Shown: in pieces, positions 1 to 64,000 of the stretch
Layout of the letters: each line of letters begins with the position of its first letter
Position numbering within the stretch: the first letter of the stretch is position 1
Assembly (NCBI RefSeq): GCF_946476835.1
Contig: NZ_CAMKWA010000004.1
Location: forward strand, 1 to 64,000
Reading direction: 5' to 3'
Source: an uncultured Neokomagataea sp.
Lineage (GTDB): Bacteria > Pseudomonadota > Alphaproteobacteria > Acetobacterales > Acetobacteraceae
Length of the DNA stretch: 64,000 nucleotides
The notes under the pieces: model-generated
Told to the model about the DNA's origin: nothing
The model's input: the letters and a program-made list of their open reading frames with translations, nothing else
Database searches by the model: none
Program-made: the position numbers and the translations under genes

Positions 1-1140
1 TATGCTACGCGACGAGCCAGCCCACCCCCCGGCCCGCCCCCCCCATCCCGCCCCCACATCACACAGGGCCGCATCCACTCTCGACGCAAAGTCACACTAA
101 AAGACGTCGCCGCACGCTTAAACGTCTCTCATACGACCGTATCAAACGCCTATATTCGCCCTAACCAGCTTTCCACTGCCCTTAGAGAGCGCATCTTCGC
201 CATTGCTCAAGAGCTTGGATACACAGGCCCTGACCCCGCCGCCAAACAGTTAGCCACAGGCCGCGCAGGTGCCATTGGCTTTCTTTTCAGCGAAGAGCTA
301 CCTTACGCCTTTACTGACCCCGCCATTGTTTCTGTACTACAAGGCGTTGCAGAGAGCTGCACACGCCGCAACTCAGACCTCGCACTTATTTCAGCAGGCG
401 ATAATTTGCGTGACAATGAGGCCCCCGTTTCTCTCGGCCACGCTGCCGTAGACGGGTATATTTTATACTCAATGGCGCCGGATAATCGCTGCGCCATCAT
501 GGCACAGCAGCGTAACGTACCGCTCATTGTGATTGACCAACCACGCCTCGACAATGTTTCCTTTGTCGGTATTGATGACTGCGCCGCAGCTGCACAAGCG
601 GCCCAAAAGCTCCTTGATCTCGGACATAAACGCTTTGGAATCTTATCTCTAAAAACAGCCCACGATAATTATTGCGGCCCACTCACCGCCAAACGCCGTG
701 CCAATATCGCACACAGCACCATTGCCATGCGCTTGGAAGGTTATCTCTCCACACTGCAAAATGCAGGCATACAGCTCAATGATGTCCCCTGCTGGGAAAT
801 TCCCGTCAATTCAGAGGATGCTGGCGCCCAAGGTGCGCAATACCTCTTGCAAAGCCCATCACGCCCCACAGCGATCCTCGCCATGAGTGACCGCATTGCC
901 ATTGGCGCCATGCGTGCCGTACGCGCTGCCGGGCTAAACATTCCAAACGATCTGTCTGTTTTTGGCTTTGATGATATTCCAGCCGCTGAAAGCGCAGGGC
1001 TGAGCACTATCCGGCAGCCTCACACCCAAAAAGGCATTGAAGCCGCACGACTGCTACTCCTGAAAGAGGCACGACAAAACGTTATCCTCGAAACACAAGT
1101 GATCCAGAGAGATAGTACCGGTCCGGCGCCGATAACTTAA
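1..1140 (+). CDS. LacI/GalR-family transcriptional regulator (5' partial)
   Basis: The frame is open from base 1 with no ATG before the DNA-binding domain, so the gene probably starts left of the window. A LacI-type helix-turn-helix is visible around bases 91-200 (VTLKDVAARLNVSHTTVSNA), where helix 2 and the hinge helix insert into the operator. A periplasmic-binding-protein-like sensor domain follows, ending with the typical FGFDDIP segment. The visible N-terminus is odd: a proline-rich stretch encoded by a C-rich tract (bases about 20-60). The gene ends tail to tail with the HAD phosphatase, overlapping by 4 bases. Effector and target genes cannot be read from the window; sugar sensing is the family norm. 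Confidence 0.88.
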   Translation, partial: YATRRASPPPGPPPPSRPHITQGRIHSRRKVTLKDVAARLNVSHTTVSNAYIRPNQLSTALRERIFAIAQELGYTGPDPAAKQLATGRAGAIGFLFSEELPYAFTDPAIVSVLQGVAESCTRRNSDLALISAGDNLRDNEAPVSLGHAAVDGYILYSMAPDNRCAIMAQQRNVPLIVIDQPRLDNVSFVGIDDCAAAAQAAQKLLDLGHKRFGILSLKTAHDNYCGPLTAKRRANIAHSTIAMRLEGYLSTLQNAGIQLNDVPCWEIPVNSEDAGAQGAQYLLQSPSRPTAILAMSDRIAIGAMRAVRAAGLNIPNDLSVFGFDDIPAAESAGLSTIRQPHTQKGIEAARLLLLKEARQNVILETQVIQRDSTGPAPIT

Positions 1141-1802
1141 AGGACCGTCGGAATGTCCAACAAACCACGCACATCATCCATGACATAGTCTGGTTTTTGC
1201 TCAAGGCATTGCTCTGCACGTCCATGCCCATACCGTGCCCAGCAAGACGCCAAACCAACGCGCCGTGCAAATAACAAATCAGCCGTGGTATCACCCACCA
1301 TCACAAACTGCTTCAACGCCGCTTCTGGGTAGAGCAGACGTACGCGCTCTTCCATGACCCTAATGTCAGGTTTCACAGGCTGCCCTGCTTCTGAACCAAT
1401 CACACCATCAAAGAAATGCCCCAACTGGAACCGCTTAATACTCGCCAAAACTGTTGGAGCATGCTTGTTGCTCAAAATGGCCAAATGAACTTTTTTGGCC
1501 TTTAACGCTTCTAAAACCGGCACTACGTCATCGAACAATACTGTTTTACGTTCATCTTCTTCTAAATAACGCGCACGATATGCCCGCTCAAAAGCCTGTG
1601 CCTTTGCAAGATCACTTTGCGGCACAAAAGCCTGAAACAGCGTTGCCAGCGTTCCGCCACGTGACAACTGTTCCTTTAAAGCCTCAGCACTTGGCGAAGG
1701 CTCCTGTACCGCTTCAAAAGCAAGCGACAGACACGAAAGAATGGCAGGGCGCGTTTCCGCTAACGTGCCATCATAATCAAGAAGAAAAATATCGCGCTGC
1801 AT
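1137..1802 (-). CDS. HAD-family hydrolase, phosphoglycolate-phosphatase-like
   Basis: A 221-residue haloacid-dehalogenase phosphatase. Motif I is LLDYDGT with the nucleophile Asp9 and the acid/base Asp11. Motif II is the Ser in ILSNKH. Motif IV is GDTTAD near the C-terminus and binds Mg2+. The helical cap between motifs I and II makes it subclass I, like Gph, which removes 2-phosphoglycolate arising from DNA repair or oxygenase activity. The substrate is not fixed by sequence; a sugar-phosphate or nucleotide phosphatase is equally possible. It is probably cytosolic, since no signal peptide is visible. It converges on the LacI gene. Confidence 0.8.
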   Translation of the reverse strand: MQRDIFLLDYDGTLAETRPAILSCLSLAFEAVQEPSPSAEALKEQLSRGGTLATLFQAFVPQSDLAKAQAFERAYRARYLEEDERKTVLFDDVVPVLEALKAKKVHLAILSNKHAPTVLASIKRFQLGHFFDGVIGSEAGQPVKPDIRVMEERVRLLYPEAALKQFVMVGDTTADLLFARRVGLASCWARYGHGRAEQCLEQKPDYVMDDVRGLLDIPTVL

Positions 1803-1839
1803 AAAAAACCTTACTCTGAAACGGTAACTGGCAATACCG

Positions 1840-2250
1840 TTACCGAATTTCTTTACACGTCAACAGCACCTTACCCTGCTCCGTATCGGAAAAACTGACT
1901 TCACCATGGTCTTCCCACCACTCATAAGAGCCCGCCGCATATTTGGCGCCGCTGGCAGACACAACATTGGAGAAGATTTGCGTTTTGTTATGAATACTCA
2001 CCGCAAGCAAACTTATATCGTCTAGATTAATATAAGCTGCACTAAAAACACCTTTTGGCAGAACAGAACGCAAGGATGCAGGCTGATCGACACATTTATA
2101 GCGGACGCTTTGTACCACGCCCTTCTCATTAAACTTAAAGGACAAAGGAACACGCAGAATATTACTGATCGTCGTGGCCTGCACCACAGGCCCAGCGAAG
2201 ATCCCCAGCCCCAATGCACATATTAGTCCTAAACGAGTAAAGAGCCCCAT
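1840..2250 (-). CDS. Small secreted protein of unknown function
   Basis: About 136 residues with a clear Sec signal peptide (basic MGLFTRLG, then a hydrophobic stretch, cleavage near VVQA-TT). The mature part has no motif I recognise. I chose the start at 2250 because GAGGAG lies 7 bases upstream; an in-frame ATG 15 bases earlier has no comparable ribosome binding site. It sits between the HAD phosphatase and a glycosyltransferase on the same strand, but the gap to the upstream gene does not prove co-transcription. Periplasmic location is inferred from the signal peptide only. Confidence 0.65.
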   Translation of the reverse strand: MGLFTRLGLICALGLGIFAGPVVQATTISNILRVPLSFKFNEKGVVQSVRYKCVDQPASLRSVLPKGVFSAAYINLDDISLLAVSIHNKTQIFSNVVSASGAKYAAGSYEWWEDHGEVSFSDTEQGKVLLTCKEIR

Positions 2251-2290
2251 ATTACGTCTCCTCATATGCCTACTCTACCTCAGTAAAGCA

Positions 2291-3343
2291 TTAGGAGTGT
2301 GTCAAAGCTTTATAAAAATCGTCAAGTCGTTTCACCTGCGCTGCTGGTCGCCATGCCGTCATATCTCGGTTAGACACATTACATGTCCGCAAGCGCTGCA
2401 ACCCCACGACCAAAGCCTCTACGGATTCAGGTTGAATACAACTATCCGGCTCATTCGCTAAAATATCTAGCACACCACCAGCAGCCGTCGCACAAACGGG
2501 CAAACCAGCCGCCATAGCTTCCAACAACACCAAACCGAACGGCTCATGCTCAGACGGCAAAACAAACGCATCGAACGCTGCCAACAACTCGGGCATATCC
2601 GCTCTATAGCCTAAAAAACGTATATCAGGCGCAAACTGTGCTTGCGCTTCCAAAGCTGCACGCTCCGGGCCGTCCCCTACCAACACCAAAGTAGCGCGAT
2701 GCTCCATTCCCGCATCGCGCCACGCTTTTAAGAGACATGAAAAACCTTTCTCCGGCACCATGCGCCCAGCGGCCACGACGAGAAATGCCGTTTCAGGAAG
2801 CCCTAACAGCGCACGCATCTGTGCTCTCTGCCGCTGACGTTCTTCAGGCGAAACAGTCAGCGTCGTCCAATTCGGAACCACAATAGCACGCTGCTTTTGC
2901 TCTATCGGGAGCGTATTAAGCTGCCATTGGGCAATACACACCAACCCATCATGCACACCATAACTGCGCCCACGATAGCGTGTGTGCAGCGTTGCAATTA
3001 TGGGCGCATCGCCACCCAGTCCCAAGCGCCGTAACCAACTAACACGGGCAGATGCACGCCCCAAATGCGTATGTATAATATCGTAATGCCCAGAACGCCA
3101 AAGAGCCGCCAAACGCCACAGATACCCCAAACGACCAGCACGAATAATGCGAACAGATGGTGCCAAATGCTCCGTAATATCTCCGCCCGTACGTGGGTCA
3201 CGCGTATGACGTTCCAAGAGAAGCGTAACATTATGCTCTTGTGCTTGGAGTGCGGTTAGTTGGGCGACATGCCGTTCCGTCCCAGCGAACTCACGGGTTG
3301 ATAGCGCATGCAAAATACGCAAACGCTTATGCCCCTCGGCCAT
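2291..3343 (-). CDS. Glycosyltransferase, GT4 family
   Basis: A GT-B-fold enzyme of about 350 residues. The N-terminal acceptor domain opens with RILHALSTREFAGTERHV, the usual glycine-containing start of GT4 proteins. The C-terminal donor domain has GRMVPEKG and the EPFGLVLLEAMAAGLP motif, whose glutamates contact the nucleotide sugar. Such enzymes transfer a sugar from a nucleotide donor to a lipid or glycan on the cytosolic face of the inner membrane. An alternative start at 3391 would overlap the upstream membrane-protein gene by 28 bases; the start at 3343 gives the conserved N-terminus. The two genes probably form an operon. Donor and acceptor are unknown. Confidence 0.83.
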   Translation of the reverse strand: MAEGHKRLRILHALSTREFAGTERHVAQLTALQAQEHNVTLLLERHTRDPRTGGDITEHLAPSVRIIRAGRLGYLWRLAALWRSGHYDIIHTHLGRASARVSWLRRLGLGGDAPIIATLHTRYRGRSYGVHDGLVCIAQWQLNTLPIEQKQRAIVVPNWTTLTVSPEERQRQRAQMRALLGLPETAFLVVAAGRMVPEKGFSCLLKAWRDAGMEHRATLVLVGDGPERAALEAQAQFAPDIRFLGYRADMPELLAAFDAFVLPSEHEPFGLVLLEAMAAGLPVCATAAGGVLDILANEPDSCIQPESVEALVVGLQRLRTCNVSNRDMTAWRPAAQVKRLDDFYKALTHS

Positions 3344-3363
3344 ATAATCATTCTTTCGATGAA

Positions 3364-3897
3364 TCAGCGGATCTGCCCGCTTGCCTGCCATGGCCCATCA
3401 ATCACTGACCCAGTTCTTTGAGCAAAGCGTGCACGTGGCGGCTTTGGCTGACACGCAACAAAATACAAGCCCAACACAAACGTCACCTGTGAGAGCAGCA
3501 TAATAATCGCCAACTCAAAAATAGAACCATACGCCCCGACGCACCACCACGCCTGATACGCGACAAACCCAATCGCAATCAGGCGTTGCGCCATCAACAT
3601 CGGCCGTAATGGATTCATCATTCCGGGACGGACCAACGGCGCACTACGTTTCATGCCCATGAAAAAGGCAAAGTTCATCAGCCAGATCAGGCCAGAATCC
3701 ATCACCGCAGAGAAAGAGGCACCGAACAGCACAATCGGCAGAAATAAAGCCAGTGCCGTTAACATCAGCGAGCCAAGCTGAAAGCTCATACCCAACTGAA
3801 TGGCCGCCCTTTCATGAGGCAGTCGATCTGCAACGGGTTGGAACAGATGGTCAATCAACCAGCCATCCCAGCGAGTAAGACGTTCACCAAGAGTCAT
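3364..3897 (-). CDS. Membrane protein of unknown function
   Basis: 177 residues with a soluble N-terminal segment (LTRWDGWLIDHLFQPV) and about four hydrophobic helices, so an inner-membrane protein. I do not recognise a family motif. It lies directly upstream of the GT4 gene on the same strand and may be co-transcribed with it. It is divergent from the M16 peptidase, with the two sets of control signals sharing the 137-base gap 3898-4034. Confidence 0.6.
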   Translation of the reverse strand: MTLGERLTRWDGWLIDHLFQPVADRLPHERAAIQLGMSFQLGSLMLTALALFLPIVLFGASFSAVMDSGLIWLMNFAFFMGMKRSAPLVRPGMMNPLRPMLMAQRLIAIGFVAYQAWWCVGAYGSIFELAIIMLLSQVTFVLGLYFVACQPKPPRARFAQRTGSVIDGPWQASGQIR

Positions 3898-4034
3898 AAG
3901 CCGTTCTTACTGCACTCTCGCGTGGCACGCACATCTTTTTCCTGCTCTGCCTTATTAAAAACAACACGACTAGACAGTCTCAGAAACGTAACGCTAACGT
4001 CACTGTTACAACATATTTTCAGGAATCTTACTCT

Positions 4035-6722
4035 ATGCTCAACTTTACCCGTCTCTCGCGCTCTGCCCTCATGGCAGCATCTATTTTAACCGCACCTCTT
4101 CTCAGTAGCGCGCCCGCACAAGCACAAACGACCACGCAAGAAAACAACGTCACACGCGCAACGCTTTCTAACGGCTTACACGTTGTCATCATCCGCGACC
4201 CACTCGCTCCAGTCGTGCAAACGATGATCAATTATGAGACGGGCTCGGTCAACGCACCCAAGGGTTTCTCTGGCACAGCCCACGCACTTGAACACATGAT
4301 GTTCAATGGTGCCAAAACCCTCTCACGGGATCAGCTCTCCACCATCAGCGCACAACTCGGCAATAACGATAATGCCGATACCACAACGGACGTCACCCAA
4401 TATTACTTCAGCGCTCCTGCCGCTGATCTCAATGTCCCATTGCAAATTGAAGCTGGCCGTATGCGCGGCTTGAACATTACCGACAAAGAATGGGCACACG
4501 AAAAAGGCGCGATTGAGCAAGAAGTCTCTCGTGACCTCTCCAGCCCATTCTACCGTATGTTCGCACAAATCAACGGTATTCTGTTCAAAAACACGCCCTA
4601 TGAAGAAGACGCCCTCGGCTCACGCCCATCCTTTGATAAAACCACAGCCAAAACGCTGCGTGATTTTTATGACCACTGGTACGGCCCCAATAACGCTACG
4701 CTCGTCATCACAGGGGACGTAAACCCGAAAGATGCCTTAGCCCAAGTCGAAGCAGCCTTTGGCAAAATCCCTGCAATTACACTGCCCACACGCCCAACCG
4801 TCTCCCCAACGCCCATCACATCTCAATCCATCAAGCTGGACACAGACCTCCCCGCCACAATCTTAGTGAATGCATGGCAAGCTCCCGGCGCACGAGACAA
4901 AAACTACGCAGCCTTCACCCTCTTGGTAGACGCTTTGAGCAGCCACCGGGCTGACTTCTTCGGCCTCGTCCCTGCGGGCAAAGCACTCGAGACCGGGATT
5001 GAATATGACCCTAACCCACAAGCCGGACTCGCATTCAGCTATGCAGCGCTGCCCCCAACAGCCAACCCAGAGCCACTACGCAACGCCATGGCGGCTATCC
5101 TCGAAAACTACCGCAAAAATGGCATTCCTGAGGAACTGATCGAAGCGGCACGCCGCAAAGAAATCGCTTCCCTCGAATTTAACGCTAATAGCATTTCGGA
5201 TTTGGCCAGCACATGGTCACAAGCACTGACATTTAATCACCTAAACAGCCCGCAAGACATGATCGCGGCCTTCCAAAACGTCAGTAAAGCGCAAGTCGAT
5301 GAGCTTGCACGCACCGTGCTAGACCCCAACCATATGCTAACGGCAACCCTCACCCCAAGCAAAAAGGGCACTCCCACGGGCGCAAAAGGCTTCGGTGGCA
5401 CAGAATCTTTCGCTTCCCCTCCCACCGAGAAAGTGGACCTCCCGAGTTGGGCAACAGAAGCCCTCTCCCGTGTGACACTCCCCCCAGAAGCTCCAATTCC
5501 AACCGCCTACACGCTGTCCAATGGGTTACGCTTAATCGTACAGCCCGAACATGTCAGCCACACCATCGTGCTGCAAGGAATGATCCGCCAGAATGCAGAC
5601 CTCCAACAACCCAAAGGCAAAGAAGGCGTTGCAGAACTGACAGGATCACTCTTCCTTTTCGGCTCCAAACAGCATGACCGCCTTGCCCTCGCCCGGGCTT
5701 TTGATGACCTTGCCGCAAGTGAAAGCGCCGGGGCATCATTCAGCCTTTCTGCTTTAACGGATGCATTCCCAAAAGCTTTAAGCCTCTTAGCTGAGCATGA
5801 ACTCACACCAGCCTTCCCCGCTCAAGCATTCCGCATCCAACAAGTCCAAGCGGCACAAGCAACTTCTGGCCTCCTCCAATCTCCTGGATACAAGTTTGGA
5901 CGCGCACGCCACGCAGCCCTCGTACCAGCCAATGACCCAACACTGCGGGAAGCAACACCTCAAAGCATCATGGGCATCACCCTCTCAGACGTACAAAATT
6001 ACTACGCGGCCAATTACCGGCCGGACCTCACCACCATTGTCGTGATTGGTGATATCACCCCTGAAGCTGCCCGGGCAGAAATCGAAAAAGCCTTTAGTGG
6101 TTGGACTGCCCACGGCCCAACCCCTCAGGTAGACCTCCCAACAATCCCACCCAGCAAAGCCTCTCAAATTAACGTGACCGACCCCGGCCGCTCTCAAGAT
6201 GAGGTGCATCTCTCCGAGACCATTGGTCTGAATATTAATGACCCGCAGCATTATGCGCTCACCGTCGGCAATGCTATCTTGGGCGACGGCTTCTCGTCAC
6301 TCCTCATGCAAGACCTGCGTGTAAAAACAGGCTATGTTTACGGTGTGGGTAGCGGCTTTAATTACTCACGCACACGCGCTTCGTTCTCGATTTCCTTCGG
6401 TTCAGACCCAAGCAAAGTCTCCAAAGCACGTGAGCATGCACTACAAGACGTTGAGATTATGCGCACAAAGCCTGTCTCAACTGATACACTCAACCTCGCT
6501 AAAGCAGCACTCCTGCGGGATCTCCCCATCGAGCGCTCCAGCTTCGATGGATTAGCGTCAAATATCCTCAGCCTCAGTAACCTAGGCCGCCCGCTGGATA
6601 CCCCCAACACCATGGCCAAAGCCATTTACACCATGACCCCCGAACAGGTTCAGGCTGCCTTCGCACAATGGGTTCGCCCTCATGACTTAGCTCAAGCCGT
6701 TCTCGGCCCAGCCCCACAATAA
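4035..6722 (+). CDS. M16-family zinc metallopeptidase, periplasmic, two-domain
   Basis: 895 residues with an N-terminal Sec signal peptide ending in APAQA-Q near residue 31. The inverted zinc motif HxxEH is present as HALEH (His83, Glu86, His87), with a third ligand Glu expected about 75 residues later in the EVSRDL region. A second M16 half follows from about residue 480 without an HxxEH, the normal arrangement in which the inactive half closes the clamshell. Length and layout match the pitrilysin-like, periplasmic two-domain group rather than the cytosolic PqqF type. It probably degrades peptides in the periplasm. It is monocistronic, with a strong terminator downstream. Confidence 0.9.
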
Positions 6723-6730
6723 CCCAATCA

Positions 6731-6755
6731 TGTCAGGGAGCATTACTCCCTGACA
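6731..6755. repeat. Perfect 10-bp inverted repeat after the M16 gene
   Basis: TGTCAGGGAG and CTCCCTGACA are perfect complements around a 5-base loop, just after the M16 stop. No T-run follows on either strand, so it may protect the mRNA 3' end rather than terminate transcription by itself. Confidence 0.6.
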
Positions 6756-6774
6756 CCTCCACCATCCCAACAAT

Positions 6775-6812
6775 AAAAAAAGGCGAGAAGCTTACGCTCC
6801 TCGCCTTTTTTT
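6775..6812. terminator. Bidirectional rho-independent terminator
   Basis: Arms of 13 bases (A7GGCGAG and CTCGCCT7) flank a 12-base loop. The stem has a GC core with A and T runs on both sides, so it can stop the plus-strand M16 transcript and the minus-strand glycosyltransferase operon alike. It lies between their convergent ends. Confidence 0.9.
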
Positions 6813-6843
6813 AATCACTATCGCCCTAAGGCAAAGAATGGAC

Positions 6844-7869
6844 TTAACCGCCAATCAGCCCTTCAGACTTCAATACAGCAAGGGCTTGCTCAATGCGGTG
6901 CTTGTACAAATGCTCATTATTCGTACGCTCTTGCGCCTTACGCGCCATGCTTAAACGCTTCGCATCGTCGTTCAGATATGTCGCGACAAGCTTCTCAAAA
7001 TCTTTACGATTTGAGAATGTGGGTATTTCATCTGCACGGAAATAGCGGCGAATTTCATGCGTATCCTCATGAAATACTTGGAAAGCACCCGCTAATGCCG
7101 CTTCAAAAGTACGTGGTCCCGGCGTTGAGGGGGCAATAACGAAGCGCTTGTTCTCAAAATGCAACGAACGACCCAAATTCAAAACCAACTTAGAACGACG
7201 ATACAGTTCAACCAGTTGGTTTTTCTCAATACGCGCATCAGAGAAACCAATCCCCAATTCACCCCAACCCGGACCAATGATCTTAATGTTCAGGTCCCGC
7301 AGAACCGGCAGCAAATTACGGACAATATCCTTACGGCTAGTGAAGGCCACACCACAGAAAAGAACATCAATCGTCTTTTCCACCGTTTCATCAATCGGCA
7401 TGTAATGCAGCTTAGGGCTAGCAGCCAGCGGGAGGTGGAACACCCGGTCACGCTGATAGAAATTGTGGCCCCAACGATCACAGGAGAAAACAATGTCAAA
7501 GTCATCCGCTACGCGGTAATTCGCATCTTGCTCGTAGGGATCTTCCGTTGCCCAGAAAACTGTTACAGCACCAATCTTACGTGCTTCACGACAGACTTCC
7601 CCGAAATACGTGCTTTCTGGAAGATATGAGCCAATGGCGAACACAATCGTCGGCTTCAAAACCGCTACAGATGCCGCAGCAGCAGAAATATGAACGGCCG
7701 TTACGTTATCTTCACCAAAGCACGCCGCCCAACCATCCATGATGGACTCACGAATCTGTGCGTTCGCTTGGCTTTCATAACGCCCACCACTGCAAACAAG
7801 AACACGACCCGACATACCAGAGGCCAATGCTGCCGTTTCGTCAGGACGTTCAATCACGGTTTCCGACAT
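6844..7869 (-). CDS. CgeB-like glycosyltransferase
   Basis: About 341 residues resembling the CgeB/GT1-like glycosyltransferases. Features are the WATEDPYEQ segment, the HLPLAAS motif and the C-terminal donor-site stretch STPGPRTFEAALAGAFQV. It is similar along its length to the N-terminal third of the 1115-residue protein at the head of the same operon (WTFEDPF, YLPLAAS, APGPRFFELGLAG), so the two are likely paralogues. The start at 7869 is preceded by AGGTG at good spacing; an upstream start at 7914 is possible. Last gene of a three-gene operon that ends at the 6775-6812 terminator. Substrate unknown; surface-glycan or protein glycosylation is an inference. Confidence 0.78.
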   Translation of the reverse strand: MSETVIERPDETAALASGMSGRVLVCSGGRYESQANAQIRESIMDGWAACFGEDNVTAVHISAAAASVAVLKPTIVFAIGSYLPESTYFGEVCREARKIGAVTVFWATEDPYEQDANYRVADDFDIVFSCDRWGHNFYQRDRVFHLPLAASPKLHYMPIDETVEKTIDVLFCGVAFTSRKDIVRNLLPVLRDLNIKIIGPGWGELGIGFSDARIEKNQLVELYRRSKLVLNLGRSLHFENKRFVIAPSTPGPRTFEAALAGAFQVFHEDTHEIRRYFRADEIPTFSNRKDFEKLVATYLNDDAKRLSMARKAQERTNNEHLYKHRIEQALAVLKSEGLIGG

Positions 7870-7946
7870 TACTTCACCTGTTTCCTCAAATAGTTCGCTA
7901 TCGCGAAACGGCATTAACCTACCAGTTCAATGAAAGCCTGATCTGA

Positions 7947-10934
7947 TCAGACAATACAAGTCTGTATAATCTGATCGAGATCACGTCTGAACTTTGCAGG
8001 CGAACATTCTTCTCGAATCGATGATAAAGCTTCATTACGTAGGCGAGCCCACAATTCACCATCTTGATACAAACGCACAATAGCATCTGCAAAAGACTTC
8101 GCATCGTCGCCCGCAGCATGAAGCAACTGCTTGCCGTTCTCCCAGCCAACCTGAGAGGCCAACAAAGATGTTACCACCATAGGCACACCTAAGCTTGCAG
8201 CTTCTTGCACCTTAAACGGCAAACCACCTGCAAAACGTGTCGGTGCCACAAATACTCGGTGCCGATCAAACAACGGCCCCAAATCATGTACTGCCCCAAC
8301 AATATCAACCCGTGGATGCAATGCAAATGGGCTCATATCAACAGATGGGCTAATAAAACCAGCAATGCTGAACTTAACATCGGCAGATAATATGTCATCC
8401 AAATGCGGCAAAACCTCTTCCACAAACCACTCAAGACTATCATGGTTTGGTGAACCCGCATCATGCAAAGCCCCTAAGAACAGAATATCACGCCGCTCTT
8501 CAAAGCCAGCCGGTGTTGGTTTAGGCCGCATTTCATGCCCAAGCACGGACACATTATCGTACCCAGCACGACGCACCAAGGACGCGTCATTCTCGGTAAC
8601 CGTTACAATACGCTGACAGAAATGAGCTGCATCCAGCTCTTCTTGCAGCATCTCATCAAAGTCCTGCTCAGAACGCGGCAAGTCCAACACTTCCAGACGC
8701 CCTAACGTCCGTGGTGTTGCGATAACCTCCGTATCCAGCACAGCCCCCCCAGAAGGAAGATAACGGCTGGTTTCATTCAAGATAGGAAGCAAGCGCACCA
8801 TATTATGCGTACGCCCCACCCATAGCAGGTCATAATACCCTGCGCGTTCTTGAATAAACTCTGCAAAATCTGCCACATGAAGATCTGGCAACAATTCAAC
8901 CGTTTCTGGAAAATCTCCAAAAATATCCAGAACGCTTTGCTCGCGTGGAAGCATTGGGAAAACCGTAACATGGTATCCTAATGCAGCCATTTCCCGCACC
9001 ACATCATTGGACCGAACATAGCCAGACCCTAAGCGCCGAAGCGGCAAACGATCTTCAATAAACAAAATCCGTTTTTCATCCCGCCGACGCTCACGCGCAT
9101 GAACAGCATTGCGCAAATGTGGTGGTTGTTGGTTACGCAAGAAATCCGGATGTGCCCGAGCAAAAGCTTTCAAATTCGCCTGCATCAAAGCCAATGACCC
9201 TGATGCACCCGAACTCCCAAACTCCAAATGTTCAATCACCACTGTCGGATCATAAACAACCCGGAAACCCGCTTTAATAATACGGACGCACAAATCAGCA
9301 TCTTCAAAATATGCTGGCCGGAAGCGCGGATCATACCCAGACAAACGACGCAACAATGATGACCGTACTACGATGAACGCCGCCGAACAGTAATCAACAT
9401 CACGAATAAAATTGGCTTCCGGCAAATTCGGATCAGCATCACGTTGGTAGCCATACGTACTACCGTCACGCCAGACGACCGAACCTGCTTCCTGCAGATG
9501 CATATTGGTTCGAATAATCTTAGCGCCAACAGCACCAATATTCGCTTCTGACCGAATGCGCTTCAGGGACAAACGCAACGCATCGGGTGCTAAGCGAATA
9601 TCATTATTCAGATACAGAACAAACGGAGCCTCAACCTCGGCTAAACCAGCATTACAACCCTCAAGATATCCAATATTATATCGATACCGTAAAAGTTTAA
9701 TCCCTCGTACAAACTGCGCCAACTGACGACTCTGATCGTGCGAACCTGAATCCACAATGATCACTTGAATTGAGCCCGAATAATTCGCTCGCAATGACGC
9801 CAAAGCCTGCATGGTCAATGCAATCTTGTTATACAAGACCATAATCACACTAATTTCTGGCAAACCAGAATATGTGAAATCCAAACGGCGCCGTACCAGC
9901 ATGGGCAATTGTGCTTCAGCTTCACGCTCAAACACAACCTTTGCTTGCACCTCATCAATCTCAGCAATACCGGCTAAAGCCGCCTGCGAGTCAGGCGTCA
10001 CACGCCCTGCCACATAATGCGTAAAGGGTGTGTCAAAGAGCTTATTGTGCAAATCACGTCGCACCTGCGGACGTGATTTATAAGCATCCATGCTCAAGTT
10101 TTTACCGGGCGAGCGACCTTCATTTGCACCAAACCTAACGAAATGATCATACCCATTCCGAAAGACCCCCTGATCTAAAGCGGCCTTCAGGTCTGGATAG
10201 AGTTCCGCATATTCATCCTCAGAAAAAAATTCCAATGGATCGTAATGCCGCGCCCTGCCATTCGTCATGTAGTGATGCAGAGCACTGCTGTAACGCCCCT
10301 CATCAATCTCTTTCTGAACAGTTGGATAACGGTTCAGGTACCAAACTGGATCAAAATACCACGATACACGCCCAGCATTCGCCACAGATGCCGGAAGCAC
10401 CAACCAAGACGAAAATAAGTTATCATTCGGCTCAAAATAATCAGGAAAATGCAATGCCAAATTGCGGCACAGTTCCAGATCAAAAAACCGATGGCCAATA
10501 TAGTTGCGCTTTGAACCAACTTCTAAATAGTGATCATAACCATTCAAAAAGCCTTGCTCTTCAAGAGCCCGCTGCGTCAGTTCATGGTAGCGACGTCGAT
10601 ATTCGAGCTCATCAAAAAGCCAGTGCCCTGAATTATGAACGTATCCAGCAGAACAATAATGCGCAAATCCCGATTCATAATGCCCTTCAATAACGGCCTT
10701 ATGCACATCTGGATAAAATTCTAAGTACCAAACCTCATCAAAATATCGATTTGGTGAGTGACCATATTTTCGGCCGAACTGATGATAAAAATCCTCGGCA
10801 TCATCGATACCTTCTCTTTTCATCCACTCTTCAACTTCTGGGTAACGGAGTACGTACCACTCGGCATCAAAGATACGCCAGCAAGGCTGACGTATCTTTG
10901 CACTAGACATTACTTCGCTTTGTTCACCCGGCAT
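7947..10934 (-). CDS. Large multidomain glycosyltransferase (repeats, GT2, GT4-like)
   Basis: 995 residues in three parts. Residues about 20-290 hold six repeats of some 43 residues with the pattern FDxxWYLxxYPDV...G...HY...G, one of them degenerate. Residues about 350-600 form a GT2 domain: ISVIMVLYNK, the metal-binding LYLNND, and YFEDADLC near the catalytic base, as in rhamnosyltransferase-type enzymes. From about residue 640 to the end lies a GT-B domain (RILFIEDRLPLRRLGSGY) with a donor-site segment near GGLPFKVQEAASLGVP. Two catalytic units in one chain suggest that consecutive sugars are added. It lies between the two CgeB-like genes with gaps of about 20 and 77 bases, so one operon. 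Confidence 0.82.
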   Translation of the reverse strand: MPGEQSEVMSSAKIRQPCWRIFDAEWYVLRYPEVEEWMKREGIDDAEDFYHQFGRKYGHSPNRYFDEVWYLEFYPDVHKAVIEGHYESGFAHYCSAGYVHNSGHWLFDELEYRRRYHELTQRALEEQGFLNGYDHYLEVGSKRNYIGHRFFDLELCRNLALHFPDYFEPNDNLFSSWLVLPASVANAGRVSWYFDPVWYLNRYPTVQKEIDEGRYSSALHHYMTNGRARHYDPLEFFSEDEYAELYPDLKAALDQGVFRNGYDHFVRFGANEGRSPGKNLSMDAYKSRPQVRRDLHNKLFDTPFTHYVAGRVTPDSQAALAGIAEIDEVQAKVVFEREAEAQLPMLVRRRLDFTYSGLPEISVIMVLYNKIALTMQALASLRANYSGSIQVIIVDSGSHDQSRQLAQFVRGIKLLRYRYNIGYLEGCNAGLAEVEAPFVLYLNNDIRLAPDALRLSLKRIRSEANIGAVGAKIIRTNMHLQEAGSVVWRDGSTYGYQRDADPNLPEANFIRDVDYCSAAFIVVRSSLLRRLSGYDPRFRPAYFEDADLCVRIIKAGFRVVYDPTVVIEHLEFGSSGASGSLALMQANLKAFARAHPDFLRNQQPPHLRNAVHARERRRDEKRILFIEDRLPLRRLGSGYVRSNDVVREMAALGYHVTVFPMLPREQSVLDIFGDFPETVELLPDLHVADFAEFIQERAGYYDLLWVGRTHNMVRLLPILNETSRYLPSGGAVLDTEVIATPRTLGRLEVLDLPRSEQDFDEMLQEELDAAHFCQRIVTVTENDASLVRRAGYDNVSVLGHEMRPKPTPAGFEERRDILFLGALHDAGSPNHDSLEWFVEEVLPHLDDILSADVKFSIAGFISPSVDMSPFALHPRVDIVGAVHDLGPLFDRHRVFVAPTRFAGGLPFKVQEAASLGVPMVVTSLLASQVGWENGKQLLHAAGDDAKSFADAIVRLYQDGELWARLRNEALSSIREECSPAKFRRDLDQIIQTCIV

Positions 10935-10953
10935 TACGTCGTGCCCTTAACGT

Positions 10954-13900
10954 TCAGGACATAGCCTGCTGATTAAGAAGTTCATCGACATGCCGCGCAT
11001 CTTCCGGCGACAAGCCCTCTCGAGCCGTAGACTGGATTTTGCCCTTGCTAAAATTCACAGCCAAATCCGTCACATAAGTCCCGAAGACTTCTCCCGCAGT
11101 ATTCAACAGCGCAACCTGATAACGCCCTTCCAAAACCAAGGCGTAACCACGTTTTGGATCAAACGTCCCCTCAAAGCCTGCACATAAAGGAGCATCTGCA
11201 TGCACAACAGCCACATCATGCCGTACGCAACGGTTCAATGCTGACAGAACGACTTCACCACGCTCTGGCTGAACTAAAGCAACATACATCTGCCCCGCAC
11301 GCTGTAGGCCCTTCAAGAAAGCCCACCCACGAATATGCAGAACACCTTCGGCTTCAACCTCACGAAGCGGCTCGCCCACCACCCCAGTAAAGTCGTCGAT
11401 AAACTGCTCTAGGCGCCCTTCTCCATGTGAGTGCAAGCCTTCTTTCTGAGGAGAAGCCAGCTTAATACCGCGCAACACCCCATCATTATGAGCAACCCGC
11501 TCAAAGTCTTCTAGGATTTGACCATTCGAAGGCGATACACGCTCAATTTCTATGATCTGCCCACCTTCAACCTCAATCTGGTAAGGCGTCAATTGGAACG
11601 CCCCTTGGCCTTGAAGCACGTTGATTAAGCCAACGCGGAAACGGCCTTCACACCACTTACCACGCAATGCTGCACGCCCAGAGAAGCCAGAACGGCGCGG
11701 CGAATCTGTGAAAAGCTTAGCAATATCACCACGCGTTTCACGCTGACATTCAACGTAAATAGACGGGGTATCAGGCCCTTCACCAATCAAGACAGCAAGC
11801 ATACGCCCCGCTGTAGAGATACCAGGCAGCAAGAACCACCCACGAATGTGGAATTCGTTCGCACTATCAAAATCGATCTCAACACCCGGACGGAAAACAT
11901 GATGACAAATATCATCAACGTAGCATTCCGCTCCTTGGATCGAGAACCAGTCATTCACTTCAACTGGCAACTCAATTGAAAGGTCCCGCTGTGTCGGCGG
12001 ATCAAAGATATGACGAGGCGGCGCTTGATGGCGCCAATTATTATGCGGCAACAAGTGCACTTGCCCTGCATCGATACGCAAGTCAGAGACACCCATATCA
12101 CGTCGTGGCGCGATATCACGATATAGCTGCAACAAGTCCCGAGAATATTCAGCCGCATCCGTCAAAAGATGAGGGCCAATATTCGCCATCATCTTGCGGC
12201 GTAATGCTTCAGAAGAGCGGAGCATTTCCAAACGCTCCAACACCATGCTCGGACGGTTAATCGGCACCTTAAAGCCGTTTACACCATCTTCAACGCGGTC
12301 TCCCAAAGCCCCCACATCCGTCACGATTGGAAGAAGACCATTCTGCCATGCTTCTGACAGAGAAATGCAATACGTTTCCGGCCAGATGGAGAGGTTCAGC
12401 GCAACGTCTGCAGCTTTCAACGCATCAATTTCGCCCATGTCATAACGGCCATACACCGTTACATTTGAGCGCTGCACTGAGTTAAGAACCGCCTCATATT
12501 CCGGATGGACGTAACCGAAAATATGGAAGTGGAAGTGATCGGGATGTGCAATCTCGATCAAACTCAGAATGGTGTCAGCCCCCTTCGTGCGAAGGAAGTT
12601 ACCAACGATTGCCACGCCTAATGGGCGGCCTTCCAAAGACTTATACGCTTTTGGCACAACCGGCACAGTGTTTTCAGGGCTTGGAATACCCGTAATCAAA
12701 CTGACCTTTTGATCCAAAATCGGATAAATATCATGTGTCAGGTCGCGTGAATGCTGCGTGCCGAACATAATTGCATCAACCGAACGCAACATCTTTGCGA
12801 TAAATGCACGGCGCGTCTGCTCACCACCATATTCAACATTTTCTGCCGCTTTAAGGGTAACGTCCGCCGCCAGTACAGACCGAACTTCGTCCTCAACATA
12901 GCGCAATTCATGGTTCAAAAGGTTATAACGCGACGAGACCAGCCAAAAATCATGCGCAGAGAATACCACGCCGGTGCCACTAGCCTTCGCGATAATCGGC
13001 AAAGACAACGCGTGGTGACCAAGGTGCTGGAAATGAACAACATCAATATTGTACTGCGCAATAACGCTCGAGAAGGCCATTTCCTCGGCCCCATCGCACA
13101 TAACATCCTGCCACCCGGCTTCAGGCACTTCAAAGCGATCAAGCTCTTGTCCGCTCGCCGTCGTCATCCAGCAAGAGCCTCCACGGCGCAGCCAGTAAAA
13201 GAACTCTACATCGCGCCCCAACATTGAACACAATGCTTGCTGATAAACCTCAACACCACCCCATGCTTGCTCATGAATCGTAGAGTGTGTGCACATCAAA
13301 ACACGCAGTCGGCGACGACGTTCGACCGGAACAATATCCCCCTTACGGCTACCGAAATCAGCGCCCGTAATTTCCTGCATCTTCCGCAAACGATTTTCGT
13401 ACAGATGGTGCTGCAATACAGACTTCTGTGCAGCTTGAGCAGCCTTACGACGCACGCTCTTGCTTTCCAGAATACGCGCAACGGCGGCAACAACCCCATC
13501 AGGGTCACGCGCAAGGCTTACACCATCGACTGTTTCGAAATGCTCACTCGCCATGCTTTCCGGCGCTTCAACAACCTGCGCAGTACCAGCAAGCCCAAGT
13601 TCAAAGAAACGCGGACCAGGAGCGGTCGCTTGGCTGACATCGCCATGGCTCGCATAGTCACGGAACATCGTCAGCGTAACCGCACTGACATTCGCAAAAT
13701 CAATAAACGCTTCATGGCTAACAGGACGCTGAATAGCCAAAGCTGCCAAATCTGCTGGGAGCGGTGGCAAATATTCATTCCCAGGGCAAATCAACTTCAG
13801 ACGCGCATCTGGGAATGCCGCGATAACACGACGCAACGTCTCAACGCGATTGGGCCACATCGTCCCCGCAAAGAAGATGTCATATTCCAGCTCATTAGCC

Positions 13901-14301
13901 GTCAGTACTTTCCGCTCATGGATGGAAGTACTCGCTGCCAAAGGCAGATAATGACCCTTACCATTATAATATTCAGCACAAGACGGATCATTCGTAAATA
14001 CAAAGTCAAACAGCCCAGCATTTTCAACGTTGAAATCCCGCATAAAGGGATCTTCAAACGTCCACAAAATCATTGTTTTGAATGCCGGACGAATGCGGCG
14101 CAGCAACGGCAAATGAATACGCTGTGCATCGATGCAAATCAGGACATCATGAGTACCTGACGCAGCAATACCCGCCAAAGACATGTTGTCTGCAACAACA
14201 ACGTCATCACGCCCAAATAGAGACTTCGCAGCACGCTCTATAGCAAGAGTAAGGTACGAATTGGGGTTATGCGTAAAGTTTGTATTATAAATGACCGCCA
14301 T
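10954..14301 (-). CDS. Large glycosyltransferase: CgeB-like domain, GT4 domain, beta-rich C-terminus
   Basis: 1115 residues. Residues 1 to about 310 are CgeB-like (TFEDPFMRD, HYLPLAAS, APGPRFFELGLAG). Residues about 330-760 are a GT4 enzyme (VLMCTHSTIHEQAWGGVEVY at the start, GNFLRTKGAD, and SLSEAWQNGLLPIV in the donor site). The last 350 residues contain two related segments, each with an IRGWxxLxG core, that look like beta-sandwich modules of unknown function. The ATG at 14301 is chosen over a TTG one codon upstream. First gene of the minus-strand glycosyltransferase operon. The product is unknown; a cell-surface glycan or protein glycosylation is inferred. Confidence 0.8.
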   Translation of the reverse strand: MAVIYNTNFTHNPNSYLTLAIERAAKSLFGRDDVVVADNMSLAGIAASGTHDVLICIDAQRIHLPLLRRIRPAFKTMILWTFEDPFMRDFNVENAGLFDFVFTNDPSCAEYYNGKGHYLPLAASTSIHERKVLTANELEYDIFFAGTMWPNRVETLRRVIAAFPDARLKLICPGNEYLPPLPADLAALAIQRPVSHEAFIDFANVSAVTLTMFRDYASHGDVSQATAPGPRFFELGLAGTAQVVEAPESMASEHFETVDGVSLARDPDGVVAAVARILESKSVRRKAAQAAQKSVLQHHLYENRLRKMQEITGADFGSRKGDIVPVERRRRLRVLMCTHSTIHEQAWGGVEVYQQALCSMLGRDVEFFYWLRRGGSCWMTTASGQELDRFEVPEAGWQDVMCDGAEEMAFSSVIAQYNIDVVHFQHLGHHALSLPIIAKASGTGVVFSAHDFWLVSSRYNLLNHELRYVEDEVRSVLAADVTLKAAENVEYGGEQTRRAFIAKMLRSVDAIMFGTQHSRDLTHDIYPILDQKVSLITGIPSPENTVPVVPKAYKSLEGRPLGVAIVGNFLRTKGADTILSLIEIAHPDHFHFHIFGYVHPEYEAVLNSVQRSNVTVYGRYDMGEIDALKAADVALNLSIWPETYCISLSEAWQNGLLPIVTDVGALGDRVEDGVNGFKVPINRPSMVLERLEMLRSSEALRRKMMANIGPHLLTDAAEYSRDLLQLYRDIAPRRDMGVSDLRIDAGQVHLLPHNNWRHQAPPRHIFDPPTQRDLSIELPVEVNDWFSIQGAECYVDDICHHVFRPGVEIDFDSANEFHIRGWFLLPGISTAGRMLAVLIGEGPDTPSIYVECQRETRGDIAKLFTDSPRRSGFSGRAALRGKWCEGRFRVGLINVLQGQGAFQLTPYQIEVEGGQIIEIERVSPSNGQILEDFERVAHNDGVLRGIKLASPQKEGLHSHGEGRLEQFIDDFTGVVGEPLREVEAEGVLHIRGWAFLKGLQRAGQMYVALVQPERGEVVLSALNRCVRHDVAVVHADAPLCAGFEGTFDPKRGYALVLEGRYQVALLNTAGEVFGTYVTDLAVNFSKGKIQSTAREGLSPEDARHVDELLNQQAMS

Positions 14302-14460
14302 CAAGCAATTGAGCGCCTTACGCCCACCCCCAATTTAGAATCAAGACCACGACATACAGTACACTTCATATGCACTGCACTCGACGTTATGATAATTTCT
14401 AGCTCAGTCATTAAAACAGCAAAAGCGCCGTTCGCATACCCTCATGATTTAGAATAAATA

Positions 14461-14490
14461 AAAAAAAGGGCCGCCGAAGCGACCCTTTTC
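14461..14490 (-). terminator. rpsA: Rho-independent terminator after rpsA
   Basis: Read on the minus strand, the stem AAAAGGGTCGC with CTTCGG-type loop pairs with GCGGCCCTTTT and is followed by a run of T. It lies 36 bases after the rpsA stop. A weaker hairpin (AATACCTC with GAGGCATT) sits between it and the stop codon. Confidence 0.85.
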
Positions 14491-14525
14491 ATAATACCTC
14501 AAATAAAAGAGGCATTATTTTTCCA

Positions 14526-16208
14526 TCAATCCGTAGTACGGCGACGGATAGCTGCACCCAGGATATCACCCAGTGATGCGCCGGAATCAGATGAACCGTA
14601 TTCCGTGATGGCTTGCTTGTCTTCCTCGACCTCACGGCCACGGATCGTCAGAGCCAGCTTACGTGATGCACGCTCAACAGCAACGACCTTCGCATCAACC
14701 TTCTCGCCAACAGCGAAACGCTCTGGGCGTTGCTCTGCCTTGTCACGAGCCAGTTCTGCGCGGCGAATGAAGCCATTCAGGACTTCGTCAACCTTCACTT
14801 CGATGCCGTTCGTTTGAACTGCGGTCACAACACAGGTTACGATTGCACCCTTCTGAACACGTGCGAGCGTGTCAGCGGCTGGATCTTCCTGAAGTTGCTT
14901 AATACCGAGCGAGATGCGCTCTTTCTCAGCGTCCACGTCCAGAACCTTAGCCTTAACGACCTGGCCCTTCTCGTAGTTCGCCATGGCTGCTTCGCCAGCT
15001 TCGTCCCAAGACAGGTCGGACATGTGAACCATGCCGTCGATGTCTGCAGAGAGACCAATGAACAGACCGAACTCGGTGATGTTGCGGATTTCGCCTTCGA
15101 TGACGGAACCGACTTTGTTCTCTTCTTGGAATTGCTCCCAAGGATTACGCTGAACCTGCTTCAGGCCCAGAGAGATGCGGCGCTTTGAGCTGTCCACATC
15201 GAGAACCATGACGTCCACTTCTTGAGAAGTCGCAACGATCTTGCCCGGATGTACGTTCTTCTTTGTCCAAGACATTTCAGAAACGTGCACCAGACCTTCA
15301 ACGCCCGGCTCCAGCTCAACGAATGCACCGTAATCGGTGATGTTCGTGACGCGACCCGTGTAACGAGCGCTTGCTGGGTACTTAACAGCAACATTTTCCC
15401 ATGGATCAGCTTCAAGCTGCTTCATACCCAGGGAGATACGCTGCGTGTCAGAGTTGAAGCGGATAACCTGAACGCGAACTGGCTGACCAATCTGAAGAGC
15501 TTCAGATGGGTGGTTGATGCGCTTCCAAGCGATATCCGTAACGTGCAGCAGGCCATCAACGCCGCCGAGGTCAACGAACGCACCGTAATCGGTGATGCCT
15601 TCCTTCAGGCCCTGGATCAGCTCAGAACGCTGCTCAGCACGGGTCTCTTCAAGAACTGCACGACGTGACACAACGATGTTACCACGTGCACGATCCATCT
15701 TCAGGATCTGGAACGGCTGCGGCTGACCCATCAGCGGACCAACGTCACGAACCGGACGGATGTCCACTTGGCTGCCTGGCAAGAACGCCATTGCGCCACC
15801 GAGGTCAACCGTGAAGCCACCCTTAACACGACCATAAATCGTGCCGTTCACGCGCTGGTTGTTACCAAATGCACGCTCCAGAGCCGTCCATGCTTCTTCA
15901 CGACGCGCCTTCTCGCGTGACAGAACGATGGAACCATCACGATCTTCGTAACGCTCAACGTACAGTTCGATAACATCGCCAGGCTTCACGTCAGGAGCGG
16001 CGCCCGGAGGACCGAATTCCTTCAGCGCAACGCGGCCTTCGCTCTTCAGGCCAACGTCAACAATCGCGAACTCGTCAGATAGACGAATAACACGACCCGT
16101 AACAACGGAGCCCTCAAAACCAGTGTCGCGACCCAGTGTCTCATCGAGAAGGGCAGCAAAATCTTCGGTGCCGTGTGCAACCGAGTTCATCAGAGTGGCA
16201 GAAGCCAT
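14526..16208 (-). CDS. rpsA: 30S ribosomal protein S1
   Basis: About 560 residues with six S1 RNA-binding repeats, e.g. NITDYGAFVELEPGVEGLVHVSEMSW and ITEFGLFIGLSADIDGMVHMSDLSW in shorter form. S1 brings mRNA to the small ribosomal subunit, especially mRNAs with weak Shine-Dalgarno sites. The start at 16208 (MASATLMNSV) matches the usual alphaproteobacterial N-terminus; upstream codons to 16265 are less likely. No good Shine-Dalgarno site precedes it, as is common for rpsA. Odd point: at residues 204-205 the text runs LKEG-ITDYG, where other S1 proteins have about nine more residues forming the first strand of repeat 3. The gene follows cmk, as in many proteobacteria. Confidence 0.95.
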   Translation of the reverse strand: MASATLMNSVAHGTEDFAALLDETLGRDTGFEGSVVTGRVIRLSDEFAIVDVGLKSEGRVALKEFGPPGAAPDVKPGDVIELYVERYEDRDGSIVLSREKARREEAWTALERAFGNNQRVNGTIYGRVKGGFTVDLGGAMAFLPGSQVDIRPVRDVGPLMGQPQPFQILKMDRARGNIVVSRRAVLEETRAEQRSELIQGLKEGITDYGAFVDLGGVDGLLHVTDIAWKRINHPSEALQIGQPVRVQVIRFNSDTQRISLGMKQLEADPWENVAVKYPASARYTGRVTNITDYGAFVELEPGVEGLVHVSEMSWTKKNVHPGKIVATSQEVDVMVLDVDSSKRRISLGLKQVQRNPWEQFQEENKVGSVIEGEIRNITEFGLFIGLSADIDGMVHMSDLSWDEAGEAAMANYEKGQVVKAKVLDVDAEKERISLGIKQLQEDPAADTLARVQKGAIVTCVVTAVQTNGIEVKVDEVLNGFIRRAELARDKAEQRPERFAVGEKVDAKVVAVERASRKLALTIRGREVEEDKQAITEYGSSDSGASLGDILGAAIRRRTTD

Positions 16209-16381
16209 GTAGTCTAATATTCCCAGATTTCCGCAATACGCTGGAAATCCATGCTTGCGCCACACATGAAATTGTTATGCGTGTGACGTCTCCCCGTCGG
16301 CCCTAAAAGCATCAAACGGGTCAATGATCCAAAACACCCTCATGCCTGTGATACACACATAAGAGGAAAGCAAACCTTTAC

Positions 16382-16413
16382 GGTGTCTTGCTTTCAAAGC
16401 AAGCAAAGACACC
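16382..16413. repeat. Imperfect inverted repeat in the cmk-rpsA gap
   Basis: GGTGTCTT and AAGACACC form outer arms with an inner GCTTT/AAAGC pairing. It lies about 170 bases upstream of rpsA and 65 after cmk. No T-run follows on the minus strand, so a leader structure or RNA-processing site for rpsA is more likely than a terminator. The remainder of the 269-base gap shows no gene. Confidence 0.5.
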
Positions 16414-16477
16414 CTTGACACAGTCAATGTCAATCAAAAAGTGCTTTTTCTAGCACTCCAGCAAAGACAAAAGGCCT

Positions 16478-17110
16478 CTACGCACGGCGCTGCGCGATGT
16501 AATCACACGCTTTTTGAAAAACCTCAGCCGCCGTCAAATCATCCGTATCAATCGTAAAGGCATCATCTGCTGCCCGTAACGGCGCAACATCACGCTCCGA
16601 GTCTCTTTGATCCCGGCTTTCAATCTCTGCTACCGCACGATGCAGCGCTTCGCCTTCTAACGGCACGCCTGCATGCATCTGATGATAACGCCGCAGCGCA
16701 CGCGTCTTGGCTGTTGCAGTAATAAACAGCTTAACAGGCGCATCTGGGAACACGACCGTCCCAATATCGCGCCCATCAACAACTGCCCCACCTGTACGCC
16801 CAAAAACACGTTGACGCTCTAGAAGCGCCGCACGCACAGCAGGCTGCGACGCAACAATAGACGCCGCACGATCCACTTCAGGAACACGCAGATCATTGCG
16901 CTGCAAATCTTCTGCCGTCAGATGTTGTGCCATGTCCTCCGCAGCATTGTGCGGATCTCCACCCGCATTCAGCACACGCCGCGCCACAGCACGGTATAAC
17001 AACCCCGTATCCAAGTATGGCAGCCCATAGGCATCCGCCAAAGCCCGCGCTAACGTACCCTTACCCGCTGCCGCCGGCCCATCAACCGCAATAACAAACC
17101 CACCAGACAT
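16478..17110 (-). CDS. cmk: Cytidylate kinase
   Basis: 210 residues. The P-loop VDGPAAAGKGT is at the N-terminus, followed by YLDTGLLYRA and the VVDGRDIGTVVFPDA segment typical of CMP kinases. The enzyme phosphorylates CMP and dCMP to the diphosphates in the cytosol. ATG at 17110 overlaps the aroA stop by one base (TGATG), so the two are translationally coupled; the order aroA-cmk-rpsA is a widely conserved arrangement. Confidence 0.95.
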   Translation of the reverse strand: MSGGFVIAVDGPAAAGKGTLARALADAYGLPYLDTGLLYRAVARRVLNAGGDPHNAAEDMAQHLTAEDLQRNDLRVPEVDRAASIVASQPAVRAALLERQRVFGRTGGAVVDGRDIGTVVFPDAPVKLFITATAKTRALRRYHQMHAGVPLEGEALHRAVAEIESRDQRDSERDVAPLRAADDAFTIDTDDLTAAEVFQKACDYIAQRRA

Positions 17111-18453
17111 CAATGAATTCCCGCCCCCAAAGCATTCATCAACTCTACGAAGCCCGGGAAGCTGGTTTCGATAAACGCCGTATCATCCACTGAAACCGGC
17201 TTGTGTGCCGCCAAACCGAAGACAATCGCACTCATCGCCAAGCGATGATCCATATGTGTCGTCACGTGCCCGCCCCCCACATCACCCTTAAGGCCATGCA
17301 CAATCAGGTCGTCACCGTCCACCGTGGTCGCAGCACCATTCACATCCAGCAAAGCAACCGTCGCGGCGAGACGGTCACTCTCCTTAACACGCAGCTCTTC
17401 CAACCCTTGCAAACGCGATTCCCCTTCTGCAAACGCACATGCAACCGCCAGAACGGGGTATTCATCAATCATAGACGGCGCACGTTCCGGCGGCACAGCT
17501 ACACCACGCAATGCTGAATGACGCACACGCAGGTCACCAACCGGCTCGCCACCTTCAATGCGCTCATTCAGCACCTCAAGATCACCACCCATCTCGCGCA
17601 AAGTTTGGAATAACCCCGTGCGTAAAACGTTGAGGCCAACCCCCGTAATCAAGACATCAGAGCCCGGCACCAGCAGCGCTGCAACAATCGGGAAAGCCGC
17701 TGAAGACGGGTCACCCGGCACCACAACATCACGCGCGCTCAATTGAGCAGGCCCAGTTAATGCGATGCGGCGACCACCATCTTCCATCACTTCAACGGCA
17801 ACCGGCACACCAAAGTGCCGCAACATATTCTCCGTGTGATCCCGCGTTGCCACAGGCTCTTCAACCACCGTTTGCCCCTGAGCATTCAAGCCCGCGAGCA
17901 AAACAGCAGACTTCACCTGAGCAGACGCTACAGGCAAACGATAGGTCAACGGCTTAGCCCCACATGTGCCACGAATAGCCATCGGCAAGCGGCCACCTTC
18001 ACGGGCTTCAAACACAGCGCCAGTTTCACTCAACGGCACCGTCACCCGACGCATGGGGCGTGAACGAAGCGAGGCATCCCCCGTCATCACACTCAAGAAA
18101 GGTTGCGTCGCCAAGATACCCGATAAAAGCCGCGCTGCCGTCCCCGAGTTCCCCATATCAAGCACATCTTCAGGTTCTGACAGCGCACCGACACCACGCC
18201 CGTCAATAACCCAGACACCACCATCTTGCGTAATTGTTGCGCCCAAAGCCCGCATCGCATCTGCCGTACGCAACACATCCTCCCCCTCAAGGAGGCCACT
18301 CACCCGCGTTTGCCCCGTTGCAAGCGCCGCAAACATAAGTGAACGATGGCTGATGGATTTATCGCCAGGCACGCGGGTCGTACCCTGCAAGCCTGATAAC
18401 GCACGAGAAACGGTCAAAGGTCGCTGATTCATAGTTTCGTTCATGCCGCCCAT
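17110..18453 (-). CDS. aroA: 3-phosphoshikimate 1-carboxyvinyltransferase (EPSP synthase)
   Basis: 447 residues. It joins PEP and shikimate 3-phosphate to give EPSP, the sixth step of the shikimate pathway. Visible motifs are VPGDKSISHRS, GNSGTAARL, SAQVKSAVLLAG, TRDHTENML and EELRVKESDRL. Several of these (GDKS, SAQxK, RDHTE) are the class II type, to which alphaproteobacterial enzymes belong; the NxxTR-like motif reads NVLRTG with Leu before Arg. Starts at 18444 or 18432 are possible alternatives. First gene of the aroA-cmk-rpsA run. Confidence 0.94.
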   Translation of the reverse strand: MGGMNETMNQRPLTVSRALSGLQGTTRVPGDKSISHRSLMFAALATGQTRVSGLLEGEDVLRTADAMRALGATITQDGGVWVIDGRGVGALSEPEDVLDMGNSGTAARLLSGILATQPFLSVMTGDASLRSRPMRRVTVPLSETGAVFEAREGGRLPMAIRGTCGAKPLTYRLPVASAQVKSAVLLAGLNAQGQTVVEEPVATRDHTENMLRHFGVPVAVEVMEDGGRRIALTGPAQLSARDVVVPGDPSSAAFPIVAALLVPGSDVLITGVGLNVLRTGLFQTLREMGGDLEVLNERIEGGEPVGDLRVRHSALRGVAVPPERAPSMIDEYPVLAVACAFAEGESRLQGLEELRVKESDRLAATVALLDVNGAATTVDGDDLIVHGLKGDVGGGHVTTHMDHRLAMSAIVFGLAAHKPVSVDDTAFIETSFPGFVELMNALGAGIH

Positions 18454-18604
18454 AACTGGAGACTGTCAATTACCGTTTATGCAGGAAAATGCTCCACTCC
18501 CCCTAAACGAATCACCGAAAAAACCCTAAAAACATTGACAGGCCCCGCTCAAGCTGGCATGGCCGCCCTTCTCTAATTCCGTGGCATTGGTAGGCTTGCG
18601 CAAC

Positions 18605-18934
18605 ATGGCAAAACCCGAACTCGGTCTAAAACGGACATGCGTTGATTGTGGTGTCCGCTTTTATGACTTGAACCGCGTCCCCGCGATTTGCCCCAAATGC
18701 GGTGGTACCCAACCGAGCGATATCGGTCGTTTGAAACAAAACGATGAGCCGCTCCCTGAAGAAAAAGATCCCAACGCGGCTCCAAGCGAGCACGAAAACG
18801 ACGTCGACGTCGATCTGGACACAGATGATGATGCCGATGATGTTATCGAAAGCGATGACGATCTGGATGATGACGATGATCTGTCAAACGACATCGAGGT
18901 CCCAACAGACAAAGACGACCGCGACGATAACTAA
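18605..18934 (+). CDS. TIGR02300-family FYDLN-acid protein
   Basis: 109 residues. Residues 1-40 carry two CxxC pairs (CVDCG and CPKCG) around FYDLNRVP, suggesting a zinc ribbon. The remainder is a strongly acidic tail rich in Asp. This is the alphaproteobacterial FYDLN-acid family, whose function is unknown. The start at 18605 (MAKPELG) is the family's normal N-terminus. It is divergent from aroA and probably transcribed with the lipoprotein gene that begins 14 bases after its stop. Confidence 0.9.
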   Translation: MAKPELGLKRTCVDCGVRFYDLNRVPAICPKCGGTQPSDIGRLKQNDEPLPEEKDPNAAPSEHENDVDVDLDTDDDADDVIESDDDLDDDDDLSNDIEVPTDKDDRDDN

Positions 18935-18947
18935 GAGCAACTCTCCT

Positions 18948-19499
18948 TTGCTCCGTTACGTTCTTCCCTCGGCATGTGCAGGCTTAACGCTTGCACTGCT
19001 GAGCGGATGCGCCGTTTCTTCACGGCACACTCATACCCAGAACCTCCAAGAGCGCCTTGCCAGCCGCCCTAGTGCCACAGCAACACTCCAGAGCTTCTGC
19101 CCCTCCCCCATTCACGTTCACAGCGTCACAATTGGTACGCCACCTGCCCCCGCAGCCGATATCATTCAACGCTTAGAACTGACATCACCCACAGCACTTA
19201 AGCTGCGCCACGTTCAACTCCTCTGCGGCGACGTTCCCGTGTCTGATGCGTGGAATTGGTACGTTCCAGAACGCCTTACTGCGGAGATGAATACTCGCCT
19301 TGAGCACAGCACCACCCCATTTGGTCGCGCCGTTCAAGACACCCATTTCTCACGGACCACCATCAGCAGCACGGCCATGCCAGAAGCATCAGCTTATCTG
19401 CTCGAAAATCGCGCCGTTCTACGTCGCGCCAGCGATCATGCACCGATCTCGCTCGTCATTGAAGACTACTTTCCCAGCGCCGCCATTAACTACCGCTAA
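18948..19499 (+). CDS. Putative lipoprotein
   Basis: About 183 residues with a lipoprotein signal peptide: hydrophobic stretch then lipobox LLSGC around residue 22. I propose TTG at 18948 as the start because in-frame ATG codons lie only inside the preceding acidic-tail gene, where they give a non-protein-like sequence. The C-terminal part (TTPFGRAVQ, ENRAVLRRA, SLVIEDYFP) weakly recalls the chorismate-lyase-like fold; this is an impression, not an assignment. Tail-to-tail overlap of 14 bases with the GNAT gene. Confidence 0.6.
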   Translation: MLRYVLPSACAGLTLALLSGCAVSSRHTHTQNLQERLASRPSATATLQSFCPSPIHVHSVTIGTPPAPAADIIQRLELTSPTALKLRHVQLLCGDVPVSDAWNWYVPERLTAEMNTRLEHSTTPFGRAVQDTHFSRTTISSTAMPEASAYLLENRAVLRRASDHAPISLVIEDYFPSAAINYR

Positions 19500-20004
19500 A
19501 CATTTCACGCCGGATCGCCCAACGTTCATGATCCCGCCACACACCAGAAATCCGCAAATAATGTGGCGAAAAGCCCTCTTTTTGAAACCCTAAACGACAA
19601 AGAAGCGCAATTGAACGCTGATTGTCAGGCTGTACATTGGCTTCAATCCGATGCAAGCCCAAATCTCCAAATGCACGCACCAATACCAGCCGCACCGCTT
19701 CCGTCATAAGGCCCCGACCGCACGCAGCCTTCATCCCATAATACCCCAAATAAGCATTACAGAAATTGCCGTACACAATCTGGCTTAACGTCAAAACGCC
19801 AATAACCTGACCTGTCTGCCGCTCCAGAGCAACGTAACCCGCTGCACCGTCAGAAGAACACACAGCAAACCATTGCCGAAAACCTGCTTCGTCACAAAAT
19901 GGCGTCGCCCATGGCGCATGAAACGGCTTATTCGCGCAATTCGCAGCCACCAGCGCATCACAGTCACCGGCAACCACCTCACGCAAGAGAACAGGGCTTG
20001 GCAT
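19486..20004 (-). CDS. GNAT acetyltransferase, RimJ/RimL-like
   Basis: 172 residues. The acetyl-CoA site appears as MKAACGRGLMTEAVRL, and the C-terminal half (LGLHRIEANVQPDNQRSIALLCRLGF) is the hallmark of RimJ/RimL-type acetyltransferases that modify protein N-termini or small molecules. The exact target cannot be read from sequence. It follows the SDR gene by 11 bases and is likely the last gene of the dnaX-ybaB-recR-SDR operon. Confidence 0.82.
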   Translation of the reverse strand: MPSPVLLREVVAGDCDALVAANCANKPFHAPWATPFCDEAGFRQWFAVCSSDGAAGYVALERQTGQVIGVLTLSQIVYGNFCNAYLGYYGMKAACGRGLMTEAVRLVLVRAFGDLGLHRIEANVQPDNQRSIALLCRLGFQKEGFSPHYLRISGVWRDHERWAIRREMFSGS

Positions 20005-20015
20005 AACGCAGTCCG

Positions 20016-20780
20016 TTACCGCGGAGACCAGTTTAAATGCTGACCACCATCCAGCGCCAGCATCTGCCCCGTCACTGACGGCAAAGCGAGCAACATCCGC
20101 GCCGCCGCAGCTATCTCGTCAGGCGAAGAACCTCGCCCTAACGGCGTACGGTCACACATCGCCTGAAAATGCTCATCAGACTGCCCTGCGGCAGGCAAAA
20201 CAGGCCCCGGACCAATCGCATTCACCCGCAAACGTGGTGCCAATGCGAGCGCCAAACTCTGCGTCAGCGTCCATAGCCCTGATTTAGACAGAGTATACGT
20301 CACAAAATGCGGCGTCAGATTCCACACACGCTGATCCAGAAGATTCAGCACCATCCCTTCCGCATCATCCGGTAAAGATGATGCTACATCCTGCGCCAAT
20401 ACAAACGGCGCCCGTAAATTCGGCTCAAGGTGACGATCCCAACTCTCGCGCGTCACGTCACCAACCTCATCACGCGTGAAGACCGAGGCATTATTAATCA
20501 ATACCCCAATAGGCCCCAGCATGTCGTGCACCTTCGCTACCAAGCCACTGACATCTGCCTCACAGGCCAGATCTGCCTGCACAACGCAACCGCGGCCACC
20601 AATCTGGTCCAGCAGCGTCTCAGCCTCTTGCACGCTTTCTCGGCAATGAATTGCAACGGAAAAGCCCTCTTGGGCCAACATCTCAACCAGCGCACGCCCA
20701 ATACGCCGCGCGCCCCCCGTCACCAGCGCCGCGCGTGGCATTTTTGCCGAGATTGGCAACATCGCCCCAGCCCCCAACAT
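20016..20780 (-). CDS. Short-chain dehydrogenase, pteridine-reductase/FolM-like
   Basis: About 254 residues. The NAD(P)H motif is TGGARRIGRA, with the arginine pair seen in pteridine reductases and dihydromonapterin reductase (FolM). NNAS and the catalytic YTLSK follow. FolM-type enzymes reduce dihydropterins in the cytosol; a general SDR role cannot be excluded. The ATG at 20780 overlaps the recR stop (ATGA), so translation is coupled; an in-frame ATG closer to the motif is an alternative start. Confidence 0.75.
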   Translation of the reverse strand: MLGAGAMLPISAKMPRAALVTGGARRIGRALVEMLAQEGFSVAIHCRESVQEAETLLDQIGGRGCVVQADLACEADVSGLVAKVHDMLGPIGVLINNASVFTRDEVGDVTRESWDRHLEPNLRAPFVLAQDVASSLPDDAEGMVLNLLDQRVWNLTPHFVTYTLSKSGLWTLTQSLALALAPRLRVNAIGPGPVLPAAGQSDEHFQAMCDRTPLGRGSSPDEIAAAARMLLALPSVTGQMLALDGGQHLNWSPR

Positions 20781-21379
20781 CACCCTAAAGACCTACGCGC
20801 CATAAGAGCGGCTGCTAATGTACCATCATCCAATCCGTCCAGCGCGCCCCCCATCGGGACACCATGCCCAACACGACTGACAGACACACCATAAACGGAC
20901 AATTTTTCCTGCAACCAATGCGCGGTCGTCGCACCTTCTACCGTGGCGCCAAGCGCCAAAATGACCTCTGACACACCACCCGCCTCTATACGGCGCATTA
21001 ACGGCTGTACATTCAAGTCATCCGGCCCGAACCCTGCCAATGCAGACAGCGTCCCTCCCAGAACCTGATAGACCCCACGATGCACTGTGGCACGTTCCAG
21101 CGCCCAAAGGTCGCCCACGGTTTCAACCACACACACCACGGACCCATCACGCAATGGGTCCGTGCATAAATGGCAAGGGTCAACCGTATCCAGATTTCCG
21201 CATTGCGTGCATGTCCGCACACTTTGCGCCGTGCGCTCAATCTGCCGCGCCAAAGGCAACATCCGCGCCTCAGGCTGCCGCAAAAGATTCAACACAGCAC
21301 GACGCGCCGACCGCGGACCGAGCCCCGGCAAACGCGCGAACATTGTAATCAATTGCTCGATTTCTGTCGTACCGTTCAC
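20780..21379 (-). CDS. recR: Recombination protein RecR
   Basis: 199 residues with an N-terminal helix-hairpin-helix (RLPGLGPRSARRA), a four-cysteine zinc finger (CTQCGNLDTVDPCHLC) and a Toprim domain. RecR works with RecO and RecF to load RecA on gapped DNA. It lies 35 bases after the YbaB gene, in the common dnaX-ybaB-recR order. Confidence 0.95.
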   Translation of the reverse strand: MNGTTEIEQLITMFARLPGLGPRSARRAVLNLLRQPEARMLPLARQIERTAQSVRTCTQCGNLDTVDPCHLCTDPLRDGSVVCVVETVGDLWALERATVHRGVYQVLGGTLSALAGFGPDDLNVQPLMRRIEAGGVSEVILALGATVEGATTAHWLQEKLSVYGVSVSRVGHGVPMGGALDGLDDGTLAAALMARRSLG

Positions 21380-21414
21380 AGTGCATTCACCGGATACAGC
21401 CCCTTACACCTGCA

Positions 21415-21738
21415 TTAGAACGGCAGGTTCAAACCCGGCGGCAAATCAATCCCGCCCGTAACACCACGCATCGCTTCGGAGCTGGCTGCTTCAGCCTTCG
21501 CCTTCGCATCTGCATAAGCCGCGACAATCAGATCTTGCAGCGTTTCCATATCGCTTGGCTCTGCAAGCTTTGGATCAATACGCAAATTACGCATTTCACC
21601 CTTACCGGTCAGTTGCACCGTCACCAAACCAGCACCAGCACTGCCATCAACAACCAGATTTGCCAGTTCCTTCTGCGCGTCCTGCATCCGAGACTGCATT
21701 TGGCTTGCTTGCTTCATCAATCCAGCAAGATTCTTCAT
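21415..21738 (-). CDS. YbaB/EbfC nucleoid-associated protein
   Basis: 107 residues, the usual length. [18 protein letters not shown] at the N-terminus and the C-terminal [18 protein letters not shown] fit the family, which forms a tweezer-like dimer binding DNA. It lies between dnaX and recR, its conserved location. Confidence 0.92.
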
Positions 21739-21758
21739 AGCGTTTGCTCCTGTATTAC

Positions 21759-23864
21759 TCAGTAGATATCGTCTTCATCCAGAAGATCTGCATCCAGTGG
21801 CGCAAATTCCAGATCCGGTGGTTCATTATCCACCAAAGACGTCACCTCTTCTGGCGGCAATCCATAATCATCCAAGCCGTGATCCTGCACTTCCCCAATC
21901 TTAGCACCGGGAAAAGCCATCAAAATCGCTTGGACAAGCGGATGGGATTCAACCTCAGCTTGGTTCAGAGCAACAATCTCTGCCCCTTGCTCATCCAGAG
22001 TAGGCTCCCCTTCTTCCGTTGACGTAGACACACGCCACGCCTTTGGAAAAAGATGATCCAATAAAGCCTGTAAACTCCGCTCCACGCGCGCTTTAGGGTC
22101 GTCAGAGCGTATCTCAACCACCGGCGGCGCAAAACGCACGACATGCACCGCATTACGCAACATGCCATGCAGTAACGGCTCACGCCCACGCGCCAAAGCC
22201 ACCATCTCACGCCACGTCCTTGGCGGCAAAGGCAATGCATCATCAGGAGCAGCACTTTTGTTGTTAGGTGCTTCGTCCTGTTCAGTAGGCACAGCCTCAC
22301 TGGCCGAGGATTCAACCGCCACTGGGCGCTTCGCCGGAGAAGGCTCCGGCACGTGCTGCCCAGCATAATGCGGATCAATAACCTGCCCGCCATTTGCCAC
22401 CAACTTCAGCGGCGCTCCTGTTGAAGACGATGACTGCCCTCTAGGCCCCTGATCATACCCTTGCGTAGGACCATCCACGCGCTGAACGGAAGCCGAATGG
22501 CTTCCCGACGTACCATGAGACGCCGCGCCCCCGACTGGACCTCCGCTGCTCCCCGCACGACCAGAGCCACCGCCCTCAGGAGCAGACTCCGTTAATTGCC
22601 GGATTAACCGATCTGGCGTTGGTAAAAGCGCTGCATGGCACAAGCGAATGAGGATCATCTCAGCCGCCTGACGACGATCTGGCGCTTGTTCGACCTCCCC
22701 AACCCCCTTCAAGAGCATTTGCCACGTACGCCCTAGAACAGAGACGGATAAACGATCTGCCAGCGCACCACCACGGACCCGCTCTGCCTCGGGCAATTCA
22801 CGCGTCTCACGCAAGGCAGGCACAGCTTTCAAGCGTGACACTAAATGCACTAAATCCAGCACATCCGTCAGCAATACGCCCAAATCAGCTCCGCGTGCAT
22901 AAGCTTGATCTGTCAAAGCCAAAGCATCCGCAACGCGGCCAGCCATCAAAGCTTCAAGCAAATCAAAAACCAATCCACGGTCTGCTAAGCCCAGCATGTC
23001 AGACACAGATTGCGAATCCGCCGCGCCCTGCGCAATCGCCTGATCCAACAAAGACAAGCCATCACGCACAGAACCATCTGCCGCACGCGCAATTAACGCC
23101 AACGCATCGGCAGAAAGCTCTGCCCCCTCTTTGCGGGCAATACGGTCAAAATGCTCCTGCAACTGCACTTGCGGCACACGCCGCAAATCAAACCGCTGAC
23201 AGCGCGATAGCACCGTCACCGGCACTTTCCGTAGTTCCGTCGTGGCAAAAATGAACGTCACTTGTGCCGGCGGCTCTTCCAACGTTTTCAGCAGCGCGTT
23301 GAAAGCATTACGGGACAGCATATGCACTTCATCAATGATGAAGACTTTCATACGCGCTTGCATCGGGCGGAAACGTGTCGCTTCAATAATCTCACGCACG
23401 TCATCTACGCCCGTGCGTGACGCCGCATCCATCTCCAACACGTCAGGGTGACGATCTGCCAAAATCGCCGTACAATTTGGGCACACACCGCACGGATCTG
23501 CCGTCGGCCCGCCTTTTCCATCAACCCCAACGCAGTTCAGCGCACGCGCAATAATCCGCGCCGTCGTCGTTTTACCAACACCACGCACACCCGTCAGCAT
23601 AAAGGCATGAGCCACACGCTGAAGCGAGAATGCCCGCCGCAAGATGCGCACCAGCGTATCCTGCCCGATCAGATCTTCAAATGAACGAGGGCGGTATTTC
23701 CGAGCCAGTACCCGGTATACATCTTCTTTAGGCGACAGCGCTTTTTCAGGTTCCGCCAGAGCATCGGACTCTGAAGGCGGTGCGGAACTCTCTGCAAGCG
23801 CATCGCCAAAAAAACCACCGCCACTCTCTGGCGGTAACGGAATATCGTTTTCAATCTCTGTCAT
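21759..23864 (-). CDS. dnaX: DNA polymerase III subunits gamma/tau
   Basis: 701 residues. The AAA+ clamp-loader core begins near residue 50 ([16 protein letters not shown]). It has Walker [13 protein letters not shown], a four-cysteine zinc module in the segment containing CGVCPNC, and a Walker B region DEVHMLS. The C-terminal third is a low-complexity linker followed by a tau-type region. It loads the beta clamp at the replication fork. I saw no poly-A slippery site of the E. coli type that would give a short gamma form. First coding gene of the dnaX-ybaB-recR operon, downstream of the SRP RNA. Confidence 0.95.
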
Positions 23865-23945
23865 GAATAACCGTAGCGGTCATCGCGCACGCCACCCCTG
23901 AAAGCCCGAAACAGCTCTATGTTTTGCAATAACATCATTTTTGGG

Positions 23946-24057
23946 GAGGGGTGGAAGGCCGAACATCTGACCCGTCTGAAATTCACTACGGCTGCTTCCT
24001 TCCGGACCTGACCGAGTTCGCGACACATCCGTCCAGCGCCGACCTTCCGCCGCCCGT
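23946..24057 (-). ncRNA. ffs: Signal recognition particle RNA (4.5S, small SRP type)
   Basis: On the minus strand, the conserved apical domain GGTCAGGTCCGGAAGGAAGC is followed by AGCCGTAGTGAATTTCAGACGGGTC-like sequence, the binding site for Ffh (GGAA tetraloop and symmetric and asymmetric loops). GGAAGG and CCTTCC near the two ends pair to close the hairpin. About 110 nt, the size of the bacterial small SRP RNA. Ends are estimated. It lies between ggt and dnaX, a frequent location in alphaproteobacteria. Confidence 0.92.
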
Positions 24058-24116
24058 CTAACACATGAAGTAGGGGGTCTGGCAACCCCCTATTCCACAT
24101 CATTCAAAAAGAAGGC

Positions 24117-25961
24117 TTACTGCCCTGCGGCTTCGCCACCACCATGGCGCGGATCAGCCGCACCATAGAGCAGCCCTGTCACCGGCGCACTCAATGTTGG
24201 ACGCCCCGCCAGAATACCTTCAGCCACACCCCAAACACGATGCGGAGACAGAACATAACCTTCCGCCTGAAGCGCTTTTTGTACATCTGCGCTCAACGCA
24301 CCATTTTCGATTTCAATGGCACTCGGCTCCCACTGCTCATGAATACGCGGCAGATCAATCGCATCACGAATATTCAATCCATAATCCACAACGCCCAAAA
24401 TCGCGGAAAGCGTAATCGTTGGGATTCGTGAACCACCCGGGCTCCCAATCACCATGACAACCTTGCCGTCTTTTGACAAAATTGTTGGGGACATTGAGGA
24501 AAGTGGCGTTTTACCCGGCGCAATCGCATTCGCTTTAGAACCGACAATGCCGAACATATTCGGCGCACCTGGCTTTGACGAGAAATCATCCATCTCATCA
24601 TTCATCCAAATACCCGTATGACCACCCATCACACCCGCGCCGAACCAACCATTCAGCGTGTAAGTAGCCGAAATCGCCGTTCCTTCACGATCCATCACAG
24701 AAAACTGCGTTGTCTCATGCTTTTCGTGCTCTGGTTCCGGCATCGGTTGCGGGGCAACCGGCTTCGCTTCACTAGAGCGCAGGTCTTCAGACGGTACGGC
24801 GTGATCTGTCGGGGTTGCCGCACGAATAGCCGCAGCATAAGCCGGATCTGTCAGATGTGCGATTGGGTTCTGCACAAACGCAGGGTCGCCAAGATCCCGA
24901 CGGTCCGAATAAGCATGGCGCATGGCTTCAACTTCACGCTGAACCGCAGGGGCCGTATGCAAGCCCAATTGCGTCATGTTGTAACCCGACAAAATGTTGA
25001 GGATTTCACACAGCGCAACACCACCACCGCTCGGCGGCGGAGACGTCTCCACCAAATACCCGCGATACGTACAACGCACAGGCTCCAGCGTCCGCGTATG
25101 ATATGCTGCAAAATCAGCCTTCGTTAGCAGGCCACCACCTTCTTGGCTGGCTCGCACCAACTCATCTGCAATCGCACCGTGATAAAACGCATCTGGCCCT
25201 TTTTGTGCGATCAAGCTTAGGCTCTTAGCCAGATCACGCTGTACTAACCGATCTCCGGGCTGCAACGCCGTTCCATCTGGCCGCAAAAAGATTTTTTGTG
25301 CGTAAATATCTTTTTGGAAGTAGCGCGTAGACGTCGCCAAAAGATCACTATCAGCTTGGTTTAAAATGAAACCATCACGCGCCAAAGCAATTGCCGGCGC
25401 CATCACCCTAGCACGGCTCAATTTGCCCCACTTACGGTGGATCTCATCCAGCCCCGCAGCCGTCCCCGGCACGGCAACCGCTTTCCAGCCTTCTGTCGAC
25501 GCCCCCGGTATCACATTACCCGACGCATCCAGATACATATCTTCCCGTGCTTGGCTTGGTGCATGCTCACGGAAATCAATAAAAACCGTTTTGCCATGCG
25601 CAGGATGGATGGTCATAAAACCGCCACCGCCGATATTGCCCGCCGCCGGATAGACTACAGCCAGCGCATACCCAACGGCCACCGCCGCATCAACAGCATT
25701 ACCACCCTGAGCCAGCACCTTAGCACCCGCTTCTGATGCCAAATGCTGCGCAGACACTACCATGCCATGCTTTGCTGAAACCAGCTTTGCTGCTTCTTTT
25801 TGGTCCGGGCCAAAAGCCAAAGGGTCCGCAGGCATAGAAGCCACAGGCGCCGCCCCTGCCGCCAAAGTCGACGAAAACGGCGCGGCAGCACACGCTACCG
25901 CTAACGCTGAAGAGAAAAGAGCCTTACGGCGGCTCGCAAAACGCGTTGAAAGAACCATCAT
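24117..25961 (-). CDS. ggt: Gamma-glutamyltransferase
   Basis: 614 residues with a signal peptide (hydrophobic stretch to about residue 36). The proenzyme splits itself at the conserved Thr; here TTQFSVMD starts at residue 417, so Thr417 becomes the N-terminal nucleophile of the small subunit. GGGGFM near residue 113 and PLSSMSPT-type motifs match the family. It hydrolyses glutathione and other gamma-glutamyl compounds in the periplasm. ATG overlaps the map stop by four bases, an unusual pairing that implies co-transcription. Confidence 0.93.
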   Translation of the reverse strand: MMVLSTRFASRRKALFSSALAVACAAAPFSSTLAAGAAPVASMPADPLAFGPDQKEAAKLVSAKHGMVVSAQHLASEAGAKVLAQGGNAVDAAVAVGYALAVVYPAAGNIGGGGFMTIHPAHGKTVFIDFREHAPSQAREDMYLDASGNVIPGASTEGWKAVAVPGTAAGLDEIHRKWGKLSRARVMAPAIALARDGFILNQADSDLLATSTRYFQKDIYAQKIFLRPDGTALQPGDRLVQRDLAKSLSLIAQKGPDAFYHGAIADELVRASQEGGGLLTKADFAAYHTRTLEPVRCTYRGYLVETSPPPSGGGVALCEILNILSGYNMTQLGLHTAPAVQREVEAMRHAYSDRRDLGDPAFVQNPIAHLTDPAYAAAIRAATPTDHAVPSEDLRSSEAKPVAPQPMPEPEHEKHETTQFSVMDREGTAISATYTLNGWFGAGVMGGHTGIWMNDEMDDFSSKPGAPNMFGIVGSKANAIAPGKTPLSSMSPTILSKDGKVVMVIGSPGGSRIPTITLSAILGVVDYGLNIRDAIDLPRIHEQWEPSAIEIENGALSADVQKALQAEGYVLSPHRVWGVAEGILAGRPTLSAPVTGLLYGAADPRHGGGEAAGQ

Positions 25962-26761
25962 GCTTTTTCTCCATAAGGCGGGCAGGTGTAACCGCGTGGG
26001 GACAACGTAAAGATCTCACAACCATCTTCCGTCACACCCAGCATATGCTCAAACTGCGCAGACAAAGAACGATCCCGTGTAACCGCCGTCCAGCCATCAT
26101 CAAGGATCTTCACATCTGGACGGCCCAAATTCAGCATTGGCTCAATAGTAAAGACCATTCCGGCCACCAACTCCCGGCCTTGGCCTGGCTTACCATAATG
26201 CAAAATATTCGGTTCTGAATGGAATTCACGCCCAATGCCATGCCCGCAAAAATCACGCACAACAGATAAGCGATTCCGCTCTGCAAAACTCTGAATTGCA
26301 TGACCGATATCCCCCAGCGTATTGCCCGGGCGCACAGCCTTAATACCCAACATCAAAGACTGATAGGTCAATTCTACCAGCTTTTCTGCCTTCTTCGGAG
26401 CCTTACCGACGATATACATACGGGAACTATCACCATACCAACCATCAAGAATGGAGGTGACATCAATATTCAAAATATCTCCCTCGGCCAGTACTTTGCC
26501 ACCCGGAATACCATGACACACAACATGGTTGATGGAGATACAGCATGACTTCGGAAAACCGCGATAGTTCAAAGGCGCTGGCGTCGCTCCATGCGCCAAA
26601 GTGAACTCATGCACCAACGTATTGAGTTCTTCAGTCGTCACACCGGGGCGCACATGTTCCCCGATCATATCCAATGTTTCGGCAACGAGACGCCCTGCCG
26701 CACGCAAACCAACAAAATCGTCTGCGTTATAAATCGTAATTCCACCGGCCATCGCGCTCAT
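25958..26761 (-). CDS. map: Methionine aminopeptidase, type I
   Basis: About 267 residues. It removes the initiator Met in the cytosol. Metal ligands are within NIDVTSILDGWYGDSS (two Asp), CGHGIGREFHSEP (His) and the later Glu residues (FTIEPML and the final QFEHML region). ATG at 26761 is chosen over a GTG one codon upstream. It runs directly into ggt. Confidence 0.94.
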   Translation of the reverse strand: MSAMAGGITIYNADDFVGLRAAGRLVAETLDMIGEHVRPGVTTEELNTLVHEFTLAHGATPAPLNYRGFPKSCCISINHVVCHGIPGGKVLAEGDILNIDVTSILDGWYGDSSRMYIVGKAPKKAEKLVELTYQSLMLGIKAVRPGNTLGDIGHAIQSFAERNRLSVVRDFCGHGIGREFHSEPNILHYGKPGQGRELVAGMVFTIEPMLNLGRPDVKILDDGWTAVTRDRSLSAQFEHMLGVTEDGCEIFTLSPRGYTCPPYGEKA

Positions 26762-26846
26762 CACCTTATTCTTACACTACGTGCCGATAAGATGCGTCGA
26801 TACGATTGGAACCGCAAGTTCTAGCGTTGCAATCAGCTGATAAACA

Positions 26847-27917
26847 TTATCCGCGCACGTGACGTCTCGGACGGTGCGCCGCCCCTTGCGCGTGCAAACT
26901 GACCATCCGGACATTCCCAGCATGACGCACAACCCGCACGCCATGCTTCCGCGAAGATGCCTCCGCCACTTCAACAGGACGACGCGCACCAATAAGCTGC
27001 CGGCCACGCCAACGACCTCTACGCCCAACAAAAACCAAAGCAGGACGCGATACCGCTGGGTGCATCAAAGGCTCCGGTGCCAAACCTCTATCGGCAAAGC
27101 CACGATCCAATAAAGCGGCCATCGTCAAAGAGCGGCTCGTGTTGCTTGGAGCTCCCATGACCACGCCAATCAAACGTGTATTCCCACGCATTGCGGAGGT
27201 CACAAGGTTATGACCAGCCAAATCCGTATAGCCCGTCTTCAACCCATCCGCGCCCGAATAAATCTTCAGCATCTGATCATGGTTCGGGATCAAACGACGG
27301 TGGAAATAAAACTGCGGCACATCAAAATAATGATAATAGCTCGGAAAATCATTAATCAAACGGCGCGCCAAAATACCCAGATCATGCGCCGTCGTCACCT
27401 GATCTGGGTCCGGCAAACCGGAAGCATTGCGGAATGTCGTATTGCTCATACCCAACGCGCGCGCCTGCTGCGTCATAAGTTGCGCAAACCGGACTTCATC
27501 ACCGCCACCCAGAAATTCGCCCAACGCACAAGCCGCATCATTGGCCGATTTCGTGACCAGAGCCAAAACGCCCTGCTCAACCGTCAAACGCGTACCCGGC
27601 ACCAAACCCAGTTTTGACGGCTTTTGTATCGAGCAATGAATCGACACTGGCACTTGCTCATCAAAAGTAATTTGATGAGCCTGCGACGCCCGAAAAGTCA
27701 GGTACAGCGTCATCAATTTCGTCAAAGATGCCGGATAACGCTGCAAATCCGCATCACTTTGCGACAAAACATCCCCCGTCTGCGCATCGAGAACATAGCT
27801 CGAAATATGCCCCGGATATTGCGCCCATGCACGCCCTGAAGGGGCCAACACGGCACATACGCACCCAAGGACAAGAAAAACAGAGAAAAATGCAGACAAA
27901 CCGGACGAGAAGCGCAT
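26847..27917 (-). CDS. D-alanyl-D-alanine carboxypeptidase (penicillin-binding protein 5/6 type)
   Basis: 356 residues with a signal peptide ending near AWA-Q (residue 32). Active-site motifs are complete: Ser64-Leu-Thr-Lys67, Ser124-Ala-Asn126 and Lys227-Thr-Gly. It trims the terminal D-Ala from peptidoglycan stem peptides. Instead of the usual beta-sandwich C-terminal domain it ends in a short Arg-rich tail (RRGRWRGRQ and beyond), seen in the shorter alphaproteobacterial forms. The start at 27917 has AAAGG upstream; codons further upstream lack family similarity. Confidence 0.9.
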   Translation of the reverse strand: MRFSSGLSAFFSVFLVLGCVCAVLAPSGRAWAQYPGHISSYVLDAQTGDVLSQSDADLQRYPASLTKLMTLYLTFRASQAHQITFDEQVPVSIHCSIQKPSKLGLVPGTRLTVEQGVLALVTKSANDAACALGEFLGGGDEVRFAQLMTQQARALGMSNTTFRNASGLPDPDQVTTAHDLGILARRLINDFPSYYHYFDVPQFYFHRRLIPNHDQMLKIYSGADGLKTGYTDLAGHNLVTSAMRGNTRLIGVVMGAPSNTSRSLTMAALLDRGFADRGLAPEPLMHPAVSRPALVFVGRRGRWRGRQLIGARRPVEVAEASSRKHGVRVVRHAGNVRMVSLHAQGAAHRPRRHVRG

Positions 27918-28130
27918 TACTTGGCAGCCTTTAAGCGTAACCGTAACCACGGAGCCTTCAATACATAGACGCACAAAACCACGCCGCCGACATCCGCCGG
28001 ATAACGCGACCGACACATAAAGCGCTTCCAAACAGCGCCTTATAACCACACAACTATCTACGCGTGGCCCCACTCATACGTCCATGACCTTTTCTGAATT
28101 TATTTAATATTTTCTGAAGGTGGCGAAAAC

Positions 28131-28658
28131 ATGGTGAAAGCAACACTTTACCTCTTTCCATCCCGCCACATAAAATCATGCAAATCCCCCCTTCTCATGG
28201 CTATAGAAGCACTCCATATTCTCAACGTCATGGTTCTATCGACATTGCGCCCCACACCTGTTCTACCTGAGCCCCCTCCCCTGAATGACAGCGCAACGCG
28301 CGTCTCAGCGATGGGCACATCAGACCCCCTCACTCCTCCCTTCGGAGAAGATGGGGAACCCGAGTTCGAAATTGATGTCGTCGTGCGTCCACGCACCCGC
28401 ACGCGCAAACCCTCCATGTTTACCGTCCTCATGCTAAATGATGACTACACCCCCATGGAGTTCGTTGTGCATGTGCTAGAACGTTTTTTCGGAAAATCGC
28501 GCGATGAAGCAACCGACATCATGCTCGAAGTGCACCAACATGGCGTCGGCGTCTGTGGTGTCTTTACTTATGAAGTAGCCGAGAGCAAGGTTGCTCATGT
28601 CATGGATCTGGCACGCAAAAACCAGCACCCACTACAATGTACACTTGAAAAAGAATAA
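28131..28658 (+). CDS. clpS: ClpS adaptor protein, with long N-terminal extension
   Basis: The C-terminal 80 residues are canonical ClpS ([17 protein letters not shown], the N-degron pocket), which hands proteins with destabilising N-termini to ClpAP. As annotated the protein is 175 residues, with about 90 residues ahead of the core. AAGGTGG seven bases before 28131 supports this start; starts at 28230 or 28311 would give a more usual length but lack a ribosome binding site. clpA follows 134 bases downstream, the standard clpS-clpA order. Confidence 0.88.
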
Positions 28659-28759
28659 CGCCGGTTCCACCATCTTAAGAATCCACTCCACACACGGAAC
28701 CGGAAGACCCACCACGACTGCGTTTGTGACTCGTTTCCACAGCCACATCGCGCCAAGAT

Positions 28760-28786
28760 GCCTCTCTCGGTGAGAGGCCGAGAGGA
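28760..28786 (+). promoter_or_regulatory. Two competing hairpins at the clpA ribosome binding site
   Basis: GCCTCTC (28760-28766) pairs with GAGAGGC (28772-28778). Alternatively TCTCTCGG (28763-28770) pairs with CCGAGAGG (28778-28785), which covers the GAGAGGAG Shine-Dalgarno site of clpA (ATG at 28793). The two pairings exclude each other, so the leader could switch translation of clpA on and off. Confidence 0.5.
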
Positions 28787-28792
28787 GCGCCC

Positions 28793-31105
28793 ATGCTGTC
28801 CCGTATGCTCGAACAGACACTTCACCGCGCCCTCACATTCGCCGGGGACCGAAAACACGAATACGCTACGCTTGAGCACTTATTGCTCGGCCTTACAGAA
28901 GATCCAGATGCCCTCAGCGTCTTTCACGCATGCGGCGTAGATCTTGACCGCCTTCGCGCAGAACTCACCGAGTTTCTGGACAAAGACCTCTCAGGCCTAT
29001 CCTCAGAGCGCAGCGTTGACCCCAAACCAACCGCCGCCTTCCAACGTGTCATCCAACGTGCTGCCATTCATGTGCAAAGCACGGGACGCGACGATGTCAC
29101 CGGCGCAAATGTGCTCGTCGCTCTTTTTGCAGAGCGCGAAAGCCATGCTGTCTACTTCCTGCAATTACAGGATATGACCCGCCTAGACGCCGTGAATTTC
29201 ATTTCACACGGCATCGCAAAAGCTCCCGATCGTGGAGCCCGCAAAGCATCCACAACCAACCAAAAGAATGCTGAGAGCGAACCTGAAGAGCACAAGAGCA
29301 AAGCCAAAGACGGCGCCCTCGCAACATATTGCGTTGACCTCAATGCCCGCGCGCAAAAAGGAAAGATCGACCCTCTGATCGGCCGTGATCAGGAGATCGA
29401 ACGTACAATCCAAATCCTATGCCGCCGCACCAAAAATAACCCCCTGTTTGTTGGTGACCCAGGCGTCGGGAAAACAGCTATTGCCGAAGGGCTTGCACGG
29501 CGTATTACCGAAAAAGACGTGCCCGAAGTTCTGCAAAATGCAACAATCTATGCTCTCGATATGGGGGCACTCCTTGCAGGTACCCGCTACCGCGGAGATT
29601 TCGAAGAACGCTTGAAAGCCGTCGTCACAGAACTCGACGAAACACCACATGCCGTTCTCTTTATTGATGAAATCCATACCGTCATCGGTGCTGGCTCCAC
29701 ATCTGGTGGCGCAATGGATGCATCAAACCTGCTTAAGCCAGCACTCGCCGCAGGCACGCTGCGCTGCATCGGCTCCACCACCTATAAAGAATTCAGGCAG
29801 CATTTTGAAAAAGACCGCGCCTTAGTCCGGCGCTTTCAAAAGATTGATGTGCCAGAACCAAGCGTCGAAGATGCCATCAAAATTTTACGTGGCCTAAAAA
29901 GCAGCTACGAAAAATTCCACAACGTCCGGTATACGGAAGAGGCACTACGCGGCGCGGTCGAGCTCGCCGCCAAATACGTGCATGACCGCAAACTGCCGGA
30001 CAAAGCCATCGACGTTATTGACGAAGTTGGGGCAGCCCGCATGCTGATCCCTGAAAGCAAGCGCAGAAAAACCGTCACGATCAAAGATGTGGAAGACGCC
30101 ATCGCAAAGATTGCACGCATTCCACCCAAGAGCGTCTCCGCCGATGACCGCGAAACACTACGCACCCTTGAGCGTGATTTGCGTAACATGGTCTTTGGCC
30201 AAGACAATGCCATTGAGACGCTGTCATCAGCCATCAAACTCTCCCGAGCTGGCCTCAGAGAGCCGGAAAAGCCCATTGGCAACTATCTCTTTTCCGGCCC
30301 CACGGGCGTTGGCAAAACAGAGATTGCACGCCAACTGGCGTCATCACTGGGCGTAGAACTCATCCGCTTTGATATGTCGGAATATATGGAGCGCCACTCC
30401 ATCTCGCGCCTATTAGGGGCCCCCCCGGGTTATGTCGGCTTTGACCAAGGCGGCCTCTTAACCGACGCCATTGATCAACACCCCCATGCCGTTCTTCTGC
30501 TTGATGAAATTGAAAAAGCACACCCAGAGCTTTTCAATATTTTACTACAGGTCATGGATCATGGGCGCTTAACAGACCATAATGGCAAAACGGTTGATTT
30601 CCGTAATGTCATCCTCATCATGACAACCAACGCTGGTGCGGCTGACCTATCCAAAGAAGCCGTCGGCTTTGGGCGGACCATTCGCTCTGGTGAGGATGAA
30701 GAAGCCATCAAGCGCCTCTTCACACCAGAATTCCGCAACCGACTGGATGCCATCATTCCCTTCGCCAACCTTACGCCAGAAACAGTTGGGCGCGTGGTGG
30801 AGAAATTTATTCTCCAGTTGGAAGCTCAACTGGCAGACCGTAACGTCACCATTGAGATTTCATCCTCAGCGAAAGAATGGTTGGCAGAGCGCGGATATGA
30901 CCGCCTGTATGGTGCGCGCCCTCTCGGCCGGGTTATTCAGGAAAACATCAAAAAACCACTCGCCGAAGAACTGCTCTTTGGCCGCCTAGCGCAAGGCGGA
31001 ACGGTTTCCATCGGCCTCAAAAATAAAGCTCTCACCTTCGACATTACCGAAGCTGAGAGCCGTAATAGTAAATCCGAAGCCTCAAAAGATGAGACTACGA
31101 ACTAA
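28793..31105 (+). CDS. clpA: ATP-dependent Clp protease ATP-binding subunit ClpA
   Basis: 770 residues: the ClpA N-domain (EQTLHRALTFAGDRKHEYATLEHLLLG-type start, which binds ClpS), then two AAA+ modules with Walker A GDPGVGKT near residue 222 and GPTGVGKT near residue 504. The ClpP-docking loop reads VGFGR, the alphaproteobacterial form of IGL/IGF. It unfolds substrates and feeds them to ClpP. It follows clpS, and its ribosome binding site lies in a candidate hairpin switch. Confidence 0.95.
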   Translation: MLSRMLEQTLHRALTFAGDRKHEYATLEHLLLGLTEDPDALSVFHACGVDLDRLRAELTEFLDKDLSGLSSERSVDPKPTAAFQRVIQRAAIHVQSTGRDDVTGANVLVALFAERESHAVYFLQLQDMTRLDAVNFISHGIAKAPDRGARKASTTNQKNAESEPEEHKSKAKDGALATYCVDLNARAQKGKIDPLIGRDQEIERTIQILCRRTKNNPLFVGDPGVGKTAIAEGLARRITEKDVPEVLQNATIYALDMGALLAGTRYRGDFEERLKAVVTELDETPHAVLFIDEIHTVIGAGSTSGGAMDASNLLKPALAAGTLRCIGSTTYKEFRQHFEKDRALVRRFQKIDVPEPSVEDAIKILRGLKSSYEKFHNVRYTEEALRGAVELAAKYVHDRKLPDKAIDVIDEVGAARMLIPESKRRKTVTIKDVEDAIAKIARIPPKSVSADDRETLRTLERDLRNMVFGQDNAIETLSSAIKLSRAGLREPEKPIGNYLFSGPTGVGKTEIARQLASSLGVELIRFDMSEYMERHSISRLLGAPPGYVGFDQGGLLTDAIDQHPHAVLLLDEIEKAHPELFNILLQVMDHGRLTDHNGKTVDFRNVILIMTTNAGAADLSKEAVGFGRTIRSGEDEEAIKRLFTPEFRNRLDAIIPFANLTPETVGRVVEKFILQLEAQLADRNVTIEISSSAKEWLAERGYDRLYGARPLGRVIQENIKKPLAEELLFGRLAQGGTVSIGLKNKALTFDITEAESRNSKSEASKDETTN

Positions 31106-31113
31106 CCCCATCC

Positions 31114-31145
31114 CCCCGGGAGACAAGATGCTCCCGGGGCCTTTA
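31114..31145 (+). terminator. GC-rich hairpin after clpA
   Basis: CCCCGGGAG (31114-31122) and CTCCCGGGG (31131-31139) are perfect complements with an 8-base loop, nine bases after the clpA stop. Only a short T stretch follows, so it may act as a weak terminator for clpA. Confidence 0.65.
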
Positions 31146-31148
31146 ACC

Positions 31149-31625
31149 TCACTCGTAATGCTGGCCGTTCACGACCACAAAACCACCCCACCCCCATGAA
31201 CGCCCAGTACCATGATGCGTCCAGTCAATTCCTTGGCTACGCAGGTTATCAAAGTAATAACGTCCCTGCACCTCAACCTGATCTTGCTTATGCACCCAAG
31301 GCCACGCCGGAGCATTCATCCGATCCAGATCAGACACGATACGGATTGAAACGCCAGACCCCACATTCACATAAAAAAAGCCGTGCCAGCCACTACGCGT
31401 CTGTTTCGCACGCGGCGCCACAGCAACAACTTGCCCGCAAATATGCTCTGGCAGATCCACACCCGTCGCACCATTTTGCAAAAAATTCTGCTGATCACGC
31501 AAAAACTGCGTATTATCACAAGCACTGGGCATCGTTCCCGACGCTGCATGGGCCACACCGCTGCATAGCAGCACTATAAAGCCCGCAATAAGAGAACCTT
31601 TCAAAGAGTATTTATCGAAATACAT
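31149..31625 (-). CDS. Secreted DUF3465-like protein
   Basis: 158 residues with a signal peptide (cleavage near AHA-A). Two cysteines (CDNTQFL and HICGQVV) may form a disulfide. The pattern of a basic, WGF-rich C-terminus with the motif DWTHHGTGRSWGWGGFVVVNG resembles the DUF3465 family, small periplasmic proteins of unknown function with an OB-like fold. The start at 31625 has GGAGG six bases upstream. It converges on clpA. Confidence 0.7.
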   Translation of the reverse strand: MYFDKYSLKGSLIAGFIVLLCSGVAHAASGTMPSACDNTQFLRDQQNFLQNGATGVDLPEHICGQVVAVAPRAKQTRSGWHGFFYVNVGSGVSIRIVSDLDRMNAPAWPWVHKQDQVEVQGRYYFDNLRSQGIDWTHHGTGRSWGWGGFVVVNGQHYE

Positions 31626-31878
31626 CACAAACCTCCACATAAAAACCATAACCACATCACATTATAGATTATAATATTTTCTCTCATTCAACAATAAACG
31701 CTTATTTTGGTTAAAAACAAAAATTGAAACAATTATACTTCATACAGACATAAGAGATAATATTTTACTCTCATAACGTTTATGAGGTAAAAACCTCATA
31801 CCTTCAATGTACAGGAACCTGCTTTCCAAACCCGACTTCCCCCGACAAACACGCCCCCTCCAATGCGAAAAAACGGAT

Positions 31879-33021
31879 ATGAGCTGCAAAATCGCTACCC
31901 CCTCCATGAAAGCAACACGGCGTACACTGCTTGGTGCAGGTGCCGCTTTTATGTTGCGGCCACCAAATCTTTTAGCAGCCCCCTCTCACCGCCGAGGCAC
32001 AGTCGGGCCACGTAATCTCATCACAGATGTCCCAGGCCTGAAAGTAGGCTATGCTGACGCTCCATCAAACTGTACCGGCGTCAGTGTAATTCTACCCGAT
32101 GCTCCAGCAGCAGCCGCTGTTGATATCCGCGGTGGCGGACCGGCAACACGTGAGACAGACACCCTCACCCTCGGTAACCTCGTACACACGGTAGATGCAA
32201 TTGTCCTCTCTGGCGGATCAGTATACGGCCTCGCATCCGGAGATGGCACCGCGGCATGGCTTGGCGCGCGGGGACGCGGCTTCTCCTTTCATCCCAACCC
32301 AACAGTCCCCCCAGCCCCGATCGTACCCACAGCAGCACTCTATGATCTCGCCACTGGCGGTGATAAAAACTGGGGAGAAGATCCACCGTACCATGCACTC
32401 GGCATCGCTGCGGCCTCCCGTGCGTCTGACACCTTCCCGCTCGGCACACATGGCGCAGGATACGGCGCAACGGCCGGGGCATTAAAAGGCGGCCTTGGAT
32501 CCGCCTCTTATATTACTCATGACGGCATCACCGTTGGCGCAATAGCAGCCTGTAATTCATTCGGCTCTGTTGTCGCCCCAGGTGGACGACGTTTTTGGGC
32601 CGGTGAATTTGAAATTGGAGATGAATTTGGCGGCCTAGGCCCTGTCAAATCCGTCACCCCCCTTGAAGACTGGGGCCTTGCGAAGCTCAACCCACAACCA
32701 CGCACGAACACGACGCTCGCATGCATCGCGACAGATGTCACACTAACGAATGATGAGCTCAAACGCGTCGCCATCATCGCGCAAGATGGTATGGCCCGCG
32801 CCATTCGTCCCATTCATACATCCTTTGATGGCGATATCGTTTTTGCACTCTCCACAGCACAACAAGAGATAACCACTTCTCCGACCTCTTTAGAGCGCAG
32901 CATTTTAGTCACACGTATCGGCACTCTCGCGGCAGATGTCCTCGCGCGTGCTATTGCTCGTGGCGTCTACTTAGCAACATGCCCTCCCGGCATGACCACG
33001 CAGCCATGGTCTCATCTGTGA
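31879..33021 (+). CDS. P1-family peptidase (DmpA-like, S58), TAT signal
   Basis: About 380 residues. A twin-arginine-like signal (KATRRTLLGAGAAF) points to export to the periplasm. The body resembles DmpA-type N-terminal nucleophile aminopeptidases, with VPGLKVGYAD, GGGPATRETDTL and LSGGSVYGL; these enzymes cleave themselves to become active. Likely role: removing N-terminal residues from small peptides or amino-acid amides. Start is uncertain: 31807, 31879 and 31906 are possible. It overlaps the DUF3311 gene downstream and so is linked to the symporter pair. Confidence 0.8.
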   Translation: MSCKIATPSMKATRRTLLGAGAAFMLRPPNLLAAPSHRRGTVGPRNLITDVPGLKVGYADAPSNCTGVSVILPDAPAAAAVDIRGGGPATRETDTLTLGNLVHTVDAIVLSGGSVYGLASGDGTAAWLGARGRGFSFHPNPTVPPAPIVPTAALYDLATGGDKNWGEDPPYHALGIAAASRASDTFPLGTHGAGYGATAGALKGGLGSASYITHDGITVGAIAACNSFGSVVAPGGRRFWAGEFEIGDEFGGLGPVKSVTPLEDWGLAKLNPQPRTNTTLACIATDVTLTNDELKRVAIIAQDGMARAIRPIHTSFDGDIVFALSTAQQEITTSPTSLERSILVTRIGTLAADVLARAIARGVYLATCPPGMTTQPWSHL

Positions 33022-33203
33022 GAGCCGCCCCCAAACATACTATTTTAGTGGGGCTTCCTCTCCTCTGGCTCTGCACGCTAATGCTCTTACGTGCAGAGCC
33101 ATATACGCTTTTCGGCCTGCCCATACACCTGTTCTGGCTCGTTAGCGGCCTTTTCATTATTCCCAGCACCCTCCTTTTTGTGAACCGTCCACCACCGCCA
33201 TGA
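33006..33203 (+). CDS. DUF3311-like small membrane protein
   Basis: About 65 residues with two hydrophobic helices (LVGLPLLWLCTLML and LFWLVSGLFIIPSTLLF). Genes of this family sit directly before sodium:solute symporter genes, and this one overlaps the symporter start by four bases (ATGA). It probably helps the symporter fold or function. A GTG at 33018, overlapping the peptidase stop, is an alternative start. Inner membrane. Confidence 0.72.
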   Translation: MVSSVRAAPKHTILVGLPLLWLCTLMLLRAEPYTLFGLPIHLFWLVSGLFIIPSTLLFVNRPPPP

Positions 33204-34591
33204 TCTTTAGCTTTTGCCTTGTACTGCTCTGTGCGCTCACCCTCATTCCCTTGGCGCAACGTCACCACAATACGACAGACCCACGCTCCTTCTTCGCAGC
33301 GCAAGGGCAACTCGGCACAGCTTTATTCCTCGTCCTTTCAGTGGGCGAGACCTATACGATCGGCTCCGTCATGGGATTACCCGGTGGAGTTATCGCACAC
33401 GGGGCAGACATCGCCGTATGGCTAACGGGCTATATTCTGCTTGCCTTTCCTGTTGGCTTTGTCCTGTACCCCAAACTACACACCCTCGGTCAGCGATACG
33501 GCGCAATCACCCTGCCGGACCTGTTCCGCGCTCATTTCAAAAGCCCCGCATTAGAAAAAGCCGTTGCTCTACTCCTAACGTTGCTTACCCTCCCCCTCGG
33601 CACCACACAGTTTTTAGGCCTCATCAGCACGTTAAAATTTTTAGCCCCAACACTCCCCAACATCGTAACAGGCGCCTTCTGTGCTGGCCTTGCCTTTCTC
33701 TTCGTCGCCATTTCTGGATTGCGTGGCGCAGCGCTCATCTCCTGCCTCAAAGATGTACTGATTATTCTCATTGTCCTCGCTGTTTCTGGAGCCGCATTTT
33801 ATCATTGGGCAGATCGTCCCACCCTCCCTCTCAAAACAGCCTTGGACCACCTTGCCGCCGGGTCTCACCAAGCCCATGCCAACACATTTATTCTCAGCAC
33901 CATACTGATTCAGGCCGTTGCATTTTGCATCGTCCCACATGCAGCATCTGCCGCCTTCTCTGCCCGCAGTGCAGCCGCTATCCGGCGCGCTCAATGCTGG
34001 ATGCCCTTTTACTTACTTCTTTTTCCATTACTCTTCGCCATTGGCGGCTTCGGGCTAACGCATGACCTTGGGGCTTATAAAGCAGATAATATCGTTTTAG
34101 TGGTCGCGCAGCACTTCCTGCCCACATGGATGACAGGCCTAATTCTCGCTGGCATCGCTCTCACAGGTTTAGTCTGGCTCGGCGCAGTCTGCCTTTCCAT
34201 TGCAGCTATTACAGCCCGCAATGTTGTACCCCACCTTTCTAATACTGCTCAAAAACAGGTCGGACGTGGCGTAATTGCACTCTACCTTGCCATTTCTCTC
34301 GCGAGCGCCACTCTACCAGGCCTGCTCATGACGAGCCTAAATGTCTTTTTTTATATGGGCTTAGCCCAGCTTATTCCGGGTGTTTTAAGTATTATCTTCA
34401 ACTGGCCTTTCACGAGCAAAACCATCGCAACCGCACTCTTTAGTGGCCTTCTCATCTCAATCAGCACTTACGAATATGCCGGAAGCTTATACGGTTTTCA
34501 CCCAGCCACTCCCGGCCTCATCATAAACGGACTTATTCTCGCCAGTTCATATACATGGCAACGCTTCAGAAAGCCGTCTGCTGCGGGCTAA
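33200..34591 (+). CDS. Sodium:solute symporter (SSS family)
   Basis: 463 residues with about 13 transmembrane helices. The early segment SVGETYTIGSVMGLPGG is the SSS signature region that forms the sodium and substrate sites. The substrate is unknown; context with a periplasmic aminopeptidase suggests amino acids or small peptides. Coupled to the DUF3311 gene. It overlaps the convergent phosphoesterase gene by 26 bases. Confidence 0.83.
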   Translation: MIFSFCLVLLCALTLIPLAQRHHNTTDPRSFFAAQGQLGTALFLVLSVGETYTIGSVMGLPGGVIAHGADIAVWLTGYILLAFPVGFVLYPKLHTLGQRYGAITLPDLFRAHFKSPALEKAVALLLTLLTLPLGTTQFLGLISTLKFLAPTLPNIVTGAFCAGLAFLFVAISGLRGAALISCLKDVLIILIVLAVSGAAFYHWADRPTLPLKTALDHLAAGSHQAHANTFILSTILIQAVAFCIVPHAASAAFSARSAAAIRRAQCWMPFYLLLFPLLFAIGGFGLTHDLGAYKADNIVLVVAQHFLPTWMTGLILAGIALTGLVWLGAVCLSIAAITARNVVPHLSNTAQKQVGRGVIALYLAISLASATLPGLLMTSLNVFFYMGLAQLIPGVLSIIFNWPFTSKTIATALFSGLLISISTYEYAGSLYGFHPATPGLIINGLILASSYTWQRFRKPSAAG

Positions 34592-35507
34592 CAGTCTGGA
34601 AACCATATGTCCGATACTCAGTCCGCACAGCGCCTTTGTCTACATACACAATCATGTAACCCTCAGGCGTCCCCAAATGTTCACCGTGCCACCAGTTTCC
34701 ACACACTGCACCGCCAGTAATATAGGGTACACCATTCAATTCAACATGCTCCAGCACATGCGTATGCCCTTGCAACACTGCTAGAATATTGTGGCCATGT
34801 AAAAGTGCCAACACATCACGAGTATTCACCGTACATAACGCCGACGGACGCAACTTTGTATGGTCTAAATCTGTATATGCCACGAACGCTGTGACCATCG
34901 GAATATGCGTTACCACGATGATAGGTGCCCCCGCAGGCAAAGCCGCCAAGGTTGCCTTAAGCCACTCTAATTGCGCGGCATCATAGCGCCCTTCGTATTT
35001 CCGATCCTCTGTGATACCGATCGAGTCTAAAACGATAAAATGTACGCCTTTATGCGCAAACGTATAATATGTCTGCCCATAGATCCGACGGAAATAATTC
35101 TTACCAAACTCAGGGTCTGATAAAGATGCACCACTCTGCTCGTACACGCCAAAGCAATCATGATTACCAATCGTATGGTAAATTTTCTTACCAATGACTT
35201 GTTCAGTCATTTCATACAAATCAATCAGCTTATTGGCACGTTCTTTCGAAACACCGAGCGCATCGAAAACATGATCCCCTCCCTGCACGACGAAGTCTGC
35301 ACGCTCCTTATTAATCGCCCTGAATGCCATCTGACAGCCCTTGGCCGCATCAAGCTCAGGCTGCAAATGCGTGTCCGTCATAAACACGAATGAAAATGGC
35401 TCATGCCCTTCCGTAGGCTGCGCCCGAACAGACTGCCCACGCATAAGAGAAGCACCGGCCAGAACCCCCGTTCCACCCAGAATATGACGCCGTGATAAAA
35501 CAGACAT
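34566..35507 (-). CDS. Calcineurin-like metallophosphoesterase, TAT-exported
   Basis: 313 residues. The N-terminus SRRHILGGTGVLAGASL is a twin-arginine signal. Metal ligands appear as MTDTH, GGDH, GNHD, THIPM and GHTH, the full set for a two-metal phosphoesterase. It acts in the periplasm on phosphate esters, possibly lipid- or nucleotide-derived; the substrate is not shown. The gene is monocistronic in this window. Confidence 0.85.
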   Translation of the reverse strand: MSVLSRRHILGGTGVLAGASLMRGQSVRAQPTEGHEPFSFVFMTDTHLQPELDAAKGCQMAFRAINKERADFVVQGGDHVFDALGVSKERANKLIDLYEMTEQVIGKKIYHTIGNHDCFGVYEQSGASLSDPEFGKNYFRRIYGQTYYTFAHKGVHFIVLDSIGITEDRKYEGRYDAAQLEWLKATLAALPAGAPIIVVTHIPMVTAFVAYTDLDHTKLRPSALCTVNTRDVLALLHGHNILAVLQGHTHVLEHVELNGVPYITGGAVCGNWWHGEHLGTPEGYMIVYVDKGAVRTEYRTYGFQTVSPQQTAF

Positions 35508-35636
35508 GCCTCTTCTATCCCACTAAATTCTGACCGTGATATTTCACAAATTCATACAAACCAATACATTGATAACAATAAAAACCACATACCATACAGT
35601 GTAAATTATATTACAATGAGACATTGAACATTAGTA

Positions 35637-35666
35637 TTGACAAATATTTTTCATGGACGCTATCAT
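35637..35666 (+). promoter_or_regulatory. Possible sigma-70 promoter
   Basis: TTGACA at 35637-35642 and TATCAT at 35661-35666, 18 bases apart, lie about 60 bases before the GT2 gene in an AT-rich gap. Confidence 0.45.
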
Positions 35667-35723
35667 CATTTAAAGTATTAAAAAAATCGTTCATACGTGA
35701 AAGTTCCAGCAAGACCCCACATT

Positions 35724-36878
35724 ATGACACATGAAAATATAAAAATTGGCATCGGGATTATTACGTATAATAGAAAAGATGTAATCGCCAATACTATACG
35801 TCATATACAAAAATACACTGAAACGCCTTTTTCTCTCATTGTCGCCGATGACGGGTCATCTGATGGCACAATCGATACCCTTCATGAAATGGGTATCAAA
35901 ACCATAAATGGCAGCAATAGGGGAATAGCATGGAATAAAAATAGAGTTCTATTCTACCTAAAAGAAATCATTAAATGTGACATTATTATTGTACTAGAAG
36001 ACGATTGCTTTCCTACATCCTTTGGCTGGGAGCATAATTGGATTGATGCCGCTCAACGCTGGGGACACATCAATTTATTCCCGAAACATTGGGATAACTC
36101 ACACATCATCTCAGGCCTTGGCGTACCCGAAGACCCTTATATCTCTAAGAACCTGACCGGACAGTGTGAAGCCTTTACACAACGCGCCCTAAACTATGTC
36201 GGGTATTTAGACACACGCTTTCGGGGATACGGCTTCGAACATGTCGAACATACCCATCGCTTTATACGCGCAGGCTTTGGAGGAACCCAAGCCTCAGACG
36301 GCACTTTCTACCCTTACCTTATAGAGGGCGATCTTGAAGTTACCTGCCTCGACAAAGCGCCTGACTGGAACGGCATCACACGCAACAGCAGTATCTTTCT
36401 TAATCTAAAAGATGAACCCATCTACCGCCCTTGTTGGCGCAATGATTCCGAGCTGGCCATTTTTCGAAGCGAAATAGCGACATACCTTCCCGAAGAAGGC
36501 GCTGCACAATGGCCACTTTCAAATTTTGAAGGCTACGCACTCGTTTGGCAAAGTGATGCAAATACAATCACCGCTCAGACCACGCCAGACAGCGATACTC
36601 CCGTCATTTTTGCCTTTGTCCAAGGGCGCGCAACCCGACTAGGCTTCTACGCAGCCGCCAATACACCGGAAACGTGGATAAAAATAAACCACAACCATAC
36701 AATAAAAACAAATCATATAGAAGAAGCCTCAATTTTTGAAATAATATATACGAAAAATAATAAATTTTACTTGAAATTTGATAATATTTTTCTGTGCTGC
36801 GATCTAATTAAAAATAGAATTATTGAGTGTTCACGGCAAACTCCAAGTGAATGGGAAACATTCTCAGCAAAATTTTAA
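35724..36878 (+). CDS. Glycosyltransferase, GT2 family, AT-rich
   Basis: About 384 residues. The N-terminal GT-A domain has GIGIITYNRKD, VADDGSSDGT and the metal-binding VLEDDCFPTS. A later YGFEHVEHTHRF segment fits the catalytic region of capsule or galactose-type GT2 enzymes. The C-terminal 120 residues are of unknown type. Base composition is much more AT-rich than in neighbouring genes, especially at the 3' end, which suggests recent transfer. The start at 35724 is chosen over a GTG at 35697. No operon partner. Confidence 0.78.
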   Translation: MTHENIKIGIGIITYNRKDVIANTIRHIQKYTETPFSLIVADDGSSDGTIDTLHEMGIKTINGSNRGIAWNKNRVLFYLKEIIKCDIIIVLEDDCFPTSFGWEHNWIDAAQRWGHINLFPKHWDNSHIISGLGVPEDPYISKNLTGQCEAFTQRALNYVGYLDTRFRGYGFEHVEHTHRFIRAGFGGTQASDGTFYPYLIEGDLEVTCLDKAPDWNGITRNSSIFLNLKDEPIYRPCWRNDSELAIFRSEIATYLPEEGAAQWPLSNFEGYALVWQSDANTITAQTTPDSDTPVIFAFVQGRATRLGFYAAANTPETWIKINHNHTIKTNHIEEASIFEIIYTKNNKFYLKFDNIFLCCDLIKNRIIECSRQTPSEWETFSAKF

Positions 36879-37475
36879 AAATACTTTAAATTTATTATCA
36901 AAATGGAGAGAGCGAAATAGCAAGATCCGTTGCGGGAAGCGTCCCGTGATCCTAACGCCTCGCTTTGGCAAACCATCAGTGCCCAACGCGCATGGCGATC
37001 TTTGTAAGACAACTTATCCTGCCAACCTACAGGAAGCCGCCTTCTCAACATAGGTATTATGCTGCTTGGGAGCAGGCCCAGTGTTGCATCCAAGATCTTG
37101 AACAATCAACAAGTGAGGGCCTCCACCTGAATAGGGTCAGTGCCTTTTCCAGACCAGAGTGGAACAGGTAAAAATCCACATCCGGGTAAACGCTTCGAGT
37201 TACCCCTCGACCTCACTCCGCCAAGAAAGCCACTCTTCAACATCAAAGGAAGCAAACTTCTTCATCTGCCCCCTCCATTTGTTACTGAAGAAACGGAAGC
37301 GCACATCAGAACCAGAAAGTTTTTCATCCCCCCAAATCAAATACCACTCGTATACTTCATACAACACCAAACAAACATACAGACGGCACCTTTGGGACAA
37401 AGGTACTCAAAAGGGTCGCGTGCACAATCCACGCTTTTAACTAGCCTAAATACACAACAGCCAGCCTGAATAAGA
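36879..37475 (-). other. Gene-poor stretch with possible decayed coding sequence
   Basis: About 600 bases without a convincing gene. On the minus strand three short open frames follow one another in different frames (about 37400-37200, 37200-37060 and 37105-36875). They have protein-like composition, with segments such as VRFRFFSNKWRGQMKKF and LRRRLPVGWQDKLSYKDRHARW. This is what a frameshifted, decayed gene looks like, but I cannot name its family. Confidence 0.35.
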
Positions 37476-38417
37476 TCATAAGGAGAGTGAACGTGCTCGC
37501 CGATACCGCCACAACAAAACAGGCAAACACAATAAAGGATGCCGTTGCTCAAACGGCGAGAGCGCCAGATCAATGCCCGTATGGCGCTGTATCTTCCATG
37601 CTAAATACGCCGCACCATCCGTAAACGTAAATGCCGCCTTGAGCAGCCGCAATACATTCAAAACCTTCCCAAAGCGGCGTGCGCTCTCCCACTGCGCCGA
37701 AGCGCGCTGACACTGCCGTTCCGAAAACAGCACAGCATAATCTGAGTTTTTATACGTAAAGCTCAAACCCGCACGTCGCCAAGCCAAAGGCAAAAGCTGA
37801 GCAAAGCGCTCTTCTGCCCCCTCGATCAACCGCTTTGACCGTGCAGACGTCTCAACACGCAATTCGGACCCATATGTCCGCGCGAACAATCCATCCCAGT
37901 AAGCGACCGCTGGCTGCATTTGATCGGGCACAGCCAAAGACCCTGCCCAGAATGCCGCCGTCGTCACACAACGTGCTATAAGGTTCAGGATATAATCTGC
38001 CGCATCAACATCACGCACCCATACCAACCGCACAGGCTGACAAAACCGGGCCCATAACGTCGTATCCGTTGAACGCGGGCCCGTCCGGGCCATAAATTGC
38101 TTACGTGATAAAACGGCAATCTTCGCGCGATACATTTGCCCTTCATAACGATGCTCAGAATAGAATACATTGGGCGGCAAGAGACAGTTCGCCATGCGTA
38201 TCGCGGCACCGCCCGGCACATCATGCCCCGTCTCAGTTACAACATAAAAATCTAAAATACCTTCTGGATCAGACTTACGGAGCATTGAACCGTAAAACAA
38301 AACCCCCAAAGGCGGAGCAGGCATGTCCCGCGCCACAGAAGCGGCAAAAGACCGTACTGCCGCCGATACGGGCGCCGTCAGTTCGGGCACCAATGCTTTT
38401 TCAAGAGCATCAAGCAT
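37476..38417 (-). CDS. Nucleotidyltransferase-like protein, Tam41-like
   Basis: About 313 residues. LFYGSMLRKSDPEGILDFYVV resembles a nucleotidyltransferase GSx...DxD active site. The later layout (RAKIAVLSRKQF, TLWARFCQPVRLVW) reminds me of Tam41/Mmp37 proteins, which make CDP-diacylglycerol from phosphatidate. This assignment is by resemblance only. The gene starts eight bases before the end of the upstream lipid-kinase gene, so a kinase that makes a lipid phosphate is coupled to a possible nucleotidyltransferase using it. ATG at 38417 is chosen; earlier codons do not look like a protein. Confidence 0.6.
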   Translation of the reverse strand: MLDALEKALVPELTAPVSAAVRSFAASVARDMPAPPLGVLFYGSMLRKSDPEGILDFYVVTETGHDVPGGAAIRMANCLLPPNVFYSEHRYEGQMYRAKIAVLSRKQFMARTGPRSTDTTLWARFCQPVRLVWVRDVDAADYILNLIARCVTTAAFWAGSLAVPDQMQPAVAYWDGLFARTYGSELRVETSARSKRLIEGAEERFAQLLPLAWRRAGLSFTYKNSDYAVLFSERQCQRASAQWESARRFGKVLNVLRLLKAAFTFTDGAAYLAWKIQRHTGIDLALSPFEQRHPLLCLPVLLWRYRRARSLSL

Positions 38418-39357
38418 GAAGGAACCGAAAGGCTGGGCCGCTCTGTATCTGCAACTTCTGTGATGGAATCGGGCTAAACACTTCACCATCCAGCACAAAA
38501 TCACTCGTTGTTTCGAGCATCATATGATCCGTCCGGCCGCTATCATAATCTGGATGACGCCGTAGCCAGCGGGGGGCACGCCCCGTCAACAAAGCCGCAG
38601 CCGCACGCGCCAATGACCCTGGCTTGGCACTAACATCTAAGTAACGCACACCACGCGCATCTGGCTCAGCATCCCAGAAAGGCCAAATCCCGCGGGATAG
38701 CTGCGAAAGCCCCGTGACGAGAAACATAAAGCTTTCCCCACCATAAGCCCGGCCATTTGTCGTGATCTGTAGGGGATCCCCAGCCAGCCACCGCTCACGG
38801 CTTCGACGAAACACCAAGCTCCCCACAGCCCCTAAGACCGTCACACCTACAGCCAAATCATGAGGTGCAAACCGGACGATCTGTGGAGCATGTGCAATAC
38901 GCACCGCACGCGCATACCCGGCACAGCCCCCGAAAAGCCCCAATACCGGCAAACGGTCACTCTCGGGCCATGTCAGACGGATCGGCGTGCGTACACTTGA
39001 GCGCATCGCACCTTCCCTTAGGCGCCGTAATGCTTGAAAACCGCGCAGACCAAACCCAACATCATTCGCAATAAGGTTCGTATTACCAGATGCAAATACC
39101 GCGATATCCGGCAAATCATTCTCCGGATAAACACGCGCAATCGCCGTCAGTGCCGTACTAACCGTTCCATCACCACCATCAATCGCAATCGTCCGCACAC
39201 CACGATCTCGCAGAAGACGCAAACGATCTGTCGTGCCTTCACGGCTATCCGACGGAACAAAATTCTCCCCTAACAGGGATTCGGCAGCAGCAGCGAAGCC
39301 TGTCCCACTATGATTATTACGGCGACTACGAGCATTATGAATCAGGGCAAAGCGCAC
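38410..39357 (-). CDS. Diacylglycerol-kinase-family lipid kinase
   Basis: 315 residues. The N-terminal NAD-kinase-like fold opens with FALIHNARSRRN and carries the nucleotide-binding IDGGDGTVS motif. A later FASGNTN and a C-terminal beta-sandwich with VLDGEVF complete the DAGK catalytic family. Members phosphorylate diacylglycerol, ceramide or sphingoid bases, usually at the inner face of the inner membrane. Coupled to the downstream nucleotidyltransferase-like gene. The lipid substrate is not determined. Confidence 0.8.
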   Translation of the reverse strand: MRFALIHNARSRRNNHSGTGFAAAAESLLGENFVPSDSREGTTDRLRLLRDRGVRTIAIDGGDGTVSTALTAIARVYPENDLPDIAVFASGNTNLIANDVGFGLRGFQALRRLREGAMRSSVRTPIRLTWPESDRLPVLGLFGGCAGYARAVRIAHAPQIVRFAPHDLAVGVTVLGAVGSLVFRRSRERWLAGDPLQITTNGRAYGGESFMFLVTGLSQLSRGIWPFWDAEPDARGVRYLDVSAKPGSLARAAAALLTGRAPRWLRRHPDYDSGRTDHMMLETTSDFVLDGEVFSPIPSQKLQIQSGPAFRFLHA

Positions 39358-39563
39358 AGGGCGAGACGATCTTCTGTCTAAAACAAAGGGGTCCGCCCAC
39401 AGAAAATCTGGACTAAGCGACGATTTTCATGAACGCTTAAGCCCATCACTCAACAAGGCGGAATGGGGTTTCCAATGCCGAGGGTCTAGCACAGCACAGC
39501 CTGTAGGACTACACGCTGAGTTACAAACTATAAACCTAACCCCGACTGACCGAACGCTCCCCT

Positions 39564-40511
39564 ATGCCTCATCTGGATACCTCCACCACGTCCCGCACTG
39601 CGTCATCCCACGCCCCCAACCTAGAGCAGCGTTCCGTCACACTCGCCCATATTTCAGACCCTCACCTGCCACCACCGCCCGTACCCTGGCACAAAGCACT
39701 CAATAAACGCGCCCTCAGCCTCCTCTCTTGGTACAAACACCGCCAGCACGTACATCAAGCCCCGCTATGTGATGCAATCGTGCAAGACATTGCGCGCCAC
39801 GCCATAGACGCCATTTTGGTCAGTGGTGATCTGACGAATTTTGGCACCCCCGCAGAATTCGCACATGCGGCCGAATGGCTCGAAAACCTTCCGGCGCCGG
39901 CATTCGTTATCCCCGGCAATCATGACGCCATGATCACCCAGCCCGCCAGCGCCGGGCGTGATCAATGGAAGCACTGGTCCAGCGAGCAATACCCCTATGT
40001 ACGGCAATACGGAGATGTCGCCATTATCGGTATCGATAGTGGCGTACCCACCCCGCCCTTCATGGCATGCGGCCGCGTCGGCACCCAGCAACGCCAGCGC
40101 CTAGCAGCCCTCTTGAAACGTACCCGTGAGGCCGGTTTATGCCGTGTTGTGATGATCCATCATCCGCCCCGTAAAGGGCTCGTCCCTTGGCGCAAAGCTT
40201 TGCATGACATGAAACCTGTCATTGATATTTTACGCCAAGAAGGCGCAGAAATCGTCCTGCATGGCCATTCACATAATGCCACACTGACCTGCATCCCCGG
40301 CTCCACGATTCCACTTCTTGGCGTAGCGTCCGCCTCCTTGCAGGACCCGCGCCCACACCGCCAAGCCTGCTGGAACCAACTGACCATCACACCCAAGACA
40401 GACCCAACGCATAAAAGCTGGAGCATTGCCCTCCAAAGACACTGGCCCTCTTTTGAAGGCCCCCATACCGGCGTGACCGAACACGCCTCATGGGAGAGGG
40501 CACACGCATGA
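39564..40511 (+). CDS. Metallophosphoesterase (calcineurin-like)
   Basis: 315 residues. Ligand motifs are HISDPHLPP, VSGDLTNFG, PGNHDAM, MIHHPP and LHGHSHNATL, matching the Icc/LpxH-like two-metal phosphoesterases. No signal peptide, so cytosolic. Its ATGA overlap with lptF and the lipid genes around it suggest that it removes a phosphate or nucleotide from a lipid intermediate; this is inference. Confidence 0.83.
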   Translation: MPHLDTSTTSRTASSHAPNLEQRSVTLAHISDPHLPPPPVPWHKALNKRALSLLSWYKHRQHVHQAPLCDAIVQDIARHAIDAILVSGDLTNFGTPAEFAHAAEWLENLPAPAFVIPGNHDAMITQPASAGRDQWKHWSSEQYPYVRQYGDVAIIGIDSGVPTPPFMACGRVGTQQRQRLAALLKRTREAGLCRVVMIHHPPRKGLVPWRKALHDMKPVIDILRQEGAEIVLHGHSHNATLTCIPGSTIPLLGVASASLQDPRPHRQACWNQLTITPKTDPTHKSWSIALQRHWPSFEGPHTGVTEHASWERAHA

Positions 40512-41656
40512 ACCCCAAACTCCGCACGCTCGACCGCTACTTGCTGCGCCAAATGGTGCCACCCTTCCTCGTGGCCCTCGGCGCGATGCTCGTTGCCCTC
40601 CTGCTGGAGCGCCTGCTCACATTATTTGACTACCTCGCATCCGCAGGAAGCTCTCTATCAACCTGTATCGCTCTATTAACTGACCTTCTGCCGCATTATT
40701 TCGGCATCGCTCTGCCCGCATCTCTTTGTATCGCTGTCTTCCTGACCATTCGTGGCATGAGCGATAATAATGAAATCGATGCCATCCGGGCCGCGCGTAT
40801 TTCGCTCATACGCGTCAGCCGCCCCTTCATGCTTATGGGGTGCGGCCTCGGCCTCGCCAGTATTTTGCTCTACGGCTATATTCAACCCGTCGCACGCTAT
40901 GATTACCGGGCTGGTTTTTACGTAGCAGAACATACAGGCTGGGCCCCCCACCTACAGGCCGGTATGTTCGCCTCAACCTCCAACAAAGCCATGATGACGG
41001 CGGATAAAGTCAGCCATGGCGGTTCAACACTTGGCCATATCTTCATCCGTGAAATGACCGATCACGGCACGGTCCATATCATCACAGCAGAGCGCGGCCT
41101 CTTAACCGTCTCACAAGCACATCACCGTACAGAGCTTGATTTATGGAACGGTCAAATCGTAGATGAGCCTCCAGAAACTGCGGCCGATACAGCTCCTCAC
41201 GTCACCCATTTTGGCCATGCAGTGCGCATTATTGAACGCCAAGAACACGACACAACCTTCCGCTCACGCGGCGCCGACGAACGTGAACTCACCCTCTTTG
41301 AACTCGCCAAAGACCTCCGCTATGGCGTCCATGGCATTGAATACCGTACCTTACGGGCCGAGTTCGATTTCCGCATGGCCCGCGCCCTCGCCATTCCGTT
41401 TATCCCCCCCCTCGCCGTTGCTCTCGCCATCAGTGGAAAACGCCGCCGATCCATATGGGGGCTATTAGCCGTCTCTGGCATTTTGGTTGGGTTCGACCAA
41501 ATTCTTATGTTTGGGCACTCCCTAGCATCCCTAGGAAAACTCCCCATCTGGCTTGCTATATGGACACCGGAAGCACTCTTCTGCGGCGCCTGTCTTGCCA
41601 CACTTCTGCGGCGCTCACGCGGGTCATGGCGCCGCCGCCTCCTGCGTAAAGCATAA
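40508..41656 (+). CDS. LptF-like permease subunit (LptF/LptG family)
   Basis: About 382 residues with an N-terminal transmembrane bundle (LDRYLLRQMVPPFLVALGAMLVALLLERLLTLFDYL region), a periplasmic beta-jellyroll and C-terminal helices. LptF pairs with LptG and the ATPase LptB to extract lipid from the inner membrane. The annotated start at 40508 overlaps the upstream stop (ATGA). Unlike the canonical alphaproteobacterial set, the pair is not followed by lptD, surA or pdxA, so it may move a different lipid. Confidence 0.85.
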   Translation: MNPKLRTLDRYLLRQMVPPFLVALGAMLVALLLERLLTLFDYLASAGSSLSTCIALLTDLLPHYFGIALPASLCIAVFLTIRGMSDNNEIDAIRAARISLIRVSRPFMLMGCGLGLASILLYGYIQPVARYDYRAGFYVAEHTGWAPHLQAGMFASTSNKAMMTADKVSHGGSTLGHIFIREMTDHGTVHIITAERGLLTVSQAHHRTELDLWNGQIVDEPPETAADTAPHVTHFGHAVRIIERQEHDTTFRSRGADERELTLFELAKDLRYGVHGIEYRTLRAEFDFRMARALAIPFIPPLAVALAISGKRRRSIWGLLAVSGILVGFDQILMFGHSLASLGKLPIWLAIWTPEALFCGACLATLLRRSRGSWRRRLLRKA

Positions 41657-41704
41657 CGCCCACGCCATGACACTCCCCACCATGATGACCGAGACCTACT
41701 CCAC

Positions 41705-42811
41705 ATGAGCCGTATGACAACCACCCACCGCACAACACGCACTGTTTTGCTCCGGCACCTCAACCGTGCGCTACTCGGTCGGATCATGCTCTGCGGTGCC
41801 GTCTTGGTATCCCTACTAGAACTCTTGGCGTTACTGGAAAAAACAACCCCCATACTCAACCGCCATTTGGGCATCAAAGGCATTGTCACTTTTGCCGTAC
41901 TGCACCTGCCTGCGTTAAGTACGGAAATTCTTCCCCTCGCCTTTCTCATCGGCGCTCTTTTCTTTTTGACCCAAACCGCCTTGTCCAGTGAAATGGCCGC
42001 CCTGCGCGCAGCAGGTCTCTCTACCGTGGGCCTCTATCGCCTGCTTCTACCCACAGTTTTCATCGTTGGGTTCGGCGGGATGATTGCACAATATTGGGTC
42101 GTCCCCGCCAGTGAAGGTGCCCTCACCCTATGGTGGAACAAAACCGCACCAGCCCAAAACCATGATGAGAACGCCCAGCCTTTATGGTTCCGCATGGGAG
42201 GAACACTCATACGCATTGGCGACATCACTGAAAGCGGCCGCACACTCAGCAACGTCACTCTTTATAGTCGTGATGCACACGGCCAACTCACACGCACCCA
42301 ACACGCAACGACTCTGCACTACGTCAATAACCACTGGGTGGAAGAAGGAAACCGCTCCCTCATCCTGAACACTGACCATTCCGCGGCCCTGCGCAGTACT
42401 GGCGGCACACTCTCTCTACCCATCGCACCAAACGTCATTATCCGCCTCACACAAGACCAGCCATTCCTAACACCCGGGCAGATTCTAGCGATCTTACATA
42501 ACGGTGCTCCAGCCAGTTTACCGCGCCCAACCTACCGTATGGCGCTTTTTTCACCGCTGATTTTACCAATAGACATGGCAACAATGCTTCTATTAGCGCT
42601 GCCAGTGATCTATATCCCTCCCAGAACCGGGCTCAGAACCCCACTTCCAGTCTACGTACTGGCAGCAGGTCTGGCCCTCGTAATTCTGCAGGGCCTGATT
42701 AACGCCCTGGGCAATGCCGGAACACTCCCGGCTGCACTGGCCGTTATGTCAGGACCACTACCAGGCATTTTATTAGGTATCACCTGGGTACTGCGGATGG
42801 AGGAAAAGTAA
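41705..42811 (+). CDS. LptG-like permease subunit (LptF/LptG family)
   Basis: 368 residues with the same layout as its partner: N-terminal helices (RIMLCGAVLVSLLELLALL), a periplasmic jellyroll (residues about 120-260) and three C-terminal helices. It begins 48 bases after lptF and is followed within two bases by the hydroxylase-family gene, so one operon. ATG at 41705 or 41714 could be the start. Confidence 0.84.
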   Translation: MSRMTTTHRTTRTVLLRHLNRALLGRIMLCGAVLVSLLELLALLEKTTPILNRHLGIKGIVTFAVLHLPALSTEILPLAFLIGALFFLTQTALSSEMAALRAAGLSTVGLYRLLLPTVFIVGFGGMIAQYWVVPASEGALTLWWNKTAPAQNHDENAQPLWFRMGGTLIRIGDITESGRTLSNVTLYSRDAHGQLTRTQHATTLHYVNNHWVEEGNRSLILNTDHSAALRSTGGTLSLPIAPNVIIRLTQDQPFLTPGQILAILHNGAPASLPRPTYRMALFSPLILPIDMATMLLLALPVIYIPPRTGLRTPLPVYVLAAGLALVILQGLINALGNAGTLPAALAVMSGPLPGILLGITWVLRMEEK

Positions 42812-42813
42812 GT

Positions 42814-43629
42814 ATGTCCACCCCTCGTTCAGGCTTACGCTTCTGGCGTAACACTGCTTCTTTACGCACAGGTCGTAGCTTTGACCTGGGCAAAATGACC
42901 TTGCCTCAACTCTGGATGGCTTACCTCACCTATCCCAGCATCCTGCTCTATTTCGCACTCATCATCATTTCTGCCGTGCTGACCGTCCATTTCTGGACAG
43001 GCACCCTGCAGACACTCATCCCAGTCCCTGCCGTCATCGCGATCTACCCAACGGCGTGGTACCTCATTCACCGCTTCATCCTGCACGGCAAATGGCTCTA
43101 CCGAAACCGCTGGACTTCATCCGTGTGGAAGCGCATCCATTTTGACCACCACCAAGACCCGCACCTGCTGGATGTCTTGTTCGGATCACCACTCAACACC
43201 GTCCCCACCATGGCCATCATCACCATGCCTGTGGGGACAGCTATTGGCGGGCTTGGAGGGCTTTTCGCGGCCTTTACAACCTCACTGGTCATGACCTGCA
43301 TTTACGAATTTTTCCACTGCATCCAGCATCTGGCCTATAAACCGCGCTGGAAATGGGTCGCGCATATCAAGCAACTACACGTCCTGCACCACTTCCACCA
43401 CGAAGATGGTAATTACGGCATCACCAACTATCTTCCAGACCGCATTTTCGGCAGCTTTTACCGTGATGCGCGTGAACGCCCCCGCTCTCAGCATGTGTTC
43501 AACCTTGGTTATACGCTTGACGAAGCCTCGCGCTATCCATGGGTCATGAAGCTGACCGGGTCTCCACCTAAGGACCGCCCCGACGGTGCCCGTGCTGCTA
43601 AGAAAAACAACCCCGAAGCTGCCGCGTGA
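42814..43629 (+). CDS. Fatty-acid hydroxylase / sterol desaturase superfamily enzyme
   Basis: 271 residues, membrane-bound. The histidine clusters that hold the di-iron centre are HRFILH, HFDHH, HCIQH and HVLHHFHH. The HRFILH-x-HxxHH form resembles fatty-acid 2-hydroxylases more than sterol desaturases. It probably adds a hydroxyl to a lipid acyl chain or long-chain base. Between lptG and the NTP-transferase gene, with no gap to speak of. Confidence 0.78.
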   Translation: MSTPRSGLRFWRNTASLRTGRSFDLGKMTLPQLWMAYLTYPSILLYFALIIISAVLTVHFWTGTLQTLIPVPAVIAIYPTAWYLIHRFILHGKWLYRNRWTSSVWKRIHFDHHQDPHLLDVLFGSPLNTVPTMAIITMPVGTAIGGLGGLFAAFTTSLVMTCIYEFFHCIQHLAYKPRWKWVAHIKQLHVLHHFHHEDGNYGITNYLPDRIFGSFYRDARERPRSQHVFNLGYTLDEASRYPWVMKLTGSPPKDRPDGARAAKKNNPEAAA

Positions 43630-44411
43630 GCACGCTTCCCGTTCTTGTTCTGGCAGGCTCCCGCGAGGGTGCTCACGATCCCCTCGCCCGCCTTGGCAAA
43701 GTCTCACACAAAGCCCTCCTCCCCGTTGGAGGGCAACCGATGCTGTGCCGCGTGCTGGATGCCCTCATCAGCACACAAATACTCGGCCCCATCACCGTCA
43801 GCATTGAGCAGCCGGACCTCATCACTCCCCTGCTCGAACATTACACCGACCACACAGACACGATTACAACCCACCAAGCGCGTACATCCCTGAACGAAAG
43901 CGTGGCCGATGCCCTCAAGACCATCGGCACACCCTGCCTCGTCACAACCGCAGATCACGCCCTACTCCAACCCGACTGGATCGTGGAGTTTCTGACCCAA
44001 ACACAAAACGCTGACGTTGCCGTTGGTATCGCCCTCCGCCACACCATTGAGCGCGACGTTCCCGGCACAAAACGCACCTATATTCGCCTCTCGGATATCA
44101 CTTTTTCCGGCTGTAACCTCTTCTGGCTCGGCTCCCCCAAAGCCCATAACGTCATCACACTTTGGAAACGCCTCCAGCAAGACCGTAAAAAACCCTTACG
44201 TATGGCCCGCACCCTCGGGCTGGGCATCCTCCTGCGCGCGCTCTTCCGCAGACTAGACACCGCAACCCTCTGCAAACGCATTGAAGCTTTAACTGGCGCT
44301 CGCATACGTTTCATACCCTTGTCAGATGGCCGTGCTGCTGTGGACGTTGACAAACCTGAGGACCTCACCTTGGTAGAAAAAATCCTAGCCACACACTCTC
44401 CGGCGCCCTGA
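43626..44411 (+). CDS. MobA-like nucleotidyltransferase
   Basis: 261 residues starting with GTG (overlapping the previous stop by four bases). LPVLVLAGSREG and KALLPVGGQPML form the nucleotide-binding start of NTP-transferase enzymes, and TADHALLQPDW gives the metal-binding Asp. It would join a nucleotide to a phosphorylated head group, producing an activated donor. Context suggests that the donor serves the lipid pathway rather than molybdenum cofactor. Confidence 0.72.
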   Translation: MSTLPVLVLAGSREGAHDPLARLGKVSHKALLPVGGQPMLCRVLDALISTQILGPITVSIEQPDLITPLLEHYTDHTDTITTHQARTSLNESVADALKTIGTPCLVTTADHALLQPDWIVEFLTQTQNADVAVGIALRHTIERDVPGTKRTYIRLSDITFSGCNLFWLGSPKAHNVITLWKRLQQDRKKPLRMARTLGLGILLRALFRRLDTATLCKRIEALTGARIRFIPLSDGRAAVDVDKPEDLTLVEKILATHSPAP

Positions 44412-44418
44412 TGTCCCT

Positions 44419-45504
44419 ATGAAAATTGCTTACGTCATCAATTCGCTCGAATGCGGCGGCGCACAAAGCCCCATCCCGGACATTGTACAACTCATGCAGG
44501 AGCATGGCGCCAACGTCATGGTCTTCGGGCTTGAACGCCGTGACGGTTTAGCTATTCCCTTGCTCCAACGAGTCGGCATTCCCGTCCGCGTTCGGTCTGG
44601 CAAAAAGAATGATCACTTAGCCGCATATTTCTGGCTCAAACATGAACTCAAAACGTACCAACCGGACCTCATCTGGACATCTCTGACCCGCGCCACGCTG
44701 CTCGGCCAACTTATCGCTAAATCCCTGAACGTCCCGACCGTTCACTGGCAACACTCCGCTCGCCTCAAAACCATCAATGCATGGCTCCTACGCGCCCTCT
44801 GCCGCGACACCCTCCTATGGGTTGCGGACTCTGAAACCGTCGCACGCTTCGCAAAACGCCGATTACGCCTACACAATAACCTCATGTGCTGGCCTATCTT
44901 TCGTGCTCCTCCTAACGCCCCAACGGCCCGCCTCTGGCAAGAAGGCGAAATTATTCAAATTGGCTCTCTTGGGCGTCTGCACAGCGTCAAAGGGTATGAC
45001 ATGCTGTGTGATGCACTCACGCTTTTACAGCCCATGAAAGACCTTCCCGCCTTTCACATGACTTTCGCCGGAGATGGCCCAGAGCGTGACGCATTGGAAG
45101 AACGCGCCGCACGCCACAATCTGCCCGTCTCGTTTTACGGACACTGCGAGGCACCGTTGGACTTTCTCTCCACGCTGCACCTCTACCTCCAAACCTCCCA
45201 TTGGGAAGGGTTATGCGTAGCCGCCCATGAAGCCATGGCCTGCGCCCTCCCCATCATCACAACACCTGCAGGTGAAATCCCGCGCAGCGTCGAAGACGGC
45301 GTGTCTGGCCTCATTATCCCTTTCAATGACGCAGGTGCCCTCGCCGCGGCCTTGGCTACCCTACTACGCACCCCAGAGCGCCTCGGCACAATGGGTACAC
45401 GATCACGCTCCCGCGTGATGAAACGCTTCGGTCCAGCCGCCTTCGCTGAACATGGACGCGCTATTCTCACCGCAATACCGGGGCTCAACGCGTCTAAAGC
45501 TTAA
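44419..45504 (+). CDS. Glycosyltransferase, GT4 family
   Basis: 361 residues. The start KIAYVINSLECGGAQ and the donor-site segment GLCVAAHEAMACALPIITT are GT4 hallmarks, and IGSLGRLHSVKGYD marks the second Rossmann domain. It follows the NTP-transferase gene by seven bases and ends the operon. It may glycosylate the lipid made by the preceding enzymes. Beyond its stop the host sequence gives way to prophage genes. Confidence 0.83.
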   Translation: MKIAYVINSLECGGAQSPIPDIVQLMQEHGANVMVFGLERRDGLAIPLLQRVGIPVRVRSGKKNDHLAAYFWLKHELKTYQPDLIWTSLTRATLLGQLIAKSLNVPTVHWQHSARLKTINAWLLRALCRDTLLWVADSETVARFAKRRLRLHNNLMCWPIFRAPPNAPTARLWQEGEIIQIGSLGRLHSVKGYDMLCDALTLLQPMKDLPAFHMTFAGDGPERDALEERAARHNLPVSFYGHCEAPLDFLSTLHLYLQTSHWEGLCVAAHEAMACALPIITTPAGEIPRSVEDGVSGLIIPFNDAGALAAALATLLRTPERLGTMGTRSRSRVMKRFGPAAFAEHGRAILTAIPGLNASKA

Positions 45505-45721
45505 CACCGGCTCACACTGAGCCAATGAACAAGCGTAAGAACATAGTAATAACTCTCACAACCTCTCCGGCATGTAAGAGCCTTCAAGCACAACATCTTT
45601 TACATGCCATGGACCACCGGCGGATTAAGCCCTGTGTCGCGTGTCGGATGGTTTGGAACTGTGGGACATATAAAATGGAACCCCTTCGCTCGCCTAAAAC
45701 CACCCAAATCCACTACGAATT

Positions 45722-45752
45722 AAGAGGTTTTAATTGCTAATTAAAACCTCTT
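45722..45752. terminator. 14-bp inverted repeat at the prophage edge
   Basis: AAGAGGTTTTAATT (45722-45735) and AATTAAAACCTCTT (45739-45752) are perfect complements around a 3-base loop; the repeat spans the methylase stop codon. A bidirectional terminator separating host and phage transcription is plausible. The 217-base gap to the GT4 gene holds no gene I can support. Confidence 0.6.
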
Positions 45753-46530
45753 TAAAGCGCTCTTTATCGAGCCTATCTCGCATCAATGAATACCTAACTT
45801 CGACGTGTTCAACGTTAAACTGCGAAAATATTTTTCTGACTTCCGGCGTATCATTCAGAGATAGAACGAAACGCCCTTTAATGGTTTGCAACAGCACAGC
45901 CATCTCTTCAAACTGATCCTGTGTGAACGACGCATTATAATAGTTTTCACAGCCATAATACGGCGGGTCCAGATAGAAGAGTGTCCCAGCGCTATCATAC
46001 CGCTTAATCACATCTTGCCAGCGTAGACACTCAATGACGACACGCGATAAGCGTGCATGAACATCTTCCAACATGGGCACCAGTTTCGTGACGTCAAAAC
46101 GAGCACTCGTTGTTTTAGACGTCCCAAATGTGGGCCTGACTGGCTGCCCGCCAAAGGCGGTACGTTGCAAATATAAGAACCTGCACGCACGCTCTAAATC
46201 CGTCAGAGTATCAGGCTGAGCGTTCCGCAGACGTTCAAAATCCGCCCGACTGGTGACCTGCCATCGCAACATATCCATCAGAGGAACATAATGCCGCTGC
46301 AAAACGCGAAAGAGATTTGAGACATCTCGGTTTAGGTCATTGATGACTTCGCATCGTGCCATCACTGGACGTCTAAAAAAGACGCCCCCCATTCCGACAA
46401 ACGGTTCGACATATGCGTTATGATCAATGGCCTTCATGCGCTCCATAATTCGTTTAGCTAATAAATGCTTGCCTCCTACGTAGGGGGCGATCGGCGATAC
46501 CGGTTCAACCGGCGTTAATGTTTCCTTCAT
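45730..46530 (-). CDS. D12-class DNA adenine methylase (phage)
   Basis: 266 residues. Motif I is PYVGGKHLLAKRI with FVGMGG, the SAM site; motif IV is LDPPYYG, the catalytic DPPY. D12 methylases put a methyl on N6 of adenine in a short target, GATC in Dam itself; the target here is unknown. The start at 46530 (MKETLTPV) overlaps the upstream gene by 26 bases; no Shine-Dalgarno site is visible. Last gene of the prophage on this side, a position comparable to the DNA-modification gene mom in Mu. Likely protects phage DNA from host restriction. Confidence 0.86.
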   Translation of the reverse strand: MKETLTPVEPVSPIAPYVGGKHLLAKRIMERMKAIDHNAYVEPFVGMGGVFFRRPVMARCEVINDLNRDVSNLFRVLQRHYVPLMDMLRWQVTSRADFERLRNAQPDTLTDLERACRFLYLQRTAFGGQPVRPTFGTSKTTSARFDVTKLVPMLEDVHARLSRVVIECLRWQDVIKRYDSAGTLFYLDPPYYGCENYYNASFTQDQFEEMAVLLQTIKGRFVLSLNDTPEVRKIFSQFNVEHVEVRYSLMRDRLDKERFKEVLISN

Positions 46531-47038
46531 TTTTTTGAACCATAGTGTGCTCTGCCACTGCAGTGGTGGGCGGAGCGAGTTTACTCGTGGGTGTTTGCGC
46601 ACCCGGATCAGCTGGTGAGACAGCTTGATCCACCGCCTCATGAGCAGCGGTAGAATTCTGTTGTGGTGGATAGCCCGGTAACGGCTCGAAGGACGTCGGT
46701 TTGCGGCCTGATCGCATTTCCCATTCATGGACACTGAGGCGCGCACCGATAGCAGCAGCATGATACTGGATCAGCACGGCTTCGCGTTCATACAATAAAC
46801 GCCAGTTATCCCGCGCCTCACGCATAGCCTCTGCCAGCCGTCCAGTTAAAACCTTCTCACGCTCCAGCATTAACTGTGTCTTTTGATTTTCGGCATTTTG
46901 CCCGTCAACAGCCGAACGTTGCGCCGTAATACGTGCTTGAACACGGCTACCAAACCAGCCGAATATGCCGGTAGCGATGGGCGTGAGGACCTCAATCCAT
47001 GATCGAACGGAGGTCAGTATCTCAACGATGGCGCTCAT
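46505..47038 (-). CDS. Phage protein with one membrane helix and coiled coil
   Basis: 177 residues. One hydrophobic segment (VLTPIATGIFGWFGSRV) near the N-terminus is followed by a charged helical region and a proline-rich, alanine-rich tail. Overlaps the preceding gene by four bases. Could be a holin-like or spanin-like lysis component, but no motif confirms that. Confidence 0.5.
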   Translation of the reverse strand: MSAIVEILTSVRSWIEVLTPIATGIFGWFGSRVQARITAQRSAVDGQNAENQKTQLMLEREKVLTGRLAEAMREARDNWRLLYEREAVLIQYHAAAIGARLSVHEWEMRSGRKPTSFEPLPGYPPQQNSTAAHEAVDQAVSPADPGAQTPTSKLAPPTTAVAEHTMVQKNEGNINAG

Positions 47039-49260
47039 TGATTAACGAGGCCGTTGTTTTGGCTGTCCGTCCATTTTCCAACACTCATATGCCAATACGC
47101 CTCGACACCCGTAATGCCATTGAGACGGCAATCACTGCACCATACATGAGCCCCATCAATCGCTTGCGGTGCTGATATTGGTAATTCTGCAAGCATGTAC
47201 GGCTGATCTGACGTTGAGCCGCCGCGAATTTGCAATGGAGCAGTAACTGTCAAAAACTTCGCGTCAGTCGGCGCAATACCGTTTGTCTTAACGTAGGACG
47301 CAGCAAGGCCGGACGACGCCGTAAAAAAGTCCGTGGCCGTAATACCCTTCCCAGATTTACTGCCGATACCATCCGCCAGAACGTACGGCATGGTAGCACC
47401 TTGAGGCATAATCGCGGGGCCATTTGGCATGACAATCAAACCATAGGTTGGGCTGCGATAAGATCCGCCAGCACCCAGCCCTATGCCGAACCGATAGCCA
47501 GCAGGATCATACACTAACTGACCGCCCGCAATCGCATTGGTGTCGTTGCGCGGGTCTTGGTTGTAATCGTACTTATACGCGAGATGAACGCTCGTCGTGG
47601 ATGTGTCAGGCGTTACATTGCCAGTCGTATCAACGTCTCTGAACTGCACAAGCCGAAGTGAGGATGTATCACCGCCGGACACGCCAGAACTTGAAAATTG
47701 CCACGCTTGAGATGTCCACTCATCACCGAGCGCTCGCGTTACAGCGTCCGGCTGGTAGATATTCGTAGCCTGCGTACTGCTATTGGCCATCGCTTGATAG
47801 GCGATCGAGCCAGAGAGAAGGCCCCATACACGCATGCCAAGCGGTAGCGCTCCGCCGCCTGCAACACCCACGCCATAACTGTCACGCGTGAGCTTGCCAC
47901 CGCCCACATTGTTGAGTGTATACGTCACGCCATGAATTGAGTTGATGTAGTCTCGCGGGTCCCAATTCCAAAGATCATGCTCATCATCGCACTCATGAAC
48001 CAGACTGTTGATTGTGCCGGACGGATTAGCGCTGTCTGTGCCAAGCTGGCGCGTCAGGGCGCACAATTCATATTGTGGGAAGGCTTTTGTGAAGACGCCA
48101 AAAATCACCGCTGGTGCACTAATGTTCGTGAATTGCGTGTCCAACGTTCCCGCCGCGCTGCCGTCAAACGTATCCCGCATTGGAATAAGGCCCGTTTTTG
48201 TGCCGTAGCCAGCTTGTGTCTGTTGCGGGAGATACCACGCCGTATCAATGTTGATGCCGGTCACATTCCCGAAAGCGTCCCGATTTACAGATGCGACGGT
48301 CCCGAAAAACATATTGAAAGCTTTACGGAAATACGCATCTGACAACCACGGCTCATTCCAGTTGTTCCCCTGAACATGCGTTGCCGCAACAACGTTTGTT
48401 GCGATGTTCATACCGGGAACGATCTGATTGCCCCAATACGCAGGAAGCGCAGGAGAGAAGTCCGCGCCATCAGCGCGAAATGTCACGGAATGCGTATTAT
48501 TGTCCGGATCGGCAAAAGCTGAAGAAGCGATGAAAAGCGGCGGTGTTGATCCGGTTTCTGTTGCGCGCGCGGCGGCGTCATAATTCAAGTTGCCGCCATT
48601 CGAGTTCGGGTTGCCATCTCCGACCATGCCAACCCATGTTCCGGCTGAAATCCCTGTCCCCTGTGCCATCGATTTGCCGTTCATGAAGACGCCATCAACG
48701 ACGCCACCTAAGCCACCCATAAATGGACGACCGTATGTGAAAATATGCCCCCAAGACCCCGTGCGCTGACCACCGATCTGGAGCGTACGATTTAATTCAA
48801 AGTTGAGCCCTTGCGTGTCGCCGGGGAGTTGTGGTGTGCGACCGTAAATGTCTTGCGTGGCGGCTAGGCTAATGATTGGAGAAGGCGGTTCAACACCCAT
48901 GATTGATTTGCCACCGCTATACACACCCGCTGTAGCACCGATCGCCGTAATATTGGCGCTGTTGACGTCTGCCGTCACGCGCAGGTTCGCATCAAGACCC
49001 GCCACGCCACCCGATGTGTTGACCTGTGTTTGTTGTACCGCCCCAGCTGAATTGGCAGCAACAGACGCAGCAGACTGCCCAGCAATCTGCGTCGTACCAT
49101 CAATATTGGCAAAATGGGCAACGCCATCCTGACGTACTGCCCATGTAGGGTTCACGGCGCTGGATGCAATCGCTCCGCCACGCCCCATCACCGGAGCCGC
49201 CTGCAGGGTGGAAAAGCTCAGCCCAAAAAACCAAAACGCAGTTAAAAGTCTTTTAAGCAT
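47035..49260 (-). CDS. Putative tail spike / tail-associated protein with signal peptide
   Basis: 741 residues of beta-rich, Gly/Ser/Asn-rich sequence typical of phage tail spikes and fibres. Unusually it begins with a Sec-type signal peptide (KRLLTAFWFFGLSF, cleavage near LQA-AP). I recognise no catalytic motif. It lies among the host-recognition genes, after gp48, the Gly-rich fibre and two small genes. Either the signal-like start is not cleaved, or the protein is exported rather than built into the virion. Confidence 0.55.
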   Translation of the reverse strand: MLKRLLTAFWFFGLSFSTLQAAPVMGRGGAIASSAVNPTWAVRQDGVAHFANIDGTTQIAGQSAASVAANSAGAVQQTQVNTSGGVAGLDANLRVTADVNSANITAIGATAGVYSGGKSIMGVEPPSPIISLAATQDIYGRTPQLPGDTQGLNFELNRTLQIGGQRTGSWGHIFTYGRPFMGGLGGVVDGVFMNGKSMAQGTGISAGTWVGMVGDGNPNSNGGNLNYDAAARATETGSTPPLFIASSAFADPDNNTHSVTFRADGADFSPALPAYWGNQIVPGMNIATNVVAATHVQGNNWNEPWLSDAYFRKAFNMFFGTVASVNRDAFGNVTGINIDTAWYLPQQTQAGYGTKTGLIPMRDTFDGSAAGTLDTQFTNISAPAVIFGVFTKAFPQYELCALTRQLGTDSANPSGTINSLVHECDDEHDLWNWDPRDYINSIHGVTYTLNNVGGGKLTRDSYGVGVAGGGALPLGMRVWGLLSGSIAYQAMANSSTQATNIYQPDAVTRALGDEWTSQAWQFSSSGVSGGDTSSLRLVQFRDVDTTGNVTPDTSTTSVHLAYKYDYNQDPRNDTNAIAGGQLVYDPAGYRFGIGLGAGGSYRSPTYGLIVMPNGPAIMPQGATMPYVLADGIGSKSGKGITATDFFTASSGLAASYVKTNGIAPTDAKFLTVTAPLQIRGGSTSDQPYMLAELPISAPQAIDGAHVWCSDCRLNGITGVEAYWHMSVGKWTDSQNNGLVNQ

Positions 49261-49263
49261 CGT

Positions 49264-49644
49264 TTAAGCCTCCTGAATCGGGCCAGAGCCGTTTTGATAC
49301 AACTCGCCACTGCCCGTCACAGGTGCGTAGCCATTTGACGTATCGGGCAGTGGCGTTGGCACGGTTAAATTCCCCGACGCAGACACGCCAAAGCGCGGCT
49401 TTCCGCCCAAAATCAACGCCCCATTGCCATCCAATACAGCTAATGATGTTCCACCCAAGGATTGAGCCAGTGCGGCCGCAAACCCGGCAATCGGCACTTG
49501 TGATCCATCGCTCATCGTCAATACGAGTTGTGCCGTCTGCGGGTTAAATGCAGCAGAGACGATGGTTGGCGCCGCATCGGGGGCAGTCCCATTTTGCACG
49601 GTGACAGCTGCTGGCGTCGCTGTATTTTGAACTGAGAGACTCAC
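49264..49644 (-). CDS. Small phage protein of unknown function
   Basis: 126 residues, rich in Ala, Gly and Thr, with a segment IVSAAFNPQTAQLVLTMSDG. No recognised domain. It sits between a 106-residue gene and the putative spike, so an accessory of the tail tip is plausible. Confidence 0.45.
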   Translation of the reverse strand: MSLSVQNTATPAAVTVQNGTAPDAAPTIVSAAFNPQTAQLVLTMSDGSQVPIAGFAAALAQSLGGTSLAVLDGNGALILGGKPRFGVSASGNLTVPTPLPDTSNGYAPVTGSGELYQNGSGPIQEA

Positions 49645-49645
49645 G

Positions 49646-49966
49646 TTACACCCCCATATGCGTCACTGACGCGCTCACCACGATGGAAAAAGTTTCTGAA
49701 AACTGGATCACCCCATCCGGACGGATAAACTGCAGGTCACAGAACAACCGCCCGAGTGGCCATGACTGGGTCTCCGACCAAATATTCACGATGCCCATCG
49801 TATTGGCTGGTTTGCGCGTGAAGAGTTGGGACACCAAATTGCCTAAGGCATCACGGATTTGCGCGTTGATGGCGTAATCCGACAGATCAATGAGAGCGCC
49901 GTCATCAGCCGTGATCGTGCAGGCGATTTGGAAGGTCTGACCCGCTTTAACCTGCACTGCGCTCAT
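49646..49966 (-). CDS. Small phage tail-tip protein, Ig-like
   Basis: 106 residues. The start at 49966 shares bases with the stop of the upstream gene (TAATG). The beta-strand pattern (AGQTFQIACTI, DLSDYAINAQIRD, ETFSIVVSA) resembles the small Ig-like phage proteins that lie among tail-fibre genes. Function unknown. Confidence 0.55.
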   Translation of the reverse strand: MSAVQVKAGQTFQIACTITADDGALIDLSDYAINAQIRDALGNLVSQLFTRKPANTMGIVNIWSETQSWPLGRLFCDLQFIRPDGVIQFSETFSIVVSASVTHMGV

Positions 49967-50985
49967 TACGCGTATTCCCAGACAAGAACACGCCCAGGCG
50001 CACCGTTGCCCCCCGTGATGGTCCCCGTTCCGGTCGAGCCACAACCACCGCCGCCCGAGCCAAATCCTACAGCAGGATCGTTGGTCATCGTGTCGTTCGA
50101 TACGTTCACATTTTGCCCCCCAGTCCCCATTTGTGATGCGGGACCAACCGGGCACATAGGCGCGCTCGGTGATTTGCCATCCGCATTGGGAATTAAAAAA
50201 CCGCTATCCCCATTCTGCCCTTTAAGAGCAGCAGTGAATTGCAAACCTTGGGGGATAGGGTTGATGGGAAATACGTCACCGCCAAACCCTTGCGACGTCC
50301 ACACCGGTTTACCCGCAGCAACTGGCCCATTGACGGTACCACCATATCCCCCTTTACAGGTGACGAACGACCCAAACGAGCTATCGGTGCCATTGCCACC
50401 ATTCTGGCCGGGGAGGCCCGCGCCTGCTAACCCAGTCTGTACGGTTACATTGGACAGTGTGATCAGCGATAGATCAAAGTGTAAGCAGGCATATCCACCA
50501 CACCCACCAGCCCCACCCACAGAGGCTGTGCCGCTACCGCTTTGATTTCCTGGCGCGCCTCCACCAGCCCCACCGGCTCCGAGCACTTCTACAATACAGG
50601 ATCGCGCGTCTGCTCCGGGCGTATAGGACTGAGCGGATTGGATATCGACAATGCGCAATAAGCGGCCAGTTTTCAGAGCATTTATGGCCTGTTGCAGCTG
50701 ATTTTGTAAGTTCGTTGCCATAGCTTGCAAGGCGTTGGCATCAGTCTCGGCTACGGCGTTCGCTGCCGCACTCGCACTGCGCTGCATCGCCTGCCATATC
50801 TGTGTTTCATCGGATGCGTCGGCTGTGAGACCGGCCGCTTGCTGAGCATAGATCAACGAGTTGAACAGCGCGTTCATATCCACATCAGTGATCATCGTCC
50901 CGCTAACGCCATTTTGACGGTCACGTGCGACAAACTGACGCCGCCCATTGATGACAATATTTCCCGGGGATGTCGTGTAGTCCAT
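49966..50985 (-). CDS. Gly-rich phage tail fibre / adhesin
   Basis: 339 residues. The first ~110 are helical and resemble a fibre attachment region. From about residue 130 the chain is very rich in Gly (EVLGAGGAGGGAPG, VGGAGGCGG, FGSGGGGCGSTGTG) and ends in APGRVLVWEYA. Gly-rich tips of this kind form the receptor-binding end of some phage adhesins. It directly follows gp48-GH32, so it likely binds the host surface at the same tail tip. Confidence 0.68.
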   Translation of the reverse strand: MDYTTSPGNIVINGRRQFVARDRQNGVSGTMITDVDMNALFNSLIYAQQAAGLTADASDETQIWQAMQRSASAAANAVAETDANALQAMATNLQNQLQQAINALKTGRLLRIVDIQSAQSYTPGADARSCIVEVLGAGGAGGGAPGNQSGSGTASVGGAGGCGGYACLHFDLSLITLSNVTVQTGLAGAGLPGQNGGNGTDSSFGSFVTCKGGYGGTVNGPVAAGKPVWTSQGFGGDVFPINPIPQGLQFTAALKGQNGDSGFLIPNADGKSPSAPMCPVGPASQMGTGGQNVNVSNDTMTNDPAVGFGSGGGGCGSTGTGTITGGNGAPGRVLVWEYA

Positions 50986-52979
50986 TAGCTCATCGCCTTT
51001 AAAACGGCATTCGTCACCATGACGGCTCCCCCACCGCAGGAGAGCAAGAGGTCACGCGCTGCCATCGGTGCCGCATCAAGCGCCGTCACTGCGACCGCAC
51101 CATCATTCACAAAAAACTCAACGGAGTGCGCATCAACGATAGCGGTGACACTCACTCGCCCATTGGGCATGGCAAGCGGAAAATTGCGTTCTGCACTCCA
51201 CGCCTGATCTGTCGTTGGTACGCTTCCTGATGAGCCACGATTTAAAAATCCGTAGCGTCCAGACGGGATTAAAGCCAATTGGGTGAAATTCTCACCAATG
51301 TCCCGCACAGACAGATACACACCACCAGCAGGCCACGCCCCATTGACCGGCTCAAGGTCAAAATCAAGGCGGAAAAAATCAACGCGATGCGTCCGAAAAT
51401 CAAAGGGCGTGCCATCATTGATCACGGCGGCTGGGTACGATGTCTCGCGCAGATAGACGGTCCCCTGATTGTGTACCGGTGCATTCCGCACAATGGGATA
51501 ACCACCCGAGCCGATCTCTAAGCGCAGCACACGCGGCAAGGTCTGCTGGCCGTTGAACCCCGGCTGCGCCAACGCATCCGCATAAGCCCAGTTATTCATC
51601 CACGCGACCGCAATGGCCTGAGCGTGCGGATCGTTACTGGACGTGTCATTGGTAATGGCACAGGCATAAAAATCGGGGCCATTATCCAACCACTGACCAC
51701 CCGCAGCATCCGGCGTAAAGGTCGTACCGTCAAACCAACCTACCCAATAATGGGTGCCTGTTGTAAAGCCTGCCTCATACCCATTACAGCCACAAAACAT
51801 CACCCATTTATCTTGGGTCGTCGTGCCATCTGCATTGTAGAGATGCAGTTGAATAAGCTGCGGACATTCTAATGTGCCGAGTGCGCCTTGTATAAAGCCA
51901 CTCTGATACACCCATGATTTTAGATCCGTGCTAGCATAAATCCCGACCTTCCCGATTTCGGCCAGGACCATGTTCCAGCGGCCTGTTGGCGCATGCCAAA
52001 ACACTGACGGGTCACGAAACACTGGGTCGGACATGCCCTTATTCGCATTCGGGTTTGTCTGGACAATCTGATCAAATGTGAAGCTCTCCCCACCATCATG
52101 GGACACCCATCGGGCAGTGCCTTGGCCGCCTAAAGGATTACACGGCATCGTGCACAGCGCGATAATCGCACCAGCACCAAAACCAGCCGTATTTTGCGTA
52201 TCCACCACAGTCGATCCCGTCCATGGATCGCCATATTCCGTTGTGTATTTTGGGATCGAAACACCAAGGTCCGTCCAAAAGACTAGATCTGGCGACACAA
52301 AATGACGCCATTCTGTACCATTTCCGGTTGGATAATCCTTGTTCCACAGACACCAAAAATGCCATTGCCCGCCCAACCACAACGGACGCTGTGCATCATT
52401 GATACGCCCACCGGGGACCATCATGTGCTGACGTGGCCATGCAATATCGCGCCCATTGATCTCGAAGGAGATACTCGTGTGGGGCTGGCGGTTGCTGTAA
52501 ATGGCGCGTTGTAAGCCAATGTTTTGCGCAGGCAGTTGTACCACCCACGTATAAACATCCTGCCCGTCCGTCACGACATCCCCCGCGACAGCCTCACCGC
52601 ACACGGTTTGCTCTTGCTCGATAATCGCCAGATTGACGCCAAAATTCTGGCCCAGCTGCTGATAATACGACACGGACTGTCCGCCACGCGCGGTCCAACG
52701 GCCATACAAAAGTTGTTGCAGTTGCGCTGTGGCTAAAACCCCTTCATCACGCCCATACGGATCTGGACCGAGCAAATCGGCGTAATCATTGAGCAAGAGT
52801 TGACTGTTGAGTGGGCTGATCTCATTGCGCAGCGCTCCAATATCTGCCTCTAGCTGGGCACGCGGCATGGCCACGGCCATCAGATAACTGCCAATATTAC
52901 TCTCAGGCACTGGCCATGCCTCACTCTTTGGCATGAGTGAGAGATATTCATCGCGGATTTGCTCAGCTGTGCGGGTCAT
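50985..52979 (-). CDS. gp48/YmfQ-type tail protein fused to a GH32 beta-fructanase
   Basis: About 664 residues. Residues 1 to about 175 resemble the YmfQ/DUF2313 (Mu gp48) tail protein, which links baseplate and fibres: TAEQIRDEYLSLMPKSEAWP and the LNDYADLLGPDPYG region. From about residue 185 to the end is a GH32 enzyme: five-blade propeller then beta-sandwich. All catalytic positions are present: Asp195 in RINDAQRP (nucleophile), Arg322-Asp323-Pro324 (FRDPS) and Glu371-Cys372 in LECPQL (acid/base). It should hydrolyse fructan, most likely levan. ATG at 52979 overlaps the gp47 stop (ATGA). The enzyme would be part of the virion tail. Confidence 0.88.
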   Translation of the reverse strand: MTRTAEQIRDEYLSLMPKSEAWPVPESNIGSYLMAVAMPRAQLEADIGALRNEISPLNSQLLLNDYADLLGPDPYGRDEGVLATAQLQQLLYGRWTARGGQSVSYYQQLGQNFGVNLAIIEQEQTVCGEAVAGDVVTDGQDVYTWVVQLPAQNIGLQRAIYSNRQPHTSISFEINGRDIAWPRQHMMVPGGRINDAQRPLWLGGQWHFWCLWNKDYPTGNGTEWRHFVSPDLVFWTDLGVSIPKYTTEYGDPWTGSTVVDTQNTAGFGAGAIIALCTMPCNPLGGQGTARWVSHDGGESFTFDQIVQTNPNANKGMSDPVFRDPSVFWHAPTGRWNMVLAEIGKVGIYASTDLKSWVYQSGFIQGALGTLECPQLIQLHLYNADGTTTQDKWVMFCGCNGYEAGFTTGTHYWVGWFDGTTFTPDAAGGQWLDNGPDFYACAITNDTSSNDPHAQAIAVAWMNNWAYADALAQPGFNGQQTLPRVLRLEIGSGGYPIVRNAPVHNQGTVYLRETSYPAAVINDGTPFDFRTHRVDFFRLDFDLEPVNGAWPAGGVYLSVRDIGENFTQLALIPSGRYGFLNRGSSGSVPTTDQAWSAERNFPLAMPNGRVSVTAIVDAHSVEFFVNDGAVAVTALDAAPMAARDLLLSCGGGAVMVTNAVLKAMS

Positions 52980-54055
52980 GTCGTCCCCCACGTGATCGTA
53001 CCGAGCACTGGCATCTGATTTGCGGCAAATTGCACATCACTGTTGGGCTGACTGATATCCGTCTGCACACCGGCCACTTGCACCACAGCGCTTTCCAACG
53101 CGGAGAGATACAGACGGCCACCAATGCCAACCGAGAGGCAGTAGGGTTGTAGCGCCGCCGTGACGGCTGAACGCAGCGCCTGCGTATCTGGGTTCAGCGT
53201 AATCGTCAGGTTCTGCGGCACAATCTCCGCTGCCATCACGGTCACACTGCCTTGCACAGGCCGAGCCGCATCAATGGCGCTTTGAATCTGTGCCACTTGT
53301 GCGGAGGACAACACCGCTCCCCCCGACGCCGCCACAAAAATGCCGACCGTACCGGGGCCATACCATCCGGGCTGGACCCCCACATACGCTGCGCCCGCCG
53401 CGCGTGCCCAACGCTGATAATCCGCCGTATTGCCTGCACCCGGTGGGTTACGCACGGATGCGATAATCCGTGAGCGCCAGCTCTCCACGGCTTCAATTTC
53501 AGCACCACCCGTGAAACCACTTTGATCCGCCACAACATTGGTGATGCCAAGGATCGGGGTCACAAAATTGAGCGTGGCATTAGGTGCTAAATTACCAATG
53601 GTGCCAGCCGTCACACAGGTCACAGCCACAGAGACACTGCTGCCCGCTGCTATAGAGATACCCGTATTCACGGCCCATTGCACGGTGCCGTCTGCCGTCA
53701 CGAGGCTCCCCGCCAAGACCGTCACGGCTTGAGATGCTGTCACAACAATCGTACCTGTGGCGGCCGTCGCACCGAGGCGCGGCGTGTCCCACATTATCGC
53801 ATGATCAGGCAGTAATCCGCTGCCGGGGGTCACCGTGGCCGTCGTCGGCATCAACTCCAGCAGTTGATCTCGTAACGCGAGATACACCTCGTAATCACTG
53901 AGCCCAGAGAGTACGGCCAACGCGTTTTCCAGCGTAGCCGGTGCCGTTGCATCAAGCGTGACCACCGTGCCGTCCGTCGCTACAAAACTCTGCGCCGCTA
54001 ACGCCGTCACAAAGCGCTGCGCCAAAGCTGATGGCGTTGGAATAGGCGCGCTCAT
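52976..54055 (-). CDS. Baseplate J-like protein (Mu gp47)
   Basis: 359 residues. The core ESWRSRIIASVRNPPGAGNTADYQRWARAAG-type region is the signature of the baseplate J family, which forms the wedge of contractile tails. Starts directly after gp46 (four-base overlap) and continues into gp48. Confidence 0.9.
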   Translation of the reverse strand: MSAPIPTPSALAQRFVTALAAQSFVATDGTVVTLDATAPATLENALAVLSGLSDYEVYLALRDQLLELMPTTATVTPGSGLLPDHAIMWDTPRLGATAATGTIVVTASQAVTVLAGSLVTADGTVQWAVNTGISIAAGSSVSVAVTCVTAGTIGNLAPNATLNFVTPILGITNVVADQSGFTGGAEIEAVESWRSRIIASVRNPPGAGNTADYQRWARAAGAAYVGVQPGWYGPGTVGIFVAASGGAVLSSAQVAQIQSAIDAARPVQGSVTVMAAEIVPQNLTITLNPDTQALRSAVTAALQPYCLSVGIGGRLYLSALESAVVQVAGVQTDISQPNSDVQFAANQMPVLGTITWGTT

Positions 54056-54534
54056 AGGCTGGCCTCATAGGTCAACGCCATAGTGCCCTCGACAGAAATT
54101 TGCGTCATCAGCTGCCCTTGAGCACCCCATGCCGTAGCCGCATCAATCGTGACACCATGATAATCCGCAATGTCATTGACGGCATCCAAAACAGCGGCAT
54201 TTACCGCTTGTCGCGTCTCCTCCGTGCGCTTCGCACGCGCAAAGAGCCAGAGCCTTGACCCTAAACGCTGATCGTCGGGCAACAACACGTCCCCAACATA
54301 GCCGCGCCGATCAAACACACCGGGCGTTACGCCATTCAGCTGTGCAGGGGTGATATCCTCCGGCTCAGCACGGCGATCCGTTGATAATGCCACCAGCAAC
54401 GGACTGGCCAATGTCATATCCAACGCAATCCGCCCCCGGCCATTACCAGTAGGGACGATTTTCAGGTCCGTCAGGCCCTGCGCATTAGGCGCGGCTGCAA
54501 TGGTGGCGCGTGAAATCATGCCATAAGCATGCAC
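54052..54534 (-). CDS. Phage GP46-like baseplate protein (Mu gp46)
   Basis: 160 residues. LASPLLVALSTDRRAEPEDI and the FDRRGYVGDVLL segment fit the GP46 baseplate family. Coupled to gp47 by a four-base overlap. Confidence 0.82.
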   Translation of the reverse strand: MHAYGMISRATIAAAPNAQGLTDLKIVPTGNGRGRIALDMTLASPLLVALSTDRRAEPEDITPAQLNGVTPGVFDRRGYVGDVLLPDDQRLGSRLWLFARAKRTEETRQAVNAAVLDAVNDIADYHGVTIDAATAWGAQGQLMTQISVEGTMALTYEASL

Positions 54535-54566
54535 AATGCGCTCAAAGCCCTTAAGGGCCGCACTTG

Positions 54567-55130
54567 CTACCCCGTCTTATTGGGGGCAGAGGTTTTCGCG
54601 CCGCCACTTTGCACACCACCATGGACATGATTTTGCAGTGAGACAGTTCCGGCCGTCACATCACCTTGTGCGTTTATTGGCCCTGTCACCGTTAAGCTGC
54701 CCGTAATGGCAACGCCACTGGTCGTGACATCCAACACGGTCTGGCCTGCAATGGCGACCGTCATTTCCTTGGCCGCATCCACGCGTATGAGCTGGCCAGC
54801 ACTAAAATACAATCGCTGCCCTGCGCTGTCATACACCACAGTTTCCCCCTCACTCAAACCACCCATCCGGGCGGCTGACGGGTTTGCCGGTGGAAACGCC
54901 ACACTATCCGAAGGGTCATTCCCCGTTTGCAACACATGTACGATCGCACCATCTAAAGGTGCAAAACTCGACAGGCCAAAGGGCTGCAACACCGGGACGC
55001 GTGAGCGCTGCTGCCCATAATGCAACTGTACATCCACACATTGCTCCGGGCCCGTATCATCCACTGCTTCCACAACGCCACGCAATATGAGCGAGCGCAT
55101 GGCGTTGGAGAGTTCATTCCAGATTGTCAT
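54567..55130 (-). CDS. Baseplate assembly/spike protein (Mu gp45)
   Basis: 187 residues. The middle part resembles the OB-fold of phage spike proteins (RSRVPVLQPFGLSSFAPLDGAIV), and the C-terminus is a repeating strand helix ending in NHVHGGVQSG, the metal-binding HxH type apex of central spikes. It pierces the outer membrane. Confidence 0.85.
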   Translation of the reverse strand: MTIWNELSNAMRSLILRGVVEAVDDTGPEQCVDVQLHYGQQRSRVPVLQPFGLSSFAPLDGAIVHVLQTGNDPSDSVAFPPANPSAARMGGLSEGETVVYDSAGQRLYFSAGQLIRVDAAKEMTVAIAGQTVLDVTTSGVAITGSLTVTGPINAQGDVTAGTVSLQNHVHGGVQSGGAKTSAPNKTG

Positions 55131-56464
55131 CGCCCAAACGCCCGTCCTGTGCTGGTGCGACGTCCACCCGACCGGCTCGGAGCATCCGCATCGCCCGTTA
55201 AATCATACGCGTCCGGCGGTACGACCGAGATCCGCGTTTCAAACCGCGTGCCCTTTGCCACCCATGTCACCGCCCCGATGAGCATATCGCCATCCAGCTG
55301 ATTATACGCATCCTGCACACTCACGAGGCTGTTGGGCTGCCACAAATCGCCTGCTTTATTCAGAAGACCTGGTACGGTGTAGACGAACGCTGTGGCATGT
55401 GCCCGCGCCGTCCGCATCCGCCAATCCGCTTGATCTTGCAGCGTCCAAGGCGTTGCATCTGTACGCGGTTTACGCGCTTTGCGGCGACGATGGTGAACCG
55501 TTGCTGAGCGATACGCGCCCTGCGCTGGCACCGTCGGCATTTGCCCCAAAGCTGTGGCGTCGAGTGAGGGGTTTGCACTGTTTTGTGCCGCAGCGGAGCC
55601 GCCGCTTTGCGTTTTCGCAAGATGCACAACGGGACGATAACGTCCCACGCCCGGATCAATAGCGTGCCCAAAGCGTGCAGAGGCTGCCAATTCCCCGGCA
55701 CGGCGATGGCCCGTTGCTGACTGCGACTGCGGTGCACCTTTGATATTAAGAGCCGCTTTAGATCCCCTTAAAACACTATTAAACTGCCCTTTGACCCATG
55801 TGTCCGAATGCCGCTGCATCAGCCGCGTTTGCATGGAGGACACATTTCCTCCCGGCCAAATCAAACGGTCGGTTGCCCGTGTTGTCCCAGCTTTTGTCAG
55901 CACAATCCCACCAATGCCGTCAGACGTGACAAGAATACCGCGTTGACGTGATAAGCGCTCAACGGCCGCCAGCACCGTATCCTGCGGCTCTAATGCGACG
56001 AGCGTAAATGGCGCACCTGTTTCCACCTGCCTCTGCAAGGACACGCCATAGGGCTGGATTAAGCTGCCAATGACGGTTTCCAGAAGTATCTTTCGGTATT
56101 CAGCGGGACCATTCGGATTGACGCTGCAATCAACAAGATCCCCCGTCGTATCGCGCCCAGAAATGGTGACATGGAAACTATGCTCATCCCCTGAGGTGTT
56201 CACGGCCTCCACAAAACCGCGGAACACGATCTGATTCTCAATCTCGATTTCCACCCGATCATGAATACGAGCCGTTGGCTGAAAGCCATCTGGGAAAGGA
56301 AAGGGCTCCGCCAGATCAACACGAAAGGTGCCCGCGATATCCGCCAGATCACGTCCCACCTCACACGAGGTCCAATTATGAATAGAATGCCCATTAATCC
56401 GTACAATCCATGGGCGGGCATGGCTAACAACGGTTTCTACTCCGGAGGCAGACACAGCACTCAT
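55127..56464 (-). CDS. Baseplate hub protein (Mu gp44, gpP)
   Basis: 445 residues. It resembles the gpP/gp44 baseplate hub: an N-terminal segment with FRVDLAEPFPF and FRGFVEAVNTSGDEHSFHVTISGRDTTGDLVD. Its gene lies between N and gp45, as in Mu. Four-base overlaps at both ends. Confidence 0.86.
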   Translation of the reverse strand: MSAVSASGVETVVSHARPWIVRINGHSIHNWTSCEVGRDLADIAGTFRVDLAEPFPFPDGFQPTARIHDRVEIEIENQIVFRGFVEAVNTSGDEHSFHVTISGRDTTGDLVDCSVNPNGPAEYRKILLETVIGSLIQPYGVSLQRQVETGAPFTLVALEPQDTVLAAVERLSRQRGILVTSDGIGGIVLTKAGTTRATDRLIWPGGNVSSMQTRLMQRHSDTWVKGQFNSVLRGSKAALNIKGAPQSQSATGHRRAGELAASARFGHAIDPGVGRYRPVVHLAKTQSGGSAAAQNSANPSLDATALGQMPTVPAQGAYRSATVHHRRRKARKPRTDATPWTLQDQADWRMRTARAHATAFVYTVPGLLNKAGDLWQPNSLVSVQDAYNQLDGDMLIGAVTWVAKGTRFETRISVVPPDAYDLTGDADAPSRSGGRRTSTGRAFGR

Positions 56465-57864
56465 AAATCAAGCACCTCAACCACAGCAGGCCCCAAAACC
56501 CCCGGATGCGCCACCGCATTGCGCGTCACCAGATCATCAAAAACGGTTTGCACATTCGCTTTTGTGTCACCCGCCACCGCATAGGCTAACACCCATGATG
56601 ACACACAACTCGGGACATCTATGGCTCGTACGGCCGGTAAGCGACCTACCTGCACCGTAGCATCCGCAATCAGCGCCACTTTGAGATCACGGGTCGCCTG
56701 CCACAACCCTGTTAAAGACTGAGCGGCACCAGAGGAGGCTGTATTTTCAATCGTGATAATCAGTGCATCCAGTGCCGCGAGATAACGATCTCGAGCAGTC
56801 AATGCGTCATCACCAGACACAAACGTCAAACCCACCCATGCGGACATGAGCTGCGAGACAATCAAAGCACGCGCTGCGACACCCAATGTCAAAACCGAGG
56901 CAGCATTTGGTGAAATATCTGACAATGCCCCCGATAATGTCCCAATCTTCTCAGCCGCAGACAACAGCAGATCACCACACTGTGCCGCCGTAATCACCTG
57001 CGTATCGTCACCCATGACAACATCAGCAGGTGCCACAATGGATTGCGCGGGGTCGGTAATCGCGTTGGCAATCGCCACCGGCATGCCTGCCAAAACACCC
57101 GTGACAGCATTGGCGTAGGTCGCATCGGCATTCACCGCCGGGACGCTCACCCCCGCTGCCAGAGCCGCTCTGGGGGCAGCAATTGCCGTCTGAATAGGCT
57201 GGGGCGTTGAGCCTGTAACACTATCCCACACACCACCGGACTGCGAAAGAAAAGAACGGACACTCCCCGCCAATGCCAGCGGGATGGAGAGTGGCGCTAG
57301 AACACCCTGAACTGCCAGCGTGGCTTCATCCACCAACGCATCCGCTTTTTCCAAAACGTTGGACACCGTATCGGTGATACGCTGCAGAAGATTGCCCGTT
57401 TTCGGTATGCCGGGATCACGCACAACCGATACGCTGAACGTCGCCATGCGCATATTATGGACATCAAAGGCCACGTCACCGGGCTCAATGATCCGTACTC
57501 GCAGCCGCCCCCACCATGGATGCACTAACGTGGTGGTACCCGGTTTTTTCAAAACGGTTACCATGCGTTTGGCGCGCATCACATAATCATCCCCGACAAT
57601 CACGCCTGTCAGACGCATCGGGGTTTCAAGATTGCCGAAATCCTGAAAAATCTGCTGATTAACCGCCAAATTCGGGAATAAAACCCGCACCACGCGCCGT
57701 CCAGCGGCCTCGCGAGAGTTGATCATGTCAAACGTCACGCCACCCAAAGCGGCTGCATTTAATAGCCCCGACAACGCACTGGATGCCACACCGCCGACCC
57801 CCGGTATGGACGATAAAATACTGGCTGATGATCCCAGACCAAAAGAGGACAGCGCACCCGACAT
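56461..57864 (-). CDS. DNA circularisation / tail protein N (Mu gp43)
   Basis: 467 residues. The N-terminal FDMINSREAAGRRVVRVLFPN and GDDYVMRAKRMVTVLKKPGT segments match the DNA_circ_N family. In Mu, N is a tail-assembly protein that also protects DNA ends during injection. Lies between the tape measure and gpP. Confidence 0.86.
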   Translation of the reverse strand: MSGALSSFGLGSSASILSSIPGVGGVASSALSGLLNAAALGGVTFDMINSREAAGRRVVRVLFPNLAVNQQIFQDFGNLETPMRLTGVIVGDDYVMRAKRMVTVLKKPGTTTLVHPWWGRLRVRIIEPGDVAFDVHNMRMATFSVSVVRDPGIPKTGNLLQRITDTVSNVLEKADALVDEATLAVQGVLAPLSIPLALAGSVRSFLSQSGGVWDSVTGSTPQPIQTAIAAPRAALAAGVSVPAVNADATYANAVTGVLAGMPVAIANAITDPAQSIVAPADVVMGDDTQVITAAQCGDLLLSAAEKIGTLSGALSDISPNAASVLTLGVAARALIVSQLMSAWVGLTFVSGDDALTARDRYLAALDALIITIENTASSGAAQSLTGLWQATRDLKVALIADATVQVGRLPAVRAIDVPSCVSSWVLAYAVAGDTKANVQTVFDDLVTRNAVAHPGVLGPAVVEVLDL

Positions 57865-57866
57865 GG

Positions 57867-59903
57867 TTATGGCCTTTGCGTCATGCGCCCTGCATTGGGC
57901 GTAATATGAACTGGGATTGGTGTATTCGGGCCAACGGAGGCTTGTAGGCCGGGCGCGAGCGAAACTTCCAATTTAATGGTCTGGCCATCGCCCGAACCGG
58001 CAGGCTGACCAGAATGATGATAATGCCGCCACAGCGCATAACCGCCAGCACCCGCAGCGGCTATTCCAGCCCCCGCCAGCAAAACGGGCCACGACACGCC
58101 AGCCAATAATGCGCCGCCACCAACTTCCGCAGCCGTCAGCGCCGTGGCTTCCGTCGCGGCAAGCCCAGCCCCTTCCGCAACAGCAGCCTCACCAGCTCCT
58201 GCCGCCACCGCTTCACCAGCACCCGCCGTGGCAGCACGCCCGATGATGCGCCGTTTTAGGGATTTCATTACGCCCCAACCGGCTTTCACGGGGCCTGAAA
58301 TCGCACCGATAGCCGCAATGCCTGCCGTACCAGCCAGAGTTGCACCACCAAGGCCAAGCACCGTAGCATTTGCATAAGGGACATGTTTATCCACGGCCTC
58401 CATCGCAGCCGCGAGGTGTTGAAACCCATACGTCACACCGCGCAAAATAGGCAGGAACCCAGTGCCCACCTCCTGCATGAGTTCATGCCAAGATTCATCA
58501 AATGCTTTCATAGCAATCAGCTGGGTATTGCGCCCGGTATCATAATCTTCCTTGATGACGCTCTGATTGGCTCCAGCCGTCCGGCGATGAATCTCTTCAT
58601 ATTGATCCATATGCATCAATATGGCCTGAACGAACCCACGATCCTGCTCATTATTAAACAGTGTTCCCAGTGCCCGACGATCTTCTCCACGATGGGTGAT
58701 CCTATCAACCGCCTGCAAAACAGCGAGCATCGGGTCTCGCCCCGAGCGGCGAGCACGATCTTCGATCCCAAAAAGGTCAACACCGTATTTCTCAAACCGA
58801 TGTGCCGTGTGTGGACTTGTGATCGCTTGGATAAAGGCCCGCGTATCGGTGGTCGCTTCACCTTCCGTACCCGTGGATTTTCGCACAACCGCCAATGCCG
58901 CCGCGAGGTCATCCACACCAGATCGCCCCGTTACACCTAGGGCCCCTGCAGCGGCAGCAACTTGCGGCAAAAGAGGCGCTAATTTTTCGAAGGGCAGAGC
59001 AGCAGATTTTCCTGCCAACGCTACAGATGCCAAAGCCCCCGGCAAGTTAGCATCCGTGATATGCATATTTTCTTGCAGCGCAAATGTAGATCGGGCCACA
59101 GCATCTGGGTTCGCATTATAGGCCGTAGAAATGCGCGCCACTGTTGGCAGCACAGCATTCAAACGGGTGCGATTATAACCTTCACTTGAGAAAAACCCGG
59201 CAGCCTCAGCCAACTCTTCACCACTCTGCCCGGTATCTCGCGCCAGTTGATGGATCTGTCGCTTAAAATCGGCCGCAAAGCGATCATTCTCTGCTCCATG
59301 CAGATTTAATCCAATGCCGATATGGCGGATCGTATTGTCAAAATTAGCGGACTCTCGAACCGGCTCCACAAGTCCAAAGCCCGCAGCTGCAGCGCCAAAA
59401 GCCTTATTAATCCCACGCTCACTCTCCTCGTGGAGATGCCCTAAAGAACCGATGACCCCATGATTGCCACCACCAGAAATCCCACCGTTAGCAGAACGGT
59501 TCACGGAATCATGCGCCCGGTTTGCCGCCTCCGTAACGGCATTCAACCCTTCAACCGCTGAACTTGTCCCTACTCGTGTGCGCTCCATAGCCGTATTAAG
59601 AGATGTCGCTCCTTCAGCAGCGCGCCCTAGAGCGTTTCCCGCGCTTCCCGCGCTAGCAGCTGTTTCACCTAAGCCTTCGCTCAAGCCATGCGCTGTCGCT
59701 GTTGTCCGCTCAATCGCTTCACTCAGCGTATTCGTCTGTTCAACACAGCGCGGTACCGGCTCCCACGCTTCATCAAAGCCACGATTTTGGCCAATACGTT
59801 CGAGCGCGGAACTTAATTTCGTAACGAGCTGATCAATGCGCTCAATAGGACCGGAGAGTTTATCCTCTAACGTCAGTTCAAATTGTGCCGTCAGATTAGA
59901 CAC
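57867..59903 (-). CDS. Tail tape measure protein (Mu gp42)
   Basis: 678 residues starting with GTG at 59903, directly after a TGA that ends the frameshift extension of the tail chaperone. An N-terminal coiled-coil stretch (RIDQLVTKLSSALERI) is followed by a tape-measure core (FDNTIRHIG, AAGFFSSEGYNRTRL) and two hydrophobic regions near residues 540-630. It sets tail length. Confidence 0.9.
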   Translation of the reverse strand: MSNLTAQFELTLEDKLSGPIERIDQLVTKLSSALERIGQNRGFDEAWEPVPRCVEQTNTLSEAIERTTATAHGLSEGLGETAASAGSAGNALGRAAEGATSLNTAMERTRVGTSSAVEGLNAVTEAANRAHDSVNRSANGGISGGGNHGVIGSLGHLHEESERGINKAFGAAAAGFGLVEPVRESANFDNTIRHIGIGLNLHGAENDRFAADFKRQIHQLARDTGQSGEELAEAAGFFSSEGYNRTRLNAVLPTVARISTAYNANPDAVARSTFALQENMHITDANLPGALASVALAGKSAALPFEKLAPLLPQVAAAAGALGVTGRSGVDDLAAALAVVRKSTGTEGEATTDTRAFIQAITSPHTAHRFEKYGVDLFGIEDRARRSGRDPMLAVLQAVDRITHRGEDRRALGTLFNNEQDRGFVQAILMHMDQYEEIHRRTAGANQSVIKEDYDTGRNTQLIAMKAFDESWHELMQEVGTGFLPILRGVTYGFQHLAAAMEAVDKHVPYANATVLGLGGATLAGTAGIAAIGAISGPVKAGWGVMKSLKRRIIGRAATAGAGEAVAAGAGEAAVAEGAGLAATEATALTAAEVGGGALLAGVSWPVLLAGAGIAAAGAGGYALWRHYHHSGQPAGSGDGQTIKLEVSLAPGLQASVGPNTPIPVHITPNAGRMTQRP

Positions 59904-60071
59904 TCAACTCTCCGGTTCATCTATTATGAGGTTCTCGCGGAATTCACCGTATGAAACCTCCCAAAAAGATAGTTCATGCGGGAACATGGCGCGCAGATCT
60001 CCACGCCCAAAATGTAATATGCGTGCAAGCCCGGCTAAGCGTCCTCGCCAGTCTCCGGGCCATCGTTCGTA
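59904..60071 (-). CDS. Extension ORF of the tail chaperone (candidate -1 frameshift product)
   Basis: In the -1 frame, 55 codons follow the slippery CTTTTT at 60071-60076 and stop at TGA 59904-59906, immediately before the tape-measure GTG. The sequence (ARILHFGRGDL, then MFPHELSFWEVSYGEF) resembles the second half of gpG-T/gpE-type tail chaperones. No independent start or ribosome binding site is seen. Confidence 0.62.
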   Translation of the reverse strand, partial: YERWPGDWRGRLAGLARILHFGRGDLRAMFPHELSFWEVSYGEFRENLIIDEPES

Positions 60072-60388
60072 AAAAGATCAACGATTTTCGTCGCTTTCAC
60101 ATAATCCCGCACGGACAAAGCACGTAAAATGCGCTCACCAGCAGGTCCGGTATGACCTGTAGAAGCCCCCACCAAATACAGCGTGCGTTCGGAGCCAGTT
60201 TTCCGGCTTCCACTATCAATCAAATCGCCCGCCGTAAGGTCGTTGAATGTCAGTTCCCGCACCTCAACTTGATTAGGGCCATTCTCATTGCGTCCTGCCA
60301 AAGTCACAGCTTTGCTCAAAGTCAACAAAACAGAGCCATCAGCATTTTCAACAGCTCCCTTCGGAAGGGCTTTTTGATCAAACATCAT
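60035..60388 (-). CDS. Tail assembly chaperone (Mu gp41)
   Basis: 117 residues. VEVRELTFNDLTAGDLID and the C-terminal AGERILRALSVRDYVKA region fit the gp41 family. ATG at 60388 follows AGGAG by five bases; ATG at 60385 is also possible. The real product may also exist as a longer form by frameshifting near its end. Confidence 0.85.
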   Translation of the reverse strand: MMFDQKALPKGAVENADGSVLLTLSKAVTLAGRNENGPNQVEVRELTFNDLTAGDLIDSGSRKTGSERTLYLVGASTGHTGPAGERILRALSVRDYVKATKIVDLFTNDGPETGEDA

Positions 60389-60741
60389 GAAATCTCCTGA
60401 TAGGTATTAAAGGACCAATTAACCGAAGCAGCGCCACTGTCTTGCACTTCGGGAAAGGTCATCACGTAGGCATCGGGGATCGTCCATGTCTGGCCGGTAT
60501 CCGCCTGCAGCTGCAGTTCACCCTCACCAAGAGAGGGATCGAAATCCGCAATCGCCATATCTGACGTAATCTGGATCGTGGCCTGCGCGGTTCCCACGTT
60601 GAAACTCTGAGAACGCAGTGCACGCCCCGCCACCATCACATTCGCATTTTGCAGGCCGGGCGGTTTAAAGCGCACGCCTTTTTGCACGTCATATTTCTTA
60701 CCGCGCCACCACAGGCGGATAATACCAATCGTTGTTGCCAT
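60385..60741 (-). CDS. Tail tube protein (Mu gpM)
   Basis: 118 residues. VQKGVRFKPPGLQNANVM and the ITSDMAIADFDPSLGEGELQ segment match the tube family whose stacked rings make the inner tube of contractile tails. Lies after the sheath gene by four bases. Confidence 0.88.
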   Translation of the reverse strand: MATTIGIIRLWWRGKKYDVQKGVRFKPPGLQNANVMVAGRALRSQSFNVGTAQATIQITSDMAIADFDPSLGEGELQLQADTGQTWTIPDAYVMTFPEVQDSGAASVNWSFNTYQEIS

Positions 60742-60745
60742 GGTT

Positions 60746-62242
60746 TTACACCTGCATCTGTAGGACGTTAGCCAGCACGATCAAGGAGCCCATCGGCTTG
60801 ATCGGCAGGTAAGAATTCACGCGGGAGCGATCACGCTGATCACGCACGAAGGAGGCGGTGGCCACCATCGTGCCGACATCGTCAATCCACCCCATATTTT
60901 CATAGAGTTTACATTGCGCCGCCCATGACCCCAGCAACGTCCGACACGTTACAACACCAGAGAGGTTTGATGCGGTCGATCCGTCATCCGCCAGTTTGGC
61001 GTTGTAATAGGTGGCCTCGACATAGGCGTTCCACTCATACCGCACCCGCGCACCAACTGCTGGGATCATGACATCCCAAATGCCGCTGGCCTGCTGTGTC
61101 GCTGGGTCCGTCACGCGCGTCGTCACAACACGCTCAAAACTGACGGTCCCATCGCGCGCAACGGTCAGCGTCGTACAGCCATTTGTCAGCAACGCTTGAC
61201 GCTGCGTACGGCTGAATTGATTTAACGGCGACGGACCCAAGCCAGCGAGCGTGTTGAGCGGCAAGCCCCGCAATTGCCGCGCAGGATCAGCGTTCAACGA
61301 GGCTGCCCCCTGTGCAGCGGCGGCTGCCACTAATTGCCACGGGCTCCAACTCGGTGACGTCGCACTGAGCAATACCAGTTCTTCTGCCGTACTGAACTGA
61401 GACTGCAACTGTAGGATTTCACCCTGCGTCCCGCTCACAGCTACCCAGACACGTGCGTCTTGGGCAACCATAGCGCTGCAACGGCGCCGCGCCTCGAGTA
61501 CAGCAGACTGAATATTCGCCTGATCATTCAACACCAGTACAATATCCGTGTACCATGTGTTGCCGAGAGCTTGCAGCGCAGGCGTAATATCCGGCGCGCC
61601 CACGCCATTCGCGAAACCACTGGCCACAACCGTGAGGTTGGGTACTTGATCTCCGGCCGCGGCAGAAACCGTCAACCCGGTTTGATTGCCCGCAGCCCCC
61701 CAATCCATCATCGTTAATTGGACAGCGACCCCATTATTGATGAGTTCAGCTGTAACACCCACTTGTGTCGTCAATTGAGACGCTTGTACGGCTGACAATA
61801 ACGACGCAGCCAATTGAAAGACCGTCGCTCCAGCAGAAACCGCAAATGCCACACGATATCCACTCACCACGATAGCGGCAGTGCCTGAAGCGCTCGGCGT
61901 TCCATTAAACGTAATCTGCGCAGTCGGTAATACCATCCCAGCGGTCGGAGCAACACCAACGGCGTCTACCGGCACATCGGGCCGCTCCGTTACAAAAGAA
62001 GTAATGGCCTGTGTCATCACCATTCCTGCCCCAAATAATGGAGCAGGGTTAGCTACGTTTTCATACACAACATTGGGAGCTGCAGCGCCATTAGAACGCT
62101 GACCAATGATCACGGCCCGCAAGGGCATGCTTGACAGTGATCCCGCAGCTGGTACCGACTGGATTTCGGTATAGGACCCAGGAACAGCCCATTCGCCCGG
62201 GATTTGTTGAAACACCGGTTGTACAGAATTATTCGTGCTCAT
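60746..62242 (-). CDS. Tail sheath protein (Mu gpL)
   Basis: About 498 residues. The N-terminal FQQIPGEWAVPGSYTEI and the C-terminal IKPMGSLIVLANVLQMQV flank a typical sheath layout. The start at 62242 is chosen because GAGGAG lies seven bases upstream, inside the end of the gp38 gene; an ATG at 62263 lacks such a site. Confidence 0.92.
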   Translation of the reverse strand: MSTNNSVQPVFQQIPGEWAVPGSYTEIQSVPAAGSLSSMPLRAVIIGQRSNGAAAPNVVYENVANPAPLFGAGMVMTQAITSFVTERPDVPVDAVGVAPTAGMVLPTAQITFNGTPSASGTAAIVVSGYRVAFAVSAGATVFQLAASLLSAVQASQLTTQVGVTAELINNGVAVQLTMMDWGAAGNQTGLTVSAAAGDQVPNLTVVASGFANGVGAPDITPALQALGNTWYTDIVLVLNDQANIQSAVLEARRRCSAMVAQDARVWVAVSGTQGEILQLQSQFSTAEELVLLSATSPSWSPWQLVAAAAAQGAASLNADPARQLRGLPLNTLAGLGPSPLNQFSRTQRQALLTNGCTTLTVARDGTVSFERVVTTRVTDPATQQASGIWDVMIPAVGARVRYEWNAYVEATYYNAKLADDGSTASNLSGVVTCRTLLGSWAAQCKLYENMGWIDDVGTMVATASFVRDQRDRSRVNSYLPIKPMGSLIVLANVLQMQV

Positions 62243-62483
62243 GGGCTGGCTCCTCATGGCCACTCGCTGCCTGCGTTACAGACGTCTCATCGCCATGGGC
62301 TGGCTCTTCGTGGCTACTGGTAGCCTGCACGGGCGTTTCCTCGCTCACCAAGTCACCTTCCCGGAGCATGCGCGCCCAATAGGGATCTGCCGGATTAACC
62401 TGAAATTTTTCAGGGACAGGTGTACCATCAGGTGCCACCACACGTCGTCCAGCTGCTGCACTGACCGTTTTCATCTCCGTCAC
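62229..62483 (-). CDS. DUF2635-like protein (Mu gp38)
   Basis: 84 residues. The N-terminal GRRVVAPDGTPVPEKFQV and DPYWARMLREGDLV match DUF2635. The tail holds a tandem duplication of 18 codons (HEEPAH repeated), and the second copy supplies the GAGGAG ribosome binding site for the sheath gene, which overlaps it by 14 bases. Confidence 0.82.
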   Translation of the reverse strand: MTEMKTVSAAAGRRVVAPDGTPVPEKFQVNPADPYWARMLREGDLVSEETPVQATSSHEEPAHGDETSVTQAASGHEEPAHEHE

Positions 62484-63049
62484 GTGTTTTCTCCTCGCGC
62501 TACTGGCGTGATCGTTTTTAAGGTGTCGAGTTGTGCCACTAGATCGCGGCTATCAAAGGAAACGGACGGGATCGTTACTTGAAGTTGCACCGATGCCACG
62601 CCATTCGGGAGCCACTCTTGTTCGCCTGCTGTGGCCAAGTGCTCAACGCGGCACGACCCAACGGATGGAATGTCAAATCCGTGCAAACCAAGGGCAGCGA
62701 TAGAAGCCAGCCCCAAAACTCCCGGCAGTGTGCCATCTCCAAAATATGCGCTTTCCGGGTCATTCTGTCGCGTCATTAAAATGACGGCGAATTGCATATC
62801 ACCATGGAACAAACCGCCCGTATGCGCACTGGTTGGCATTCCCATCCATCCAACAGCAACCATCGGCATACGCTTTGTCAGATGCTCCCACTCCCGTGCT
62901 GATGCACGCGGAGGAATGATGCTGTGCGTGTAGGTCTCTGGATTAAATAAGGCTTCTAATTGGCTTCTCAGCGCACGCAGAGCGTACGATAATGGACCGC
63001 CCGTGATTAGCTGATCGGGATATTGATTATCCGAATACGGTCTCACCAT
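62480..63049 (-). CDS. DUF1834-like tail terminator protein (Mu gp37)
   Basis: 189 residues with an N-terminal helix (YALRALRSQLEALF) and a beta-rich core (VQLQVTIPSVSFD at the end). Matches the DUF1834 family at this Mu position, likely forming the head-tail end of the tail. Four-base overlap with gp38. Confidence 0.82.
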   Translation of the reverse strand: MVRPYSDNQYPDQLITGGPLSYALRALRSQLEALFNPETYTHSIIPPRASAREWEHLTKRMPMVAVGWMGMPTSAHTGGLFHGDMQFAVILMTRQNDPESAYFGDGTLPGVLGLASIAALGLHGFDIPSVGSCRVEHLATAGEQEWLPNGVASVQLQVTIPSVSFDSRDLVAQLDTLKTITPVARGENT

Positions 63050-63465
63050 AACCGCTCACCACCTTGCTGCACCGGCCGTGTCCTGATCCGTGACCATGAT
63101 GCGGACGTGTTCGGTGTTTCTTGACCATCCAGCGTTACGGTCCCACGCGCGATTTCACTCAGCCACTTCACAGCATCCTGCCTGTCCGTACGCATATTAT
63201 CGGTTGGCTGTGTTGCGCCGGTCTGGGCAAGATCAAACCGTGCAATACGGCAACAGGCATTCACGATACTGGCTGGAGTATTTGTCAGCGGCACCACAAA
63301 GCGGCGGTTAAGGTAGCTGTCGATCAACGCCGATGCATCGGTCAAAACCTGTGCCACGCGCGCCTGATCAATCCCCGAGCGGGCTTGCCCCTCAGGCGTC
63401 GTATTATTGATCAGCTCGCGCTCACCAAAACGTTGGATCAGGTCTTGGACGGATGCATACGCCAT
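63043..63465 (-). CDS. DUF1320-like head-tail protein (Mu gp36)
   Basis: 140 residues. YASVQDLIQRFGERELINNT at the N-terminus and SASWSRIRTRPVQQGG later match the DUF1320 family that forms the head-tail connector. ATG at 63465 overlaps the gp35 stop. Confidence 0.86.
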   Translation of the reverse strand: MAYASVQDLIQRFGERELINNTTPEGQARSGIDQARVAQVLTDASALIDSYLNRRFVVPLTNTPASIVNACCRIARFDLAQTGATQPTDNMRTDRQDAVKWLSEIARGTVTLDGQETPNTSASWSRIRTRPVQQGGERLW

Positions 63466-63719
63466 CACTTCACCTCAATCACTTCCAGCAAAGGCTCGTT
63501 GACCAAAAGAGCAAATTGCTCTGGTGTGAAAGCATCGCGCTCATAGAGCGTTACAGCACCATGCTCTTGACCACCCCGGCGCAAACCGGGTTGGCGGCTC
63601 ACCACAATGATATGGCCAGAAACAATGTCCTGATCCGGTGTCGCCACGGAACGAAACACGGCCCGAACAGGCGGTTTCTTCTTGGGCTCGGAGCCTTTGT
63701 CTTCAATCGTGCCCGGCAC
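63465..63719 (-). CDS. HI1506-like protein (Mu gp35)
   Basis: 84 residues. The C-terminal RRGGQEHG and FTPEQFALLVNEPLLEV match the HI1506-related family found between the major head gene and gp36 in Mu-like phages. Function unknown. Confidence 0.75.
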   Translation of the reverse strand: MPGTIEDKGSEPKKKPPVRAVFRSVATPDQDIVSGHIIVVSRQPGLRRGGQEHGAVTLYERDAFTPEQFALLVNEPLLEVIEVK

Positions 63720-63731
63720 AGCTCACCCCCC

Positions 63732-64000
63732 TCACAGATACGGGCAGGTCACGGGCTTCGCCGTACCTTTCCATGGGTTGCTGACTGTGGCGTATGTCTT
63801 GCCATCACTCTGAAGCTGCGCCACCAAGTCGGATGACATCAGCCCATTAGCCGCCCCCTCCAAAGCAGATGGCACCATCAAAATATTCGGCTTAATGCCA
63901 TAAGGGACACCATCCGCACGGTGCTGAGAGGCCATTGCCGCACGAGCTTGACCATACGTATCGGCATTCAAAGGGCGCGTAGAGGCAAACGCCAGCTGCC
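63732..64000 (-). CDS. Major head subunit, Mu gpT-like (5' partial)
   Basis: The open frame continues across the right window edge. The visible C-terminus (STRPLNADTYGQAR, IKPNILMVPSALEGAA, VSNPWKGTAK) matches the major capsid protein T of Mu-like phages. Its position before gp35 completes the Mu gene order. Confidence 0.85.
   Translation of the reverse strand, partial: QLAFASTRPLNADTYGQARAAMASQHRADGVPYGIKPNILMVPSALEGAANGLMSSDLVAQLQSDGKTYATVSNPWKGTAKPVTCPYL

What the first reader, a model, noticed from the sequence alone, without database searches (positions are those of the whole stretch)
50985..52979. Phage tail protein fused to a complete GH32 fructanase: a virion-borne levan depolymerase?
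Seen: one open frame joins a gp48/YmfQ-like part (residues 1 to about 175) to a GH32 part that keeps the nucleophile Asp195 (RINDAQRP), FRDPS and the acid/base Glu371 (ECP). Known: gp48 connects the baseplate to tail fibres in Mu-like phages; GH32 enzymes cut fructans; many acetic acid bacteria secrete levan; levan-cutting enzymes have been described in Bacillus phages as separate proteins, as far as I recall. The NDxxRP form of the first motif reminds me of levan-active GH32 enzymes, a recollection I cannot check here. Inference: the phage carries a levanase in its tail to reach the cell through a levan capsule. I am not aware of a described gp48-GH32 fusion.
Basis: partly seen in the sequence, partly recalled or inferred. 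Interest (0 to 1): 0.87.

Follow-up and report, generated by a model that had tools for sequence, protein, structure and literature searches.

The report
Phage baseplate protein carrying a levanase
A Mu-like virus living in the genome of an acetic acid bacterium has a whole levan-cutting type of enzyme joined to a structural protein of its tail baseplate, which suggests that its particles carry their own tool for cutting through the host's sugar slime.

Summary
Confirmed and extended. Window 50985-52979 (minus strand) is one intact 664-aa frame: a Mu gp48-type baseplate wedge protein (residues 1 to about 178) with a complete GH32 enzyme appended. The enzyme part is nearest in the PDB to endolevanase LevB1 (E 1.1e-84), keeps D195, D323 and E371, and is modelled with the GH32 fold. 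The gp48 part matches solved Mu gp48 by family profile (E 8.5e-16) and fold, and lies between J and a fibre gene of a Mu-like prophage. I found four copies, the window's included: a second in this genome, one in Neokomagataea anthophila, one IMG/VR contig (60% identical, junction kept). The GH32 part is under purifying selection (dN/dS about 0.06). The host genome has four GH68 genes. Only 1 of 80 viral gp48 loci examined carries the enzyme. New here: a non-Mu phage contig, apparently from a related host, has a levanase inserted inside the protein that follows J. Most likely this is a virion-borne levan depolymerase on the baseplate wedge. Virion location, activity and substrate are inferred, not shown. 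Phage levanases in the papers I saw are separate proteins.

The parts
50985..52979 (-). gp48-levanase fusion gene, 664 aa (stop codon included)
   Evidence: other copies
52446..52979 (-). residues 1-178: Mu gp48 / BW3-type baseplate wedge domain, about as long as ordinary gp48 proteins
   Evidence: PHROG 203, family profile match to PDB 9ki1 gp48, fold match, gene order
51516..52427 (-). residues 185-488: GH32 N-terminal catalytic domain (five-bladed propeller in this family)
   Evidence: PF00251 E 2.6e-50; PDB 9h8i
51081..51314 (-). residues 556-633: GH32 C-terminal beta-sandwich (profile-matched part)
   Evidence: PF08244 E 7e-7
52395..52397 (-). D195, expected nucleophile, in RINDAQRP
   Evidence: role from PMC4595243
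52011..52013 (-). D323, expected transition-state stabiliser, in FRDPS
   Evidence: role from PMC4595243
51867..51869 (-). E371, expected acid/base, in LECP
   Evidence: role from PMC4595243
52976..54055 (-). gp47 / Baseplate_J, overlaps the fusion gene by ATGA
   Evidence: PF04865 E 7.9e-54
49966..50985 (-). tail-fibre-like gene downstream (gp49 position), TAATG overlap with the fusion gene
   Evidence: PHROG 863 'tail fiber assembly' E 1.3e-33 and PHROG 6202 tail fiber protein, PF21722
54052..54534 (-). gp46 baseplate wedge 1
   Evidence: PF07409
54567..55130 (-). gp45 spike
   Evidence: PF06890 and Apex motif PF18946
55127..56464 (-). gp44 hub
   Evidence: PF22255, PF21683, PF21929
56461..57864 (-). 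gp43 tube initiator / DNA circularisation protein
   Evidence: PF07157
57867..59903 (-). tape measure protein
   Evidence: PF10145
60746..62263 (-). tail sheath
   Evidence: PF04984

Best explanation
The gene encodes a baseplate wedge protein (gp48 / BW3 type) of a Mu-like temperate myophage that carries a levan-cutting GH32 enzyme on its C-terminus. By analogy with Mu, one copy sits in each of six wedges beside the loop where a tail fibre docks, so a virion would carry six levanase domains around the baseplate. When the particle meets a levan-coated acetic acid bacterium the domains cut the slime so that the fibres and tube can reach the cell. Shown here: one intact frame, both domains, conserved catalytic residues, GH32 fold in a model, tail-operon position, other copies under purifying selection, GH68 genes in the host. 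Inferred: presence in virions, enzyme activity, levan as substrate, role in adsorption.
For: Domain and family hits. Model of the whole protein, pLDDT 82.3 and pTM 0.75; its best PDB matches are a B. licheniformis levanase (9h8i, E 8.8e-40, target TM 0.89) and levan fructotransferase. gp48 part: a profile of 49 homologues hits phage Mu gp48 chain 9ki1_a at E 8.5e-16; a separate model has 9ki1 gp48 as top Foldseek match (E 1.1e-7, TM 0.49-0.57, rmsd 7.1), with other contractile-tail baseplates behind it. In Mu each wedge holds one gp48 and the fibre docks on its loop 133-155 (PMC11915804, passages). Mu-like genes around it: transposase, MuB, portal, protease, gpT, tail module. Triad and junction kept in 4 of 4 fusions; window against the second copy dN/dS 0.081 (gp48) and 0.061 (GH32). 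The gene overlaps its neighbours by ATGA and TAATG, as expected for coupled translation in a tail operon. Host: 4 GH68 genes, GH68 in 25 of 26 genomes of the genus. Parallel case: contig L141 has a levanase inserted inside the protein directly after J in a different phage type.
Against: No virion proteomics, no activity data. The PF10076 score is below Pfam's curated cut-off, and a PF10076 search of whole genomes does not find the window's gene at E 0.001. The loop 125-141 (block means 40-52) and the junction 161-190 (64-70) are modelled with low to moderate confidence. The host has its own levanase and other GH32 genes, so levan may not be a strict barrier. GH68 enzymes can also make inulin-type fructans (general knowledge), so GH68 hits do not prove levan. 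The fusion is rare: 2 of 26 genomes of the genus, 2 of 397 sampled in the family.
Confidence: 0.68

Rival explanations
1. The enzyme acts as a soluble levanase after lysis: surplus unassembled or clipped fusion protein is released at burst and clears levan for progeny phages, in the way described for the poly-gamma-glutamate hydrolase PghP of Bacillus phage phiNIT1, with the fusion being a way to couple expression to late genes.
For: phiNIT1 PghP is described as non-structural and burst-released and its LevP as not a tail spike (PMC6966330 passages); phiNIT1 levP has no tail-annotated gene beside it in the stretch shown. Structural proteins are often made in excess (general knowledge).
Against: The fusion is kept over divergence to 60% identity with the junction conserved, and a second phage type also puts a levanase inside a baseplate protein; a soluble role would need neither.
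Confidence: 0.13
2. The GH32 domain cuts another fructan or sucrose-type sugar (inulin, plant or nectar fructans, mixed EPS) and not levan.
For: GH32 specificities are broad; GH68 products can be inulin-type (general knowledge).
Against: The nearest solved relatives are endolevanase LevB1 (288 bits) and levan fructotransferase (153 bits), ahead of exo-inulinase at 128 bits; the NDxQ first motif is shared with that group and not with the NDPNG enzymes; PHROG 21583 'levanase' E 3.6e-67.
Confidence: 0.1
3. The domain is a levan-binding receptor-recognition module that has kept the fold but no longer turns over substrate.
For: Some gp48 or J-adjacent proteins carry what look like binding modules (LamG/ConA-like tail in L264; beta-rich inserts in L252-L257; both judged by eye only).
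Against: All three catalytic residues are invariant in 4 of 4 fusions and present in L141.
Confidence: 0.06
4. It is a cargo (auxiliary metabolic) gene that feeds fructose to the lysogen.
For: PHROG files its levanase family under moron/auxiliary genes; the host has several fructan-related genes.
Against: It is a domain of a baseplate gene inside the tail operon; the protein begins with the gp48 part, so no ordinary signal peptide is apparent (no export prediction was run); and the host already has a levanase near two of its GH68 genes.
Confidence: 0.03

Closest known systems
Endolevanase LevB1 of Bacillus licheniformis (PDB 9h8i), GH32
   Same: Sequence match over residues 185-639 (E 1.1e-84), same motifs, same fold with 31% identity in the structural alignment
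   Different: Free cellular enzyme; not fused to a phage protein
Levanases of Bacillus phages phiNIT1 (LevP), SP10, SPG24, Goe9
   Same: Phage-encoded GH32 of the same broad levan-type group
   Different: Stand-alone genes (phiNIT1 and Goe9 neighbourhoods); LevP described as not a tail spike (PMC6966330); phiNIT1 and Goe9 form a separate branch of the tree
Phage Mu gp48 (BW3, PDB 9ki1)
   Same: Family profile, fold and gene order
   Different: 180 aa, no enzyme; the window protein has about 480 further residues with the enzyme
Virion-borne polysaccharide depolymerases (tail spikes / tail fibres)
   Same: Inferred job: a structural tail protein with a polysaccharide-cutting domain
   Different: Classical ones are trimeric beta-helical spikes or fibres (general knowledge); here a beta-propeller enzyme on a wedge protein that in Mu is present once per wedge
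L141 (IMG/VR UViG_2744054785_000002) levanase-carrying baseplate protein
   Same: Levan-type GH32 with triad, in the protein directly after J
   Different: Levanase inserted inside the carrier, not appended; carrier only remotely similar to gp48 (hhalign probability 65%, E 6e-5); gene order like P2's V-W-J-I-H (P2 order recalled)

Membership tests
GH32 | GH32 N- and C-terminal domain profiles | tested here: met
   PF00251 and PF08244 above cut-offs
GH32 | Catalytic triad: Asp nucleophile, Asp of RDP, Glu of EC | tested here: met
   D195, D323, E371; invariant in 4 of 4 fusions
GH32 | Five-bladed propeller plus beta-sandwich | tested here: met
   Model matches 9h8i with target TM 0.89
GH32 endolevanase | Sequence grouping with levan-active enzymes | tested here: met
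   Best PDB hits LevB1 and levan fructotransferase
GH32 endolevanase | Endo-hydrolysis of beta-2,6-levan | not testable with these tools
   Needs enzyme assay
Mu gp48 / PF10076 | Pfam PF10076 score above curated cut-off | tested here: not met
   28.1 bits against 37.4, E 2e-6; whole-genome search with the family gives 0 matches in G000 at E 0.001
Mu gp48 / PHROG 203 baseplate wedge | Profile homology to gp48-type wedge proteins | tested here: met
   PHROG 203 E 1.7e-22; family profile to Mu gp48 chain E 8.5e-16
Mu gp48 / PHROG 203 baseplate wedge | Position between gp47 (J) and fibre gene | tested here: met
Mu gp48 / PHROG 203 baseplate wedge | Wedge fold | tested here: met
   Foldseek top match 9ki1 gp48, E 1.1e-7, but TM only 0.49-0.57
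Virion-associated depolymerase | Present in the particle | not testable with these tools
   Inferred from fusion to a wedge protein
Virion-associated depolymerase | Host makes the substrate polymer | tested here: inconclusive
   Four GH68 genes in the genome; product not known
Tail-spike depolymerase | Trimeric parallel beta-helix | tested here: not met
   Fold matches GH32 propeller enzymes
Mu-like transposable phage | Mu transposase, MuB, Mu portal, protease I, gpT, gp43-gp48 tail module | tested here: met
   prophage ends not mapped

The most novel reading that the evidence does not exclude
The wedge protein after J (gp48 / gpI slot) is a general mounting point for monomeric polysaccharide-cutting enzymes in contractile phages: since it is present once per wedge it accepts a monomeric beta-propeller enzyme that a trimeric spike or fibre would not. 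Levanases were mounted there at least twice, once appended (Mu-like phages of Neokomagataea and kin) and once inserted (L141), in phages of fructan-making hosts.
Probability: 0.5. Interest if true: 0.76.

Novelty: new variant of a known kind. Interest (0 to 1): 0.64.

Why it matters
Virion depolymerases are usually searched for among tail spikes and fibres; surveys that filter by those annotations (for example the criteria quoted in passages of PMC13123978 and PMC6872550) would miss an enzyme on a baseplate wedge protein. If true it is a virion-borne levan depolymerase (the phage levanases I found in print are separate proteins), it ties phage entry to the fructan slime of acetic acid bacteria, and it offers a directly testable, modular way to mount enzymes on contractile particles.

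Tried and rejected
Origin from the host's own levanase: the four fusions do not nest with the Acetobacteraceae cellular levanases in the tree; a tree that holds fusions and those 7 rows together is disfavoured (p-AU 0.029; the group was chosen after seeing the first tree, so the value is weak). The nearest relatives of the GH32 part are cellular enzymes of an Acidobacteriaceae MAG and Sphingomonas sp. NFR04 (48 and 46%); by eye they look like exported proteins with no phage genes in the 8 kb on each side (no family search of these flanks).

Origin from Bacillus phage levanases: not supported, separate branch.

Single capture for both phage types: not excluded by the tree (fusions plus L141 as one clade, p-AU 0.119; L141 is a long branch). 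What speaks for two events is architecture, not the tree.

Recombination that swaps only the GH32 part: suspected (window against N. anthophila: 1 change in gp48, 75 in GH32), but the whole tail region is mosaic, so it is not special.

Broken further GH32 in N. anthophila (L261): two frames; looked at as separate pieces only and set aside.

Human-gut phage records (MT83... and MT84..., 11 of the 29 records, 22.6-31.0% identity): unannotated; I fetched 6 of the 11 (these six are marked unverified) but did not analyse their neighbourhoods, so a tail fusion there is not excluded. Four Escherichia phage records at 21% identity were not followed.

BFVD: the top match is a 911-aa viral protein without a name in the tables (A0A6G5Y3Y0); I could not learn whether it is a tail fusion. 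It could be a precedent.

Literature searches in whose listings I saw no gp48-GH32 or baseplate-levanase fusion: 20 of 38 papers listed; 20 of 1,067; none found; 15 of 21. Open-access library only; listings plus passages of the papers named in the report.
Full report
What is there. Window 50985-52979, minus strand, holds one open frame of 664 aa from ATG 52979. Residues 1-162 match PHROG 203 'baseplate wedge subunit' (E 1.7e-22) and weakly Pfam PF10076 Phage_Mu_Gp48 (E 2e-6, below its cut-off). From about residue 182 to the end it is a complete GH32 enzyme: GH32N E 2.6e-50, GH32C E 7e-7, PHROG 21583 'levanase' E 3.6e-67. D195, D323 and E371 are in the expected motifs.

The phage. The fusion overlaps the J gene by ATGA and the fibre-like gene by TAATG. 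The order sheath, tape measure, gp43, gp44, gp45, gp46, J, fusion, fibre is that of phage Mu. Beyond the window edge on the same contig lie gpT, protease I, a virion morphogenesis protein, MuF, Mu portal, a terminase hit below its cut-off, MuB, Mu transposase, a ParB-like protein and a repressor. So it is a Mu-like prophage that looks complete in gene content. I did not map its ends.

The two domains. A model of the whole protein (43 aligned sequences, pLDDT 82.3, pTM 0.75) matches PDB 9h8i, a Bacillus licheniformis levanase, at E 8.8e-40. By sequence the nearest solved chains are the same enzyme (LevB1, E 1.1e-84) and levan fructotransferase (6.7e-44). The gp48 part: a profile of 49 homologues finds Mu gp48 in PDB 9ki1 at E 8.5e-16, and its own model (pLDDT 83.6, pTM 0.56) has 9ki1 gp48 on top at E 1.1e-7, TM 0.49-0.57, with other contractile baseplates behind it. 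In Mu there are six wedges, each with one gp48, and the fibre docks on gp48 residues 133-155 (PMC11915804, passages only). The window's loop 125-141 is the low-confidence stretch of the model and may be the same loop (inference). The ordinary gp48 seems to be kept whole and the enzyme added after it: close ordinary relatives end at about residue 180-200.

Relatives. In the same genome a 16.9-kb contig of Mu-like tail genes (C29) carries the fusion at 92% identity. The genus has it in 2 of 26 genomes, the sampled family in 2 of 397 (at most 3 candidates scored per genome, and the match list is cut at its low end). IMG/VR contig L011 has a 667-aa fusion at 60% identity across the junction. Of 29 phage records that match, none covers 80% of the query; of 39 plasmid records, none. 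Between the window and C29 copies dN/dS is 0.081 for gp48 and 0.061 for GH32 (Nei-Gojobori); synonymous sites are saturated against L011, so that pair is not used.

How unusual is it. From IMG/VR the best 80 of 117 gp48 relatives were kept and all 80 examined: 1 (L142, the same contig as L011) carries the enzyme, 78 end 168-231 residues after the match start, 1 is cut by the contig end. Of 14 further gp48 frames from Acetobacteraceae genomes none carries GH32 (picked from the matches, mostly those with a long frame or high identity, not all of them). One distant gp48 (L264) has a C-terminal extension that looks like a LamG/ConA-type lectin (my reading of the sequence).

A second case. Contig L141 (IMG/VR UViG_2744054785_000002) encodes a 692-aa protein right after a Baseplate_J gene and before a fibre-like gene, in an order like that of P2 (P2 order recalled). 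It contains a levan-type GH32 with the triad present. A 213-aa homologue in a genome of the window's genus (G390, L248) matches its residues 1-143 at 88% and its residues 627-689 at 43%, so the levanase is inserted inside the carrier, and the host of L141 is probably related (inference). Of 42 IMG/VR loci of this carrier all were examined: 1 is L141 itself, 40 are 195-242 aa without the enzyme, 1 is truncated; four of the 40 are 82-86% identical to the L141 carrier part. The carrier and gp48 may be remote homologues (hhalign probability 65%, E 6e-5). The tree places L141 apart from the four fusions but does not reject one common GH32 source (p-AU 0.119); appended and inserted layouts in different carriers point to separate fusion events, or at least to a re-fusion.

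The host. It has four GH68 (levansucrase/inulosucrase family) genes, two of them within about 7 kb of a stand-alone levanase on contig C11. GH68 is found in 25 of 26 genomes of the genus.

How it most likely works. By analogy with Mu, six copies of the levanase would ring the baseplate near the fibre docking points and cut fructan slime as the phage approaches. The fusion, its conservation and its setting are shown; virion presence, activity, substrate and role in entry are inferred. A simple reason for this slot (inference): GH32 enzymes can work as monomers, gp48 is present once per wedge, while spikes and fibres are trimers.

Comparison with print. Phage levanases in the papers that I saw are separate proteins: phiNIT1 LevP, said not to be a tail spike (PMC6966330, passages), and the SP10, phiNIT1 and SPG24 GH32 genes (PMC4595243, first of two parts of the text); in the phiNIT1 record no gene within 4 kb of levP is annotated as a tail gene. 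A review of virion-associated enzymes mentions the SP10 levanase without saying, in the passages seen, that it is structural (PMC5380687); another lists levanases as a class (PMC7916357, passage). The listings of my searches showed no baseplate-levanase fusion; only open-access papers were covered and some listings were partial. An unnamed 911-aa viral protein in BFVD could be a precedent that I could not resolve.

Noticed in passing
L141:9545-11623 (IMG/VR UViG_2744054785_000002): Levanase inserted inside the baseplate protein after J of a non-Mu phage; uninterrupted homologues exist (L248, L270-L273).
   Followed up: yes
L252-L257: Proteins homologous to the L141 carrier (424-467 aa frames) in other Acetobacteraceae genomes have extra beta-rich-looking stretches at about the place where L141 has the levanase; they look like binding modules (by eye). 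The slot may be a general insertion site.
   Followed up: partly
L264 (G612): A gp48-type protein with a C-terminal extension of about 220 aa that looks like a LamG/ConA-type lectin (by eye).
   Followed up: no
L261:5609-7233 (N. anthophila, another contig): A further GH32-like gene beside tail- and lysis-like genes, split into two frames, with ETP in place of ECP; looks decayed.
   Followed up: no
L044:5941-8451 (G131): GH32 levanase-like protein fused to a Hint (intein-like) domain, with no phage genes recognised by eye around it.
   Followed up: no
47035-49260 (-): 741-aa protein near the end of the tail operon with an N-terminus that looks like a signal peptide (by eye), no Pfam or PHROG hit, and among the most diverged genes between the related prophages; possible extra host-recognition protein.
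   Followed up: no
45730-46761 (-): D12-class adenine methyltransferase gene near the prophage end (PF02086), well conserved between the related prophages.
   Followed up: no
L042 (G000 contig C11), 5119-6552: Host stand-alone levanase near two GH68 genes; the start codon listed for its frame lies very close to the catalytic motif, so the start may be misplaced or the N-terminus unusual.
   Followed up: no
BFVD: Unnamed 911-aa viral protein A0A6G5Y3Y0 is the best viral fold match; giant viruses Fadolivirus and Satyrvirus also carry GH32 proteins.
   Followed up: no
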